Source: Opitutales bacterium
Lineage (GTDB): Bacteria; Verrucomicrobiota; Verrucomicrobiia; Opitutales; Intestinicryptomonadaceae
DNA: 64,000 bases
Assembly (NCBI GenBank): GCA_015061945.1
Contig: SUVP01000002.1
Span: 124,001-188,000 of the forward strand
Direction: 5' to 3'
Shown: piece by piece, positions 1-64,000 of the stretch
How the letters are laid out: every line of letters starts with the position of its first letter
Numbering within the stretch: position 1 is the stretch's first letter
Notes under the pieces: model-generated
What the model was told of the DNA's origin: nothing
The model's database searches: none
The model's input: only the letters and a program-made list of their open reading frames with translations
Position numbers and translations under genes: made by a program

Positions 1-120
1 GCAGGAAGATGGGGTACGCCCAATGATTACAAAGGTGTTGCATTATTTTTAGCAAGTTCAGCTTCAGACTATGTAAATGGCGAAATTGTCGTAGTAGATG
101 GTGGATGGATGGCAAGATAA
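1..120 (+). CDS. SDR-family oxidoreductase, C-terminal fragment (KduD / gluconate 5-dehydrogenase-like)
   Basis: Reading from base 1: [39 protein letters not shown], the classic SDR C-terminus; 5' end lies outside the window. Confidence 0.85.
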
Positions 121-159
121 AAAACTTTAAACAATAATATAACTACGGGAAAAATAACT

Positions 160-2130
160 ATGAGAAAACTATACCTGATAATAATATCTATATTTGTAGC
201 ATCATTGTCGTTTGCTACTCAAACGACACAATTAACGGTTTCTGAAGTTATGGCAACACTTGAGAAATCAGCAGACTACCATATGAGAAATATAGCAGTT
301 TCGGCACTCACTAATGTAAATTGGGATTATAGCGAAATGCCAACTCGCGTGTGGCACATTTCTCCCTATTACGATGGTATGCTCGCACTGGCAAGGGTTT
401 CGGGTAATCCAATCTATTGGAAAGAAGTTTTGCGACACGGCACATCGGTCGGTTGGACGCCAAATCCAAATGCAAAAGCGTTTTATCATGCCGATGATCA
501 TGCCGTCGGACATGCTTGGCTTGATTGTTATCTTGCGGATAAGTCGCGTACAGAACGTTTGAATCCTATCAAAAAGCTTTTCGACAAAATCATTAACGAC
601 ACAAAAACATTTGATATGTCCAAATTCAATATTCGCAGACATGGACATACGCCACTTCAGACATGGACTTGGTGCGATGCACTCTTTATGGCACCACCAA
701 CCCTTGCACGATTGTATATTATCACTGGTGATAAAAAATATCTCGACTATATGAACCAAGAATTCAAGTGGTGCTATGATACGATGTTCGACAAAGAAGA
801 AAACTTATTTTATCGAGACACAAGATTTATCGGTAAGAGAACTAAAAATGGAAAAAAGATAATTTGGTCGCGCGGTGATGGGTGGGTCGTTGGCGGATTA
901 ACTCAAGTGATTTCACTACTTCCCAAAGACGAACCGAGCAGAAAATTTTATGAAGATTTGTTTGTTGCAATGATGACTAAAATTGTAACGCTGCAAGGAT
1001 CCGATGGCTTGTGGACTGTAAATCTTATCGATGCAGAAGATATTAAAGGTGGCGAAACCAGTGGTAGTGCATTCTTTACTTACGCATTGGCGTGGGGAAT
1101 TAACAACGGATACCTCGAACGTGAAAAATATTTCTCGCAAACAATAAAAGCTTGGAAGGGTCTTCTTACAAGAATCAACGATAACGGCAAAGTTGGATAC
1201 GTTCAACCTGTAGGCTCCAAGCCTAATTCATTTTCAAAAGATACAACCCATGCTTACGGTGTCGGAGCCTTCCTCTTGGCTGGTTCTGAAATAATCAAAT
1301 TGTTGGGTGGGGGGGCAAATGTGTCAGATGCAGAACTTGCTCGCAGAGCACAAGCCATTTACGATGCAGAGTCCCCACAAGCACGTGTTTATATTGAACC
1401 ACGTCGCAAAGATGATGTCGCTTGGGAGAATGATAAAATGGCATTTCGCGTTTATGGACCAGCATTGAAAGATTCAATAGAAAATAGCGGTATCGATATT
1501 TGGGCAAAAACTGTTTCATACCCAGTTGTAAATAAATGGTACGAAGACAATTTTGCAAAAAGACGAAGCTATCACAAAGATTACGGCGAAGGTTGCGATT
1601 CTTACAAGGTTGCCGATAGTGTTGGTCTTGGTGGTACTGGTATTTGGAAAAACGGTAAACTTTACCAAAGCAATGTTTACGCATACGCTGATGTAATCTG
1701 GCAAGCAGAAGGCAAAATTAAATTTGTTTTGACTTACCATTACAATGTCGAAGGTAAAGATTATACAGAATACAAGGTTATCTCGTTAAAAGTAGGAGAC
1801 GATTTCTGTAAAGTACAGTCGAAATTTCGTTCAGGTAAACGCACTTGGAACGGAAAACTTTACGAGAAAGATACAGTGAAAGATTTAGAGGTTGCCGTTG
1901 GCATTCTTGCACAAAGTTCCAATGCAAATGCGACTTTAGCAAACGGCAATATCACTGTTGAAGACAAGATGTCTGGCAAAACTTCTATTGTTCAAAAGGT
2001 AAAAACAAGAGGCAATTTTGTCGGGTACAAGTCTCTCGACTTTGGAAAAACAAAACAACATCTTGCAATATTGAAAACAGACGAAAACGGAGATATTCAT
2101 TATGAAATCGGTTATACTCTCAAAAAGTAG
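160..2130 (+). CDS. Secreted GH88/GH105-type unsaturated glucuronyl/rhamnogalacturonyl hydrolase with C-terminal DUF4861-like domain
   Basis: Signal peptide MRKLYLIIISIFVASLSFA; motifs HADDHAVGHAWLDCY, HTPLQTWTWCDALFMAPPTLARL, IWSRGDGWVVGGL typical of GH105. Confidence 0.85.
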   Translation: MRKLYLIIISIFVASLSFATQTTQLTVSEVMATLEKSADYHMRNIAVSALTNVNWDYSEMPTRVWHISPYYDGMLALARVSGNPIYWKEVLRHGTSVGWTPNPNAKAFYHADDHAVGHAWLDCYLADKSRTERLNPIKKLFDKIINDTKTFDMSKFNIRRHGHTPLQTWTWCDALFMAPPTLARLYIITGDKKYLDYMNQEFKWCYDTMFDKEENLFYRDTRFIGKRTKNGKKIIWSRGDGWVVGGLTQVISLLPKDEPSRKFYEDLFVAMMTKIVTLQGSDGLWTVNLIDAEDIKGGETSGSAFFTYALAWGINNGYLEREKYFSQTIKAWKGLLTRINDNGKVGYVQPVGSKPNSFSKDTTHAYGVGAFLLAGSEIIKLLGGGANVSDAELARRAQAIYDAESPQARVYIEPRRKDDVAWENDKMAFRVYGPALKDSIENSGIDIWAKTVSYPVVNKWYEDNFAKRRSYHKDYGEGCDSYKVADSVGLGGTGIWKNGKLYQSNVYAYADVIWQAEGKIKFVLTYHYNVEGKDYTEYKVISLKVGDDFCKVQSKFRSGKRTWNGKLYEKDTVKDLEVAVGILAQSSNANATLANGNITVEDKMSGKTSIVQKVKTRGNFVGYKSLDFGKTKQHLAILKTDENGDIHYEIGYTLKK

Positions 2131-3973
2131 AATTTGTTTTGTCGCAATTTTTCTCGCACTGTTTTCGGCAGTGCCTGTATTTGCGGGGGAGACTCAAGGT
2201 TCAGCGATTGTTGATGTAAAAAACATTACTCAAACACAGTTTGACGATTATTTAAGAAATATATCTGCTCACCCTCGACTCTTTTTCCCCAAAGGGTATG
2301 AGGATATTATAAAAAAGAATATCGCAACAAATGCGTCAGCAAAAAGAATACATAAGAATATTCTAAAAAGAGCAAACAAGTATTTAAATAAAACGCCTTG
2401 TGAACGTGTGATGACTGGCAGAAGATTGCTTCCAATCTCTCGCGAAGTTTTGAAACGCGTGTTGATTATGTCGTATGCATATCGAATGACTGGCGATGTG
2501 AAATATGCAAAGCGTGTCGAAGATGAAATGCTTGCGGTATCGAAATTCAGCGACTGGAATCCATCACATTTTTTTGATGTCGGCGAGATGACTTTCGCGT
2601 TTGCTGTCGGCTACGATTGGCTTTTTGATTACCTTTCACAAGAATCGAAAGACATCATCGCAAAGGCAATCTACGAGAAAGGATTACTTGAAGGTGATAA
2701 GAAACAAAACGGCAGACACCCATTGCAAGGTCATTCAAATTGGAATGCTGTTTGTAATACTGGTTTGATGTGTGGGGCATTGGCAACTTACGAAAATTAT
2801 CCAAAATATGCTTCAAAAGTAATTAGGCGTTCTGTTATTTTTAATCAGTCGCATTTAGAAGAATATGCACCAGATGGAAATTATTTCGAGGGTGCGAGAT
2901 ACTGGGGCTATGGGACATCGTACCAAATAAGATTGATTACCGCTTTGCAATCTTCAATCGGAACCGACTTCGGCTTGATAAAATCGAAAGGATTTTTGGA
3001 ATCTGCAAAGTACATAAAACATTTAAAGGGTCCAAGCGGATATATCTTCAATTATCACGATTGCGGAATGCATGAAACTTCATTTACATCTATACACGCT
3101 TGGTTAGCGAGAAATTCTGATAACAAAGGGTGTTTTAATAAAATGCCAAAGTTTTCTAATAGCACCGATGTTTTTGGAATGTTATTGTGTTCCGATATAG
3201 ATATGTACAATCCAGAAACTCCGGCAACAAAAGTGTTCTTTGGTAACGGACAAACTCCTGTTGTGCTTGCGAGAACATCGTGGAACGACGACGCACTTTT
3301 TATGGGAATGAAAGGCGGAATAATAAGAGGTGGACACGCACATATGGACGCAGGTACTTTTGTTTTTGATGTTGGCAAAACTCGTTTCGCGTCTGAAATG
3401 ACGTGCATACCATATAATATTCTCGAATCTCAAGGAATAGATTTGCATTCTAAAAAACAAAAATCTCAACGTTGGAAATTATTACGTTTAGGTGTAAAAT
3501 CTCATAGCGTATTAATTGCTAACAGTTTGAATTTTGATGTAAATTCAAAAGTCCCTATTATCGAAAAATTCGATACGAAGACAGCATGTGGTGCAACATT
3601 CGATACAACATCGCTCTACTTTGGGCTTTTTCTAAAATCCACTCGGAAAGCTATATTGAAAGACGAGAATCATCTCGAAATAACAGATACACTTGAAACA
3701 ACAAATAAGCCTGCTTTTTTGCGTTGGAATCTTATCACAGAAGCACAGCCAAAGATTGTAGGCGACACTATTGAATTAAAGCGAGATGGCAAAAAAGTTG
3801 TTGTAAAAATGAATTCGCCATACTTAGCAACACCTCAAATCTTCTCCCTTGAACCAACAGAAAAAGGCGATAAACCAGTCAAAGATTTTTATGCGGTAGG
3901 TTTCACGCTTGAAGTTCCTGCTGATACGAAGGCTGTATTAAAAACAACACTTACGCCACAACTCGAAAAATAG
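2102..3973 (+). CDS. Heparinase II/III-family polysaccharide lyase-like protein
   Basis: Signal peptide; HPRLFFPKGYED, AFAVGYDWLFDYLS, HSNWNAVCNTGLMCGAL, GGIIRGGHAHMDAGTFVFDVGKTRFASE typical of heparinase II/III-like enzymes; overlaps the previous ORF by 29 bp. Confidence 0.8.
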   Translation: MKSVILSKSRICFVAIFLALFSAVPVFAGETQGSAIVDVKNITQTQFDDYLRNISAHPRLFFPKGYEDIIKKNIATNASAKRIHKNILKRANKYLNKTPCERVMTGRRLLPISREVLKRVLIMSYAYRMTGDVKYAKRVEDEMLAVSKFSDWNPSHFFDVGEMTFAFAVGYDWLFDYLSQESKDIIAKAIYEKGLLEGDKKQNGRHPLQGHSNWNAVCNTGLMCGALATYENYPKYASKVIRRSVIFNQSHLEEYAPDGNYFEGARYWGYGTSYQIRLITALQSSIGTDFGLIKSKGFLESAKYIKHLKGPSGYIFNYHDCGMHETSFTSIHAWLARNSDNKGCFNKMPKFSNSTDVFGMLLCSDIDMYNPETPATKVFFGNGQTPVVLARTSWNDDALFMGMKGGIIRGGHAHMDAGTFVFDVGKTRFASEMTCIPYNILESQGIDLHSKKQKSQRWKLLRLGVKSHSVLIANSLNFDVNSKVPIIEKFDTKTACGATFDTTSLYFGLFLKSTRKAILKDENHLEITDTLETTNKPAFLRWNLITEAQPKIVGDTIELKRDGKKVVVKMNSPYLATPQIFSLEPTEKGDKPVKDFYAVGFTLEVPADTKAVLKTTLTPQLEK

Positions 3974-3980
3974 GAATTAA

Positions 3981-4015
3981 AAAGGCGATTCGCAAAAACG
4001 AGTCGCCTTTTTTTT
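3981..4015. terminator. Rho-independent terminator hairpin
   Basis: AAAGGCGATTCG...CGAGTCGCCTTT stem (one mismatch) followed by T tract. Confidence 0.8.
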
Positions 4016-4029
4016 GTGAAAGATTTTTC

Positions 4030-5412
4030 TTACGCTTTAACTGAATCCCAATAAGCCTTTGCTTTTTCTGACAAGACTTTCAATTTTGCAAGGCGTTCTT
4101 CTGTTTCGCCCTTTTGGATAATTTCAGCAAGCACCTTGCCCTCCTCTGCGATGAGTTTGTCGTGTGCAGGGAAATATTCCTTGATGAGAAAGTTTGCGTA
4201 TTTGATAAATCGACGTTCGCCATACATCATAGTTTCACGTTTTTCAAGTTCGAGTTCGTTATATGTTGAATCGCAAACCGCCACCATTCTACGAGCGAGA
4301 ACAGCTTGCTTTGTGTCTTCCCACTTGTTCGACTTTGTGAATACGATTGTGTATGCGTTGCCTTGATTTGAAATATGGTGTGCGTCGGTTGTACCAATGA
4401 GTGGAATCTTAATTCCACGTTCTCTCATTTCTGCATTCTTTTCAATCAACAGCGATGTTGAATAAGGTCTGTTGCCATGGCGTCTGCCAAAAGTAACGGT
4501 TTCAATAGCATCGACACTCTTTCTTTCCCAAATTGCGTCAACCGACTTGTTGTAAAAACCTCTGCTTGTAATCCAATATGGGTGATTGAAAACTGGGATT
4601 CCACCAAATTGTCGGATAAGATGTGCTTCGGCTTCGACTGTCGCAACCTCTAACTTGACTGGCTTTTCCATATCTTTTGGCAACGATGCCATCTTTTCAG
4701 CGACAAGCTTTTCAAACTCCGCCTTGTTCGCATTCACATATTTTGTGAGACCTTGCGAGCCACCAAAATTCTGAATATCGTCTTTTGCAAAATGGCATTC
4801 TTCTGCGTGATAAAAAGTCATCGACGTATTGTATTTGCCAAATTTTTTCATAATAATATCGGACGTATCCCAACGGCGATGGTCCGAAATAGCTTGGTAA
4901 TCAAGCCCGACTTCATAGCAACGCAAGGCGACTTCATCGGGAGAAAATTTACCGTCAGAATTTGTCGTGTGTATGTGAGAGTCACCCTTCATTACACGAG
5001 TTTCGTAAAGGTCTTCAGCAAGTGCGTACATTGATATAGACTCGATTGGCAGGTAGGCTCTCTTCTTCTTTGATTTGTCGTGAACGTTTATATAATATTT
5101 ATCTTCGGCGGTAAATTCTACATCGAACACAAAGAAGTCGCCATCAATTTTAGGTTGCAAATTTGTGGGGTCTTCAAATTGCATATTATCGCGTCTAAAA
5201 ACGAAAGATAAATCTTTCATTTTCGGCTTAAAATATTCGGGAATTTTTACCCTTATTGTATATTTACCGAGCTTAAAAATTTTCTTATCGTAAGTAAACT
5301 TTTTCTTGGGAGCTATCCCGACTTTCGCTTTTGCGGCTTCGGCAGCACGAGCAAATATACCAGCACTTGCAGTTAAAAATGATAGATGTTTAAAAAATGA
5401 TTTTCTATTCAT
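4030..5412 (-). CDS. Exported PHP-domain metal-dependent phosphoesterase-like protein (paralog 1)
   Basis: MNRKSFFKHLSFLTASAGIFARAAEA export signal; GDSHIHTTNSDGKFSPDEVALRCYEVGLDYQAISDHRRWD, NHPYWITSRG, GTTDAHH metal-ligand pattern. Confidence 0.8.
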   Translation of the reverse strand: MNRKSFFKHLSFLTASAGIFARAAEAAKAKVGIAPKKKFTYDKKIFKLGKYTIRVKIPEYFKPKMKDLSFVFRRDNMQFEDPTNLQPKIDGDFFVFDVEFTAEDKYYINVHDKSKKKRAYLPIESISMYALAEDLYETRVMKGDSHIHTTNSDGKFSPDEVALRCYEVGLDYQAISDHRRWDTSDIIMKKFGKYNTSMTFYHAEECHFAKDDIQNFGGSQGLTKYVNANKAEFEKLVAEKMASLPKDMEKPVKLEVATVEAEAHLIRQFGGIPVFNHPYWITSRGFYNKSVDAIWERKSVDAIETVTFGRRHGNRPYSTSLLIEKNAEMRERGIKIPLIGTTDAHHISNQGNAYTIVFTKSNKWEDTKQAVLARRMVAVCDSTYNELELEKRETMMYGERRFIKYANFLIKEYFPAHDKLIAEEGKVLAEIIQKGETEERLAKLKVLSEKAKAYWDSVKA

Positions 5413-5505
5413 AGTATTTTAGGTTTTCGATAAGACAAAATCAAAACATTAGATCGAAAAAATCGCAAGTAAATAATTTCACAATTAAAATGCAATTTCA
5501 CAAAA

Positions 5506-5535
5506 AAAAACGATTCGCCTTAGCGAATCGTTTTT
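5506..5535. terminator. Terminator hairpin between PHP paralogs
   Basis: AAAAACGATTCGC-CTTA-GCGAATCGTTTTT perfect stem. Confidence 0.8.
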
Positions 5536-5552
5536 CGAGGAATGGATTTTTC

Positions 5553-6938
5553 TTACGCTTTAATTGAATCCCAATGAGCTTTTGTCTTCGCCGACGCACT
5601 TTTCAATTTTGCAAGGCGTTCGTCAGATTCACCTTTGTCGAGAATTTCTTGCAGAATCTTTCCTTCTTCGATGATAAGTTCATCGTGAGCTGGGAAATAT
5701 TCTTTTACAAGGAAGTGTGCATAATTTATATAGCGACGTTCGCCGTAAATCATACGTTCACGATCTTTTGGACGGCTTTCGACATACAATGTATCGCAAA
5801 CAGCCAACGAGCGTCTGTCGAGAATAGCCTCTTTGACATCAGCCCATTTATTCGACTTCGCAAAGAGGATTGTATATGCCATACCTTGATTTTTCACATT
5901 GTGTGCGTCAGTTGTACCAAGCACTGGATATTTGATACCTTGTTCGCGAAGCTCTGTATATTTTGCATTTGAAAGCGATGTAGATATATCTCTGCAACCG
6001 TAGTTGACAAATTCGTATGCGTCAAAATTCTTTCTTGCACAGATTGCGTCGATAGACGAGCCAGTCATATTGAAATTGCCTCTACCAGTCAACCAATATG
6101 GGTGGTTAAGAACTGCCAAGCCTCCAAATTCGCGGATAATTTGGAATTGTACTTCCGTTTTTGCTATCTCGACTTTCAAATTTGTCGACATATCTTTGGG
6201 CAATGTTTTTGCAAGCTCTGCAACACGCTTATCAAACATAGCTTTGTTTGCGTTGATGTATTGCGTTATACCTTGTGAGCCACCTAAATTGTGAACGTGT
6301 GTTATTGCGAAGTGACATTCTTCTGCATGATAGAAAGACATCGAAGTATCATACTTACCAAGTTGTTTCATCATATCATCAGATGTTTTCCAACAACGGT
6401 GGTCAGAGATTGCCTGAAAATCTAAACCGACTTCATAGCAACGCATAGCTACTTCTATTGGTGGATTGCGTCCGTCAGAATTTGTCGAGTGGATGTGGGT
6501 ATCGCCTTTCATTGGACGTAAGGCGTAAAGATCATCTTCAAGTGCATAGATATTTAATTTTGCAATCGGACGCCCCTTTTTCTTTTTATTTTTTTGTGAA
6601 TAATCAAAGACGTTAATTTGGTACATACCCTCTTTGCTTAAGTCGACATTGAATACAAAAAAGTCGCCATCGATTTTAGGGGTAAGACCTTTATGCCTTT
6701 CCAAATCCATATGATCCCTGAAGATATTAAACGCAAGATCGTTTAATTTTGCTTTGAGGTATTCAGGAATTTTTACTTTTATTCTATGCTTACCGAGTTT
6801 AAAAATTTTCTTTTCAGACTCGAATTTTTCCTGTGGAGCAATTCCGATTTTAGCTTTTGCAGCTTCTGCTGCACGAGCGAAAATTCCAAAGCTTGCCCCC
6901 AATAACGATAGATGTTTAAAGAATGATTTTCTGTTCAT
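5553..6938 (-). CDS. Exported PHP-domain metal-dependent phosphoesterase-like protein (paralog 2)
   Basis: ORF 5553..6983; start chosen at MNRKSFFKHLSLLGASFGIF to match paralog 1; GDTHIHSTNSDGRNPP, AISDHRCW, NHPYWLTGRG, GTTDAHN. Confidence 0.8.
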   Translation of the reverse strand: MNRKSFFKHLSLLGASFGIFARAAEAAKAKIGIAPQEKFESEKKIFKLGKHRIKVKIPEYLKAKLNDLAFNIFRDHMDLERHKGLTPKIDGDFFVFNVDLSKEGMYQINVFDYSQKNKKKKGRPIAKLNIYALEDDLYALRPMKGDTHIHSTNSDGRNPPIEVAMRCYEVGLDFQAISDHRCWKTSDDMMKQLGKYDTSMSFYHAEECHFAITHVHNLGGSQGITQYINANKAMFDKRVAELAKTLPKDMSTNLKVEIAKTEVQFQIIREFGGLAVLNHPYWLTGRGNFNMTGSSIDAICARKNFDAYEFVNYGCRDISTSLSNAKYTELREQGIKYPVLGTTDAHNVKNQGMAYTILFAKSNKWADVKEAILDRRSLAVCDTLYVESRPKDRERMIYGERRYINYAHFLVKEYFPAHDELIIEEGKILQEILDKGESDERLAKLKSASAKTKAHWDSIKA

Positions 6939-7030
6939 AATAAATTTCTGTTTAAGAGAAAACTTATTTAAATATTTCCCCAAAAAACGGCAAGGAAAAT
7001 TTTCTACCTTACCGTTTTATACAAATAATT

Positions 7031-8179
7031 TTATCTTCTGCGACGATATATAGCTAATCCCAGAACGACTGCACCTAAAATCATCGCCCATTCTGCTGGT
7101 TCCGGTACTGCAATGGTAAAGTTTGAATTATTTAGGAATCCGTTCTCGGTGATATACCAACCGTCCGAAAATTCTTTTTGCCATATTACATTTTCGCCAT
7201 CGACAATTTTATCACTGATTGCAGTTAATTGAATTGTCCATGTATAATCAACACCATCAGTAGTTCTTAGTACTACCAAATCGCCATTCTCTGAAATTGA
7301 TAAATTCGAGATATCTGAAACCTTTATAAAATCGTTTTCAAAATTATAAAAAGTTAGGTTTGTATTTGTTGCATTTTTGTCTATGTTATTAGCAAAAGAG
7401 CCAATGTTGAAAACGTCGCCACCTTTATTTTCGGCAAATATAAACGATAATGTTCTGCTATTACTTGCATTTTGCAACGATACGGAACCAATGTTTGTAA
7501 TGCCTGCTTGCATATCAAATATTGTATTTGTACCTTGTGCTAATCTAATATTGGTTGCTTCTCCATTAAGATTATGGAACGCATTTTTTGTACCACATAT
7601 AATTTTTGAAGCTTCTGCTGCTACATCTTGATATGCGAGGTAGAACTCACTTGTTAACAAGCCACTTTCTGAGTTAATTGTTATAGATTGCGATGTTCCA
7701 ATACCCATTCTCGTAGACGAAACTTCGTTAACTGTAATTGAAAGTTGTCCGCCTTTATTTATGACGATATTTGAGCCTGATGAATCGTAAAGATTGTATG
7801 GTGTGGTAGAGGGTGTATCTGTTATAACTATGCCAGATACATTTATTGTTCCAACTTTTGTATGATAAGACTTTGTATTCGTGTTTATTTGACCAGCCAA
7901 TTTGAGAGTTGCACCTTTTTCAACATTTATAGTACCTGAATTATTCAATGGACTTGTCCATGTACCATTTGTAATCTTTGTTTCATTGTTAATGTATAAT
8001 CTCGCACCACTTTTGAGTGTAAGTGTAGTGTTTTTGCTAATTGTCAATTCCTGGTCGGTAATTGTTTGTTTACCTGTCATTTCAGTATCTACAGTGATGA
8101 CAGCTTTAGACGGAATGTATTCCACTGCATACACTCCTATCGAAGATAAGAGCAAAGATAATAGATATATTTTTTTCAT
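7031..8179 (-). CDS. PEP-CTERM sorting-domain surface protein with beta-repeat-like body
   Basis: Signal peptide MKKIYLLSLLLSSIGVYA; Ser/Thr/Asn-rich body; C-terminus VPEPAEWAMILGAVVLGLAIYRRRR. Confidence 0.85.
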   Translation of the reverse strand: MKKIYLLSLLLSSIGVYAVEYIPSKAVITVDTEMTGKQTITDQELTISKNTTLTLKSGARLYINNETKITNGTWTSPLNNSGTINVEKGATLKLAGQINTNTKSYHTKVGTINVSGIVITDTPSTTPYNLYDSSGSNIVINKGGQLSITVNEVSSTRMGIGTSQSITINSESGLLTSEFYLAYQDVAAEASKIICGTKNAFHNLNGEATNIRLAQGTNTIFDMQAGITNIGSVSLQNASNSRTLSFIFAENKGGDVFNIGSFANNIDKNATNTNLTFYNFENDFIKVSDISNLSISENGDLVVLRTTDGVDYTWTIQLTAISDKIVDGENVIWQKEFSDGWYITENGFLNNSNFTIAVPEPAEWAMILGAVVLGLAIYRRRR

Positions 8180-8277
8180 ATTGTTATTATGGTTAATATT
8201 AGTTTTGATGATGAGTTAAATTCAATATCCCCATATAACAAAATATACCTTTATATTGTCTATCGTATATTATACAG

Positions 8278-8322
8278 AAATAGCGTAATATGTTCAAATT
8301 TGAACAAATTACGCTATTTTTT
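8278..8322. terminator. Large hairpin / bidirectional terminator
   Basis: AAATAGCGTAAT ... ATTACGCTATTT perfect 12-bp stem with inner GTTCAAATTTGAAC palindrome and T tract. Confidence 0.7.
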
Positions 8323-8342
8323 CGTACGAAAGTTGATAAAAG

Positions 8343-11300
8343 TTATTCTGCGACCAATTCAAAGAATGGAGTTGTTTCTTTCATCACAGTGGTATCGATA
8401 TTCAAAACAAACTCACCATTTTCGATTGTAAGCGGAAGTTTTTGCATTCTTTCGCCGTTGATTTTCAATGCATAAAGCGAGTATTGTTTTGGCGATTCTT
8501 GCTTTTTAAAGAAACCGAGCAATCGCTTTACAACAGACTTCTTTTCGGTTGGAACTTTCAATTTTGCGACCAGTTTCCCTGTTTGCATCAAGGCAGGCAA
8601 ACGACCCTTTGAGATAAGAATTTCACGTCCGACAGTCGCCTTAAAATCTGACATAACGTTGTCGGTATTGAAAATTACGACCATTCTTTTCGATTGTGCA
8701 ATCGGTTTGTTATCTACACTAACAACTGCAAATGCAGCCGGCACAGATGTGGATACAAGCGTTGCTCTGCCCAACTTTTCGTTTTTAGTTTCTGGCAAAA
8801 GTGTGATTGCTTCTGTCTTTGGCGAGACTACTTTCACCAGCTTTTCTTTTACACGCATTGTAATTTCGCCAGTGTCGGTTTGGAAAATTCCGTTTTCGGG
8901 ATCTGTAATATTATCCTTTTTCAAGATACCTTTTTTGCGGAGAATTTTCTCTGTTTCAGAAACACGATATTCGCCTGTGCCAGCACTACTCGATGTGAAG
9001 TTTGCCGCAGCCCAAGCATCAGAATATCCGCTTGGTTTCATTTTCAGAATTGCTGGAGTACTCTTGATATTTCTTGCCATCGGTGTTTTTCTCGCATCGG
9101 GGAAATCGATTGCAAAGCCTGTCATCAACGCCACTTTCGATTGCTCTCGATTCATCGCCTTGCCGAGATATTCGCTTGTTTCAAGATACTTTTTATCATA
9201 TACCATATCTACACGATTCTTTGTTGTAGCAACGTCGCCACGGTAGAACATAGCATACGAAAGGAACTCGTTTGCACGGAATACAGGGCTTTTGCCTACT
9301 TCAAAACAACCCATTGTTCCAGCTTTTTTCATAATGGCAACGTCGTGAACAGTGAGGTTATCAAAACCTTGGAATGCCGAGTATGCTGGGAACAAAACGC
9401 CACCTTCGTGCGTAAATGGATTCCAGTAGCAGTGTTGCCATTCCGAAAGCATCATAGGTCTATTTGCAACACGTTTCGAGACTGCCGCAAGGAAATATGA
9501 ACCAAAGTCTGACACTGATGACGTATTTGAAATATACGAACCTTTATCCATAAAACTCGATGGGTGGTGGTGGTACACATTCAACGCAGTATAGTCGCCA
9601 GCTTCAGCACTCAAGAGAGCCCAAGCGGTTGGTCTGGCACAATTATGTTGGTGCAAAGGTGCTTTGAATCCGATTTCTTCTCGGATAACTTTTTCGCAAT
9701 ACTCTTGCATTTGGCGACCAGAATATACGAGGAAACGTGCGTATTCCGGTTGCGACGGCTGAAGTTTTGACGCCTTTGCATCTTCAAATTTTTTGAGGTT
9801 ATTAAACGCTCCGTCCGGATTTGCTTTCTTGAGGTCGTCAAGCGTCTTGTATTTTTCTTTGAGATAACCTACAAACTTTGCATCGACAAATTTCTTAACG
9901 TCTGGTCGCGACTTGTTGACGATATTTGGACCAAGCTCGATTTCATTGAAGTATTCAGTTGATACAATAGACGGATCATCTTTCCATTTTTTGCCTGTAT
10001 ATTTATTTACAAGGTTGAGTTGATAGTGCATCAACTTACGCCAAGATTCTCGAGTTTTTGGCTCTCCGAAGAACATCAAAATTTTTATATTAAAGCGGTC
10101 AGTCCATTCAAAATTAGGGTCGCCTAAATCGTGGCTCGACAAATTGAAGTGGTGGTAGACACCTTCTCTTGCAAACGCATAGAAGAAATAATCGTAAAGA
10201 TCTTTATTAAAGTCGTTGAGTTGGTATGGAGCATTGAATTCATCTTTACGCATCGACAAACGCCAACGGATAAGATTATACCCTTGCTTGCGTGTCATTC
10301 TTGCAAGCTCATCGATTTGTTCGTGAGTAGTGATTGAACGCCCAAACATATCGCCAGGACGCCAATTTGTTCCTTTAAATTTCACTGGTTTGTTCGGCAT
10401 CTTTTCAAACTCGAACTTACCCGATTTACCGATTTTGATATAACCATATCTACCAGCATTTTTCTTTCCGATACCTTCCGAAACGTCGAGAGCAGAACCG
10501 TCTTTGATTTCAAGATTCGACATATCAACTGGCTTCCAAGCCGACAAGTCAAAATCCATTTCTTTTACAGTTGAAGCGTCATTGTTTGAAAGGGTCATTG
10601 CAAAAATATTTACGTTGCCCTTCACCCAAATAGTGTCGATAGCATCAACATCTCTTAGTTTAAATTGCATAATATAGACCGCACCAGCGTCAGCCGAAGA
10701 ACCATTGAGTTTAACACGCAATGCACGCTTTGTGTATTCTTCTTTGTCGAACGAACGCATAAGGTCTCTATCTTTTCTAATCCAATATTCGCCGACTGCC
10801 CCACTCTTGTGTTGCGTTTCGATACAACCGCAAGCGTGGTCGTTAAAGTTAACCTTGTCGCCGACATTTGCAACAATATACAAATATCTATATGCGTCTT
10901 CGTCTTTAATTTTAATCGGGATAGCATGTTTTGGAGTTTTTACTGGCGACAATATTTTGTCTGAATCCAAGAAATTAAAGACAACATTTTGAACTTTATG
11001 AGTACCTTTTGCGAAAGGAATAGGCTTCTTAAGGTCTTTCGAGGCTACACCATTTGCAACTTTTGAAAAATCGATTCTGCAAATAGCGTCGGTTTCGCTC
11101 GCAACTTTTGCCAATGCCGAAATCTCGATTTTTTCGCCTTTCTTGACATCAAGAGTTGTAGAAATTTTTTTCGTATAGCTTACAAATTCCCCTGCCTTAT
11201 TTTTGAACAAACGTTTTGCGTATGGCTTGCCGTTAATTTTTAGATCTTTAAATATCGACAAATTATCGACAATCATTCCGTCTTTATTTCTAAAGAAATT

Positions 11301-11582
11301 GCTTCGGAAAAATATTTCGAGCTTCCCGTTTTGCGAGGGCTCTACGGCAAATTTAATTTCTTTCCACTCATTATCGGTAGCGAGAATAGTTGCTGTAATG
11401 TAGTTTTCGGTATTTTTCTTATACCAAGTTGCCGTTCCTGCTGTTGTACCTTTTGCTTTTGATACAACCTTTAATGGCATATTGCCTTCGATGAGTATTT
11501 CAACTCTATGCGACGACGTTTGCCCAATTAGAGTAATCGAAAACGCACAAAGTGCGAGTATAGTAGTTAGTAGTCTTTTCAT
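8343..11582 (-). CDS. Large secreted putative glycoside hydrolase (TIM-barrel, GH5/GH-A-like), giant paralog A
   Basis: 1079 aa; signal peptide; FEKMPNKPVKFKGTNWRPGDMFG, YNLIRWRLSMRKDEF, DPSIVSTEYFNEIELG (Asn-Glu acid/base-like), MMLSEWQHCYWNP. Confidence 0.7.
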   Translation of the reverse strand: MKRLLTTILALCAFSITLIGQTSSHRVEILIEGNMPLKVVSKAKGTTAGTATWYKKNTENYITATILATDNEWKEIKFAVEPSQNGKLEIFFRSNFFRNKDGMIVDNLSIFKDLKINGKPYAKRLFKNKAGEFVSYTKKISTTLDVKKGEKIEISALAKVASETDAICRIDFSKVANGVASKDLKKPIPFAKGTHKVQNVVFNFLDSDKILSPVKTPKHAIPIKIKDEDAYRYLYIVANVGDKVNFNDHACGCIETQHKSGAVGEYWIRKDRDLMRSFDKEEYTKRALRVKLNGSSADAGAVYIMQFKLRDVDAIDTIWVKGNVNIFAMTLSNNDASTVKEMDFDLSAWKPVDMSNLEIKDGSALDVSEGIGKKNAGRYGYIKIGKSGKFEFEKMPNKPVKFKGTNWRPGDMFGRSITTHEQIDELARMTRKQGYNLIRWRLSMRKDEFNAPYQLNDFNKDLYDYFFYAFAREGVYHHFNLSSHDLGDPNFEWTDRFNIKILMFFGEPKTRESWRKLMHYQLNLVNKYTGKKWKDDPSIVSTEYFNEIELGPNIVNKSRPDVKKFVDAKFVGYLKEKYKTLDDLKKANPDGAFNNLKKFEDAKASKLQPSQPEYARFLVYSGRQMQEYCEKVIREEIGFKAPLHQHNCARPTAWALLSAEAGDYTALNVYHHHPSSFMDKGSYISNTSSVSDFGSYFLAAVSKRVANRPMMLSEWQHCYWNPFTHEGGVLFPAYSAFQGFDNLTVHDVAIMKKAGTMGCFEVGKSPVFRANEFLSYAMFYRGDVATTKNRVDMVYDKKYLETSEYLGKAMNREQSKVALMTGFAIDFPDARKTPMARNIKSTPAILKMKPSGYSDAWAAANFTSSSAGTGEYRVSETEKILRKKGILKKDNITDPENGIFQTDTGEITMRVKEKLVKVVSPKTEAITLLPETKNEKLGRATLVSTSVPAAFAVVSVDNKPIAQSKRMVVIFNTDNVMSDFKATVGREILISKGRLPALMQTGKLVAKLKVPTEKKSVVKRLLGFFKKQESPKQYSLYALKINGERMQKLPLTIENGEFVLNIDTTVMKETTPFFELVAE

Positions 11583-11727
11583 AATATGTTTAGTTTAATG
11601 TATGTCCTATTTTTCTCAGAAAATCATTTTAATTGCAACACTATTCACTTGTGTTGAAAATTTTCGATATAAATTATTGCGATATTTTTAATTTAATGTT
11701 TAGTCGATAAAATATTTTTAAAAAATT

Positions 11728-13302
11728 ATGAATGGAGTAAAAAGACCAGTAGTATTAGTAATTCGCGACGGTTGGGGTGAAAACCACAACAGCGATCTCG
11801 ACAAGTTTAACGCAATCAAATTGGCGAACGCGCCGTTTTGCAAAAACCTTTCGGCGACTTGGCCTCGCACCGAAATCGCCGCTTGCGGACTCGCAGTAGG
11901 TCTGCCTGAAGGCATTATGGGCAATAGCGAAGTCGGACACCAAAACATCGGTGCTGGCAGAATTGTCGACCAAGAAATTGTTAGAATCGACAAAGGTTTT
12001 CAAACAGGTTCAGTTCTCGAAAGTCCAGTACTTCAAGAAGTATTCTCACGCTTGGACAAAGGCGGTGCACTCCACCTCTTTGGTCTTTGCTCTGACGCTG
12101 GCGTTCACGCAATGCTCCGCCACCTCTACTCTCTCTTGAAAATCTGTGCCGACAAGAAATACGATAAAGTATTCCTCCACGCTTTCACAGACGGACGTGA
12201 TACTCCACCAACAAGCGGTTTGGGATTCATCCAAGAAGTTGAAGGTAAAATGAAAGAATATGGCGTAGGTCAAGTTGCATCTGTAATTGGTCGTTTCTGG
12301 GCAATGGATAGAGATCAACGCTGGGATAGAGTCGTAAAAGCATACGATTGCCTCGTCGGCACAAAAGCGGAAGCATCGGTTACAAATGCTGAAGATGCTT
12401 TCAAAAACTACTACGCAAACCCTGTCGCAGACAATATGCAAGGCGACGAATTTATCGTTCCTACATGGGTTGAAAAAGATGGTCAACCTATCGGTAGAAT
12501 CAAAGATGGCGACGCTATTATTTTCTTCAACTTCCGTGGCGACCGCCCTCGTGAAATGACAAGTGCTTTTGTCGACCCTAACTTTGAAGGCTTCAAACGC
12601 TCGGTTTTCCCACAGACATTCTTTGTCACTATGACAGAATACAAAGTTGGTCTCTGCCCGAATGTCTTGTTCCCAAAACCTCCAAAGATGACAAATATCC
12701 TTGGCGAATACATTTCAAACAAGGGATTGGCTCAGTTGCGTTGTGCAGAAACTGAAAAGTTTGCACACGTCACATTCTTCTTTAACGACTATCGTGAAGA
12801 ACCATTCAAGGGCGAAGATAGAATCCTTATCGACTCGCCAAGAGACGTTCAAACTTACGACCAAAAACCAGAAATGAGCGAACCTGCAGTAGCCGACGCC
12901 GCTGCAAAAGCTATCGAAGAAAATAAATATGCGTTGGTTGTTGTGAACTTTGCAAATGGCGATATGGTCGGACATACAGGCAATATGGATGCAGCTGTAA
13001 AAGCTATTGAAGCTGTCGATAATGGCGTTGCGAAAATCGCTGAAGCAGTCGATAAAATCGGCGGTGCAATGCTCGTTACAGCTGACCACGGCAATAGCGA
13101 CCAACTCTTTGAACCATCAATTAACGAAGCTCATACACGCCACACAATGAATCCAGTCGAAGTGGTAATCTACGGCAAAGGTCTCGAAGGCTTGAAACTT
13201 CGTCAATGTGGAAGCTTGGGAGATATCGCACCAACAATTCTTCAACTTATGGGTCTTAAGAAACCTGAAGAAATGACGGGCGAATCGCTCATTGCCGACT
13301 AA
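11728..13302 (+). CDS. gpmI: 2,3-bisphosphoglycerate-independent phosphoglycerate mutase
   Basis: [63 protein letters not shown]. Confidence 0.97.
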
Positions 13303-13315
13303 TCCTTTACCTAAC

Positions 13316-13350
13316 AAAAAGTCTGCGTTAATTTGACGCAGACTTTTTTT
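13316..13350. terminator. Rho-independent terminator after gpmI
   Basis: AAAAAGTCTGCGT-...-ACGCAGACTTTTTTT. Confidence 0.85.
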
Positions 13351-13390
13351 GTGCTTGCTAAAATGTAGAGTTATTGAAATAAAAGTAATA

Positions 13391-13945
13391 ATGCGAGAAA
13401 TTCAAACAAATGCGAGCAACCCAAATTTGTATCTGCTCGGCTTTATGGGAACGGGAAAATCGGTTCTCGGCAAACGTGTTGCATCTCGCTTAGGATACCG
13501 CTTTATTGATTCCGATTATGAAATCGAAAAGAAATGCGGTATGCCTACAAAAGAAATTTTTGCACAATTTGGTGAAGAAAAGTTTCGCCAAATGGAACGT
13601 GAATTTATCGAGACTGGACACCCAAATTCTAATTGCGTTGTCTCGTGCGGTGGTGGTCTATGTTGCAGAGACGATATGCCAGAACTCGTGAAATCAAAAG
13701 GGATAAGCGTTGTTTTGTTTAGTACGCCTGAAGAAATTTTAGAACGCACCTCGCGTAATAAATCACGTCCACTTTTGAATGTTGAAAATCCACTCGAACG
13801 TATAAAGACTTTGTTGAACGAACGCACTCCGTTTTATATGCGAAGTGGCGTGGCAATCGCAGCCGATAAAAATCTTAAAATTACCGAAGAACACATCATC
13901 AGAATTTATATGAGCAAGAAAAAATCTCGCAAAAAAATCCGCTAA
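13391..13945 (+). CDS. aroK: Shikimate kinase
   Basis: NLYLLGFMGTGKSVLGKRVASRLGYRFIDSDYEIE Walker A; VVSCGGGLCC; SRPLL. Start set at MREIQTNA within ORF 13349..13945. Confidence 0.92.
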   Translation: MREIQTNASNPNLYLLGFMGTGKSVLGKRVASRLGYRFIDSDYEIEKKCGMPTKEIFAQFGEEKFRQMEREFIETGHPNSNCVVSCGGGLCCRDDMPELVKSKGISVVLFSTPEEILERTSRNKSRPLLNVENPLERIKTLLNERTPFYMRSGVAIAADKNLKITEEHIIRIYMSKKKSRKKIR

Positions 13946-13960
13946 TTTGCGGATTTTTTT
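13931..13960. terminator. Bidirectional terminator overlapping both convergent stop codons
   Basis: AAAAAAATCCGC-TAATTT-GCGGATTTTTTT perfect 12-bp stem. Confidence 0.8.
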
Positions 13961-16443
13961 GTAGCTTTGTTTTGTGATTTTTTTGCGTCTGCTTTTTTCT
14001 TATTACCCGAGTTTGCCGATGCTGATTTTTTCGTAGGCTTCGTGTTCGGAGCTTTATTTTTCAGCTTTGTCTCTTGTGCTTTCTTCGCTTTTAATTCGGC
14101 ATTTTTGCGAGTTTTTTCTTTTGCGAGTGCAATCTCTTTATCAATCATTTCTTGTGATACAACCACAAAAGAAATGTTCGGAATACGGTCTACACAAAAT
14201 ACCTTTCTGCCGTGCTTGGTATTCATTGTAACGTTGAATGTTCCCTTGTCGCCAACTTTGGTCTTTTCATTCAGGCGTATCACCATCAACGTTCCATTTT
14301 GGTTTGATGCAAATTTTTCGACTGTGAGTTTATCCGTTCCACTAACTACTGGGATAAGTCTATCATACCCTTTAATTCTATGTTTTGAAAAATATAAGTA
14401 GTAAGGCTTACCTTTAATGATTTTAATTGGCTTGTTTGGCGTATAGAAAACTTGAGAAGAAAACCACTTCAAGTGCGTTCCAGTATTACCTGTACAAGCG
14501 AAAAATCTCGGAAATGGGACATTGTGGCGATAGTAAAATGCCTGCATCATATCTTCGCAAGATTTCACACTTTGTACGATTTTTTGATTATTTATACGAG
14601 TAGATGCTATCGCATTAAAATTAACCACACGAGGTTTAAAATTGCGTGTAGACTTAATGATAAGCTCGGCTTCATCTTTACCTTTTTCGATTTTTCCACC
14701 GAAATATTGCCAGCCTTTAGGTAGATTTTTTGGAGCAACAAAAATCGGCTCATCAAAACCATCTCTTTTAAACGCCTTGAGTTTTATCATTTCGCAACCG
14801 CCATTTCTCATATTCAAAACTGACGGAGTTGCGACAACTGAAAAGCTCGGTGTTGGCTTGCGAACAGAAAGTCTGTACGCGTGCGAACGAGACGCTTTGC
14901 CGGATGTATCGCCGACTTTTATCAAATATGTTCCTGTTGTTTTAGGAGTAAATTCGAGGCGAGAATCTGCGTGGTGTGTTACAAAGCCGTACGACAAATC
15001 TTCGTAATCGTCAGCACTTGCGAGGATTTTCCCTTTTGTATCGGATATTGTAATGTATGAATCAAGTGGAGAATCGTATCGACGTGCAAAAGTTTCGGCT
15101 ATGATTTTCTCGCCTTGAACAAGGTCGACTTTGTAAGTATCAACTTTGTTTTCAAAAGCGATTATACCGTCTACTTCTGCAGGAATTTCGAGCTTGCGTG
15201 GCGATGTATCGCCCGATGCATCGATAGAATCGCCTCTTACCATCAATGGAATTCTGTTGTGATATGCACCCTCAACATTTAATTCAAAATCGCCTTTCCA
15301 TTTTCTGAACACTTCAATTTTATCGGTCTTAAGATTTTCGCCGATTAACTTTAGAGTCGTCTTTTCGTTGCGTTTTACTGCGAGCGGATAGACCGATTCT
15401 ACAAACGGAATTTCGCCTATCGTAAGACGATAAACAAGGTCTTCACGTCCACGATGCACTGCGTCAAACACTTCAACAGTGTATTCGTCATCGGCTGGGA
15501 CTTTGAATTTTAGGTATGAATCAGGGCGATGATAAAAGTCGTCATTATGTACAAGTTCTTTGCCTTTTGAATTTCTGACTGTAATTGCAGTTTGGAACCA
15601 ACCTGGCACTGCGTCGGAAATGTATGGCAAAATGGATTGTGCCGATATTGCCATAATTATGTTCTGACCTTTTTTGGCTTTGAATCGCCAAGTGTCAGTA
15701 TTGCCTTCTGTTATCTGACCATTTGCCACACACGGCAATGTTATATCGATTGGTGGATTATTAAACGGCTTCAGATATATTGGTGGCCAGCGAAGTCGCG
15801 AAACTGCTCTACCCCAGTATTCCTTTGTTCTTGCACGTTTATAAGCAGTTTTACGCAATGATTCTTTTGAAAATTCTTTCAACTCGCCGACATAAAATCG
15901 CATCGGATTTGATAATCCGTTCGGACTTACGATATAGAGTGTGCGTTCGCCAAGTTTTGCGTCGGGGGAAATTTCAAGTTCTACTTCCACAGTTTCCGCA
16001 AGGGCATTTGAAGACAATTCTCGCAAATATTGCGACGCATCTGCTTCGTCAATCTGTCTTTTATTTTCGGGAATTTTCATTGTCTCATTTCGCAAGAAAC
16101 GTTGACCATCTTTCCCCATTGACTCGATTTTTTCTTTCATCCCAGGGTTAGCCAGAACAAATTCTTTTTCGAGTTTCATTCGTAGTTGTGCTTTTTGACC
16201 TTCTGTAAAAGGCACGTCTACCCCGAGAATTTTCGCTTTTATTCCATTACCGGTGATTATAAATTTATCTGTACCATTAAATTTATTTCCACCAATTAGA
16301 ATATTCAACTTTGTACCTCGTTGAGCTCCAGCAGGAAAAACGTATGCTATATTTGGCTGTGGCGACTCTTGTGCAAACACAAAAGACGGCAACATCAGCA
16401 ACAAATAGGAAATGATAGCAAATATTATTTTCAAACTATTCAT
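13942..16443 (-). CDS. Secreted PPC-domain (pre-peptidase C-terminal-like) protein with Lys-rich C-terminal tail
   Basis: Signal peptide; NIAYVFPAGAQRGTKLNILIGGNKF; PPC-like blocks (DTWRFKAKKGQNIIMAISAQ, DTYKVDLVQGEKIIAETFARR); adjacent to DUF1501 and PSD1-type genes. Confidence 0.8.
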   Translation of the reverse strand: MNSLKIIFAIISYLLLMLPSFVFAQESPQPNIAYVFPAGAQRGTKLNILIGGNKFNGTDKFIITGNGIKAKILGVDVPFTEGQKAQLRMKLEKEFVLANPGMKEKIESMGKDGQRFLRNETMKIPENKRQIDEADASQYLRELSSNALAETVEVELEISPDAKLGERTLYIVSPNGLSNPMRFYVGELKEFSKESLRKTAYKRARTKEYWGRAVSRLRWPPIYLKPFNNPPIDITLPCVANGQITEGNTDTWRFKAKKGQNIIMAISAQSILPYISDAVPGWFQTAITVRNSKGKELVHNDDFYHRPDSYLKFKVPADDEYTVEVFDAVHRGREDLVYRLTIGEIPFVESVYPLAVKRNEKTTLKLIGENLKTDKIEVFRKWKGDFELNVEGAYHNRIPLMVRGDSIDASGDTSPRKLEIPAEVDGIIAFENKVDTYKVDLVQGEKIIAETFARRYDSPLDSYITISDTKGKILASADDYEDLSYGFVTHHADSRLEFTPKTTGTYLIKVGDTSGKASRSHAYRLSVRKPTPSFSVVATPSVLNMRNGGCEMIKLKAFKRDGFDEPIFVAPKNLPKGWQYFGGKIEKGKDEAELIIKSTRNFKPRVVNFNAIASTRINNQKIVQSVKSCEDMMQAFYYRHNVPFPRFFACTGNTGTHLKWFSSQVFYTPNKPIKIIKGKPYYLYFSKHRIKGYDRLIPVVSGTDKLTVEKFASNQNGTLMVIRLNEKTKVGDKGTFNVTMNTKHGRKVFCVDRIPNISFVVVSQEMIDKEIALAKEKTRKNAELKAKKAQETKLKNKAPNTKPTKKSASANSGNKKKADAKKSQNKATKKSAN

Positions 16444-16446
16444 ATT

Positions 16447-17808
16447 TTACATAATTTCAGTGAGCAAACCGCCTGAGTGTATACCTTCTTCGGGTTTATC
16501 TGGAACGATTCTAACGACATCGCCTTGTGGAGTTGTCAAAGTTGCGTCGGGATCGATTCCGAGATTAGAATATATACTGCCGATGACATCACCAGGAGAA
16601 ATATAGCGTTCTTCAACGTATTCGCCACGTTTATCAGTCTTGCCGACAACCTGCCCGCCCTTAAAACCACCACCAGCCAATAGCATCGAGAACGCACTGC
16701 CCCAGTGTCCACGACCACCAAAATACGGGGGTTCCCACATAATTTTGGGACCTCTGCCGAACTCGCCTGTTACCCAAACGATTGTAGATTCCAAAAGTCC
16801 ACGTCTATCCAAATCGTTAATCAAGGCGGCGATTGCCCTATCGGTTGACGGGAGCTTTCTGCCCATTTCTTCAAAGTGACCTTTGTGCGTATCCCATCCT
16901 CCATAATTTATAGTGATATACGGCACGCCATACTCGACAAGTCTGCGAGCGATAAGACACGAGTTTGCGAATTTATCACTACCATATTCCTTGCGGATTT
17001 CCGCTGGTTCTTTCGATATATCGAAAACTTGCCCAGCATCGCCAAGCACGAGATTATAAGCTTGGTCGATTGCCTCGTCTGCCTGCTTGAGATATCCACT
17101 GGATGCAAGCGACGTGTTAAAAGTATTCATAGATTCCAAAATCTTGCGTCTGATTTTTTGTCTATCGCGAGAAATTCCAGGTGCGATAATTCCTTCTACT
17201 GCGAACGGGATGCGTGATGGATCTCCACCTGTTGCAAATGGCTTGTATTTTGCCCCCAAGAAACCAGATTCAGAGAATCTGCCTTGTGGTTGGGTCATTA
17301 CAATGTAAGGTGGAATCATTTTGTTATAGCCAGCGTCATAGCCTTTAAATTTGGAGACAACAGCACCAGCACAAGGGAAAACATATCGCCCTGGCATTCT
17401 GCCTGTTTGCGTTAGGTACGCCGCCGTTTCGTGTGCATTTTGTCCGTTGCAAACACTTCGCAAGATTGAATATTTATCGGCACATTTTGCCAAATTTGGC
17501 ATTAGTTGACCAATTCTTATGCCGTCGACATTTGTCGAGATTGGTTTATTATAAGGTCCACAAAAATCATATCCAGCTTCTGGTTTTGGATCAAAAGTAT
17601 CGATATGGCAAGGTCCACCCCACATCCATACTTGGATAACCGATTTAGCTTTTCCGAAAGAAGTTGGGCGAAGTTTTTTCTTTGCTTGTTCAGCATACAG
17701 ACTTCGTTCAAACATCGACACACCGAGAATTGACGACGTGTACAAAACGGTTGAAGAAATGTCTTTTGCAAACTTGCGTCTTGAGATTTTTTCGATTTTT
17801 TTCTTCAT
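16447..17808 (-). CDS. DUF1501-domain protein (sulfatase/alkaline phosphatase-like fold), Tat-type signal
   Basis: ISRRKFAKDISSTVLYTSSILG; VIQVWMWGGPCHIDTFDPKPEAG; YITINYGGWDTHKGHFEEMGRKLPSTDRAIAALINDLDRRGLLESTIVWVTGEFGRGP. Confidence 0.93.
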   Translation of the reverse strand: MKKKIEKISRRKFAKDISSTVLYTSSILGVSMFERSLYAEQAKKKLRPTSFGKAKSVIQVWMWGGPCHIDTFDPKPEAGYDFCGPYNKPISTNVDGIRIGQLMPNLAKCADKYSILRSVCNGQNAHETAAYLTQTGRMPGRYVFPCAGAVVSKFKGYDAGYNKMIPPYIVMTQPQGRFSESGFLGAKYKPFATGGDPSRIPFAVEGIIAPGISRDRQKIRRKILESMNTFNTSLASSGYLKQADEAIDQAYNLVLGDAGQVFDISKEPAEIRKEYGSDKFANSCLIARRLVEYGVPYITINYGGWDTHKGHFEEMGRKLPSTDRAIAALINDLDRRGLLESTIVWVTGEFGRGPKIMWEPPYFGGRGHWGSAFSMLLAGGGFKGGQVVGKTDKRGEYVEERYISPGDVIGSIYSNLGIDPDATLTTPQGDVVRIVPDKPEEGIHSGGLLTEIM

Positions 17809-17825
17809 AGTTTTTATGTTTGTGG

Positions 17826-19580
17826 TTAGTGTCTATTAATAAATTCTTCGCAATTAAAAAGTCCCCACGCAAAGTCGATACAATTTACAGCGTTTCTTTC
17901 TTTTTTGGTTCGCATTTTTTGGATTTTAAAGAACGACGCTCTTTCGTGTGGAGTTGGGTATCGGTTTAAGATTGCCAGATACGCACCGTTTAAAAATTTA
18001 TCTCCGCCTAATTTATACAAGCCTTGCAAGTACGGGCTACGCTCGATTTTACTTCTGATATGGCGAGAATTTATCATATGTAATTTTTGCGAAGCCGACG
18101 GATTACATACACGTTCCGAGTCAAGCCCTGTGTCGCGAGACGGCTTACCAAAAAGCTCGAGGAACGATGTTGTTATACTTCCGTCAGGGAGTGCGACAGC
18201 ACTTTCGCCTGCTGGGAATTTTGTGTATGGCTCGGGCGTCGTACTTTCGTAAAGTTCGGCACTGTTTGTTATTTGACAAATTATATCAACAAGTGCTTCG
18301 GCGTCGATTCTCGATACTGGGTAAACTGCAAAATACTTTTTTGCGTCGTTAGGTTCGCAACGTGGAATAAACGATTGTCTATATACTCTCGAAAGGACAA
18401 TATGCTTACACAATTTACGAATATCAAAATTTGTGGATTCAAAATATTTTGCGAGATAATTTAACAACTCTGCGTTTGCTGGTTTGTTTTCTGAAAACAT
18501 ATCATCAACTGGCGATACGATTGGTTGTCCGAACACCCAGTACCAAATTCTATTTGTAATAGCTTTTGAAAAATACGGATTACCTTTTTTTGTAAGCCAC
18601 TTTGCAAATGCTTCGCGTGGATCTTGGTGCGATGCAAGCGATACTGTCGATGCATCTGGAAACATACCGATAAATTGTGTTCGTTTGGTGGGATCGTTAT
18701 AGACGATTTCTTCTTTCCATTCTTTTGTAGATTTGTATGCGAGCCTTTCAAAGAATGCCGAAAGATTGTGTTGGTCGGCTTCGCTCATCTTCTCAAAACG
18801 CATACCCATCAGCGAAAGAGCTACACACGATGCAATCGATTTTGAATTTTTAGACTGCATTGCACGGAAGAAATTAACTTCGCCATTTCTAAAATTACTA
18901 CCTTCCGATACCAACATTTTTTCAATCATCTTTGCGTACGATTCATTGTCGGCAATCGATTTGAAGATGTAGCGGGAATACGCTTGGGCGGCGTTTGGCC
19001 AAAGATTTACGGGGAACTCTGCTTTGATTCTGAAAATATCGCCGAAACGCATTGTCATTCTGTATGTAAATTTTTCAGATGCCAAAAGCGAGTCGACAAG
19101 TTTCGCATATTTATCGGGCGATTTATCGGCGATAAACAAGCGTGTTTGTTTTTCATCGGGAATAGTTCCACACAAGTCGATATGAACACGTCTGATATAC
19201 ACAGCATCGGAACAGAGTCTTGCGGGCTTTAGCGAACGCAACTTCAAATTGCGAGCAACAATATTATCAATTTCGTTTACTGCTACAAATGAATCTGAGT
19301 CCGACTCGTACGGCGATTTCGGTTTTACTGTTTTTTTATTCGCTTTCTTCGTATCAACTTTTTTCTTGTTTGCGACTTTAACCGATTCTGATTTTTTCGT
19401 TGAATCGACTTTCTTCGCATTATTCTTTTTCTTTTGCACCACATTTTTGGGAGCATCAGATTTCTTTTTGTCTACTTGCGAAGTACTCTGATTTTTCTTT
19501 GTCTGTTGTGCAGAATTGTCTTGCGAATATACGATGAGAGAACTCGCAACAAATGCGAAAAACAAGAAAATATATTTCAT
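17826..19580 (-). CDS. DUF1549/DUF1553 (PSD1-type) secreted protein with N-terminal Lys-rich linker, no heme motif
   Basis: RRVHIDLCGTIPDEKQTRLFIADKSPDKYAKLVDSLLASEKF; AKAITNRIWYWVFGQPIVSPVDDM-type region; CKHIVLSRVYRQSF. ORF reaches 19643; start chosen at the signal peptide MKYIFLFFAFVASSLIVYS. Confidence 0.88.
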   Translation of the reverse strand: MKYIFLFFAFVASSLIVYSQDNSAQQTKKNQSTSQVDKKKSDAPKNVVQKKKNNAKKVDSTKKSESVKVANKKKVDTKKANKKTVKPKSPYESDSDSFVAVNEIDNIVARNLKLRSLKPARLCSDAVYIRRVHIDLCGTIPDEKQTRLFIADKSPDKYAKLVDSLLASEKFTYRMTMRFGDIFRIKAEFPVNLWPNAAQAYSRYIFKSIADNESYAKMIEKMLVSEGSNFRNGEVNFFRAMQSKNSKSIASCVALSLMGMRFEKMSEADQHNLSAFFERLAYKSTKEWKEEIVYNDPTKRTQFIGMFPDASTVSLASHQDPREAFAKWLTKKGNPYFSKAITNRIWYWVFGQPIVSPVDDMFSENKPANAELLNYLAKYFESTNFDIRKLCKHIVLSRVYRQSFIPRCEPNDAKKYFAVYPVSRIDAEALVDIICQITNSAELYESTTPEPYTKFPAGESAVALPDGSITTSFLELFGKPSRDTGLDSERVCNPSASQKLHMINSRHIRSKIERSPYLQGLYKLGGDKFLNGAYLAILNRYPTPHERASFFKIQKMRTKKERNAVNCIDFAWGLFNCEEFINRH

Positions 19581-19646
19581 CAAAAACATAAATGTCCTCC
19601 TCACAGAAGAAATCGTATTAAAACCATTCATTTTTTCAAGCAATTT

Positions 19647-20975
19647 TTATTTATATGGAATATCTTGCAGATTATCGGCATCGCTCCCATCGATAGACGC
19701 CAATACTTCGCCTGCAAGATAAATCGAGCCTGTGGAAATGACTGTATCCGACGGTTCCGCACAGGTGCAAACATAGCCCTTCTTATATATATCGGAAACT
19801 TTTCCCGTTTCTACTTCGACCGCACAATCGCCAAGACACTTTCGCAACTCATCAACTGGCAACGCCCGTGGTTGATTTGGTTGGAGCAATATTATTTTCT
19901 TTGCATATTTTGAAATTACTTTCAGAAGTGGCACTGCCCTGTCTTCGCCCAAAACACCAACTGTGATTATCGGACGCACACCTTCCTTAGAAAGCTCGGC
20001 AAGGTTGCTTTCTAAATTTTTTGCACCTTCGTCATTGTGCGACGCATCGACAATCAAGCGTGCACCATTTGCAAGTTTTATCGTCTGCCAACGAGCCGAC
20101 CACTCAACGTGCATAAGCGATTTTTTGGCAATCTCATCTTTCAGATTTAAATATATCGACGACACTTTATTTTTTTCGGCAAGCTCACGCAAGACTTTCG
20201 CACACAAGAGAGCAACTGCACCATTGCGTTTTTGATAATATCCGAAAAGCGAAGTTGTCGGCAACGAGTCGTCTGTTGGGAAATAATCCGACACTTTGTA
20301 TAGCGGTGCATTTTTTTGACGTGCAATTTTCTCGATTTCAGTCATTGCCTCATCAGGAAGAAACCCGCAAACGACAGGCACGCCCGCTTTTATTATCCCT
20401 GCCTTTTCGCGTGCAATTTCAGTGAGCGTTGCACCTAACATTTGGATATGGTCAAACCCGATTGATGTTATCACAGACAAGTCTGGCGTGATAATATTTG
20501 TGGAGTCTAAACGTCCCCCAAGCCCGACTTCTACAACTGCACAATCAACTTTATTTCTCGAGAAATCGAGAAACGCCATAGCTGTCATAAACTCGAAAAA
20601 CGACGGATAACACTCGATATTATTTTTGGGAAATATTGAATCGGCACACTTTTTCAGCTCGAGCGAAAGTTCAGCCAAACGCAACTTTTCAATCGGCTTT
20701 CTATTTATTTGGATACGTTCGCCCAAATAAGTTAGATGTGGCGAAGTGAACATACCAACCTTTAGCCCAGTAGCTCTCAAAATCGATTCAAGCATAGCAC
20801 AAACTGAACCTTTGCCATTTGTACCAGCGATATGAATTTTCGGGAAATCGTTTTGTGGATTCCCCAATTTTGCACAAAATTTTTCGATACGCTCAAGCGA
20901 GTATTTCGACCCTGCGTTGCGTAATGCGTAAAGAAAATCTTGTATTTTTTCCAACTGTAAATCGAGTTCTGACAT
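19647..20975 (-). CDS. folC: Bifunctional folylpolyglutamate synthase / dihydrofolate synthase
   Basis: FPKIHIAGTNGKGSVCAMLESILRATGLKVGMFTSPHL; GLGGRLDSTNII; GFDHIQMLGATLTEIAREKAGIIKAGVPVV. Confidence 0.96.
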   Translation of the reverse strand: MSELDLQLEKIQDFLYALRNAGSKYSLERIEKFCAKLGNPQNDFPKIHIAGTNGKGSVCAMLESILRATGLKVGMFTSPHLTYLGERIQINRKPIEKLRLAELSLELKKCADSIFPKNNIECYPSFFEFMTAMAFLDFSRNKVDCAVVEVGLGGRLDSTNIITPDLSVITSIGFDHIQMLGATLTEIAREKAGIIKAGVPVVCGFLPDEAMTEIEKIARQKNAPLYKVSDYFPTDDSLPTTSLFGYYQKRNGAVALLCAKVLRELAEKNKVSSIYLNLKDEIAKKSLMHVEWSARWQTIKLANGARLIVDASHNDEGAKNLESNLAELSKEGVRPIITVGVLGEDRAVPLLKVISKYAKKIILLQPNQPRALPVDELRKCLGDCAVEVETGKVSDIYKKGYVCTCAEPSDTVISTGSIYLAGEVLASIDGSDADNLQDIPYK

Positions 20976-21058
20976 TATTAAATTTTCTAAAAAATAGTAT
21001 AGATATCCTCATACAAGTAAACAGAATTTTACAATTAAACAAAAATGATTTTCACAAA

Positions 21059-21086
21059 AAAAGCTCACTTCAATAAGTGAGCTTTT
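21059..21086. terminator. Terminator hairpin
   Basis: AAAAGCTCACTT-CAAT-AAGTGAGCTTTT. Confidence 0.8.
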
Positions 21087-21105
21087 CGAGTTTACAAAAG
21101 TGCAA

Positions 21106-23193
21106 TTATTTCTTTTTGAAAACAAGCAAGGCTAAATCGTAAAGACCAAGTTCAACCTTTGCATCATCGCCGTCAGCAGTTGCCTTGTATTTGCCCAAGC
21201 CGTCGATTTCGGTAAGCTTGTAGCCATCAATTTCAACTTTGCCCTTGAGATTTTTTTGCCAATTATTTGTTACAAATACTGCAATTTCATCGCCATTTTT
21301 AAATGTCGTGTAGTGCATTTTTCCATTAGAAACTTTTGCATAATCTCGGTCTGAATATGTACCTTCGAGAATCAATCGACGATATTTGTCGCGTAATACA
21401 TTTGCCTTTGCCATATATTGCTTGTAGTGCGGAGTCTCATCGATTGTTTTTCTGCAACGATAAATTTCTATATCGCTTACCAAGCCCCACATCAAGCAAG
21501 TGTTCAAACGACGTTCAATGTCGGAATCATCACGGATTGTGCGGTCGCTCAAAGTGATGTCAGGGAATGCGTAGCGGAAAAGTGGAATATATTTGAATTC
21601 TGGCTTTCCACCTTTTCCTTTGTATGTGTTATAATCAAAACCGCAGATGTGTACAAAGTCGACGTGTTGCGATGTTGCGTCGCCGACATACTCAACACCA
21701 AACGCTACATTTGGAGCTTTTTCTTTGATGTATGCACGGATTTTACGGAGCATTTCTTGCTTATACCACATCATATTTGTGCAAGGAACTTTGTGTCCGT
21801 GCGACTTATCCCAACAGATACGACTTCCAAATCCGAGCTGATCGAGGAAAATCCCGTCAACGCCCAACGCAAGAGCTCTGTCGACGTATTTCTTCAAGAG
21901 AACTTCTTCCCAACCTTTTGTGCCATGGCAACCAGTTACAAACATTTTGTGTCCGAGAACACGTAAGCCTGTGCCTTCGCCACCAAATGGATATTGTTCG
22001 ATGTGCGGTGCACCACTTGGATTTTTCACGCAAAGTTTATGACCTTCGTTTTTGTAAAAATCGGTCGACATATCAATGAGCTGACCATTGAAATACATCA
22101 GCACTTTCCCGCCTTTTGACTGGAATTCTTTGATACGTTTTTTCAATTCAGCATCACCACCTTGAGTCTTTTCTGGGGTATAGAGCGGATAGCCGGCATC
22201 CATACCTTCTTCCCACCAACCGAACATCAACATTGTGTCGATACCACAATCCATACCAGCCTTGCGGATGTTATCCATTTTTGCATATGGGAACAAAATC
22301 GTTCCATATTGATGTCGCAAAATCATTCTCTGCCAACCATTCATTTTCTTGATGAAATCAGGTGCTTTGGGAGCTTTGAACCAAGTTGCACCTTTTGCGT
22401 ATTTTTTCGCAGACACACGCCAATCACCACTATGAGGAGAAATAAGGAATGGTGCTGTTTGATACGATTCACCAGTTTTTATGAATGGATATTTTACCAT
22501 TGCAATATCCATATACTTGAAAACATTGTTCACTTTGCGATACCTTGCAAGGTGCAAAGTCAGCTCAAATTGGGGGTCGAGCGACGCAAACAACAATGAA
22601 TAATTATCGTTCATCAACGTATAAAAATTCATTGTGCGATTCATCGGATATGGAGTGTATCTTTCAACAGCTTTGTTATCTTGCGACTTATATTGTGTTT
22701 GTGCAGAAATTACATTAGCGTAGAAATTCGGGATAATTCCACCGCCACCACCCGAGTGGACATACTTAACGTCTTTGCTCAAGTTAGCATTTTTAATCAT
22801 TGGGAATTGGAATTCACGCAACAATTTGTCTTTTGAATTGTTTGTGATTTTCGCCGAGAAATAAACTTCGTCTTCCTTGACTTCACACTTCACTTCGACT
22901 GGAAATTCTCCGTCGTAATTGATGTTAATTTGTTTATCCGATATTTTCTTAAGCGTAGCTTTTACTTCTTCCGATTCGATTGGTTCTTCGAGAAGTTTGT
23001 CTTGCTGATATATCAAACGCCAAAGACCTTGTCCCCCCGCATAATCGACGTTATCGACCTTATTTTTTAGCGAGACAAGATTGCCATTGTCGTCAAACTC
23101 GACCGCTACTTTGTCAGTTTCGATGCGTTCGTTTGCAAAAGCCGATGCACACAGAAACGTTATTGTTGCCAGTATGTGTGTATATTTTCTCAT
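21106..23193 (-). CDS. Secreted DUF6259-like putative glycosidase
   Basis: Signal peptide; FDDNGNLVSLKNK; MLMFGWWEEGMDAGYPLYTPEKTQGG; KVLMYFNGQLIDMST; LGVDGIFLDQLGFG. Confidence 0.65.
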   Translation of the reverse strand: MRKYTHILATITFLCASAFANERIETDKVAVEFDDNGNLVSLKNKVDNVDYAGGQGLWRLIYQQDKLLEEPIESEEVKATLKKISDKQININYDGEFPVEVKCEVKEDEVYFSAKITNNSKDKLLREFQFPMIKNANLSKDVKYVHSGGGGGIIPNFYANVISAQTQYKSQDNKAVERYTPYPMNRTMNFYTLMNDNYSLLFASLDPQFELTLHLARYRKVNNVFKYMDIAMVKYPFIKTGESYQTAPFLISPHSGDWRVSAKKYAKGATWFKAPKAPDFIKKMNGWQRMILRHQYGTILFPYAKMDNIRKAGMDCGIDTMLMFGWWEEGMDAGYPLYTPEKTQGGDAELKKRIKEFQSKGGKVLMYFNGQLIDMSTDFYKNEGHKLCVKNPSGAPHIEQYPFGGEGTGLRVLGHKMFVTGCHGTKGWEEVLLKKYVDRALALGVDGIFLDQLGFGSRICWDKSHGHKVPCTNMMWYKQEMLRKIRAYIKEKAPNVAFGVEYVGDATSQHVDFVHICGFDYNTYKGKGGKPEFKYIPLFRYAFPDITLSDRTIRDDSDIERRLNTCLMWGLVSDIEIYRCRKTIDETPHYKQYMAKANVLRDKYRRLILEGTYSDRDYAKVSNGKMHYTTFKNGDEIAVFVTNNWQKNLKGKVEIDGYKLTEIDGLGKYKATADGDDAKVELGLYDLALLVFKKK

Positions 23194-23201
23194 ATTATGT
23201 T

Positions 23202-24770
23202 TTAGTTTTTATTTTTTGAATATGCTTTTAGTAAAATTTTTTTCGATGGTGTATCAACTTTTGATGGTTTTAAATTGTTCTTGTTTGAATCGTATTCGAC
23301 ATTCCATACCGAAGCTTCGCAGAACGAGTGGTACGACCAGTGCCAGTTGTATTTCTCGAAAATATCGATACAATCGGCTATATATTGGTCTGCACCCTTT
23401 AGCCAACGCACGCAAGAAAATTCGCCGATGTAAATTTGAGCTCCCCACTTTTGCTGAAATTCTACAATCGGTTGTAGTTGTTCTTCCAAATATTTTTTGT
23501 CAGCTTTTGCGTCGGGATACGACGGCGGAATTTTCCATTCGGGACGAGCCCCGACATTGTAGTGCGTATGCGTGTGTGGCATATACATGTGTGCTTGATA
23601 AACGATATTCTTCAATGGAAGCGGTCGCAAAGTTTTGAAACCTTTTGGATTCGACCACTGAATTGCTGCAACAGATATTGGTGTTTCAGCATCAACTTCG
23701 CGAATTGCTTTTGCTGCCATATATTGTAGCTTGATTGCATCGTACTTGTATGGTCGTGTCTGAATTGGCTCATTTATCAAATCATAACACCAGACTCCCG
23801 GATGACCTTTTAATTCTGTCGCAATACGTTTCCAAATTTCGACAAATTTATCTGCATAACGCTTTTCATTAAACATCTTTAGGTCTTTATTCCAATATCT
23901 AAACCCTGGGTAAGACCCGAGAACAATAGCAACTTTTACGCCATGCTTCGCACAGTAGTCGAGTTCCTTTTTTAGAATTGCAAAAGTTTCTTCAAACCAT
24001 TTGTCGTACATTTGCATATAGTCTGGAGAATTCAAAATGCGTGCATGCTCTTCCGAAAAATTGAAACGCTCATCTCCTGGGGCACCACTGAATCCCATTC
24101 TCAAGAGATTACCGCCCCAATTTTTGAACTTTTTAACTTCGTATTCAGAAAGCCTTAAACGTGTTGACGCACCACGTCTATGCGGAATATTTTTGTAAGC
24201 TTGCGTATATTCACATTTGAAATTCGGTGGAAGATTGGGTTCCCAAAGTTTTGCAAAATCGTCGAGATGAAATTTTGCTCTTTTAAATTTCAGCACACCT
24301 TTCATATTTTGGAAACCTAAGACAAGACGTGCTTTTGATGCGTCAGCTGGGAGCTTATCGAGAATCAACGCACACTCTGCCCACCCCTTGTCCATAGAAT
24401 TCCAAAACCGAGAATAGTGCGTTTTGCCTCCCGAAGTATACGCAATAATCGCAGTGATTGACGATTTTTTCGATGGGTCTATTGGCGTACAATTCGCCTT
24501 TAAATCAAAAACGAGCATCGCATATCTTCCAGCGTACTGGGAAATGTCGATAGGCATTGCGACAACGTGATTCGCATCCAAACCTTGCACGTCGGGAACT
24601 TTAAGCGAAAGTACGCCCTTGTAATACGATACAGATAAATCCTTGACCGTATTCGTCTGCTTGCAAAACCCCGATAAATCAAGTGTCGGACTAACCGATT
24701 TTGAACCCGATGCAAATATTGGCAAAGCAAGTACCAACATCAATATAGATAGTAGATAGTGTTTTTTCAT
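23202..24770 (-). CDS. Secreted GH5-family glycoside hydrolase (cellulase/mannanase-like)
   Basis: GWCYDLINEPIQTRPY-type Asn-Glu acid/base motif (GVWCYDLINEP), IYIGEFSCVRW nucleophile motif; signal peptide MKKHYLLSILMLVLALPIFASG (start chosen inside ORF 23202..24806). Confidence 0.88.
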   Translation of the reverse strand: MKKHYLLSILMLVLALPIFASGSKSVSPTLDLSGFCKQTNTVKDLSVSYYKGVLSLKVPDVQGLDANHVVAMPIDISQYAGRYAMLVFDLKANCTPIDPSKKSSITAIIAYTSGGKTHYSRFWNSMDKGWAECALILDKLPADASKARLVLGFQNMKGVLKFKRAKFHLDDFAKLWEPNLPPNFKCEYTQAYKNIPHRRGASTRLRLSEYEVKKFKNWGGNLLRMGFSGAPGDERFNFSEEHARILNSPDYMQMYDKWFEETFAILKKELDYCAKHGVKVAIVLGSYPGFRYWNKDLKMFNEKRYADKFVEIWKRIATELKGHPGVWCYDLINEPIQTRPYKYDAIKLQYMAAKAIREVDAETPISVAAIQWSNPKGFKTLRPLPLKNIVYQAHMYMPHTHTHYNVGARPEWKIPPSYPDAKADKKYLEEQLQPIVEFQQKWGAQIYIGEFSCVRWLKGADQYIADCIDIFEKYNWHWSYHSFCEASVWNVEYDSNKNNLKPSKVDTPSKKILLKAYSKNKN

Positions 24771-24860
24771 AAGATATATGCGATAAAGTTGCATATGAAT
24801 TATCATCTCAAAGGTTTGAGAAAGTCAATATAAAAACTGAAAACAAAAATTTGCCGAGCA

Positions 24861-25993
<1,133 letters not shown>

Positions 25994-26020
25994 CATTTCT
26001 TGAAAATCTTATAAAAAAGA

Positions 26021-26057
26021 AGAGCATTCAGAATTTATCTGAGTGCTCTCTTTTTTT
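26021..26057. terminator. Terminator after gapA
   Basis: AGAGCATTCAGA-ATTTA-TCTGAGTGCTCT + T tract. Confidence 0.8.
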
Positions 26058-26154
26058 GACACTCTTGTCCAAAGAATGCAGACGAAATGGAAGCCTTATT
26101 TTCCAAAGGTGGAAAAATGGAAATCATCGAGAAAGAGGTAAAAGGTGACACTAT

Positions 26155-26424
26155 TTATTTAACAGTGGAGGAAGTTTTATGATGAACCAAGGGCAACTTA
26201 TTATAAAAGCTTTTTCCAGATTTTATGCGATTCAAAAAGTTCTGATGCATATATTCAGAATATCTAACAGGATCAGACAAGCCATGAAGTTGGGCAAGTT
26301 CTATACCTCTCAAACTCTTTTCCACTTCAGACATCAAAGAATCGTTTTCAATGCGTTCGCATTCCGCATTTATCCATTCAAAAAGCGGATCGCTACATTT
26401 ACCAAATTCTTCGTTATTAGCCAT
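26155..26424 (-). CDS. Hypothetical 89-aa protein
   Basis: MANNEEFGKCSDPLFEWINAECERIENDSLMSEVEKSLRGIELAQLHG...; normal acidic soluble composition, unlike the opposite-strand ORF; first ATG in ORF 26155..26445. Confidence 0.5.
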   Translation of the reverse strand: MANNEEFGKCSDPLFEWINAECERIENDSLMSEVEKSLRGIELAQLHGLSDPVRYSEYMHQNFLNRIKSGKSFYNKLPLVHHKTSSTVK

Positions 26425-26502
26425 AACACAAACACCATCGGACAAAATTTCTAAAAAAACAAGTAAAAATGTTCAATATTTCATTACAGGCAAAAGGTAA
26501 TC

Positions 26503-26676
26503 CTACTGAAAATTTGCAAAAGTATTAGCAACCCCATTTATAGAATTTGAAAGATTGCCAAATCCAAGAGCATTTATCTTTGCAATTTCTGCATTGAGTT
26601 CTTGAAGTTGCGAAAGTAATTTTGCAACCTCCTCTTGATTTACTATTGTGCTAATATTTATTGTAAAATCTGACAT
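26503..26676 (-). CDS. Hypothetical 57-aa protein
   Basis: MSDFTINISTIVNQEEVAKLLSQLQELNAEIAKINALGFGNLSNSINGVANTFANFQ; coiled-coil-like heptads. Confidence 0.45.
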   Translation of the reverse strand: MSDFTINISTIVNQEEVAKLLSQLQELNAEIAKINALGFGNLSNSINGVANTFANFQ

Positions 26677-26684
26677 TTTTAGTT

Positions 26685-26721
26685 CGATTTTTCTTGAATT
26701 GTTAAAAAAATGTGCGATATT
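26685..26721 (+). promoter_or_regulatory. Conserved upstream block of small-peptide unit A (promoter-like)
   Basis: CGATTTTTCTTGAATTGTTAAAAAAATGTGCGATATT; nearly repeated at 26984..27020 and, more diverged, from 27274. Confidence 0.5.
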
Positions 26722-26735
26722 CTGCTTATACAACG

Positions 26736-26909
26736 ATGATACAAGAGATTACATTTTTAGAATTTTTAGAGGTTATATTGAGCTTTATGCCTTATATTCT
26801 TTTGTGGATTTTTTTAGTATTTGTTGGTTGGACTATCATCGGGTGGTTTCAGTCTCATAAATTTCGTACCTACGGTGAGTCCTTCCATGATGAGTATATA
26901 GATCCTTAA
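26736..26909 (+). CDS. Small single-TM peptide, unit A (57 aa)
   Basis: MIQEITFLEFLEVILSFMPYILLWIFLVFVGWTIIGWFQSHKFRTYGESFHDEYIDP; same architecture repeated twice downstream. Confidence 0.6.
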   Translation: MIQEITFLEFLEVILSFMPYILLWIFLVFVGWTIIGWFQSHKFRTYGESFHDEYIDP

Positions 26910-26922
26910 CCCTTTTCGCTTT

Positions 26923-26952
26923 CCCTCAGTTCAGAGTTTAATCTGCTGAGGG
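26923..26952 (+). terminator. Hairpin of unit A
   Basis: CCCTCAGTTCAGAGTTTAATCTGCTGAGGG followed by TTTTTGTT. Confidence 0.75.
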
Positions 26953-26983
26953 TTTTTGTTATCGTGTAGCGTTTTCATTTATC

Positions 26984-27020
26984 CGATTTTTCTTGATTTG
27001 TTAAAATTTTGTGCGATATT
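26984..27020 (+). promoter_or_regulatory. Conserved upstream block of unit B
   Basis: CGATTTTTCTTGATTTGTTAAAATTTTGTGCGATATT. Confidence 0.5.
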
Positions 27021-27030
27021 TCTCTTAGAA

Positions 27031-27189
27031 ATGGAAACGGAACCTACATTATTATTTAAGATTTTTGATTTAATACTGCAGATTATTGTGTTTTTTGTGG
27101 TAATGGGTGTCTTCGGTTTATTTATATGGTTTTGTGATTGCTTTAGTAATATCAAAGGTCCTTCTTTTTACGATAGGTATATAAAATAA
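27031..27189 (+). CDS. Small single-TM peptide, unit B (52 aa)
   Basis: METEPTLLFKIFDLILQIIVFFVVMGVFGLFIWFCDCFSNIKGPSFYDRYIK. Confidence 0.6.
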   Translation: METEPTLLFKIFDLILQIIVFFVVMGVFGLFIWFCDCFSNIKGPSFYDRYIK

Positions 27190-27212
27190 TACGCTCTAAC
27201 CCTTTTCGTTTT

Positions 27213-27242
27213 CCCTCAGTTCAGAGTTTAATCTGCTGAGAG
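27213..27242 (+). terminator. Hairpin of unit B
   Basis: CCCTCAGTTCAGAGTTTAATCTGCTGAGAG, one base different from unit A. Confidence 0.7.
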
Positions 27243-27321
27243 ATTTTGTTATCGTATAGCGTTTTCATTTATCCAATTTTGCTTGATTTGTAAAAAAAAG
27301 CACACGATAGTATAAATATAA

Positions 27322-27462
27322 ATGGATACTATATTAGATATTTTTATAAACCTTTTGATCGTTATTGGAATTCCAACAATAATGCTTTTCTTCTATTCGT
27401 TGTTTGAAAAATTTTCTCAAAAATATGGTACAACCACTATTTACGATCATCTTCCAAAATGA
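27322..27462 (+). CDS. Small single-TM peptide, unit C (46 aa, absent from the ORF track)
   Basis: Hand-translated MDTILDIFINLLIVIGIPTIMLFFYSLFEKFSQKYGTTTIYDHLPK then TGA; flanked by the same upstream block and hairpin as units A and B. Confidence 0.55.
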   Translation: MDTILDIFINLLIVIGIPTIMLFFYSLFEKFSQKYGTTTIYDHLPK

Positions 27463-27490
27463 TACATAGATCCTTAACCCTTTTCGCATT

Positions 27491-27520
27491 CCCTCAGTTC
27501 AGAGTTTAATCTGCTGAGGG
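27491..27520 (+). terminator. Hairpin of unit C
   Basis: CCCTCAGTTCAGAGTTTAATCTGCTGAGGG, identical to unit A. Confidence 0.7.
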
Positions 27521-27698
27521 AATTTTCGTCTATGAGTGCTGTTTGTGCATCGAAGATTGCAAGTTTATCTCGGGTTCTGCGTTTTTCTATCGCTTTTGCA
27601 ACAAACTTTAATCGCTCTGGCGAAAGCTCAAGCAAAAATGCTCAATCCTTTATTAAAGTCAGAAAACAATGTTTTTGTAAATTGGCAGAGCAAATCGG

Positions 27699-27726
27699 TT
27701 GACATTTTTCAGCGTTGTTCTAAATA
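27699..27726 (+). promoter_or_regulatory. Sigma70-like promoter upstream of the 201-aa membrane protein
   Basis: TTGACA - 16 nt - TAAATA, just upstream of AAGGA and ATG at 27735. Confidence 0.5.
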
Positions 27727-27734
27727 AATAAGGA

Positions 27735-28340
27735 ATGAAAATGCTGAAAAGTTTGTTAAGATATTTAACATTATCACTTGCAAGCCTCGTGATTTTCGCA
27801 TCGCTTGTATTAACTCTTGGGCTAAATAGCACAAAGTATTTGTATTCTGAGACTGGAATTTTAGAAAACACACAACTGTTGTTGCTTGCAGTGTCGTTTT
27901 TATTTTTTGTGTTTGCAGTGTTTAATCCTAAACCACGAAAAATGATTCCGCTATTTTTTGCGTCAATGACATACGCACTATTCTTGCGAGAACTTGAAAT
28001 ACGCGATATTTTCCCAAATGTACCAAACTGGATTGAATTTCTAATCGATGGCGATGTAAAACACTGCACAAATGCAGTAATAATCGCAATTCCATTGATA
28101 ATTGCAGTAATAAACTTCAAGGTATATTTTAAAGAAGCACTAAACTTTGTATTTTCAACACAATTTGTGTATTTGATTCTCACATTTGCGTTGCTTTGGT
28201 GTGGATATTTTTGCGAAAAGAAAATCCCTAACCCCCAATACGCCGAACTTGGCGAAGAAATTTTTGAAATACTCGGATATATGATGTACCTAATGTGTGC
28301 TTGCCTCACAGAATATAAAACGAGAAAAATTTCAGACTAA
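27735..28340 (+). CDS. Multi-pass integral membrane protein of unknown function
   Basis: 201 aa with about six hydrophobic segments; AAGGA before the ATG; more plausible than the antisense ORF 27659..28309. Confidence 0.65.
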   Translation: MKMLKSLLRYLTLSLASLVIFASLVLTLGLNSTKYLYSETGILENTQLLLLAVSFLFFVFAVFNPKPRKMIPLFFASMTYALFLRELEIRDIFPNVPNWIEFLIDGDVKHCTNAVIIAIPLIIAVINFKVYFKEALNFVFSTQFVYLILTFALLWCGYFCEKKIPNPQYAELGEEIFEILGYMMYLMCACLTEYKTRKISD

Positions 28341-28363
28341 TTTAATTTTCAGACTTCCCCCCC

Positions 28364-28393
28364 CCCTCTGTTAAGATTCTACTCTGCAGAGGG
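28364..28393 (+). terminator. Hairpin after the 201-aa membrane protein, related to the A/B/C hairpins
   Basis: CCCTCTGTTAAGATTCTACTCTGCAGAGGG then ATTTTTTT; preceded by a C homopolymer. Confidence 0.7.
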
Positions 28394-28618
28394 ATTTTTT
28401 TCAGTATGTGAAAACTGTTTGCGGGGATATATCCACTTCCCCATTAAATAAAAAAATCGCCAAACAGAAAATATTGGCGACATTTCACTCTAATAAAATA
28501 TATGAATTTGCGATAGAAACTATTTAATTCTATTTAATATTTCGCGACGTGAAATTGTATTTTTTGGCTTCTAATCAATGCCAGTCCCTTATATTATTTT
28601 CTTATGAATAATATTACT

Positions 28619-30814
28619 TTATTCATAAGCTTTTTTGCCTACGGTATCGTGGTTGCTAGTGAAGCCTTTGCCTCCTCCTGCAATGTATCCGTCGCTTCTG
28701 CCTGTCGAGTCTCGGCTTACCCAAAATGCGTAAAGTTTCCCATGCCCCTCGATTTTAAATCTTATCCGAACTGCCCTATTCCCTATTTTTTCAAGCGTCT
28801 TCCCGCATTGCCATACAATATTCTCAATTGTAGAATCGTCCCTAAAAGCAACACAATTTTCAAATGTATATGGAAAAATCGGTTTACCTGTCGCATCTTC
28901 AACTTGTGCGAGCAATTTCCCATGCTTAACATCGGCATTGACAAACAAATGTCCTCCAGAAAATTTCAACGATTTTGTCAGTAATTCCGACGTTTTGCCA
29001 TTTGCGTTCATCGATGCAAATCCGTCTCTACGCAAGAACATCACGCCTGTCGCGCCTCCCGAGTACATGCCAGAGCGCGTTCCCGGCGAGTCGCTATGTT
29101 TCTTTTTAATTTCAGCTCTTGTCTTTGTTGTATCGCCCTTAAATCCACTATAATAAATGTACAGCTTATCGCCCATCACACAGAGAACGTTGCTAACCGA
29201 CTGAATATACCCGTTATCCCATGTCGAGTTATGGTCGGACTTCACGAAAAGTGTTCTATCGGGACGGTACCAGTGAAATCCGTCGCGCGAGTATGCAAAA
29301 TTCAAGCCTGTCGATTTCGGCATACCCCTATCTGCCCAATAATTATTATCGGGGCCGTACATAATCTGGAAAACGCCCAACATTATGCTTTCGTATGCGA
29401 CACCATCCAGATTATAAAGTTGTGGAGTTCGTTTTTGCCAGTCGCCACGATAATCGAGCTCGTCGGCACGCGCCCAAAATATAGGTTCGTATGGATGCCA
29501 ATCCATTGCTTTTTCAAACGAATCGGCTTCAAAATAGGCTCTGTTTCTAAATCCATAGGAGTCTTTGCAACCATTCCAAAAGCGAATGCTTGCAATCCAT
29601 TTCTTTCTAAACGGATTATAAATCATTGTCGATCTATCGCCACATCTGCCCATTTCTCTTTCGCATGTCCAGTCGATTCCGTTAGGCGATGTGAACATCA
29701 TTGCTCGGCGCTCTGCATCGTCGTGCGAGCGAAAGAACATCTTGAATTTTTTTGATGAGTCTGTTTCGTCAAAATCGTTAAAGACCGTCCACGAATCTGG
29801 CTCGTATTCTCGGGGTAAAACTCGGTTTGTACCTTTTTCGATATGCAAGTTTGGGCGAGTCCAATTCAAGCCGTCTTTCGACTCTGCGTATGCGAAGCTT
29901 GTCAAGTGTCCAGCCTCGTACCACATTTGAAAAACTTGCTTATCCGGATTCCACAAAACAGAACCACTCAATGGTGCTGACACCGGATTGTTCCCGTATC
30001 GAGATGTTGTCTCAAGTTTTGTTTCGGGCTTTAAAATCGGATTGCCCTCGTATTTTTTTGGCAGATGAAATTCCCTTACCATATTTGTTTTCTCAATAAG
30101 AAAATCGTCTACAAACAACTGGCGACCAACATCAATATCGATTTCTTTCGGTGGATTTTTCAGATATGGAATATCCATTGGCTTTGATGAATTCATCTGA
30201 AATCCCGTTTGCCAATCGGATGAAATCTCTATTCCATTATAGAGTTTTTCCGTCTTACCTTTTGTTGTGCGATATGCAAAACCTCCAACGACAACACCAG
30301 CTGGAACGTTCAAAACCTCATTTTGCTTTAAATGTTTTTTATACAAACAAAATGTATCGCCATTATTTAAAATTATTTCATAATTATTCAAACGCGTTGC
30401 ATTTTTTAACAATGGTTGCAAATTTTCGATTCTTTTTAAATCGAGCATTAGCAAAATATTTCCAGCTTTTGTACAAACAAAAGAGTGTTCGAGGTCTGCG
30501 TTTAATTCAAAATACGGAATACCTTGTAGCTTACTTGGGAAAGTTTTTGGAGCTATTGAATAGGGATTTTTATAGTGAGAATCGTTGTCGACAATTCTTT
30601 GATAAAATAATGGACAACTAAAATTTGATGATGTTGTAATTACTGAAATAATCGGCTTTTCATCGCTATTTATCAGTTTTATATTTGCTGGATTTTCGAG
30701 TTTAAACAAGTCGTCGCCTGCCGTCTGGGCGATAACGCTATTTGGCAGAATATCAGCATTTGCAAGGTGTACAAACATCAGAAATAGTGAAAATAAAATT
30801 GTAAGCTTCTTCAT
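28619..30814 (-). CDS. Secreted beta-propeller glycoside hydrolase-like protein (GH43/GH32-like)
   Basis: Signal peptide; RQLFVDDFLIEKTNMVREFHLPKKYEGNPILKPE; SGSVLWNPDKQVFQMWYEAGHLTSFAYAESKDGLNWTRPNL; FAYSRDGFHWYRPDR. Confidence 0.7.
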   Translation of the reverse strand: MKKLTILFSLFLMFVHLANADILPNSVIAQTAGDDLFKLENPANIKLINSDEKPIISVITTSSNFSCPLFYQRIVDNDSHYKNPYSIAPKTFPSKLQGIPYFELNADLEHSFVCTKAGNILLMLDLKRIENLQPLLKNATRLNNYEIILNNGDTFCLYKKHLKQNEVLNVPAGVVVGGFAYRTTKGKTEKLYNGIEISSDWQTGFQMNSSKPMDIPYLKNPPKEIDIDVGRQLFVDDFLIEKTNMVREFHLPKKYEGNPILKPETKLETTSRYGNNPVSAPLSGSVLWNPDKQVFQMWYEAGHLTSFAYAESKDGLNWTRPNLHIEKGTNRVLPREYEPDSWTVFNDFDETDSSKKFKMFFRSHDDAERRAMMFTSPNGIDWTCEREMGRCGDRSTMIYNPFRKKWIASIRFWNGCKDSYGFRNRAYFEADSFEKAMDWHPYEPIFWARADELDYRGDWQKRTPQLYNLDGVAYESIMLGVFQIMYGPDNNYWADRGMPKSTGLNFAYSRDGFHWYRPDRTLFVKSDHNSTWDNGYIQSVSNVLCVMGDKLYIYYSGFKGDTTKTRAEIKKKHSDSPGTRSGMYSGGATGVMFLRRDGFASMNANGKTSELLTKSLKFSGGHLFVNADVKHGKLLAQVEDATGKPIFPYTFENCVAFRDDSTIENIVWQCGKTLEKIGNRAVRIRFKIEGHGKLYAFWVSRDSTGRSDGYIAGGGKGFTSNHDTVGKKAYE

Positions 30815-30908
30815 ATTTAAGAGAGTAAATTAAATTTCACAGACTTCAAACATTTATCCTATCTTATTTGCTAAACTGTTTACCTAAACCGTTAATCTTG
30901 CCGACAAA

Positions 30909-30936
30909 AAAAGTGGATAGTTGCCTATCCACTTTT
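30909..30936. terminator. Terminator of the 35332-30955 operon
   Basis: AAAAGTGGATAG-TTGC-CTATCCACTTTT. Confidence 0.8.
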
Positions 30937-30954
30937 GTGTAAGTTTGTGAAAAA

Positions 30955-32127
30955 TTATTTTTTGAAGTAGCCACCAACTGCTTCGCCTGCTGGACGAATA
31001 TCGGTGAGTGTTCCTTCGTAGTGACGCAAATTGCGACATTCGTATGGATACTTTGCGATTGCTTCTTCGTTAATATCCAAACCAAGACCTGCTTTTGTCG
31101 GAATGAACATTTCGCTATTTTCAAAACGTACTTCTTCGGTTGTGATGTCTTTGCGGTATGGAATATCTGTTGCCATTGTTTCGAGCAAGTAGAAGTTTGG
31201 CATACATGCTGCGAGTTGAAGTGTCGCCGCATTTGCAACTGGTCCACTTGGATTGTGTGGGCAAACTGCGATATGGTGTGCTTCTGCCATTGCTGCAATC
31301 TTGCGAACTTCAGAGATACCACCAGCGTGTGATACGTCCGGTTGCCAGTAGTCAGCACATTCCATACGCAAATAGTCGGCATATTCCCAACGACTGTAGA
31401 GACGTTCACCGCCTGAAACTGGAGTATCAATTTTGCTACGAACCCATGCCAAACCTTTTTTATCGTCCGGTGGAACTGGTTCTTCAAACCAAAGAATGTT
31501 GAATTCTTTAAGTGCATTACCGATACGAACTGCTGTCGGAACATTAAAACGTCCATGACCTTCGATGATAAGGTGAACTTGGTCGCCAACTGCGTCTTTA
31601 ACTGCTGCGATGCAATCGAGGGCTTCGTTGAGTTCCTTTGGAGCGATGTGCATATATTCTTTGCCGAATGGGTCCCACTTCAAACCGCTAAAGCCGTTCT
31701 TGACTGCAATTTTTGCCATTGCACCAAATTCTTCAGGTTTCTTTGCACCTGCGAACCATGCGTTTGCATAGCATTTAATTGAATCGCGAACTTTTCCGCC
31801 CAAGAGTTGATAGACTGGTACGCCAAGAGATTTTCCCTTGATGTCCCAAAGTGCCATTTCGACACCAGCAAGAGCACTCATCAATACTACACCGCCACGC
31901 CAGTAAGCGTCGCGATATACGCGGTGCCAAAACTCTTCGATATTGTGTGGATCTTTGCCGACCAAATATCTTTCGAGCTCTTTAATAGCTTGGACAACAG
32001 TTGGCTCTCTATATTCGAGAGTAGCTTCTCCAACGCCAGTGATTCCTTCGTCGGTGAATACCTTTACAAACACCCAGTTTGTACGGTATGCATGACAGAT
32101 GTAGGTTTTTAATCCAGTAACTTTCAT
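30955..32127 (-). CDS. Mandelate racemase/enolase-superfamily sugar-acid dehydratase (galactonate dehydratase-like)
   Basis: GITGVGEATLEYREPTVVQAIKELERYLVGKDPHNIEEFWHRVYRDAYWRGG; IEGHGRFN; WFEEPVPPDD; PDVSHAGGISEVRKIAAMAEAHHIAVCPHNPSGPVANAA. Confidence 0.9.
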   Translation of the reverse strand: MKVTGLKTYICHAYRTNWVFVKVFTDEGITGVGEATLEYREPTVVQAIKELERYLVGKDPHNIEEFWHRVYRDAYWRGGVVLMSALAGVEMALWDIKGKSLGVPVYQLLGGKVRDSIKCYANAWFAGAKKPEEFGAMAKIAVKNGFSGLKWDPFGKEYMHIAPKELNEALDCIAAVKDAVGDQVHLIIEGHGRFNVPTAVRIGNALKEFNILWFEEPVPPDDKKGLAWVRSKIDTPVSGGERLYSRWEYADYLRMECADYWQPDVSHAGGISEVRKIAAMAEAHHIAVCPHNPSGPVANAATLQLAACMPNFYLLETMATDIPYRKDITTEEVRFENSEMFIPTKAGLGLDINEEAIAKYPYECRNLRHYEGTLTDIRPAGEAVGGYFKK

Positions 32128-32145
32128 TGTGTGTATGATTAGTTG

Positions 32146-32874
32146 TTAAGAATTGAAAATACGACCTTGAACGCTTGGTTCTTCGGTTTCGATACCCATT
32201 GCTTTAACTTCGCGTAAGAATGGACGCGGGTCTTCTGTGTTGCGAGCAAAAAGTCCATAGTGCATCGGATACACGAACTTTGGCTTTACTTCGGATACAA
32301 CCTTAACCGATTCTTCCCAAGGCATATTGCCGAGTTTACCGTTTATGCAAATGCACATAATGTCGATATTAGCACATGCTTTTTTGATGTCAGCCGAAAG
32401 AGTTGTGTCGTAAATTGTATCGCCACTGATATAGACGTTCTTACCGCCAATTTTGAAGATGTAGCCGACTGCAAGCTTATCGGAGTGGTATGCTGGCACT
32501 GCGATAATTTCGACATCATCGAACTTTGTCGATTCGCCGACATCAAGCTTTGTGAAGTTCGATTTATTGTAGCCGTCTTTGATAAAGTGGTTGAGTGTGC
32601 TTGTTGGTCCGAGGCACTTACATTCTGGATACACTGCGATAATCGAACGCACCGATTCAGGATCGTAGTGGTCGGCGTGGTCGTGAGTAAAGCAAACCAA
32701 ATCGGGCTTGAGTTCTTCGTATGGAATTGGGTTTTGCATCATTCTATCCATACCTTCGTCTTTACTTTTTTCGTAAAGCACGTTGCTCATATATGGGTCG
32801 ACAACAATGCGTGTATCGCCAGCTTCGAGAAGAAAGCCACCTTGACACAACCAAGTAATTTTCAGATTTTTCAT
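32146..32874 (-). CDS. MBL-fold metal-dependent hydrolase (UlaG-like)
   Basis: DLVCFTHDHADHYDPESV (HxHxDH), VYISGDTIYD, YPMHYGLF. Confidence 0.85.
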   Translation of the reverse strand: MKNLKITWLCQGGFLLEAGDTRIVVDPYMSNVLYEKSKDEGMDRMMQNPIPYEELKPDLVCFTHDHADHYDPESVRSIIAVYPECKCLGPTSTLNHFIKDGYNKSNFTKLDVGESTKFDDVEIIAVPAYHSDKLAVGYIFKIGGKNVYISGDTIYDTTLSADIKKACANIDIMCICINGKLGNMPWEESVKVVSEVKPKFVYPMHYGLFARNTEDPRPFLREVKAMGIETEEPSVQGRIFNS

Positions 32875-34076
32875 AATTTAATTTTATCTATTGTTAATGT
32901 GTGTTTGCCGTTGAAATACTCAAGAATTATTTCGTCTATTTCGGAAATTTTTGAAGAATCGAACTCGGCTGAAACTATCACGCCTTTCGATTGTGATATT
33001 TCTTGTGCTTTGCAAATTGCATCGCCATTTTGATTTTTCAAAACGACTTTACCTTTTGCAAATGCCCCGAGTTTTGCAGATACTTTAGTTTTATCTGACG
33101 ATTTTTCAAGCGAAAGATTTTGCGATATCACGACATCGCCTACGACCGATTTAATAGAATCGCCCGACGGCACTGTGCATGCACGCATAAAATATGTGTA
33201 TTTGACCTTTTCGCCTTTTGCAATTTTCTTTAGTGGCGAGAGCAACTCAACTTCCATATATGGTGGATTATTTACTCTGTTGTCGTTTGCGATACGAAGA
33301 ACACCTCTCGAGAAAATCGCTCCCCTACCCGACGACCAAATTTGAACATTCGTATTGCTCGGATATTTTGCACCTTGTACATATTCTGCCGATGCTACAA
33401 ACGTCTTGCCGTTTTGCATATCCACATATGCGACCCATTCGCCGTCGGTATTAGCACCGACTTTCCCGATGATATATTTATAATCGACCCTGCAATTTTC
33501 GCCTTCTTGAGAATACTGCGGGTTGTTTACAACCCCGTGCATAATTTGGTATCCATTTTCTGCGGGGAAAGTGATTGCGTAGCGATTCTCATTCTCGTCG
33601 GGCGTTGCTACTTGTATAACTGGCCAAACCGACCATTCGCCGATTTTATCGATACAATTTTCAAACTCTGCATCAATGCGAACACCACATTGATTTTCAA
33701 GTAATGATATTTTGCGTTCTATTTTCAATCCTGTGCGATAACACACTGGCGATTGCGTCAGAATCGAGTTTTCGTCTGCTGACAAAATCTTAAAATAACC
33801 GCCATCGAGAACATTATCGGGCGGACCTGCCCATTGTCTATCGGAATCCCACCCTTGTGGAGCGGGCCAAATTTTTTCGCCACCAAAATTCTTCCAAATT
33901 CCATTCCACGATTTTTCAGGCTGGTCGTTTTTCACTCCGTCCAAGACTGGATTTACGAACAAGAAATTGAATCCGTCCAAACTCAATTCCATTATCCGAC
34001 CACCTAACTCGGAGACGACTTTTACATTTAAGCCGTCTCTTTTGAGTTCTTTAAAATCGTATTTATGCTCTTGCAT
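32871..34076 (-). CDS. DUF4380-like protein (mutarotase/galactose-binding-like beta-sandwich)
   Basis: LKRDGLNVKVVSELGGRIMELSLDGFNFLFVNP; GEKIWPAPQGW; ATGA overlap with the downstream MBL gene. Confidence 0.65.
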   Translation of the reverse strand: MQEHKYDFKELKRDGLNVKVVSELGGRIMELSLDGFNFLFVNPVLDGVKNDQPEKSWNGIWKNFGGEKIWPAPQGWDSDRQWAGPPDNVLDGGYFKILSADENSILTQSPVCYRTGLKIERKISLLENQCGVRIDAEFENCIDKIGEWSVWPVIQVATPDENENRYAITFPAENGYQIMHGVVNNPQYSQEGENCRVDYKYIIGKVGANTDGEWVAYVDMQNGKTFVASAEYVQGAKYPSNTNVQIWSSGRGAIFSRGVLRIANDNRVNNPPYMEVELLSPLKKIAKGEKVKYTYFMRACTVPSGDSIKSVVGDVVISQNLSLEKSSDKTKVSAKLGAFAKGKVVLKNQNGDAICKAQEISQSKGVIVSAEFDSSKISEIDEIILEYFNGKHTLTIDKIKL

Positions 34077-35332
34077 TAGTCTTGAGCGTGAGCTCTTTCG
34101 TAATCGCGTTTATAGAAGAATTTGAAACCGACAAACAAGAGTAAGCTACCAAATACCCAAACTGCCGACAAGATTGAAATACCCATTGAAAGCCCTAAAA
34201 TTGGGCGAAGTATACCGAGTACAAGTGGCGAAAGCGAACCAACACCAAAGCCCAAGAATAACATCACTCCCGCTGCTGATGCGTGGAAACGTGGTGGAAT
34301 TACGTCGTAAAGCACTGGGTATGTATTTGCGTCGAAGAATGCTCTTGCGAAGCCAAATCCAGCCAAGCCCAAGTAGACCATCCAAACTTCAGATGACAAG
34401 CCCATCAACACGATAAATGGTGCTGCAACCATAAGCCCTGCACTTTGCATTAAAATTCTGAAAGCTGGCTTAATTCGTGCGAGTTTATCAGAAACGCGTC
34501 CAGCCAAAAGGATACCAATCAAAGCTGCAATGTGTGTGTAGAACATTGAGTCGAAACCTGCACGAGCCAAATTCCAACCGAACTTTTCGTGAAGGAATGT
34601 TGGAGTCCAAGTAAGATAACCTTGCAATACGAAAATCAAGCAAGCAAAACCGATTGTCAGAATAAGTGCTGTTGGTGTCTTAAACAAGATACCCATAGAT
34701 TCGCTGAATTTGACTGCGTCTTTTTTCGGTGCATTTTCAATTTCTTTGACTGATTTTTTATCTCGCAAACGCAAGATTATTACAATTCCGTGAACAACAC
34801 CTACTGCACCAAAGATGTAGAAAGCACTTCTCCAGCCCCACATTTCGCCAATCCAACCAGCTAACAATCCGCTAACGATAACACCACAATAGTATGATGT
34901 TTGGTGAATACTCATCGCTGTTCCACGAGTATCTTCGCCGTGATAGTCGGCAATCGTCGAGTAATTTGCTGGTCCGAAAGTTGCTTCACCCATTCCAGTT
35001 GCAATACTTCTGAAGATGATGAACATCACAAGCCCTGTGCATGCACCGGAAATCACTGTCGCACCGCTCCACAGCATAATCGAGAATACGATAATCCATT
35101 TTCTACTAATTCTGTCGGCGATGAAACCCGAAAGAGGAACGAGCACAGCGAACACTAAACTAAAAAGTGTTGCGATAAGCCCAGCTTCAGCATCGGTGAG
35201 TTTAAGGCTCTCTTTAATTGGGACGAGCAACGTATTGTAAATTTGTCTGTCCGCTTGATTGAGGAAGAATGCGACCCACAAGAGTGCGAGTACTTCCCAT
35301 TTATACCATTTACTTTCTTTAGATATTTGCAT
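34076..35332 (-). CDS. MFS transporter (sugar-acid/hexuronate-type)
   Basis: 12-TM pattern; NQADRQIYNTLLVPIKESLKLTDAEAGLIATLFSLVFAVLVPLSGFIADRISRKWIIVFSIMLWSGAT. Confidence 0.9.
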   Translation of the reverse strand: MQISKESKWYKWEVLALLWVAFFLNQADRQIYNTLLVPIKESLKLTDAEAGLIATLFSLVFAVLVPLSGFIADRISRKWIIVFSIMLWSGATVISGACTGLVMFIIFRSIATGMGEATFGPANYSTIADYHGEDTRGTAMSIHQTSYYCGVIVSGLLAGWIGEMWGWRSAFYIFGAVGVVHGIVIILRLRDKKSVKEIENAPKKDAVKFSESMGILFKTPTALILTIGFACLIFVLQGYLTWTPTFLHEKFGWNLARAGFDSMFYTHIAALIGILLAGRVSDKLARIKPAFRILMQSAGLMVAAPFIVLMGLSSEVWMVYLGLAGFGFARAFFDANTYPVLYDVIPPRFHASAAGVMLFLGFGVGSLSPLVLGILRPILGLSMGISILSAVWVFGSLLLFVGFKFFYKRDYERAHAQD

Positions 35333-35367
35333 TTTGAGTGTGTTGGTGGTTAAATTTGCATAAAAAA

Positions 35368-35402
35368 AAGGATTCGGGGACTCAATTTATCCCCTAATCC
35401 TT
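35368..35402. terminator. Terminator hairpin
   Basis: AAGGATTCGGGGA ... TCCCCTAATCCTT. Confidence 0.65.
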
Positions 35403-35452
35403 ACAAATAAATTCAATTCTCGCCTTTTTGTAAAGCTTATTTGAAACGTTTT

Positions 35453-38400
35453 TTACTCTGCGACGATTTCAAAATAGAGTGCTGGTGTTTTGTGATTATC
35501 TACTGCAAATTTCAATACGCCATTTTCGAGCTTTGACGGAATTTTTTTCATTCTTTCGCCTGTCATTTTGAGCGGATAAATTACAAAACTCTTGCCATTT
35601 GTTTTTATCTCTACATTGAGTTTTCCTGTCTTGATAAGCACAGGTGGTTTGCCAAAATCTAAAAAATGTTTGCGGTTAATAGAAAATTTCGAGCTTTTCA
35701 AAACTGCGTCGGTCGCAAATGTAAGAATCAATCTTGATGAATTCTCAAGCTTCTTGTTATCGAGCGAAACCAATGCCACAGACGCATCCACGCTCGACGA
35801 CTTCACGGCGAGTACTCCAACTTGTAAATCTTTTGAATTAGCGTTCACTGTCGTGCCGACAGACTTCGGTGTATTGACTTGCAACAAGCGATTTTTTGAA
35901 TCCATATAAATCTGCTTATTGTCGGTCTCAAAGATTGCATTTTTGGGGTCGGAACGATTGTCGGCTGTCAAAATTTTCTTCTTCTTTAAATCAGCCATTA
36001 CTTCGTCCCAACTGAATGTCGATTCCCACACACCTGCGAGCGATGTCGCATGGAATGATTGTGTGAGCTTTGAAACGCCCGTTGGTTGATACGAAATTGT
36101 CGGCTTTGCAATTTTCACTTTATCGAGTTCAGGCACACGTTTGACATCTGGGAAACTCAAACGCAAGCCTGTTATCAATGCAATTTTAGACTGCTCTTGA
36201 TGCAATGCACCCGACGCAAATTTTGACTCTTGGAAGAACTTATTATCAAAAACAATATCTACTCTATTCTTCGACGGCTTAATATCGCCACGCAAGTAGA
36301 AGAAGCTTGTCAGAAAATCGTTTACACGCAAAATTGGGTTTACACCGATTCGCTTGAAACCTAACACACTCGCATTTTTTGCGACTGGACTATCAAATTC
36401 CATCAAGCCAGCAAAGTCTTGGAATGCTGAATATGTTGGGAACATCAGTGCTAATTCGTGGCAATATTTGTTTGGATAGCAATGTTGATATTCTGTTACG
36501 GTCATCGGCATACCTGCGACATTTCTCGACAACGCACCTCGCCAATAATTCGCACTATCGTGGATTGCACTTATTTGTTTCGATTTTGCACCCACACCAA
36601 AACCTGTTGCAATATCGTGATATGTATTGATTGCAGTTGTCGAGCCGATATTCACACTGCAATGAGTCCAAAACAAATTCTTCACACAATTATTTTGGAA
36701 CGTTGGCACTTTCATCCCGATTTCCTCAAAGACAACTTTGCGATAGAAATTTTGAACATCTTGCAAAAGATAAATCACAAAACGCCCTAAATCTGGGTGG
36801 TATTGATTGTCGTAGTATTTACCGAAATGAATATCTTTAAAATCTTTTATGATTTTACCATTCCCAGAATTCCACTTTTGTCCGATTTCTTCATTATATG
36901 CGAGGAAAGCGTCAATCGTCTTGTAACGTTTTTTCAAAAACTCTTGGAATTTTTTTGTGAGTATTGCCCTTGCTTTTGAATCGATAGAATTAAGCCCGAA
37001 ACCTAAATCAAACTCGTTCCAATACTCGATTGTCGCAATACTGGGATCGTCTTTCCACGCAAGTTTTGTATATGGATTTATGTGTTCAAGTTGAAGCTTT
37101 GCATACTTACGCCAAGCCTCACGAAGCTCGGGATAACCGAGCATCATTCGCATCTTGATTGCGGTGCGTTCGTTCCAGTTGAAGTTAGGAGCTCCGATAT
37201 CATGGCTGGCGAGATAGAAGTATGAATAGATACCCTCACGCCCGAGTGCATATAAGAAATAATCGTATAAATCCCAATATTCTTTTTTGATTCCGTTTTC
37301 TTTGTCGAAGATTTTGTTCTCTACTGAAAATCTCCAGCGAAGTGCGTTGAAGCCTTGTTTTTTCAGCATCTTCACATAGTCGTCAATCTCTGCTTTTGTT
37401 TTGATTTCCTTACCGATTTGGCAAGTTAGCGAGTAGAAGTTTGCACCTTTGAATCGTACTGGAACATTTGGACGTTTTTCAAATTCAAACGTGCCATTTT
37501 TGCCAACTACAATGCGACCATACTTTCCAGCTGGAGCATGGTCGGCTACTTGGTAAGAAAGGTCGAGTGCAGAGCCTTCTTTGACTTCCATACTTTCAGT
37601 ATCAATTTCTGTCCATTCCGATTTAGGATACTTTATTACTTTGGTCGTATACACTTCTTTTGATGAAAATGTAGCACCAAGAATTTGCAAATCGAGGCGA
37701 GAATCAATCTCGATTGAATCAATAGGAGCAGGTCCACCACCACCGACTAAATCGACACGAGTTATATAAACACCGCCAACATTTTTTTCTTTATTATCTA
37801 TATAAACAGGCAATGTGTTATCGAGTGCTTCGACATTTTGGCTATAATACCGCAAGTCTTCGCCGAACTTGATAAATCTGCTAATTTTTCTTCCGTCTTT
37901 GAATATCGCTCTGATAATCACGCCTCCATTTTGCGGATACTTAAATTTTTCGGCAGTATACAAAATGTAAAGATATTTTCCTTGAACGGTTGTGTCGCCA
38001 TATTTGACAAGTGCTTTTTGTGAGTGTCGCAAATATGCAATGTTTGGCGAACCATTTTTGTCGACAAAATTAAATTTCATTCCGCCGTAAAGACGTGGAT
38101 TTTTCGGAGATTTTGCGTTTTTCACAAAAGATTTTTTTCCACCAAAAACTATATTATGATATTCCGATAAATCTAACGGATATGATGACGCCCAATAATC
38201 AGCACAAAGATAATCTACTGATATTTCAACCTTTTCTCCCTTTTTTAATTTTAAATCTCGTGCGATAAACAAACCATTATCGGAGCAAAATGAAGGTCCG
38301 TTTTTTTCAGGAATTATCGAGAGCTGTGGCTTTATATCTTTTTTATTTTTTGGCAAATACCAACCGTCAAAATTATCCGACGAAAAGTCGCCATTGGGGA

Positions 38401-38740
38401 CAAGCTCGCCATTGATTTTCAGATTATCAAAATATACAATTTCGTTCTTTCTTGTTTTAGAACGCAACATCATTCGTATCTGTTTATTCGAGCTAACCGT
38501 ACCAACTATTTTTGCAGTTTTCCATTTATCCGAACTTGCAATAAATTCAACACCTCTACCTGCTTTGCCCGATTTTATCGCCTTAAAACCATTTGGCAAA
38601 TTATCTTTATCTAAATCAAATCCACCAAAGAAAAGTATTTCGGCTGAAGCTGTCCTTGTAGCCATTTTCGAGCCAAATTGTGTCGCGAACGCACACGCAC
38701 AAACAAAAAATAAAAGTGCTGTAATTATTGCTTTTTTCAT
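35453..38740 (-). CDS. Large secreted putative glycoside hydrolase, giant paralog B
   Basis: 1095 aa; FEFEKRPNVPVRFKGANFYSLT, FNALRWRFSVENK, DPSIATIEYWNEFDLG, MTVTEYQHCYPNKY. Confidence 0.72.
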   Translation of the reverse strand: MKKAIITALLFFVCACAFATQFGSKMATRTASAEILFFGGFDLDKDNLPNGFKAIKSGKAGRGVEFIASSDKWKTAKIVGTVSSNKQIRMMLRSKTRKNEIVYFDNLKINGELVPNGDFSSDNFDGWYLPKNKKDIKPQLSIIPEKNGPSFCSDNGLFIARDLKLKKGEKVEISVDYLCADYWASSYPLDLSEYHNIVFGGKKSFVKNAKSPKNPRLYGGMKFNFVDKNGSPNIAYLRHSQKALVKYGDTTVQGKYLYILYTAEKFKYPQNGGVIIRAIFKDGRKISRFIKFGEDLRYYSQNVEALDNTLPVYIDNKEKNVGGVYITRVDLVGGGGPAPIDSIEIDSRLDLQILGATFSSKEVYTTKVIKYPKSEWTEIDTESMEVKEGSALDLSYQVADHAPAGKYGRIVVGKNGTFEFEKRPNVPVRFKGANFYSLTCQIGKEIKTKAEIDDYVKMLKKQGFNALRWRFSVENKIFDKENGIKKEYWDLYDYFLYALGREGIYSYFYLASHDIGAPNFNWNERTAIKMRMMLGYPELREAWRKYAKLQLEHINPYTKLAWKDDPSIATIEYWNEFDLGFGLNSIDSKARAILTKKFQEFLKKRYKTIDAFLAYNEEIGQKWNSGNGKIIKDFKDIHFGKYYDNQYHPDLGRFVIYLLQDVQNFYRKVVFEEIGMKVPTFQNNCVKNLFWTHCSVNIGSTTAINTYHDIATGFGVGAKSKQISAIHDSANYWRGALSRNVAGMPMTVTEYQHCYPNKYCHELALMFPTYSAFQDFAGLMEFDSPVAKNASVLGFKRIGVNPILRVNDFLTSFFYLRGDIKPSKNRVDIVFDNKFFQESKFASGALHQEQSKIALITGLRLSFPDVKRVPELDKVKIAKPTISYQPTGVSKLTQSFHATSLAGVWESTFSWDEVMADLKKKKILTADNRSDPKNAIFETDNKQIYMDSKNRLLQVNTPKSVGTTVNANSKDLQVGVLAVKSSSVDASVALVSLDNKKLENSSRLILTFATDAVLKSSKFSINRKHFLDFGKPPVLIKTGKLNVEIKTNGKSFVIYPLKMTGERMKKIPSKLENGVLKFAVDNHKTPALYFEIVAE

Positions 38741-38743
38741 ACG

Positions 38744-41700
38744 TTATTTCCTTTCGATTTCAAAATATAGCGTTGGAGTTTTGCTGTTATCGATAGACAA
38801 TTTCAAAATGCCATTTTCAACTTTAGCTGGAATTTCAGCCATACGCTCGCCATTCATTTTGAGCGGATACACTGCGAAGTTCTTGCCATTAGTTTTTATC
38901 ATTACATCAATTTTCCCAATCTTAATCAGCACTGGCGACGGAATGTATTGTAACACTTGTTTTCTCGAAACAGAGAATTTTGACTTCTCCCAAACTGAGT
39001 CGGTTGCAAAGGTCAAAACCATTTTCGATGAGTTTACAATTTCTTTGTTATCGAGCGAAACCAATGCAACTGCACCATCGACATTTGACGACTTCACTAT
39101 GAGCGAGCCAACTCGCAAATTCTTTGAATTTGTATCGATAGTTGTACCCACCGACTTCGGCGTATTCACTTGCAACAAGCGATTTTTTGAATCCATATAA
39201 ATCTGCTTATTGTCGGTCTCAAAGATTGCATTTTTGGGGTCGGAACGGTTATCAGGCGAAAGGATTTTCTTTGCTTTTAAATCAGCCATAACCTTGTCCC
39301 AACTAAATTTTGAGTGCCATACACTATCGACCGACGACGCATTGAATGATTGTCTTACACGTGAAATACCCTGCGGTTTATACGATATTGTAGCAGGTTT
39401 AATTCTTACATTTTTAAGTTCTGGCATGCGTTTGACATCGGGGAAACTCAATTTAAAGCCTGTTAGCAAGCCAATCATAGACTCGTCTTGAAGCAATGCC
39501 CCCGATGCAAAATTCGATTTTTGGAAGAAGTTTTCATCCAACACAATATCTACTCTATTTTGCGATGGCTTAACATCGCCACGCAAGTAGAAGAAGCTCG
39601 TTAGAAAATCGTTCACACGATGAACTGGGTTCACACCGACATTTCTGATATGTGCGTCGAGATTATTTCTCGCCATTGGAGTATCAAAAATCATCAAAGC
39701 TCCAATGTTTTGGAATGCCGAGTACACTGGGAACATCAGCGCTAACTCGTGGCAATATTGGTTTGGATAGCAATGTTGATATTCTGTTACAGTCAACGGC
39801 ATACCTGCGACATTTCTCGACAACGCACCACGCCAATAATTACCGCTATTATGAATAGAACTTGTCTGCTTTACTCTTGCACCAACGCTGGTACTCGAAG
39901 CTATATCGTGATATGTGTTGATTGCAGTCGATGAACCGATATTCACACCACAGTGTGTCCAGTACAGATTTTTCACGCAGTTATTTTGGAATGTAACTGC
40001 CTTGCAACCGATTTCATCAGAGACAACTTTGCGATAGAATTGCAAGACATCTTGCATCAACGCAATTACAAAACGCCCAAAATCAGGGTGGAACGAGTTT
40101 GCAAAGTAGAGATCTAACGTGATGTCTTCAAAATCTGTAAGAGGCTTTTTTGTTGCCCACTTGCAATCGATTTGCTTGTTATACGCCAAAAATGCGTCGA
40201 TTGTCTTGTAGCGATGTTTCAAGAATTCACGGAGTTTTTTTGCCAACAGATTTTTTGTCTTTGCATTGACACGATTCAATCCGAATCCTAAATCAAATTC
40301 ATTCCAGTACTCGATTGTTGCTATTGCCGGCTCATCTTTCCAAGCAACACCTGTATATTTATTGACGTGCGATAATTGATAAATTGCCCACTTACGCCAT
40401 ATTTCACGGATTTGTGGGTCGCCTAACATCATACGCATTTTGATTGTAGTGCGATCGTTCCAGTCAAAATTAGGCACACCAACATCGTGGCTGGTAATGT
40501 AGAAGTATGTATAAATACCTTCACGCTTGAGAGCATAAAGGAAGTAGTCGTACATATCGAGATACTCTGCCTTTACTTCCGATTTCTCATTCAAGATACC
40601 TTCTTCGACATTAAAACGCCAACGCACTGCGTTGTAGCCTTGTTTTTTTATCATCTTAACATAGAAATCTATTTCTTCTTTTGTTTTAATTTTATCACCT
40701 ATTCTTTTTGAAAAATTATAAACATTTGCACCTTTAAATCGGATAGGCACATTAGGACGTTTTTCAAATTCAAAGTCTCCATTTTTACCTACGACAACTC
40801 TGCCATATTTACCTGCTGGGGCGTGATGATTTGTGAATTGGGAAACATCGAGAGCAGATCCTTCTTTTATATCGAGATCTTCCATATCAAGTTTTACCCA
40901 CTTATCCGACGTGTATTTTAAGATTTCTGTTGTGAATACTTCTCTTGACGAAAGTGTTGCACCATAAATTTGAAAATCAATCATCGAGCTAATCTCGATA
41001 GTCTTGATTGGTTCTTCATTTCCGCCTGCGAGTAAGTCTACACGGGTAATATACACACCACCTGTATTTTCTTTTTTATTGTCGATATGCACTTGCAACG
41101 CATTGTCCAACGCCTCGATTTTATTGTCGAAAAATTGTATATCTTCGCCCAATTTAAGAGAGCGAGAGCGAGTTCTCCCCGACACAAATTTTACATTGAC
41201 CCTCACCACATCTGGCTTCTTTTTGACAACTCGTTTTGTACTGTACATCAAGTACAAATATTTTGCAGAAATTTGATTTTCTATTTCATATTTTTTAGAT
41301 TCCGACGGTTTTAAATACATAACATTTGGCTGACCATTTTTGTCAGCAAAATTAAACATCATTCCGCCGTAAACTTTCGGAGATTTGGGAGCTTTGAGAT
41401 TTTTTGCAAACGACGATTCATCGCCGACAACAACATTGCAATCTTTTGAAATATCAAGCATAAGAGAGTCGGACCAATTATTTTCAGCCAAACAATCTAT
41501 TTCAATTTCAACACGTTGCCCTTCTTGCAAAGGAATGTTTCGCATAAGGTATCTACCAACTTCAACATAAGCCGACTTCCCTACTCCATTCGGGATATGA
41601 GCATCTGCCAATTTTGGCAATTTCTTTTTTTTCGGCAAAAACCAACTATCAAAATTGCCTGAAGAAAAATCGCCATTAGGCAAAAGTTGACCATTCACTT

Positions 41701-41995
41701 TGATATTATCAAAAAATACAGGCATTGCATTTTTGCCTTTTTTAGAATTATACATCAAACGCAAGCTCATCTTCTTTTCTGCTGTACCGACAATTTTCAG
41801 CGTCCGCCATTCGATTGAATCGACATCTAAATCGATAGATTGCCCAGCCTTGCCGACTTTGGTAATTTTAACATTACTGGGCATAGCATCGTTATCCAAC
41901 TTGAAACCGCCCCCAAAAAATTGGACGCTGGCTTGTGCTCCCAATAGCGACAAACTCGCAAATAATACCGATATAATTGCTGATATTTTTTTCAT
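38744..41995 (-). CDS. Large secreted putative glycoside hydrolase, giant paralog C
   Basis: 1083 aa; FEFEKRPNVPIRFKGANVYNFS, YNAVRWRFNVEEG, EPAIATIEYWNEFDLG, LTVTEYQHCYPNQY; 3 bp upstream of paralog B. Confidence 0.72.
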   Translation of the reverse strand: MKKISAIISVLFASLSLLGAQASVQFFGGGFKLDNDAMPSNVKITKVGKAGQSIDLDVDSIEWRTLKIVGTAEKKMSLRLMYNSKKGKNAMPVFFDNIKVNGQLLPNGDFSSGNFDSWFLPKKKKLPKLADAHIPNGVGKSAYVEVGRYLMRNIPLQEGQRVEIEIDCLAENNWSDSLMLDISKDCNVVVGDESSFAKNLKAPKSPKVYGGMMFNFADKNGQPNVMYLKPSESKKYEIENQISAKYLYLMYSTKRVVKKKPDVVRVNVKFVSGRTRSRSLKLGEDIQFFDNKIEALDNALQVHIDNKKENTGGVYITRVDLLAGGNEEPIKTIEISSMIDFQIYGATLSSREVFTTEILKYTSDKWVKLDMEDLDIKEGSALDVSQFTNHHAPAGKYGRVVVGKNGDFEFEKRPNVPIRFKGANVYNFSKRIGDKIKTKEEIDFYVKMIKKQGYNAVRWRFNVEEGILNEKSEVKAEYLDMYDYFLYALKREGIYTYFYITSHDVGVPNFDWNDRTTIKMRMMLGDPQIREIWRKWAIYQLSHVNKYTGVAWKDEPAIATIEYWNEFDLGFGLNRVNAKTKNLLAKKLREFLKHRYKTIDAFLAYNKQIDCKWATKKPLTDFEDITLDLYFANSFHPDFGRFVIALMQDVLQFYRKVVSDEIGCKAVTFQNNCVKNLYWTHCGVNIGSSTAINTYHDIASSTSVGARVKQTSSIHNSGNYWRGALSRNVAGMPLTVTEYQHCYPNQYCHELALMFPVYSAFQNIGALMIFDTPMARNNLDAHIRNVGVNPVHRVNDFLTSFFYLRGDVKPSQNRVDIVLDENFFQKSNFASGALLQDESMIGLLTGFKLSFPDVKRMPELKNVRIKPATISYKPQGISRVRQSFNASSVDSVWHSKFSWDKVMADLKAKKILSPDNRSDPKNAIFETDNKQIYMDSKNRLLQVNTPKSVGTTIDTNSKNLRVGSLIVKSSNVDGAVALVSLDNKEIVNSSKMVLTFATDSVWEKSKFSVSRKQVLQYIPSPVLIKIGKIDVMIKTNGKNFAVYPLKMNGERMAEIPAKVENGILKLSIDNSKTPTLYFEIERK

Positions 41996-42259
41996 ATTCC
42001 GTTTTTTAAATAAAGTAAGTTCAAATAAATCGTTTCAAAAAAATCTTTATTTTTTTCCATTGCTTTTTCAAGTTATAAATAAATGCGACTCTAAAAAATC
42101 AACAACTAACAACACACAAAGCCCATAACAATTTTTCAACAAACAAATTACAAATAAAACGGTTCGCCAATTTAAAAGTTTTTTCAGCTAATATATATTT
42201 AGTGTTGAATCCTTATTATCAACTGAATTAATATGTTAAAAAACTTATATGTTGTATAT

Positions 42260-43408
42260 ATGAAAATTGTATTTGCTATCGATTCATTCAAAGGTTGTAT
42301 GTCGTCGCTCGAAGCTGCGAGTTCTGCAGAAATTGGAGCGAAAAAAGTTTTTCCAAAAGCAAAGTGCATAAAGATTGCTGTCGCCGACGGAGGCGAAGGA
42401 ACTCTCGAGGCTCTCGCTTGCATAAAAGGTGCAAAGAAAATGTCAGTGCAAGTTAACAACCCTATCGGGAAAAAAGTCGTTGCAGAATATGTGCTTTACA
42501 AAGAGAAAGGAAAAATTTGTTCGGCAATAGAATCGGCTCAAGCGTGCGGAATAACCCTCTTGAAAAAGCTCGAGCCGATGAAAGCATCAACATTCGGACT
42601 CGGCGAAATCATACTTTCGGCATACAAAAATGGAGCGAGAAAATTCCTAATCGGGCTTGGCGGAAGTGCGACTTCTGACGGCGGAATGGGTATGCTCGCA
42701 TCTCTCGGTGCAAAATTTTTCGACAAAAATAAAAATCAAATAAAATCGTTTGGTGGTGAGAATTTGTCGAAAGTAGCCACTGCCGATTTCTCCGCTATCC
42801 CACAAGACTTACTTAAATGTGAGTTTGAAATTTTGTGTGATGTGAAAAACCCATTGTATAGCAAACTCGGTGCCGCATACGTTTTCTCTCCACAAAAAGG
42901 TGCGTCGTCCGAACAAGTAAAATTGCTCGATTCTGGGCTTAAATCTTACTCGAAAGTTTTGGCAAAATCGCTCGGTAATGACGTATCAAAAAATGAAGGT
43001 GCCGGAGCAGCTGGCGGTTTAGGATTTGCATTTATGGCTGTTTTGAACGCAAAGAAAACAAGTGGTATCGACGGCGTTTTAGATGCACTAAATTTTACAT
43101 CGGCAATAAAAAATGCCGACTATGTAATCACTGGCGAAGGTCGCCTTGACAGACAAAGTGCGATGGGAAAAACTCCGTGCGGAATTGCATTGCGTGCAAA
43201 AAAACAATCAATCCCAGTTTTTGCAATCGGCGGTGGAATAGCAGACGGAGCCGAAACTTTGTACGATTGCGGAGTGTCGGCTATGTTCGCAATCGCAAGT
43301 TCCCCGACATCACTTGAAGACGCAATGAAACCTGATGTTGCAAAGAAAAACATCGCAAATTGTGTCGAGTCAATTTTCAGAATAATAAAATCAAACAGAA
43401 AGAAATAA
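42260..43408 (+). CDS. Glycerate kinase (GarK/GlxK family)
   Basis: MKIVFAIDSFKGCMSSLEAASSAEIGAKKVFP; VADGGEGTLEAL; GLGGSATSDGGMGMLASLGAKF; GEGRLDRQSAMGKTP. Start inside ORF 42233..43408. Confidence 0.95.
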   Translation: MKIVFAIDSFKGCMSSLEAASSAEIGAKKVFPKAKCIKIAVADGGEGTLEALACIKGAKKMSVQVNNPIGKKVVAEYVLYKEKGKICSAIESAQACGITLLKKLEPMKASTFGLGEIILSAYKNGARKFLIGLGGSATSDGGMGMLASLGAKFFDKNKNQIKSFGGENLSKVATADFSAIPQDLLKCEFEILCDVKNPLYSKLGAAYVFSPQKGASSEQVKLLDSGLKSYSKVLAKSLGNDVSKNEGAGAAGGLGFAFMAVLNAKKTSGIDGVLDALNFTSAIKNADYVITGEGRLDRQSAMGKTPCGIALRAKKQSIPVFAIGGGIADGAETLYDCGVSAMFAIASSPTSLEDAMKPDVAKKNIANCVESIFRIIKSNRKK

Positions 43409-43411
43409 GAA

Positions 43412-44680
43412 ATGGATTCTGCGTTAATCCCAGCTTGGGGAGCAATCGTTGCACTTACGCTTTCGATTGTTCTGATTATAAAAAAAGTTCAACCTGTTTA
43501 TGCCCTCATTTTTGGTGCGTTCTTTGGCGGAATTATTTCTTGTTTCGACCTTGAGCTTGTCGTGAAAGAAATGACTGCTGGTGCAAAAGATATTGTGCCT
43601 GCGATTATCAGAATTTTGATGGCTGGTATATTGGCTGGCACACTCGTTGGGACAAAGTCGGCAGAAAAAATCGCACGAAGTATTACACAAGCATTCGGGA
43701 ATGCGAAAGCAGTTTATGCGATTATTTTTGCGTCGTTCGTATTGACGTTTTCAGGCGTATTTATCGACGTCGCAGTTTTGACAGTTGCACCGATTGCACT
43801 TGCGGTTGCGGGAAAATCGGGAGCATCAAAAATGGCAATATTAGTAGCACTTGTCGGTGGTGGAAAAGCTGGCAATGTAATATCGCCAAACCCGAACACG
43901 ATAGCGTCGGCAACTAATTTCAACGCACAACTCTCTTCGGTGATGTATGCAAATATTTTGGCGTCTATCATCGGTATTATTGCTACGATTATCGTCGTTT
44001 GGTATGTTGTGCGAAAGACAAAAAATAATCCAGCATCGCTCGAAGAAATGGCGGAATCAGATGACTCGCAACTCCCTTCCCTTTGGGCTTCTATTTCCGG
44101 ACCAATCGTCGCAATCGGATTGTTAATTTTGCGTCCAATTTTAGATATCAGCATAGATCCACTCATTGCATTGCCTGTCGGTGGATTCGCTTGTGCGATG
44201 TTCACAGGAAAAATCAAAAACTTTTTGGCTGACTCAACTTTTGGTCTTTCAAAGATGATTCCAGTTGCAGTATTGCTGTTGGGTACTGGTTGTTTGGGCG
44301 GGATAATAAAGGCTTCTACATTGAAAAATGCGTTGCTCGATTTTATGTCGCAATTAGGTCTTTCAGATATTTTCATTGCACCATTTTCTGGAGCGTTGAT
44401 GTCGGCGGCGTCAGCTTCGACAACGGCAGGTGCGGCGATTGCATCGGCGACTTTTTCGGAAGCAGTACTTGCCGGTGGTATATCTGCTGTTTGGGGTGCA
44501 GCGATGACAAATGCAGGTGCTGTTGCACTCGACCAAATGCCACACGGCTCGTTCTTCCACGTCTCTGGCGGAGCTGTTAATATGAGCTTTAACGAGCGTC
44601 TAAAGATAGTTCATTACGAAACAATCATAGGTATTGCAATCGGGTTAGGTTCGATGTTCTCTTGCATTTTATTTTCATAA
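43412..44680 (+). CDS. GntP-family permease (gluconate/glycerate transporter-like)
   Basis: Polytopic; GGGKAGNVISPNPNTIASATNF; LLGTGCLGGIIKASTL; DQMPHGSFFHVSGG. Confidence 0.88.
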   Translation: MDSALIPAWGAIVALTLSIVLIIKKVQPVYALIFGAFFGGIISCFDLELVVKEMTAGAKDIVPAIIRILMAGILAGTLVGTKSAEKIARSITQAFGNAKAVYAIIFASFVLTFSGVFIDVAVLTVAPIALAVAGKSGASKMAILVALVGGGKAGNVISPNPNTIASATNFNAQLSSVMYANILASIIGIIATIIVVWYVVRKTKNNPASLEEMAESDDSQLPSLWASISGPIVAIGLLILRPILDISIDPLIALPVGGFACAMFTGKIKNFLADSTFGLSKMIPVAVLLLGTGCLGGIIKASTLKNALLDFMSQLGLSDIFIAPFSGALMSAASASTTAGAAIASATFSEAVLAGGISAVWGAAMTNAGAVALDQMPHGSFFHVSGGAVNMSFNERLKIVHYETIIGIAIGLGSMFSCILFS

Positions 44681-44685
44681 AAAAC

Positions 44686-44717
44686 AAAAAAACTTCGGAA
44701 AATTCCGAAGTTTTTTT
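44686..44717. terminator. Bidirectional terminator
   Basis: AAAAAACTTCGGAA-AA-TTCCGAAGTTTTTTT. Confidence 0.85.
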
Positions 44718-44734
44718 ATGCGAAAAGTAGCAAA

Positions 44735-45883
44735 TTATTTGATGACTGTTGTGCGAACTTTCTTCATATTGACATCGTAAAAGTCGCAGACAATTTCGTC
44801 TTTATTGACGCTAACTTTTACTTTTTCCATATTTGAATTCATCACACATGGAGCATCAAAATTTTCGTCTGGTTGATAAAATTTATACTCGCCATGTAAG
44901 TGTCCGCTAAAGATTACATCAATCTTCTTACCTTTCATAACCGGCGAAAAATATTTTCTAAAATTCGCTGATCCATGCCAAGTTCCCCAATGCGGTGGAA
45001 TGTGTGTTATGATAATTCTCTTGTATGCGTTTTTAAAATCGTCGGATTCTACAATACCCTTCAGCCATTCAGCTTGATTTTTTCGATAGTTATCGAAGTC
45101 GGCAGTATCGGAATATTCGATGTCTGAGTCGGGTTTATCTTCGCCTGAATCGAGGAATACGAAAAAGAATTTACCTATTTTTTTTGCAAAATAAGGCTTG
45201 CCCGTATCGGTCGGGAAAAAGTCCATATACGATTCTGATACCTTACCACGAGTTTCGTGATTACCCCTCGCAAAGAGAATCGGCTTCGACGATTTTGTAG
45301 CGATTGTTGCAGGCATTAAACACGCTTCATACATTTGTTCGTGCGAACGCATATTGTTTACCATATCGCCATTGAACACGATGAAGTCGTCAGTTTCAGT
45401 ATCGCTCAAAAAAGTTCCAAGACGCTTTGTGTCTTCGTGAATATCGTTGACGATAGTGAATTGCAACGACTCTTTATCTTGCTCGAAAGTTTTGATGTGT
45501 GGAGGGGTTCTCTTGTAAACTCGGGTTGATGCGATGTCGCCATAGAAAAATCTTTCGCCTTTAGAACCTGTAATTTCTTTTGTGAAGGCTCTGTAAAAAT
45601 ACTTTTTTCCGCTTTCCAAGCCCGACACTTTTACACGGTGAATTTTGGTAATTTGCTTTTTACCCATTGGAGCGTCGAAAAACTTTGGGCGTTCGGTTGC
45701 ATAAAAATGCGAACCATCATCTGGGGCAATTTCTACCCACGACACACCATCGACATCAGTTGTCCAAACGACAGTTGCCGAGTTTTCGTCAACTTGTTGA
45801 AGGTATGGACCCGATAGAATCTTGATTGCATAAGCCGACGATACCGAAGATAGTACAAGAAATAATGCTATAATTTTGTTCAT
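44735..45883 (-). CDS. Secreted calcineurin-like metallophosphoesterase with N-terminal FN3/purple-acid-phosphatase-like domain
   Basis: GPYLQQVDENSATVVWTTDVDG; VFNGDMVNNM; ILFARGNHETRG; HIPPHWG; FSGHLHGEY. Start inside ORF 44735..45919. Confidence 0.9.
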   Translation of the reverse strand: MNKIIALFLVLSSVSSAYAIKILSGPYLQQVDENSATVVWTTDVDGVSWVEIAPDDGSHFYATERPKFFDAPMGKKQITKIHRVKVSGLESGKKYFYRAFTKEITGSKGERFFYGDIASTRVYKRTPPHIKTFEQDKESLQFTIVNDIHEDTKRLGTFLSDTETDDFIVFNGDMVNNMRSHEQMYEACLMPATIATKSSKPILFARGNHETRGKVSESYMDFFPTDTGKPYFAKKIGKFFFVFLDSGEDKPDSDIEYSDTADFDNYRKNQAEWLKGIVESDDFKNAYKRIIITHIPPHWGTWHGSANFRKYFSPVMKGKKIDVIFSGHLHGEYKFYQPDENFDAPCVMNSNMEKVKVSVNKDEIVCDFYDVNMKKVRTTVIK

Positions 45884-46021
45884 AGAAAAATTTTTTAAGT
45901 TATTTGATTTAACTTTCAAGATTTTTATTTTGCAAACAATTGCAACAAGTATGACCCAAAAATAGAAAACAAAACTTTACCAAAAACAAAACGAAACAAT
46001 ACTTTAGATATAAAACAAAGC

Positions 46022-46042
46022 AAATTGTACATTTTTGTAGGA
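46022..46042 (+). promoter_or_regulatory. 21-nt motif AAATTGTACATTTTTGTAGGA upstream of sucC
   Basis: 20/21 identity with 24861..24881 upstream of gapA. Confidence 0.4.
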
Positions 46043-46061
46043 TTTCATCCAAAAACATCGG

Positions 46062-46075
46062 CTCAATCGATTGAG
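46062..46075. promoter_or_regulatory. Perfect 14-bp palindrome in the sucC leader
   Basis: CTCAATCGATTGAG. Confidence 0.3.
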
Positions 46076-46247
46076 ACACTTGTTTTTAGTGAAAATTTTG
46101 TTAAAAAAAACTTGCAAAAACAAGTCAAAGGAGTACAAAAAGGTGATAATTTAGTAGCAAAAAAGGCAATTCGGACAAACGCTTTTCGTCCTCTTTTGTT
46201 ATTACTATTTATTCCATATTTTATACATCTATATTTAATAGAAAATT

Positions 46248-47441
46248 ATGAATATTCACGAATATCAAGCAAAAGAGTTGTTTAAGGAATTTGGCATCGC
46301 TATTCCAAATGGCGTTGCTGTAAAATCCGAAAACGAGTTCGACTCGGCAATCGCATCGCTCAATGGCGATTTGATTGTTGTAAAGTCGCAAATTCACGCT
46401 GGCGGACGCGGTAAAGGCACGTTTGTCGACGGTTTTCAAGGGGGCGTAAAGCTCGCTTCTAAAGCAGAAGCAGCTGGCATTGCCAAGAAGATGCTCGGCA
46501 ATACCCTCGTTACAAAGCAAACAGGTCCAGCAGGAAGACAAGTTGGCACTGTATACTTCACAGAAGCAAGCGATATCGCAAAGGAATATTACCTTTCATT
46601 GCTTATCGATAGAAGTACAGGTAAAGTTGCAATCATCGCATCTACAGCTGGTGGTATGGACATCGAAAAAGTCGCAGAAGAAACACCAGAACAAATTATG
46701 AAAATGATTGTTGATGCAGATATCGGTTTGCAACCATTCCAAGTTCGCAAGCTCGGTTTCTTCCTCGGCTTTGGTGCTAAAGAATTGATGAAACAGTGGA
46801 CAGCAATCATCAAGGGTCTTTATAAGCTCTTCTGGACAAAAGACTGCTCGATGGTAGAAGTTAACCCACTCATCCTTACAGAAGACAACAGAATCCTCGC
46901 TCTCGACGCTAAAGTATCGTTCGACGATAACGCACTTTTCCGCCATCCAGAAATCCTCGAATTGCGTGATCCACACGAAGAAGATCCAAAGGAAATCGAA
47001 GCAAGCAAGTTTGGTTTGAACTACATTGCTCTCGACGGAAATATCGCATGTATGGTTAATGGTGCGGGTCTGGCTATGTCGACTATGGACATCATCAAGC
47101 ACTTTGGTGGCAACCCTGCAAACTTCCTCGACGTAGGCGGTGGTGCTAACGAAGAAGCTATCACACAAGCATTCAACATTCTCCTCAAAGACAAGAATGT
47201 TAAGGGAATTTTGGTCAACATTTTCGGTGGTATTATGCGTTGCGACGTTATCGCAGCTGGCGTAATCGCTGCTGTAAAGAATGTTGGTTTGACACTTCCT
47301 CTCGTTGTAAGACTCGAAGGTACAAATGTTGAAATTGGCAGAAAGATGCTCGCAGAAAGCGGTATCAAGCTCACAACAGCAGATTCCCTCGCAGACGCAG
47401 CAGAAAAGATTGTTAAGATTGTTGCAGAAGAAAACAAATAA
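46248..47441 (+). CDS. sucC: Succinate--CoA ligase (ADP-forming) subunit beta
   Basis: MNIHEYQAKELFKEFGIAIPNG; KSQIHAGGRGKG; NGAGLAMSTMDIIKHFGGNPANFLDVGGGA; NIFGGIMRCDVIAAGV. Confidence 0.97.
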   Translation: MNIHEYQAKELFKEFGIAIPNGVAVKSENEFDSAIASLNGDLIVVKSQIHAGGRGKGTFVDGFQGGVKLASKAEAAGIAKKMLGNTLVTKQTGPAGRQVGTVYFTEASDIAKEYYLSLLIDRSTGKVAIIASTAGGMDIEKVAEETPEQIMKMIVDADIGLQPFQVRKLGFFLGFGAKELMKQWTAIIKGLYKLFWTKDCSMVEVNPLILTEDNRILALDAKVSFDDNALFRHPEILELRDPHEEDPKEIEASKFGLNYIALDGNIACMVNGAGLAMSTMDIIKHFGGNPANFLDVGGGANEEAITQAFNILLKDKNVKGILVNIFGGIMRCDVIAAGVIAAVKNVGLTLPLVVRLEGTNVEIGRKMLAESGIKLTTADSLADAAEKIVKIVAEENK

Positions 47442-47460
47442 CCTCTAAATATTTATTACA

Positions 47461-48345
47461 ATGAGCGTACTCGTAAATAAAGATACAAGAGTTGTAGTTA
47501 GCGGTATTACAGGTGGCACTGGCACATTCCACACACGTCAATGCATCGAATACGGCACAAACATCGTAGCTGGCGTTACACCTGGTAAGGGTGGATTGCT
47601 TTTTGACGAAAAAGTTCCAGTATTCAACACTATCGCTGAATCAGTTAGCAAAGAAGGTGCAAACGCATGCGTAATCTACGTTCCACCGCCATTCGCAGCC
47701 GACGCAATTATCGAAGCAATTGACGCTGAAATTCCGCTTATCATCTGCATTACAGAAGGTATTCCAGTTAATGATATGGCTGTTGTTAAGTCGCGTTTGA
47801 TGCAAAAAGGTTGCAAATCGCGTCTTATCGGACCTAACTGCCCTGGTATTATCACTCCAGGTGAATGTAAGATTGGTATTATGCCAGGCTACATTCACAC
47901 ACCAGGAAATGTCGGTGTAGTCAGCCGTTCAGGTACTTTGACATACGAAGCTGTATGGCAACTCACTTGCCTCGGATATGGTCAAAGCACAGTTATCGGT
48001 ATTGGTGGTGACCCAATCAACGGTACAAGCCATCTCGACGCTGTTAAGATGTTCGCAGAAGACCCAGCAACAGACGCAATCGTTATGATTGGTGAAATTG
48101 GTGGCGACGGCGAACAAATCGCAGCACAATGGCTCAAAGAAAACTGCAAAAAGCCAGTTGCAGCATTTATCGCTGGACGCACAGCTCCAAAGGGTCGCAG
48201 AATGGGACACGCTGGTGCTATCGTTTCTGGTAAATCAGGCGGTGCTGAAGACAAAATCAAAGCTCTTCTCGACGCTGGTTGTGCAGTTGCAGAAACACCA
48301 TCTGTTATCGGCGAAACATTGCTCAAACACTGGGGCAAAATGTAA
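47461..48345 (+). CDS. sucD: Succinate--CoA ligase subunit alpha
   Basis: [96 protein letters not shown]. Confidence 0.97.
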
Positions 48346-48368
48346 GATTTTATTAAATCTAAAACAAC

Positions 48369-48403
48369 AAAACGGCAAGGAGACAACTCCTTGTCGTTTT
48401 TTT
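48369..48403. terminator. Terminator after sucD
   Basis: AAAACGGCAAGGAG-ACAA-CTCCTTGTCGTTTTTTT. Confidence 0.85.
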
Positions 48404-48479
48404 ATATATATCTTGACCAAATTGTACTTATTGATTAACCTTATTTCTTTTAAGGAAATAAATATATCGGAGGAATAAA

Positions 48480-49886
48480 ATGAATAAAACGAATATCATA
48501 TCACTTATTACCCTGCTCTTTGCGAGTGCAATAGCTACTTACGCAGATGCAGTAAAAACCAATGACACACTTGCAGTCTCGGTAGATTGTGCAAAAAATA
48601 TCGGTAAAATTAAAGCACTCAATGGCGTAAACTTTGGACCCGATATTAAGAATGAAGACATCCTCGGAATGTCAGAAAGAGACGATTTCCGCGAATTGAA
48701 CGTACAAAGTGTCCGTTTGCACGACTGCCCGTTGCAATGCCCTGGTTTGCAACTTGTGGATACTAATTTGATTTTCCCATTGATGCACCTCGATGCAAAA
48801 GATCCACGCAACTATATCTTTAAAGATACTGACGATTACCTCAAGGCTGCAACCGAAAATGGCGAAAAAATCATCTATCGTTTGGGTATTAGTATCGACC
48901 ACACAAGAGCAAAAAATCGCACAGAAATGCCAGACGCTGAAAAGTGGGCTGAAGTATGTTGCCAAATTATCGCTCACTATAACGAAGGCTGGGCAAATGG
49001 CTTCAAGATGAATATCGAACACTGGGAAATTTGGAACGAACACGAACTTGTCAACCGACATGGTCGTCGCCCGATGTGGAAAGGCACAAACGAACAATTT
49101 TATGATTTCTACATCAAGACTTCAAAAATCATTAAGGCTCGCTATCCTCACTTGAAAATTGGTGGTCCTGCGTTCACACATGCAAGTAGCAAAATGCTCC
49201 CATTTTTGAAAAAAGTTTCTCAAGCAAAAGCTCCACTCGATTTTTTGTCTTACCACTATTATGATAACAGCATTAGTAAGGCAGTTATGAACGCTCGCAT
49301 TGCAAAAAAATTCTTAGTTGAGCATGGCTTTCCGAATGCAGAAATTCACCTTAACGAATACCACTATATGCCTGTATCATGGAAAGAATTGAGAGAAAAT
49401 CCCGACAATTATTATATTTTCCAAGAAATAGATTCAGGCGTTTGGAATACCGCTTTAATGACTGCTTTGCAAGACGCACCTATGGACGTTTGCAACTTCT
49501 ACGCTTTTGGGGCTGGTCTTGGCGTACAATGGGGTACGCACACATCGGTATTCAAGAAAAAGCCAATTTACTACCCATTTAAAGCATTTGGGAAGCTTGT
49601 AAAATTCCCAAATAGAATTGCTACTTCAACTAAAGGCAACGGAGTATATGCTCTTGCTGGAAAAAATGCCGATGGCAAAACTGCTCTGCTTGTCAGCTTG
49701 TTTAAAGTAAAAGGCAACGAAGTTGAAATAGATTTCAAGAACGCAGATACAGACCTTTCTAAAGCAAAAGTTTGGTTGTGTGATATCGAAAAAAATCTCG
49801 AAGAAGCGACAGATGTGAAAGTCGACGGCTCGAAAATGGAAGTTGGGTTCAAAGGCGAACACGCTTGCGTTTATATCGAGCTGTAA
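48480..49886 (+). CDS. Secreted GH39-like glycoside hydrolase
   Basis: Signal peptide; ALNGVNFGPD; NIEHWEIWNEHELVNRHGRRPMWKGTNEQFYDFYIKTSKIIKARYPHLKIGGPAF; IHLNEYHYMP. Confidence 0.8.
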   Translation: MNKTNIISLITLLFASAIATYADAVKTNDTLAVSVDCAKNIGKIKALNGVNFGPDIKNEDILGMSERDDFRELNVQSVRLHDCPLQCPGLQLVDTNLIFPLMHLDAKDPRNYIFKDTDDYLKAATENGEKIIYRLGISIDHTRAKNRTEMPDAEKWAEVCCQIIAHYNEGWANGFKMNIEHWEIWNEHELVNRHGRRPMWKGTNEQFYDFYIKTSKIIKARYPHLKIGGPAFTHASSKMLPFLKKVSQAKAPLDFLSYHYYDNSISKAVMNARIAKKFLVEHGFPNAEIHLNEYHYMPVSWKELRENPDNYYIFQEIDSGVWNTALMTALQDAPMDVCNFYAFGAGLGVQWGTHTSVFKKKPIYYPFKAFGKLVKFPNRIATSTKGNGVYALAGKNADGKTALLVSLFKVKGNEVEIDFKNADTDLSKAKVWLCDIEKNLEEATDVKVDGSKMEVGFKGEHACVYIEL

Positions 49887-49901
49887 AAAAATCCTCACAA
49901 C

Positions 49902-49940
49902 AAAAAAGCGACAATGGAATAATCCTTTGTCGCTTTTTTT
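49902..49940. terminator. Bidirectional terminator
   Basis: AAAAAAGCGACAA ... TTTGTCGCTTTTTTT. Confidence 0.8.
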
Positions 49941-49956
49941 GTTTAGTAATTTTAGA

Positions 49957-51003
49957 CTATCGTTGCCATTGGCGAACAAGACCTTCTGGAGTTGGCGTCG
50001 GGACATCGCTCAAATAAAATCCTCTAACCATATTATCACGCCATGCCAACAATTTTGCGTCATTTTTAGCCTTGTATAGAGTTGATTTTGGCGATGTTCT
50101 TAAAAAGCTACAATCGGCAACAACAAGCCCACCACCTGTGTGATTTATTATTGTTGGGTTGTCCATCTTGAATACCTTGTAATTGTTGAAGTACGAACAA
50201 CCAAGCAATCGACAATTTCCGTTGACATTAAAACCTATCATAGCAGTGTCAGCATAGCAATCGCGTAAAAGTGTTTCGCCTTTTGTCTGAATATCGAATG
50301 CGATTGAATTTTTCAGCATTGGGCGTATATCGCCTTTTTTTTCGGACTGAATAGGTCCACCCCAAACATGACAACGTGTTAATCGGCACGAGCCACCACG
50401 CATAATTTTAAATCCGACAGTATAATCAACAACAACAATATCATTGTAATGACTATCGCCACCATTGACATACAACGCCGAATTACCCTCTAAACCTCTT
50501 TTTGTACATCTGAAATATAAGTTTGAAGCTATAATTTCATAACCAGCGTCAATGCGTAATCCGGCGTGTTTCGGATTGCGAAACAACGAATCGCTAATTG
50601 TGAAGTGCTTAAAACCAGCCAAACGCATACAATTATCGGCGATACCATTTGCGTCGAATTCACCACCTTTTACGAACATATTGTGGTCAAAAACATAATT
50701 CTTTTGTGGCTCGGCGATGAGGTCGAACATATAATCCATTTTAGCAGTGGCTACAAACTTCGCAGATTTGTGGAGTAGTAGCGATGCTCCATTTTTTATG
50801 ATGATTTTCTTATCGAGCTTATACTCGCCATAGCCGATACAAAGGACTTTATGAGGCAATGCGTCAATCGCACGTTGGATACGTTCGGAGTCAGAAGTAT
50901 CGCTATCGAGCTTGGGATATTGTGCCAACGTAGCATCATAAATCGACGCAAAAATCGACGAACAAAAGAAACACAATGTAGTAAAAAATAAACGTCTTTT
51001 CAT
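49957..51003 (-). CDS. Secreted right-handed beta-helix (pectate lyase-like) protein
   Basis: Signal peptide MKRRLFFTTLCFFCSSIFAS (start inside ORF 49957..51084); DSERIQRAIDALPHKVLCIGYGEYKLDKKIIIKNGASLLLHKSAKFVA; repeated short beta-strand turns. Confidence 0.7.
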   Translation of the reverse strand: MKRRLFFTTLCFFCSSIFASIYDATLAQYPKLDSDTSDSERIQRAIDALPHKVLCIGYGEYKLDKKIIIKNGASLLLHKSAKFVATAKMDYMFDLIAEPQKNYVFDHNMFVKGGEFDANGIADNCMRLAGFKHFTISDSLFRNPKHAGLRIDAGYEIIASNLYFRCTKRGLEGNSALYVNGGDSHYNDIVVVDYTVGFKIMRGGSCRLTRCHVWGGPIQSEKKGDIRPMLKNSIAFDIQTKGETLLRDCYADTAMIGFNVNGNCRLLGCSYFNNYKVFKMDNPTIINHTGGGLVVADCSFLRTSPKSTLYKAKNDAKLLAWRDNMVRGFYLSDVPTPTPEGLVRQWQR

Positions 51004-51090
51004 AAGGCGAAAAATAAAACGCCCCGACAAATCGTCAAGACGTTTTTTGATTTCTTTCATCGTCAAAGATAGTGGGATGAGCAAAAAAGA

Positions 51091-51118
51091 AAATCCGTAA
51101 GGATTACCTTACGGATTT
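51091..51118 (-). terminator. Terminator downstream of the tRNA pair
   Basis: AAATCCGTAAGG-ATTA-CCTTACGGATTT. Confidence 0.7.
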
Positions 51119-51125
51119 AAAGAAG

Positions 51126-51196
51126 TTCCCCGATAGAGATTCGAACTCCAACTAGATGAACCAAAATCACCTGTGCTACCATTACACCATCAGGGA
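51126..51196 (-). tRNA. tRNA-Gln(TTG)
   Basis: Minus strand TCCCTGATGGTGTAATGGTAGCACAGGTGATTTTGGTTCATCTAGTTGGAGTTCGAATCTCTATCGGGGA; acceptor, anticodon (GGTGA-TTTTGGT-TCATC) and T-arm fold by hand. Confidence 0.92.
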
Positions 51197-51256
51197 GAAA
51201 GTGTTTTCGCTAAAACGATTGAATCGCTCAATCATCTCAGCTTAGGGGACTTTCAG

Positions 51257-51329
51257 TGGAGATGATCGGGTTCGAACCGACGACCCCCACAATGCCATTG
51301 TGGTGCTCTTCCAACTGAGCTACATCCCC
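51257..51329 (-). tRNA. tRNA-Ala(GGC)
   Basis: Minus strand GGGGATGTAGCTCAGTTGGAAGAGCACCACAATGGCATTGTGGGGGTCGTCGGTTCGAACCCGATCATCTCCA; anticodon loop ATGGCAT; no encoded CCA. Confidence 0.93.
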
Positions 51330-51441
51330 TATGAGATATTCTTTAAAAGCTTGCCGATTTTTTTTTAAACGTCAATATTTTTTTTATACTTTTTTTCAAT
51401 TTTAAGACTTCAATTTTTAACATTATAACTTTTCGCTTGTT

Positions 51442-52395
51442 ATGAATAAAATCATTAGAATTTCAAAACTATTTTCCGACCAAACTGCTGTCTTCGTCTT
51501 AATTGCAGCTGGTATTGCTATGTTAAAACCAGATTTATTTTATTGGGTGAAAGGTTCGTCGCAGACTGCTATCCTCGGCTTTATTATGCTAACGATGGGT
51601 ATGACTTTATCTACTGACGATTTCAAAATTCTCGCAAAGCGTCCACTCGATATTTTTATTGGTGCGTCTGCTCAATACACTATTATGCCCCTGCTGGCGT
51701 TCGCTATTGTTGAGATTGCAAACCTTCCCAAAGGGATTGCTGTCGGACTCCTTCTTGTCGGGACTTGCCCTGGCGGAGTATCGAGCAACATTATGAGCTA
51801 TCTGGCAAAAGGTGATGTCGCTTTCAGCGTTGGTATGACAACCGCAAGCACGCTCCTATCGCCGATTATGACACCACTACTTATGCTTTGGCTTTCTGGT
51901 GAATCTGTTGAAGTTGACGCTCTCGGTATGTTCAAAAGCATATTGATTGTTACGCTTCTGCCTGTAATTATCGGCTCGCTTCTAAATTGGTTGTTCGCAA
52001 AAAATCAATCATACAAAAAGACGATGCAAATTATGCCGATGTTTAGCGTAATTGGCTTGGCATTTATTGTCGCTGGGGTAACTGCATATCATGGCGAACA
52101 TTTCTTTACATCTGGAATTGCAATTTTCTGTGCTATCTCGATTCACAATTCTCTCGGATATTTGAGTGGATACATTTTGGGAATCATCACCGGAATGAAA
52201 ACTCCACAAAGACGCACGATTGCAATTGAAGTCGGATGCCAAAATGCCGGGCTTGGAACAAACCTTGCTTCGACACACTTCCCTACTCTGCCCGATGCCG
52301 CACTCGCCTCTGCCGTCGCCTGTGTATATCACAGTATCAGCGGTACTATTTTGGCAAACGCATTTGCTCTCTACGACAAATTTAAAAATCGATAA
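51442..52395 (+). CDS. Bile acid:sodium symporter (BASS) family transporter
   Basis: MLTMGMTLSTDDFKILAKRPLDIFIGASAQYTIMPLLAF; GLLLVGTCPGGVSSNIMSYLAKGDVAFSVGMT; IEVGCQNAGLGTNLA. Confidence 0.93.
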   Translation: MNKIIRISKLFSDQTAVFVLIAAGIAMLKPDLFYWVKGSSQTAILGFIMLTMGMTLSTDDFKILAKRPLDIFIGASAQYTIMPLLAFAIVEIANLPKGIAVGLLLVGTCPGGVSSNIMSYLAKGDVAFSVGMTTASTLLSPIMTPLLMLWLSGESVEVDALGMFKSILIVTLLPVIIGSLLNWLFAKNQSYKKTMQIMPMFSVIGLAFIVAGVTAYHGEHFFTSGIAIFCAISIHNSLGYLSGYILGIITGMKTPQRRTIAIEVGCQNAGLGTNLASTHFPTLPDAALASAVACVYHSISGTILANAFALYDKFKNR

Positions 52396-52400
52396 AAAAA

Positions 52401-52432
52401 TTGAGCGACTATGTATCGCTCAAAAGTTTTTT
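52401..52432. terminator. Terminator between convergent genes
   Basis: TTGAGCGA-CTATGTA-TCGCTCAA-AAGTTTTTT. Confidence 0.65.
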
Positions 52433-52672
52433 AACGCAATCTACAACACCGTCGACTTGCACAAGTTTATCGCGAGACGTCTCCCCGCATACGATTTCAA
52501 CTGCCCCTCTGCCAACTCCTAATTTTTTTGACAGAAATTTTATCAGCTCTGCGTTAGCTTTTCCGTCCATAGCTTGTGCCGATATTTTTATTTTAACGGC
52601 ATCGCCATACTCGCCAACGCATACGTTTTTCGGGGCATTGGGAACTACCCTAACTTTAAACCGTTCAGCCAT
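52409..52672 (-). CDS. DUF167 (YggU) family protein
   Basis: MAERFKVRVVPNAPKNVCVGEYGDAVKIKISAQAMDGKANAELIKFLSKKLGVGRGAVEIVCGETSRDKLVQVDG. Confidence 0.9.
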   Translation of the reverse strand: MAERFKVRVVPNAPKNVCVGEYGDAVKIKISAQAMDGKANAELIKFLSKKLGVGRGAVEIVCGETSRDKLVQVDGVVDCVKKLLSDT

Positions 52673-53736
52673 TACATTGGGTAGCTACCAAGCCACTTTA
52701 CCGACGGCAATGTACTTTTCAAAACAGAAACTGCTTCTGCTACATTATCGTCTTCAAGATGACCTTCTAAGTCGACAAAGAAGTTATAGCTCCATGCTTT
52801 TGTCTTACTTGGACGCGATTCAATACGAGTCAAATTGATGTTTGCTTGATTGAATGGAACAAGCATATCATACAAAGCTCCTGGGCGATTATTTACCGAT
52901 ATAACAAGGCTTGTTTTATACTTCACTCCTGCCGTTTTTGCGACTGCATTTTTGCCGATAACAAGGAATCGAGTCTGATTATTTTTCTTATCTTGAATTC
53001 CTTTTTCGAGAACGGGAACGCCATAATAATCTGCAGCAATTTGGCTACCGATAGCTGCGATATCAGGGTTATCTCTCGCCATTTTTACTGCGACTGTCGT
53101 ACTTTCGGCATATTCAATTTCTACATTGCCAATGTTCCGACGTATCCATTCTCGACACTGCCCTATTGCTTGGTCTTTTGAGCAAACCTTACGGATTCCA
53201 CTGACGGTTGACGCACGCGAAATCAAGCAATGTTCAATCGGCATATAAATTTGACCGACGATATAAAGCGAGCTATCTCGCAACATATCCATAGAGTGAA
53301 ATACTGCACCTTCTGTCGAGTTTTCAATCGGGATAACGCCATAATCGGCATCCTTATTTTCAACAGATGTGAAAACGTCGGGGATTGACGGCATTGGGCG
53401 ATAGTCAACGCTCGACCCAAAATTTTTCACTGCCGCTTGTTGAGTAAAAGTTGCCTTTGGTCCCAAATAAGAGACAACCAACTTTTTCTCTGCCGAAATA
53501 GACGCTGAAATAACTTCTCGATAAATTGCACGCAACGCCGATTCTTCGATTCTACCAGCGTTTTTTGTAAGCAAATTTTTAAACACCAAAATCTCACGAC
53601 TTGGAACGTAAATTTCCTCACCTTTTTCCGATTTCAATTTGCCGATTTCTTTTGCATACGATATGCGTGTCGACAACAAATCGATAATTTTAGAATCGAT
53701 TGAATCGATTTCTTTTCTGATTGAATCCTTATCCAT
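52672..53736 (-). CDS. pheA: Chorismate mutase / prephenate dehydratase (P-protein)
   Basis: IRKEIDSIDSKIIDLLSTRISYAKEIGKLK; VSYLGPKATFTQQAA; YGVIPIENSTEGAV; TRFLVIGK; ESRPSKTKAWSYNFFVDLEGH. Confidence 0.95.
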   Translation of the reverse strand: MDKDSIRKEIDSIDSKIIDLLSTRISYAKEIGKLKSEKGEEIYVPSREILVFKNLLTKNAGRIEESALRAIYREVISASISAEKKLVVSYLGPKATFTQQAAVKNFGSSVDYRPMPSIPDVFTSVENKDADYGVIPIENSTEGAVFHSMDMLRDSSLYIVGQIYMPIEHCLISRASTVSGIRKVCSKDQAIGQCREWIRRNIGNVEIEYAESTTVAVKMARDNPDIAAIGSQIAADYYGVPVLEKGIQDKKNNQTRFLVIGKNAVAKTAGVKYKTSLVISVNNRPGALYDMLVPFNQANINLTRIESRPSKTKAWSYNFFVDLEGHLEDDNVAEAVSVLKSTLPSVKWLGSYPM

Positions 53737-54653
53737 TAAAGCTCCTCCTGCGAGTCATCGGCAGTGGCGATTGGCTCATCAACATTTTGTTGTGTATCGA
53801 TTGAATCTTCTTCGACACCATTTGAAATATTCAATTCTTCTTGAACCGAGTTTTCAGAATCAATCACAACCTCACGAGTATTATGTTCTGCGTCATTGTC
53901 TGGAAGCCCGACATCTTTTTCTTTTATTTCCTGTGGCGAGCTTGCACGACGTATCCATTCAGATATTTGGTTCGGACTGAGTACGTCTGATGCTGGCAAT
54001 TCTTCGATTGAATTTACGCCGATAAAATCGAGGAAGTTGCTTGTTGTTGAAAACTGCACTGGGCGACCTGGTAAATCGGCTCTACCGCTAATAAAGATGA
54101 GTTCTTTTTCGGTAAGACGTGTTATTGCACTGTCTGCATTAACGCCACGGATTGCTTCTATTTCTGCACGAGTTACGGGCTGACGATATGCGATAATTGC
54201 CAACGTCTCAAGTGCTGCACGAGTGAGTTTTTGTGGACGTGGGTCATTGCGGAGCAAACGCACCCAATCGGCATAATCTTTTGAAATAGCGAGTTTAAAG
54301 CCCGACGAGCTTTGCAACAAACGACATACATCGCCATTTTCTTCGAGTTCACCAGCAATCTCTTCCATTGCTTCACGGATTTGTGTAGCGGTCAAAAGCG
54401 TTGGCACTTGCGACATAATATCTTCAATTTCAGTCTGCTCTGCTTGATTCTCCCCTCGTGGCTCATCGAGCTGTGGTTCGGGGGGCATTTGAATCATAGA
54501 ATCATTTTGTTCTGCATTTTTTGCCAAAGCTTTTTTGGCATTTTCAAGTTCAGAATGATAGCGTGTTATGACAGCCTGAATATCTTTGATAGTCAGTGGA
54601 TCGCTTGTAGAGAACAACAACGCTCTAAGAATCTTTTTTAAATTGAAGCCCAT
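53736..54653 (-). CDS. scpB: Segregation and condensation protein B
   Basis: ILRALLFSTSDPLTIKDIQAVI; KLTRAALETLAIIAYRQPVTRAEIEAIRGVNADSAITRLTEKELIFISGRADLPGRPVQFSTTSNFLDFIG. Confidence 0.93.
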   Translation of the reverse strand: MGFNLKKILRALLFSTSDPLTIKDIQAVITRYHSELENAKKALAKNAEQNDSMIQMPPEPQLDEPRGENQAEQTEIEDIMSQVPTLLTATQIREAMEEIAGELEENGDVCRLLQSSSGFKLAISKDYADWVRLLRNDPRPQKLTRAALETLAIIAYRQPVTRAEIEAIRGVNADSAITRLTEKELIFISGRADLPGRPVQFSTTSNFLDFIGVNSIEELPASDVLSPNQISEWIRRASSPQEIKEKDVGLPDNDAEHNTREVVIDSENSVQEELNISNGVEEDSIDTQQNVDEPIATADDSQEEL

Positions 54654-54779
54654 TTTTACTTATCTAATAATCCCTCCAATAATGAAAAATTTTCCGTCTC
54701 TTACAACAAAATTTTTATACTCAACGAACAAAATGTTAAGTTGACATCATTCTTATGCGATTTTAAAAAATCCACATCT

Positions 54780-56531
54780 ATGAAAAGAGTTATCATTTTT
54801 ATTTTCACATCGTTGGCTTTCTCGATTCTAAATGCCGATGAAATAATAAACATTTTTATAAATAAACAAAACGAAAAACCGATTAAACGTGAGCTTAAAC
54901 TTTCACCAAATAAAGACGGAATTATCACTTTGAAACTCACAAAAGATGAGCTCGGTAAAAATGTCAAAAGTGTAGCAATTTACCCAAATTTCACTCAAGC
55001 AAATGAAGGCGATGACGGCTATTTTGTGTCGTCTTTTGGCGAAATCACAAATTTCACAAAACGCAATGTTTCAAAAATGTCGCATTGGAAAAATTTGATG
55101 CCTATTCATGGTTCCAAAACACCACAAGGTACATATATTACTTTTGTGAAAGGAATGAAATTTGCATACACATATCACATCACAAAGTCTGAAAAACGCT
55201 ACCTACAATACATCAGTTTCGACTTCAAAAAAAATCCGCAATACGAAGATATTGTTGTAGATTTCATTCGTCTGCCACGCTCGGCAACTTATGTCGAAAT
55301 GGCTCACTGGTACCGAAATTATCGCATAAAAAATGACGGACTAAAAACAATCAAAGAGAAAATTAAAACTCGCCCAGAGCTTGCCTATTGCATCAACGCT
55401 CCCGTAGTTCGCATTATGGTTGGAAAAAAGCCACGCTCTAAAGTTATCGAACAAACACCTGAAACAGAGCCAAAGATGACGCTGATGAATTCGTTTGAAA
55501 ACATCGGCAAATTGCTCGAAGCAATGAAAAAACACGGCACGCAGACAGCTCAAATTTGCCTTATTGGCTGGAACTCTCGTGGGCACGACGGACGTTATCC
55601 GCAACTTTTCCCTGTCGAAGAAAGTGCCGGTGGCGAAGAAAGTTTACGCAAGCTTATTCAAAAAGGAAAAGATTTAGGATACCAGATGACTTGCCACACT
55701 TGCAATACCGACGCCTATTCTATCGCAGATTGTTGGAATAAAGAATATATCGCAAAGCGTCAAGACGGCTCGCTTTCTACTCACGCGATTTATTCAGGTG
55801 GAAGAATGTATAACACTTGCTTGAAACGTATTCTTGAAATATTCCCCGAAAAAGATTTCAAACGTATGGCTGATTTAGGCTTTCACGGACTCCATTATAT
55901 CGACGTAATTACATCTATTTATCCGTATGAATGTTTTGATGCAAACCATAGAATGACTCCATCTGACGGCGTCAAATACGCTACTGAAATATTCAAGATT
56001 GCCAACAAATATATGGGTGGCTCGTACTCGGAAGGTGGGGTCGACTTTTGCTTTGATACAGTAGATGGTTGTATTTGGGTTTATCCTGAAGTTTGGATTG
56101 ATACCAAAAGTGGACTTATCGACAAACGTGTTCCATTTTGGCAGTTGGTCTATAACGGAATTGTTTTGAGTACACCTTGGAATAAGTGCCAACACCCGAC
56201 ATCAAGCGATGTAAAAACAACTCTGAAATTTTTTGAATATGGCGGACGCCCTCGTTGCGAGTTTGCACCAGCTTTAAATTTATACCCAGAGCATCGCAAA
56301 AATTCGGCGATATATAGCTATGCAAAAAAAATGAGCGATATATATTCGCACTTCAAAAAAATTGCACACTTGCAGGCAGAGTTAATGCAGTACCACGGGG
56401 AAATTGCACCAAATATAACGTTGTCGAGATACGAAAGTGGGACAGAAATTGTATGCAATCACAGCGATATTGAAACGACCTACAAGGGCGAAAAAATCGC
56501 ACCTTTGACATACAAAATATTTTCAAAATAA
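54780..56531 (+). CDS. Secreted putative glycosidase (DUF5696-like, TIM-barrel-like)
   Basis: Signal peptide MKRVIIFIFTSLAFSILNA; YVEMAHWYRNYRIKNDGLKTIKEKIKTRPEL; AQICLIGWNSRGHDGRYPQLFPVEESAGGEESLRKLIQKGKDLGYQMTCH; LGFHGLHYIDVIT. Confidence 0.6.
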   Translation: MKRVIIFIFTSLAFSILNADEIINIFINKQNEKPIKRELKLSPNKDGIITLKLTKDELGKNVKSVAIYPNFTQANEGDDGYFVSSFGEITNFTKRNVSKMSHWKNLMPIHGSKTPQGTYITFVKGMKFAYTYHITKSEKRYLQYISFDFKKNPQYEDIVVDFIRLPRSATYVEMAHWYRNYRIKNDGLKTIKEKIKTRPELAYCINAPVVRIMVGKKPRSKVIEQTPETEPKMTLMNSFENIGKLLEAMKKHGTQTAQICLIGWNSRGHDGRYPQLFPVEESAGGEESLRKLIQKGKDLGYQMTCHTCNTDAYSIADCWNKEYIAKRQDGSLSTHAIYSGGRMYNTCLKRILEIFPEKDFKRMADLGFHGLHYIDVITSIYPYECFDANHRMTPSDGVKYATEIFKIANKYMGGSYSEGGVDFCFDTVDGCIWVYPEVWIDTKSGLIDKRVPFWQLVYNGIVLSTPWNKCQHPTSSDVKTTLKFFEYGGRPRCEFAPALNLYPEHRKNSAIYSYAKKMSDIYSHFKKIAHLQAELMQYHGEIAPNITLSRYESGTEIVCNHSDIETTYKGEKIAPLTYKIFSK

Positions 56532-56547
56532 AATAGCAAACACAATA

Positions 56548-56574
56548 AAAGACCGTCCTATTTGAACGGTCTTT
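56548..56574. terminator. Terminator between convergent genes
   Basis: AAAGACCGT ... ACGGTCTTT. Confidence 0.7.
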
Positions 56575-56580
56575 GTTTTA

Positions 56581-57501
56581 TCATTTTGGAAGAAAATATC
56601 CTCGTTGTTTTTCGGAGATTGGTATTCCCACACGCTCCATAACTGCCATCATATCTTCCCAAACAAGACGTTTCATTTCGGCTGTGGCATACTGCAACAA
56701 GAACGATGGATGATATGTTATCATTAAATCGGCACCTTCGTAGGTCTGCCATTTTCCACGAACCTTTCCCATTCTGCGAGATGGGTCAACGCCCAACAAT
56801 CCGTTTACAGCAGTCATTCCCAACGCAACTACAACTTGCGGTTTGATGATTTCAATTTGAGCTTTCAAGTACGGCAAGCAATAACGCATTTCTTCTTCAG
56901 TAGGCGGACGGTTCCCTCGTGGACATTCTGGACGCCAATTCATAATATTGCCGATATACACGTCGTCGCGAGATAATCCCATTGCACCGATAATTTTTGT
57001 GAGCAACTGCCCTGCCTTGCCGACAAATGGTTCGCCTTGAATTTCCTCGTCTGCACCAGGAGCTTCGCCACAAAAGAAAATTTTTGCATCAAGATTACCA
57101 ACACCAAAGACGATATTTTTTTCAGGACGCAAATGCTCGGCACAAACTTTGTCCGACAACACTATATTTCGTAAGGCATTCCAACGGGTTTGCTTGTCGC
57201 CTTCGGGCAACTTAAATGGAGTAGGATTCGGGATTGGTGCAATGTCCATATTTTTATCAACTACTTTCACTTTCTTCTCAACTTGCTTTACAAATTTAGT
57301 TTTCTCTACTTCTGTTTGAGATACAAATTTCACTTCTTCGACATCGTCGACAAACCCAGTATCGCCAGTCGTTGCGAGTGGTTTTGCGTTTGCAAATTTT
57401 TTCAATATTGCGATAGACTCGTCATCGAGCGACACAAATCCGTCGCCTTCGGCAGACGCACGTCTCAACTCATCAGCGAGCGTTTCAAAGATTTCTCTCA
57501 T
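56581..57501 (-). CDS. Family 4-type uracil-DNA glycosylase
   Basis: NIVFGVGNLDAKIFFCGEAPGADEEIQGEPFVGKAGQLLTKIIGAMGLSRDDVYIGNIMNWRPECPRGNRPPTEEEM; GKVRGKWQTYEGADLMITYHPSFLL. Confidence 0.93.
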   Translation of the reverse strand: MREIFETLADELRRASAEGDGFVSLDDESIAILKKFANAKPLATTGDTGFVDDVEEVKFVSQTEVEKTKFVKQVEKKVKVVDKNMDIAPIPNPTPFKLPEGDKQTRWNALRNIVLSDKVCAEHLRPEKNIVFGVGNLDAKIFFCGEAPGADEEIQGEPFVGKAGQLLTKIIGAMGLSRDDVYIGNIMNWRPECPRGNRPPTEEEMRYCLPYLKAQIEIIKPQVVVALGMTAVNGLLGVDPSRRMGKVRGKWQTYEGADLMITYHPSFLLQYATAEMKRLVWEDMMAVMERVGIPISEKQRGYFLPK

Positions 57502-58064
57502 TTAGACAAAACCTCCTCTACTCTTTTGATAATTACATCTACATCGGCAAGTTTGCCTGCACCTACACGACCACATGCGAGCATACCAGTCTGCGTTTCA
57601 ACAAACTCAACACCTCTATCTTCGAGCGTTTTCATATTTGATTGAACTGCTGGATGCGAGTACATATCGCAATTCATAGCTGGTGCAATAAGAACCTTTG
57701 CTTTTGTCGCCAAATAGAGAGTAGAAAGCATATCTGGAGCAATTCCGTTTGCAAAATTTCCGATTGCATTTGCAGTTGCTGGAGCGACAAGCAACAAGTC
57801 GATTGACTCTGCAAGCGAGATATGTTCGGGCTTCCAGTCGGATATTTCTTCCCACATAGACACGCACACACGATTTCTCGAAAGTGTTTGAAAGATGCGT
57901 GGCGACATCAATTTTGATGCGTTTTCAGTCATCACAACGGAGACGTCTGCCCCTAATTTTACAAGGCGAGACGTCAACTCTGCCGCCTTGTAAATTGCGA
58001 TAGAACTACATACGCCTAATGCGATTTTCTTATTTTTCAATGATGACTCTTTTTCATTTTGCAT
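57498..58064 (-). CDS. coaC: Phosphopantothenoylcysteine decarboxylase (CoaC-only flavoprotein)
   Basis: KKIALGVCSSIAIYKAAELTSRLVKLGADVSVVMTENASKLMSPRIFQTLSRNRV; LLVAPATANAIGNFANGIAPDMLST; APAMNCDMYSHPAVQSNMKTL; no CoaB domain; ATGA overlap with UDG gene. Confidence 0.9.
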   Translation of the reverse strand: MQNEKESSLKNKKIALGVCSSIAIYKAAELTSRLVKLGADVSVVMTENASKLMSPRIFQTLSRNRVCVSMWEEISDWKPEHISLAESIDLLLVAPATANAIGNFANGIAPDMLSTLYLATKAKVLIAPAMNCDMYSHPAVQSNMKTLEDRGVEFVETQTGMLACGRVGAGKLADVDVIIKRVEEVLSK

Positions 58065-58110
58065 AAAAAAAATTTTTACAAATCCTATAAAAAGTGCAAG
58101 CTGTATTTTT

Positions 58111-58863
58111 ATGGCAGGTTTCAGAGCATATTTTGACTTTTCACAAAACACCGACACTCAGGTCGGCTCGCTTATAACTCTCTCTCAAGATGAGAGCCGT
58201 CATCTTTGCGGTTCGCTCCGTGCAAAGTCAGGCGAAAGCGTCGATATTTTCGACCTCAACGGAAATTTTAGACATTGCGAAATTATCGATGCAAACCAAA
58301 AACGTACACAATTAAAGATAATCGAAAAAATATCTGTCGCCCCACGCTCGAGAGACATTTACATCGCCCAGTGTCTGCCAAAAGGAAAAACTTTTGATGA
58401 TATTATTCGTCAATCTGTCGAAATTGGTGCGTCTGGAATTTTTCCGCTTATGTCAGATCGCTCACAAGTGAAAATCGACGAAAGTGAAAAAAGCAAAAAA
58501 CTCGACAAATGGAACATTCAAGTTATTGAAGCAATCAAACAATCGGCAAACTTTTTTAACTTTCAAATAGCAATGCCGAACTCATTGCAAAATTTCTTAA
58601 AGACATCAACCGATATGTTCGATTTGAAAATTGTCGCAAGCCTACAAGACGGAACACAACCGCTTATGAAAATTTTGCAAGACAACTCGAACGCAAAAAA
58701 AATCTGTATCCTAATCGGACCAGAAGGAGACCTTTCGCCGACAGAATACGACCTTGCGAACTCTGCAAAATTCCTCCCCGCTACACTCGGCAAGAATGTT
58801 ATGAAAAGCGAAACAGCGTCATTATTTTCACTCTCGGTAGCAGTCGCATATTTCAACGTATAA
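58111..58863 (+). CDS. rsmE: 16S rRNA (uracil1498-N3)-methyltransferase
   Basis: DESRHLCGSLRAKSGESVDIFDLNG; AQCLPKGKTFDDIIRQSVEIGASGIFPLMSDRSQVK; ILIGPEGDLSPTEYD; SETASLFSLSVAVAYF. Confidence 0.92.
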   Translation: MAGFRAYFDFSQNTDTQVGSLITLSQDESRHLCGSLRAKSGESVDIFDLNGNFRHCEIIDANQKRTQLKIIEKISVAPRSRDIYIAQCLPKGKTFDDIIRQSVEIGASGIFPLMSDRSQVKIDESEKSKKLDKWNIQVIEAIKQSANFFNFQIAMPNSLQNFLKTSTDMFDLKIVASLQDGTQPLMKILQDNSNAKKICILIGPEGDLSPTEYDLANSAKFLPATLGKNVMKSETASLFSLSVAVAYFNV

Positions 58864-58906
58864 AAAAAGTCGGCACTTTTTCAAAAAATGGCTGTCTTAA
58901 AATGTA

Positions 58907-60382
58907 GTGGAAAAATTAAGAAAAAGTTTAGCGATATTCTTTGGTTGTTTAAGTGCTATATGTGCTTTTATCGCCATACGCAATTATATCAATAAGCCCG
59001 AAGAGTCGCCCGCAAGTGCCGAAAATATCACGCCTAAATGGGATAGAAACATTGAACAACTTGCACGCAAACATTCTAAATTGATTTTCATACAAACCGA
59101 TTTCACAAAATTTAAGCCGTCAAAACTCGCCAAAAAAATATTATCGCAAAATTATATATCGGTTAAAATCACCCCCGATACTTTTCCAGCCGATTATTAT
59201 ATTTTAAACTCAATCCTTGCGAGAAATTCTCGAACCCAACATCCATTAAAGGCTGGAATTTTGTCGCCAAACTTGCACCCGATATATTTGACATCGCAAT
59301 ACAATTCGAGAGTATCGCACAATGCACCAACTCTTGACGAAGCCTTAATTATAGCCGTAAAACACTTTGAAAAAAATCCATACATCTTGAAATCTACCGC
59401 ACGAAATGCAACAAAGTTCGACTACATTCCACAAGGATTCTTCAACAATTTCTTCTTTTCAAATGGTTTTGTAAAATCGAAATTATTGCACGAGAGTGTA
59501 AACTTGTTTGCATATTTTAATTCGCAAAAACCATTCTACGACTCCCCTGCAATTCTATCTGAAAATGCACGTTTGGCATCGAGGCTTTCTACGCTTTATA
59601 ACGATATTTCTGCGAGAAGTGCATCGGCAAACTCTGTGAAAATTTTGTGCAAACGCCTTGCCGATAAAAAAGAATCGCATACCGCAAAGCTCCTATATTT
59701 GCGTGCTTTGGGGGAATCGCCATTCACGCAAGCAAACAAAAAACTGCAATCATTTTATTTGCAAAATGTGAATAAAATTTTGCCAAAAGAAAAAATTACC
59801 GACGCCAAATTTTTGAAATCATATAGTTCTGCGACACGGGAAATGGCGTTGTCTGTTAGTGTGCTTGCGAAAGCTTTTGCAATTTCTGGCAACGTACATT
59901 TTTTGAATAAAGCAGAAGACATCGCACTATTGCTTTCAAATAAAATTAACAATACCGATATTTTGCCCGCAAAAATCGGCACATACTCGGAAGCGTCCTC
60001 GCTTGAATACGTTTTGTGTGCTCGTGCATTCTTCGACTTATCTAAAGTTTCCAGAAAACAAAATTGGCAAGAATCTACAATCAAAACTATTTCAAAATGG
60101 AACGAAAATTTTATGACCGATATTAAATTGTGGTCGATAAATTCAAAAAAATCGGCATTCGCAAAATATACTCGACCGATAATTACACAAGATGCAACTT
60201 TGCCATCTTACATTGGCGAAGCATCACAACTATTTTCTGAAATAACAATCGACAATTCGCAAACGACAAAACTTTTGCAAAGGCTCACATCAAACGCTAT
60301 GAGTGATTCTTTCTTATCTTCACGCAACTGTGCATCGCTTAAGCTCGCAATGCTACCGCAATATACACCGCCAATTTTTTAA
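58907..60382 (+). CDS. Secreted/anchored YyaL (DUF255)-like protein with degenerate thioredoxin-like N-domain; GTG start
   Basis: WDRNIEQLARKHSKLIFIQTDFTKFKPSKLAKKILSQNYISVKITPDTFPADYYI resembles the DUF255 layout without Cys; helical repeat C-region. Confidence 0.5.
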   Translation: MEKLRKSLAIFFGCLSAICAFIAIRNYINKPEESPASAENITPKWDRNIEQLARKHSKLIFIQTDFTKFKPSKLAKKILSQNYISVKITPDTFPADYYILNSILARNSRTQHPLKAGILSPNLHPIYLTSQYNSRVSHNAPTLDEALIIAVKHFEKNPYILKSTARNATKFDYIPQGFFNNFFFSNGFVKSKLLHESVNLFAYFNSQKPFYDSPAILSENARLASRLSTLYNDISARSASANSVKILCKRLADKKESHTAKLLYLRALGESPFTQANKKLQSFYLQNVNKILPKEKITDAKFLKSYSSATREMALSVSVLAKAFAISGNVHFLNKAEDIALLLSNKINNTDILPAKIGTYSEASSLEYVLCARAFFDLSKVSRKQNWQESTIKTISKWNENFMTDIKLWSINSKKSAFAKYTRPIITQDATLPSYIGEASQLFSEITIDNSQTTKLLQRLTSNAMSDSFLSSRNCASLKLAMLPQYTPPIF

Positions 60383-61497
60383 GATAACATCTTAACAGCC
60401 GGCTCACTGCGAGGAATAGAGACTGTAATAACAGTACCGTCGCCCTCTTTACTTTGAATATCAATATTGCCGTCGTGAGCACGCACGATAGCGTTAATAA
60501 TCATCATACCAAGTCCGTGTCCGTCTGGCTTTGTTGTAAAATAAGGTTCAAACATACGCGACAATTCTTCGTCGCTCATTCCGCAACCGCTATCGGCTAT
60601 TGACACTTTCACAAAGTTATCATCACTACGCGCACAAATTTTTATAGAACCGCCTTGCGACATCGATTCCATTGCGTTTTTGAGAATATTGAAGTAAAGT
60701 TGCTTCAACAAATTTTCGTCAGCGAGAATTGACGGCAACTGATTTTCGGAATCCACATCTACCGAAATTTTCAAATTCACAAATTCTTCGTGCAATACTT
60801 TAAGCGTTTCTGCGAGAGGTTTGATTGGGTCGCTCTCGGCTAAATTTGGACGCATTGGACGCAACGCCTTTAAAAAATTTTCTATGATACCATCAAGCCT
60901 ATCAACTTCCGACGTACAAATTCCGACAGAATCAGATATTGCTTCGAGAACTTGTGGATCTATTTTATCGGCAAATTTTGCAAGTCTACGGCGTATCAAC
61001 TGTAGATGAATATTGATTGAATTAAGTGGGTTGCCAAGCTCGTGTGCAACGCCCGACGCCAAATTCAAAACCGACGCAATTTTTTCGTTTTCTATTCTCT
61101 CCTCGGCAGAACGACGTTCCTGCGTGATATCGTTTAAAATCAAAGCGTATGTATTTGCTCCTTCGCCAAAATTAAATGGGATAATTTGTGCACTTAAAAC
61201 TTTTGGTTCGGGATAAGTAATTTCAAATTCTCGCAAGACGACGCTATCGTTTTCAGCAACCTCCATAACGGCATCTTCCATTCCAGAAAGTAGCTTGTAA
61301 ATTGACGACACTTTTTCGCCAATACCCAAAACAGAGCGTGCGTAATTATTCGCAAACTGAATCTCGCCATTTGAATCCGACACAATAATCGCTGAACGTA
61401 TCGCATTAAATACGGTTTCTATTCGTGTGAGATCACGAGTTAAGCGTTTATTTTTGCGGAGTAATTTTCCGAGTGTTTCGTCGTTTGGGCGATTCAT
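60379..61497 (-). CDS. PAS-domain sensor histidine kinase
   Basis: NAIRSAIIVSDSNGEIQFANNYARSVLG; GVAHELGNPLNSINIHLQLI (H-box); LKQLYFNILKNAMESM (N-box); ADSGCGMSDEELSRMFEPYFTTKPDGHGLGMMI. Confidence 0.95.
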   Translation of the reverse strand: MNRPNDETLGKLLRKNKRLTRDLTRIETVFNAIRSAIIVSDSNGEIQFANNYARSVLGIGEKVSSIYKLLSGMEDAVMEVAENDSVVLREFEITYPEPKVLSAQIIPFNFGEGANTYALILNDITQERRSAEERIENEKIASVLNLASGVAHELGNPLNSINIHLQLIRRRLAKFADKIDPQVLEAISDSVGICTSEVDRLDGIIENFLKALRPMRPNLAESDPIKPLAETLKVLHEEFVNLKISVDVDSENQLPSILADENLLKQLYFNILKNAMESMSQGGSIKICARSDDNFVKVSIADSGCGMSDEELSRMFEPYFTTKPDGHGLGMMIINAIVRAHDGNIDIQSKEGDGTVITVSIPRSEPAVKMLS

Positions 61498-61513
61498 AGT
61501 GCGTATAAATTTG

Positions 61514-61534
61514 AAGCCACGTTAGCGTGGCTTT
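61514..61534. terminator. Terminator hairpin after hisD
   Basis: AAGCCACG-TTAG-CGTGGCTTTC. Confidence 0.65.
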
Positions 61535-61538
61535 CTAT

Positions 61539-62825
61539 TTAAATTCTTTCTAAAAGGCTTTTGTAGTGAGCGTCAAGCGATTCCATTTTGCCAAATGCGA
61601 CAACTACATCTTTTGCTTTTGCCAGCGATTTTTTGTCGTATTTAACGTATGAACTGCGACGCATAAAATCTACCACTTGGAGACCGCCAGAGAATCTGCC
61701 AGTGCGACCAGTCGGAAGCGTATGGCTTGGTCCAGCAGTGAAGTCGCCGAGTACTGTTGGAGTATTCTCGCCGACGAGAACAGCACCTGCTGTTGTCAAT
61801 TTCCCGACGAGCTTTTCAGGCTGTGCCACTTGAATTTCCATATGTTCAGGTGCTACATAATTTGCAACTTCGACACCAGCATCAAGGTTTGGTACAAGCA
61901 CAACATAACAACCATCATCGATAATCTTCTTGAGTTTTTCGGCTCTCGACAACGATTGTGCGAGCTTATCAATTTCTTTCTGAACCGATGTAATCAACTT
62001 TTTTGAAGTTGTAATAAAAAAGATTTTTTCTTTGCCACTGCCGTGTTCTGCTTGCGAAAGCAAGTCTGAAGCAATATATTTTGCGTTAGCAGATGCGTCA
62101 GCGAGAATAAGAACTTCGCTTGGTCCTGGGAGAAGGTCGCAACCGACTTCCCCGAAGAGTTGGCGTTTTGCTTCAATCACAAACGCATTACCAGGTCCAT
62201 AAAGTTTATCGACTGCCTTGATTGATTCAGTGCCGACACCCATTGACGCAATCGCTTGTGCCCCGCCAACCTTGTAAACTTCTTTAATTCCGAGCATCGC
62301 AAGCACGCAAAGAATGTGCGAGTTTATCGAGCCATCTTTTGCAGGCGGAGTGCATACGCAAATTTCTGGACAACCTGCAATTTTTGCGAGGGTTGCAGTC
62401 ATCACAACTGTCGACACGAGCGGTGCGTTCCCTCCAGGGATATACAACCCTACTCTTTTTATTGGGTAAAAACTTTCGCCGACAACTGCCCCGTGCGGAT
62501 TTTTTGCTCTCCAATTTTTTGGTTTAGAACGCAAGTTGTATTGCTTTACGCACGCAATAGCTTCACGCATCGCTTTTTTATCAGCCGATGAAACTTTTTT
62601 CTGTGCAAGTTTAAATTCGGCATCAGACACTTTCAATGTATCTTTTGAGATATCGACTCCGTCAAATTTTTTAGTGAATGCGAACACGGCAGAATCGCCC
62701 TTTGCTCGCACTTGTGCAATTACATCTGCCACTGCCGATGGAATATTAGATGACAGTGCAACAGGCTCGCACGCTACTTTCAAATCGTTTGCAAATGTCG
62801 AAGATTTATAATCCAAAATTTTCAT
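61539..62825 (-). CDS. hisD: Histidinol dehydrogenase
   Basis: VGLYIPGGNAPLVSTVVMTATLAKIAGCPEICVCTPP; KVGGAQAIASMGVGTESIKAVDKLYGPGNAFVIEAKRQLFG; LPGPSEVLILAD; SQAEHGSG. Confidence 0.97.
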   Translation of the reverse strand: MKILDYKSSTFANDLKVACEPVALSSNIPSAVADVIAQVRAKGDSAVFAFTKKFDGVDISKDTLKVSDAEFKLAQKKVSSADKKAMREAIACVKQYNLRSKPKNWRAKNPHGAVVGESFYPIKRVGLYIPGGNAPLVSTVVMTATLAKIAGCPEICVCTPPAKDGSINSHILCVLAMLGIKEVYKVGGAQAIASMGVGTESIKAVDKLYGPGNAFVIEAKRQLFGEVGCDLLPGPSEVLILADASANAKYIASDLLSQAEHGSGKEKIFFITTSKKLITSVQKEIDKLAQSLSRAEKLKKIIDDGCYVVLVPNLDAGVEVANYVAPEHMEIQVAQPEKLVGKLTTAGAVLVGENTPTVLGDFTAGPSHTLPTGRTGRFSGGLQVVDFMRRSSYVKYDKKSLAKAKDVVVAFGKMESLDAHYKSLLERI

Positions 62826-62873
62826 ATTAAAAATATCTAAAATAAACTCGTTTAAATCAAGCAGAAATAATCA

Positions 62874-64000
62874 TTAGAACAATTCGCCTTGTCCCGACAC
62901 GTTCCCGAACAAATCGGAGAAACGCTCACGCCAATCGTCGATTTTATCAGCATAATATTTTGCATCGTATGGAGCTGTATGTTTATCGTATAGCGAGATT
63001 GGGCGAGCACGTTTCCAATCGGCATCTCGTGGAGACGCTGATGGCGTGATATAATAAAGTACTTTGTCGCCAACCTCTGGTGGTGGATTCATTTGCAACG
63101 CCGCCTCTAACGATGCACGTCTACCCTTGCCTGTTTTCAAAACATCGGCTTGGTATTGTGCTGGCGACTTGCTGATAAACTCGCCTTTTGCCAAATCGAC
63201 AATCGGCATTTCGCCTGAATAAATCATCTCTTTGAAATGTTCTACTTCTTTCTCGACAAGGTCATCTCTACCCAAGAGTTTGTCTTTAACCATTGCTTCG
63301 GTAAGTTTTCTCAAGAATGGTTCTGTTGCACGATTTCGCAATGCGGAGCCACGCAATGTGATTTTCCCATTTTGCATCAACGCATAATTTTTAGCTTTGT
63401 AGCAAAGCATTGCATCGAACTTTCCGTCGAACTCTAAATCTACACCTTGAGGCAAAATTTCTGACGCACACTTCAACAATTCTTCAGGAGAATCAAAATA
63501 TTTTTCTGACGCCAAATATATACCATCGGTATCGGCTTCGAGAACATCACAACCGACACTTCTAAAAAATTCAATCAACTTTGAAAGCAGTTCTCTACCT
63601 GTCCGTGTAATTTCAGAAGCAAGCGTAGAATCGCCAAATATTGCGGTTGAAAGCCCCAAGTAGCCATAAAAAGAATTGATTAAAATTTTGAAACTTTTTT
63701 GACGGGCGTCGTACTCTTTTTGCAAATCTGCATCTGATGTTTCTCGAGCAAGCTTTTTGTATTTCAATCGATACTCACGCAATGCAGAAAGCTCTTTCAA
63801 AAAGATATTCAGATAATCATTGCGTGGACACTTGCCGAGAACAAGCATTAAACTGGGGTATAGCGAGGCAACGTCGTAATGCAAAACATTTTGGTAAACG
63901 CCAGTCGCATACGATTCCGACAACGCACCTTCGATGAAATCGCCCGTTGTTGCGAACGGCAAAGCTGATTTTGCCGACAAATATTTTTCGAGAAACACGC
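62874..64000 (-). CDS. Family B DNA polymerase, C-terminal part (gene continues beyond the window)
   Basis: YDVASLYPSLML (motif A), KILINSFYGYLG (motif B), VLEADTDGIYL (motif C). Confidence 0.88.
   Translation of the reverse strand, partial: VFLEKYLSAKSALPFATTGDFIEGALSESYATGVYQNVLHYDVASLYPSLMLVLGKCPRNDYLNIFLKELSALREYRLKYKKLARETSDADLQKEYDARQKSFKILINSFYGYLGLSTAIFGDSTLASEITRTGRELLSKLIEFFRSVGCDVLEADTDGIYLASEKYFDSPEELLKCASEILPQGVDLEFDGKFDAMLCYKAKNYALMQNGKITLRGSALRNRATEPFLRKLTEAMVKDKLLGRDDLVEKEVEHFKEMIYSGEMPIVDLAKGEFISKSPAQYQADVLKTGKGRRASLEAALQMNPPPEVGDKVLYYITPSASPRDADWKRARPISLYDKHTAPYDAKYYADKIDDWRERFSDLFGNVSGQGELF

Follow-up and report, generated by a model that had tools for sequence, protein, structure and literature searches.

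The three small genes at positions 26685-27520 of the window (meaning throughout the whole 64,000-nucleotide stretch of DNA that was analysed, from an Opitutales bacterium) are probably a tandem array of prophage exclusion morons, retained after the rest of the prophage had decayed. Each of the three would be a moron, i.e. an autonomous accessory gene, with a promoter, an ORF for a membrane peptide and a terminator of its own.

Layout of the array

The array consists of three consecutive promoter–small ORF–terminator units, all on the + strand. A first-pass annotation, made from the letters of the sequence, had described three consecutive units of conserved block, ORF and hairpin, and this description is borne out, the ORFs being of 57, 52 and 46 aa and the shell around them recurring. 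The features are as follows (TM, transmembrane helix).

26694-26721, +: putative promoter 1, TTGAAT-N16-GATATT (alignment of 19 unit leaders; model R1 match, E 6.5e-12)
26736-26909, +: peptide 1, 57 aa, one TM; orthologue in the G009 prophage (L009)
26923-26952, +: terminator hairpin 1, antisense to the 3' coding end of the tail gene
26993-27020, +: putative promoter 2, TTGATT-N16-GATATT (leader alignment; model R1 match, E 9.6e-14)
27031-27189, +: peptide 2, 52 aa, one TM; relative (MNTEPTLISQ...) in the G003 prophage array
27213-27242, +: terminator hairpin 2 (sequence recurrence and folding)
27283-27311, +: putative promoter 3, TTGATT-N17-GATAGT (leader alignment; model R1 match, E 1.3e-7)
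27322-27462, +: peptide 3, 46 aa, one TM; N-terminus similar to the L006 peptide METILDMLLKFVLIVG
27491-27520, +: terminator hairpin 3 (sequence recurrence and folding)

A 100-nt segment comprising hairpin plus promoter recurs with periods of 290 and 278 nt, and the window contains three copies of the 30-nt hairpin at 0-1 mismatch, where shuffled sequences would be expected to yield none; on folding, the array hairpins each give -10.7 to -19.4 kcal/mol (z -2.5 to -5.2). The flanks had been claimed to be nearly identical, which holds for copies 1 and 2 of the repeated segment (93% identical) and for the hairpins, but not for the promoter block of unit 3, which is clearly more diverged than those of units 1 and 2. 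The peptides are indeed diverged, as had been stated, full-length identity to peptide 1 being 31% for peptide 2 and 18% for peptide 3, while the related C-terminal tail motif that had been attributed to all of them is common to peptides 1 and 2 but weak in peptide 3.

Across the whole genome the full shell (promoter block plus hairpin) has a single location, namely this array; a match to the promoter block on contig C14 (L005) of the same genome was rejected, as it lies inside a coding region and is at chance level (E 1e-3). Elsewhere in the window, at 28368-28403 (+), a terminator-like hairpin (CCTCTG..CAGAGG, then a T-run) lies 3' of the gene for a 201-aa membrane protein (27735-28340); it is similar to the array hairpins in form and different in sequence.

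Predicted promoters and terminators

When the leaders of 19 units, from the window and its relatives, are aligned, a near-invariant pair of boxes is seen (TTGAtT-N15-17-CGATAnT), with TG preceding the second box in most of them. This is plausibly a sigma-70 extended -10 promoter, and one that a simple promoter scan overlooks because the boxes score below its cut-off. In most units the ATG lies only ~7-23 nt past the predicted -10 box, so that the messages are predicted to be leaderless or nearly so. At the other end of the unit the hairpin and T-run are conserved, 84% of pair cells being retained and two positions having changed on both sides; the outer stem is retained across the set, including one G-C to A-U double change, but the inner stem slides, its register varying from unit to unit, and for this reason the claim of a terminator is confined to the outer stem. 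With these signals at either end, each unit appears to have a promoter and a terminator of its own.

Of 14 matches to the promoter pattern in seven surveyed prophage loci, 12 fall on the antisense strand, at two sites only (referred to here as sites A and B, the array units occupying site B), and the other two lie within coding sequence. A search across the family with the promoter model found units in three genera.

Phage genes on the opposite strand

Searching with the shell DNA revealed further loci in seven genomes of the same genus. With few exceptions, the promoter block at these loci immediately adjoins the start codon of a divergently oriented gene that encodes a protein of ~1000 aa, and the hairpin, read on the opposite strand, falls within the final codons of the gene that flanks the unit at its other end. 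The large protein is a tape measure protein (TMP), as judged from a match to phrog_27166 (E 8e-4) together with its position and length, so that in intact prophages of these same-genus Opitutales/Puniceicoccaceae genomes the unit is antisense to the late operon and occupies the interval that separates a small tail gene from the ~1000-aa TMP. The tail gene preceding the TMP occupies the tail-chaperone position, and it is from this position that its putative identity is taken; insertion of accessory genes between it and the TMP is seen in the G001, G003, G005, G007 and G009 prophages. In the window the following pieces of phage sequence, and of a second antisense site, can be recognised.

26068-26180, +: 3' end of a Mu gp30/MuF-like head gene (remnant); 26068-26522 is 86% nt identical to L017 7388-7842 (G009 prophage)
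26155-26424, -: site-A small gene, 89 aa, no TM, intact; aa identity to the site-A ORFs of L017, L046 and L022 is 38-76%
26434-26462, -: degenerate promoter-like pair of the site-A gene, TTGTTT-N17-GATGGT; layout as in the site-A promoter-like blocks of relatives
26503-26676, -: truncated TMP N-terminus, 57 of ~1000 aa (profile A3 match, E 4.4e-8; tblastx to the TMP starts of L009, L010 and L014)
27474-27635, -: C-terminal fragment of the tail gene preceding the TMP, 53 codons (tblastx ~50-65% aa identity, same position in the G001, G005, G007 and G009 prophages)

On the sequence evidence, then, the conserved shell is dual-use, the start of the TMP lying opposite the moron promoter and the 3' end of the tail gene opposite the moron terminator. 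The first-pass annotation had taken the shell to be regulatory, which is right as regards promoter and terminator but incomplete, since the opposite strand also codes; these opposite-strand phage genes, the prophage origin and the second antisense gene at 26155-26424 (-) were all missed. Integron-like cassettes, which would likewise present conserved flanks around variable ORFs, are ruled out, the flanks being the ends of phage genes.

A decayed Mu-like prophage

The prophages that carry the unit have a Mu-type portal (Portal_Mu, 8e-54), a terminase (Terminase_6C, 6e-17), a cement protein and head proteins, and a MuA-like transposase is found in unit-carrying relatives (phrog_310, 1.6e-12). 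The stretch L017 7388-7842 spans the 3' end of a 446-aa head gene, and the gene at the corresponding position in L015 (3430-4701) matches phrog_220, a minor head protein (E 6e-7). One copy of the unit lies on a 31.5-kb viral contig in IMG/VR, which matches a prophage of Puniceicoccaceae bacterium Marseille-Q1082 (Verrucomicrobiota). By sequence comparison the window locus is thus a remnant of a Mu-like transposable prophage, of which the portal, the MuA-type transposase and the terminase are seen in the relatives. Relatives of its TMP were absent from 50,697 public phage records, and in IMG/VR they amounted to the one contig plus one weak relative.

Within the window, resemblance to these prophages is confined to 26051-27645 and one short tblastx match at 38637-38753, and takes the form of fragments only: the tip of the head gene, the 89-aa antisense ORF, 57 TMP codons, 53 tail-gene codons and the three units. 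The two antisense genes of the window are now divergent, unlike their arrangement in the G009 prophage, and inversion must therefore have occurred as well as deletions. No full-length TMP is present in the window's genome, which is 97% complete. A full prophage elsewhere in that genome was considered and rejected, its sole Mu-portal locus (C14, ~26 kb) being a separate head-gene remnant with no recognisable TMP.

As a separate observation, L056/L057 (G000 contig C14, about 26-34 kb) and L058 contain a Mu-like head cluster (portal, protease, cement, capsid-like) with no recognisable TMP. Its location is near purH in G000 and likewise in G007. Of 19 family genomes, 18 have a Mu portal gene, and the cluster near purH is perhaps a domesticated element.

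A mosaic family of predicted membrane peptides

About 20 distinct peptides were recovered, of 45–76 aa and with one or two TM. In the usual build an N-terminus that is short and acidic is followed by one TM helix and a fast-changing, mostly basic tail; some of the peptides instead form two-TM hairpins, in which the second TM and the tail are shared with the single-TM forms. Both layouts are consistent with a predicted cytoplasmic location of the C-terminal tail, the positive-inside argument being weak for peptide 1 because its tail carries a net negative charge. As the first-pass annotation had indicated in recognising no named family, searches of Pfam, PHROGs, NCBIfam and PADLOC gave no usable match of the peptides to a named family of exclusion, defence or phage proteins, so that current family libraries recognise none of them.

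The N-terminal and C-terminal halves of the peptides recombine independently, mosaic pairs showing 92-95% nt identity in one half and none detectable in the other. For instance, a 112-nt stretch covering tail and terminator is 94.6% identical between G1C1 and G5C16, whose N-terminal halves are unrelated, while G11a and G5C122 agree at 93% over their first 157 nt but have unrelated tails. Nor is the window the only place where arrays occur: L014 (G003), from a prophage whose TMP is full-length, has three intact units and one degenerate unit with repeated TMP 5' ends between them, and G011 carries two units.

Selection and retention of the reading frames

The first-pass annotation had itself proposed looking for homologues with a conserved reading frame, and these were found. 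Related pairs of peptides gave dN/dS values of 0.10, 0.04, 0.24, 0.36 and 0.43; the 0.10 is that of the L012/L011b pair (14 synonymous and 7 nonsynonymous changes), the 0.04 that of G18/G17, which come from two different species and have truncated or absent TMPs, and 0.24 was found for G6C89/G4C25. Very close pairs gave 0.7-0.8, from few changes. For the window's own peptides, the ratio is 0.24 for peptide 1 against its L009 orthologue (dN 0.68, dS 2.8) and 0.17 for peptide 2 against its relative in the G003 array, values that are supportive only, because dS is near saturation. These substitution patterns indicate that the peptide orthologues are under purifying selection.

Further evidence comes from eleven remnant loci (G000; G003 C12; G005 C16, C86, C122 and C198; G006 C89; G011 C58; G014 C44; G017 C342; G018 C348), located by promoter or TMP searches and not by searching for ORFs, in which the TMP is missing, truncated or stop-filled. 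The peptide ORFs are open in 11/11 of these, although some of the contigs are short and genome completeness is 79-97%; neighbouring TMP fragments of 61-72 codons contain two stops in G014 and four in G006. In a neutral simulation involving substitutions only (without indels), the frames of peptides 1 and 2 stayed open in 3-5% of cases at the observed divergence. Under neutral decay, however, a short ORF stays open more readily than a long gene does, and retention by itself is therefore suggestive but not proof. In four remnants (the window, G003 C12, G014 and G018) the site-A and site-B units adjoin, the intervening late genes having been lost, and that they do so in at least two relative orientations suggests independent loss around retained units.

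Proposed function

Units antisense to the late operon would be expected to be on in the lysogen, where the late operon is silent, and to be switched off on induction, when late transcription would run through them from the opposite side. The most likely location of the peptides is the inner membrane, where they may block entry of the genomes of superinfecting related phages, acting through the TMP or an inner-membrane partner in the manner of HK97 gp15. Recombination through the shared promoter/TMP start on one side and the hairpin/tail-gene end on the other would multiply the units and swap their tails, giving a small repertoire, and the host may then have retained the array once the rest of the prophage was lost. 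An exclusion function is argued here from anatomy and position, and on these grounds the balance of probability is in its favour; of the guesses offered in the first-pass annotation, it is the branch comprising phage-defence or small membrane effectors that the evidence appears to favour.

The closest parallel is HK97 gp15, a TMP-adjacent moron with superinfection-exclusion activity (HK97 record; PMC10883804). It has 62 aa, with an acidic N-terminus, one TM and a polar tail, followed by a terminator, and its gene lies between that for gp14 (a frameshift product) and the tape measure (HK97 record). The array units resemble it in their position between a putative tail-chaperone gene and the TMP, in size (~60 aa), in predicted topology and in having a terminator, and the hydropathy of the array peptides fits its single-TM build, although some family members have two TM. 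However, gp15 is encoded in the sense direction and singly, whereas the array units are antisense, tandem and mosaic-tailed, in Mu-like phages of Verrucomicrobiota. On inspection no similarity to the gp15 sequence was found, and as the likeness is one of position and build the peptides are not assigned to the gp15 family.

Other exclusion systems are less close. TP-J34 Ltp, Tuc2009 Sie2009 and P22 SieA, membrane or surface proteins expressed from prophages, prevent the injection of DNA, and the TP-J34 block is overcome by changes in the tape measure (PMC10883804, PMC3952083), but they are larger proteins or lipoproteins, at other genome positions, and no sequence relation to the array peptides was found. 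Labelling has also placed the tape measure beside entry proteins of the inner membrane, and it has been crosslinked to variants of SNIPE, a defence nuclease (PMC13190303). Small exclusion genes are present in a Mu-like (B3-type) transposable phage, namely olg1 and gene 10 of Fc02 (P. aeruginosa), but these lie by the repressor and not beside the TMP, and Olg1 is soluble (PMC9936078).

The exclusion morons known so far are as a rule single genes, whereas here there is a homologous family in arrays. Such a tail-swapped family, with tandem arrays and many natural chimaeras beside matching TMPs, would allow a direct test of how very small membrane proteins recognise the DNA-entry machinery of phages; the combination of a TMP start with an antisense promoter provides a sequence signature by which such genes could be found in unannotated prophages; and the array gives evidence that hosts retain moron genes after prophage decay.

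Alternative explanations

The anatomy and the evidence for selection would equally fit prophage morons with some other role in lysogeny, acting on a host membrane process, a receptor, the stress response or lysogen fitness instead of blocking entry of phage DNA. Moron functions are diverse (PMC7067206), and DicB, a small protein of a cryptic prophage, is described as acting on inner-membrane receptor proteins (PMC6832061). Nonetheless the TMP-adjacent position, the gp15-like anatomy and the swapping tails fit phage antagonism better, and such a role seems rather doubtful. That the array is functionless and simply not yet degraded is quite unlikely: the surrounding prophage has decayed and the ORFs are short, as this would require, but the ratio of 0.04 was obtained between copies in two species whose TMPs are truncated or absent, and the frames are open in every remnant while adjacent TMP fragments carry stops.

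Two further readings turn on RNA. If the transcript were itself the effector, it would act by an antisense mechanism on the late operon of related phages as they enter. The units are indeed antisense to that operon, and in several prophages site A has non-coding, RNA-like units behind the same class of promoter; moreover, STnc6030 of the Salmonella prophage BTP1 mediates superinfection exclusion as an antisense RNA, and it and STMMW_20121 of ST64B resemble the array units in being accessory, having their own promoters and lying antisense to lytic genes (PMC7067206). STnc6030, however, acts as RNA, whereas the array units encode conserved peptides; the constraint on amino-acid sequence at site B, with frames that are always open, would be left unexplained, and a unit pairs only with late mRNA of the same allele, making this a very unlikely account. 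The remaining reading, also one of the earlier guesses, is that these are type I toxins, small hydrophobic killer peptides silenced by antisense RNA. The tandem ldr and ibs repeats of E. coli encode tiny one-TM peptides of this kind, and the array peptides are likewise short, hydrophobic and tandemly repeated. Type I loci have long structured leaders, however, whereas most of the present units have very short leaders or none; no antitoxin RNA is recognisable in the remnants, the only natural antisense, the late operon, being gone from remnants that keep the ORF; and the units are placed within a prophage late operon. Toxins of this type are thus highly improbable. The preferred reading remains that of exclusion morons.

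The second antisense site

Site A has the same class of promoter as the array and lies upstream of a head-morphogenesis gene. It contains either a protein of 89-91 aa or tandem small RNA-like units with terminators. The window has the former, for which dN/dS against L017 is about 0.5; the 89-aa protein has no family match, and its AF2 model is helical and of low confidence (pLDDT 64). It is possible, and put forward here only tentatively, that such prophages have two antisense immunity sites, one at the TMP with shuffled membrane peptides and the other, ahead of a head-morphogenesis gene, with small RNAs or a soluble protein, and that the two sites grow into tandem arrays by recombination to form a combinatorial, inheritable exclusion repertoire that hosts may keep as stand-alone anti-phage islands.

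An Rfam search of the RNA-like units in five prophage loci gave no match. Tandem RNA-like units with their own promoters and terminators, antisense to the start of a gene for head morphogenesis in Mu-like prophages, occur at L014 about 300-803 (-), L016 4049 and 4378 (-) and L015 4801 (-), with more at L097 909 and 1090 (-) and L116 1044 (-). Some of the site-A RNA-like units are very similar between genera, and unit cores such as GTGAACGAGGGTGCAGGAAGTGGCTATTCCCTCGGGATCAAGTGG and AGTGCAGTCAGTTGCGATACT recur between species and genera.
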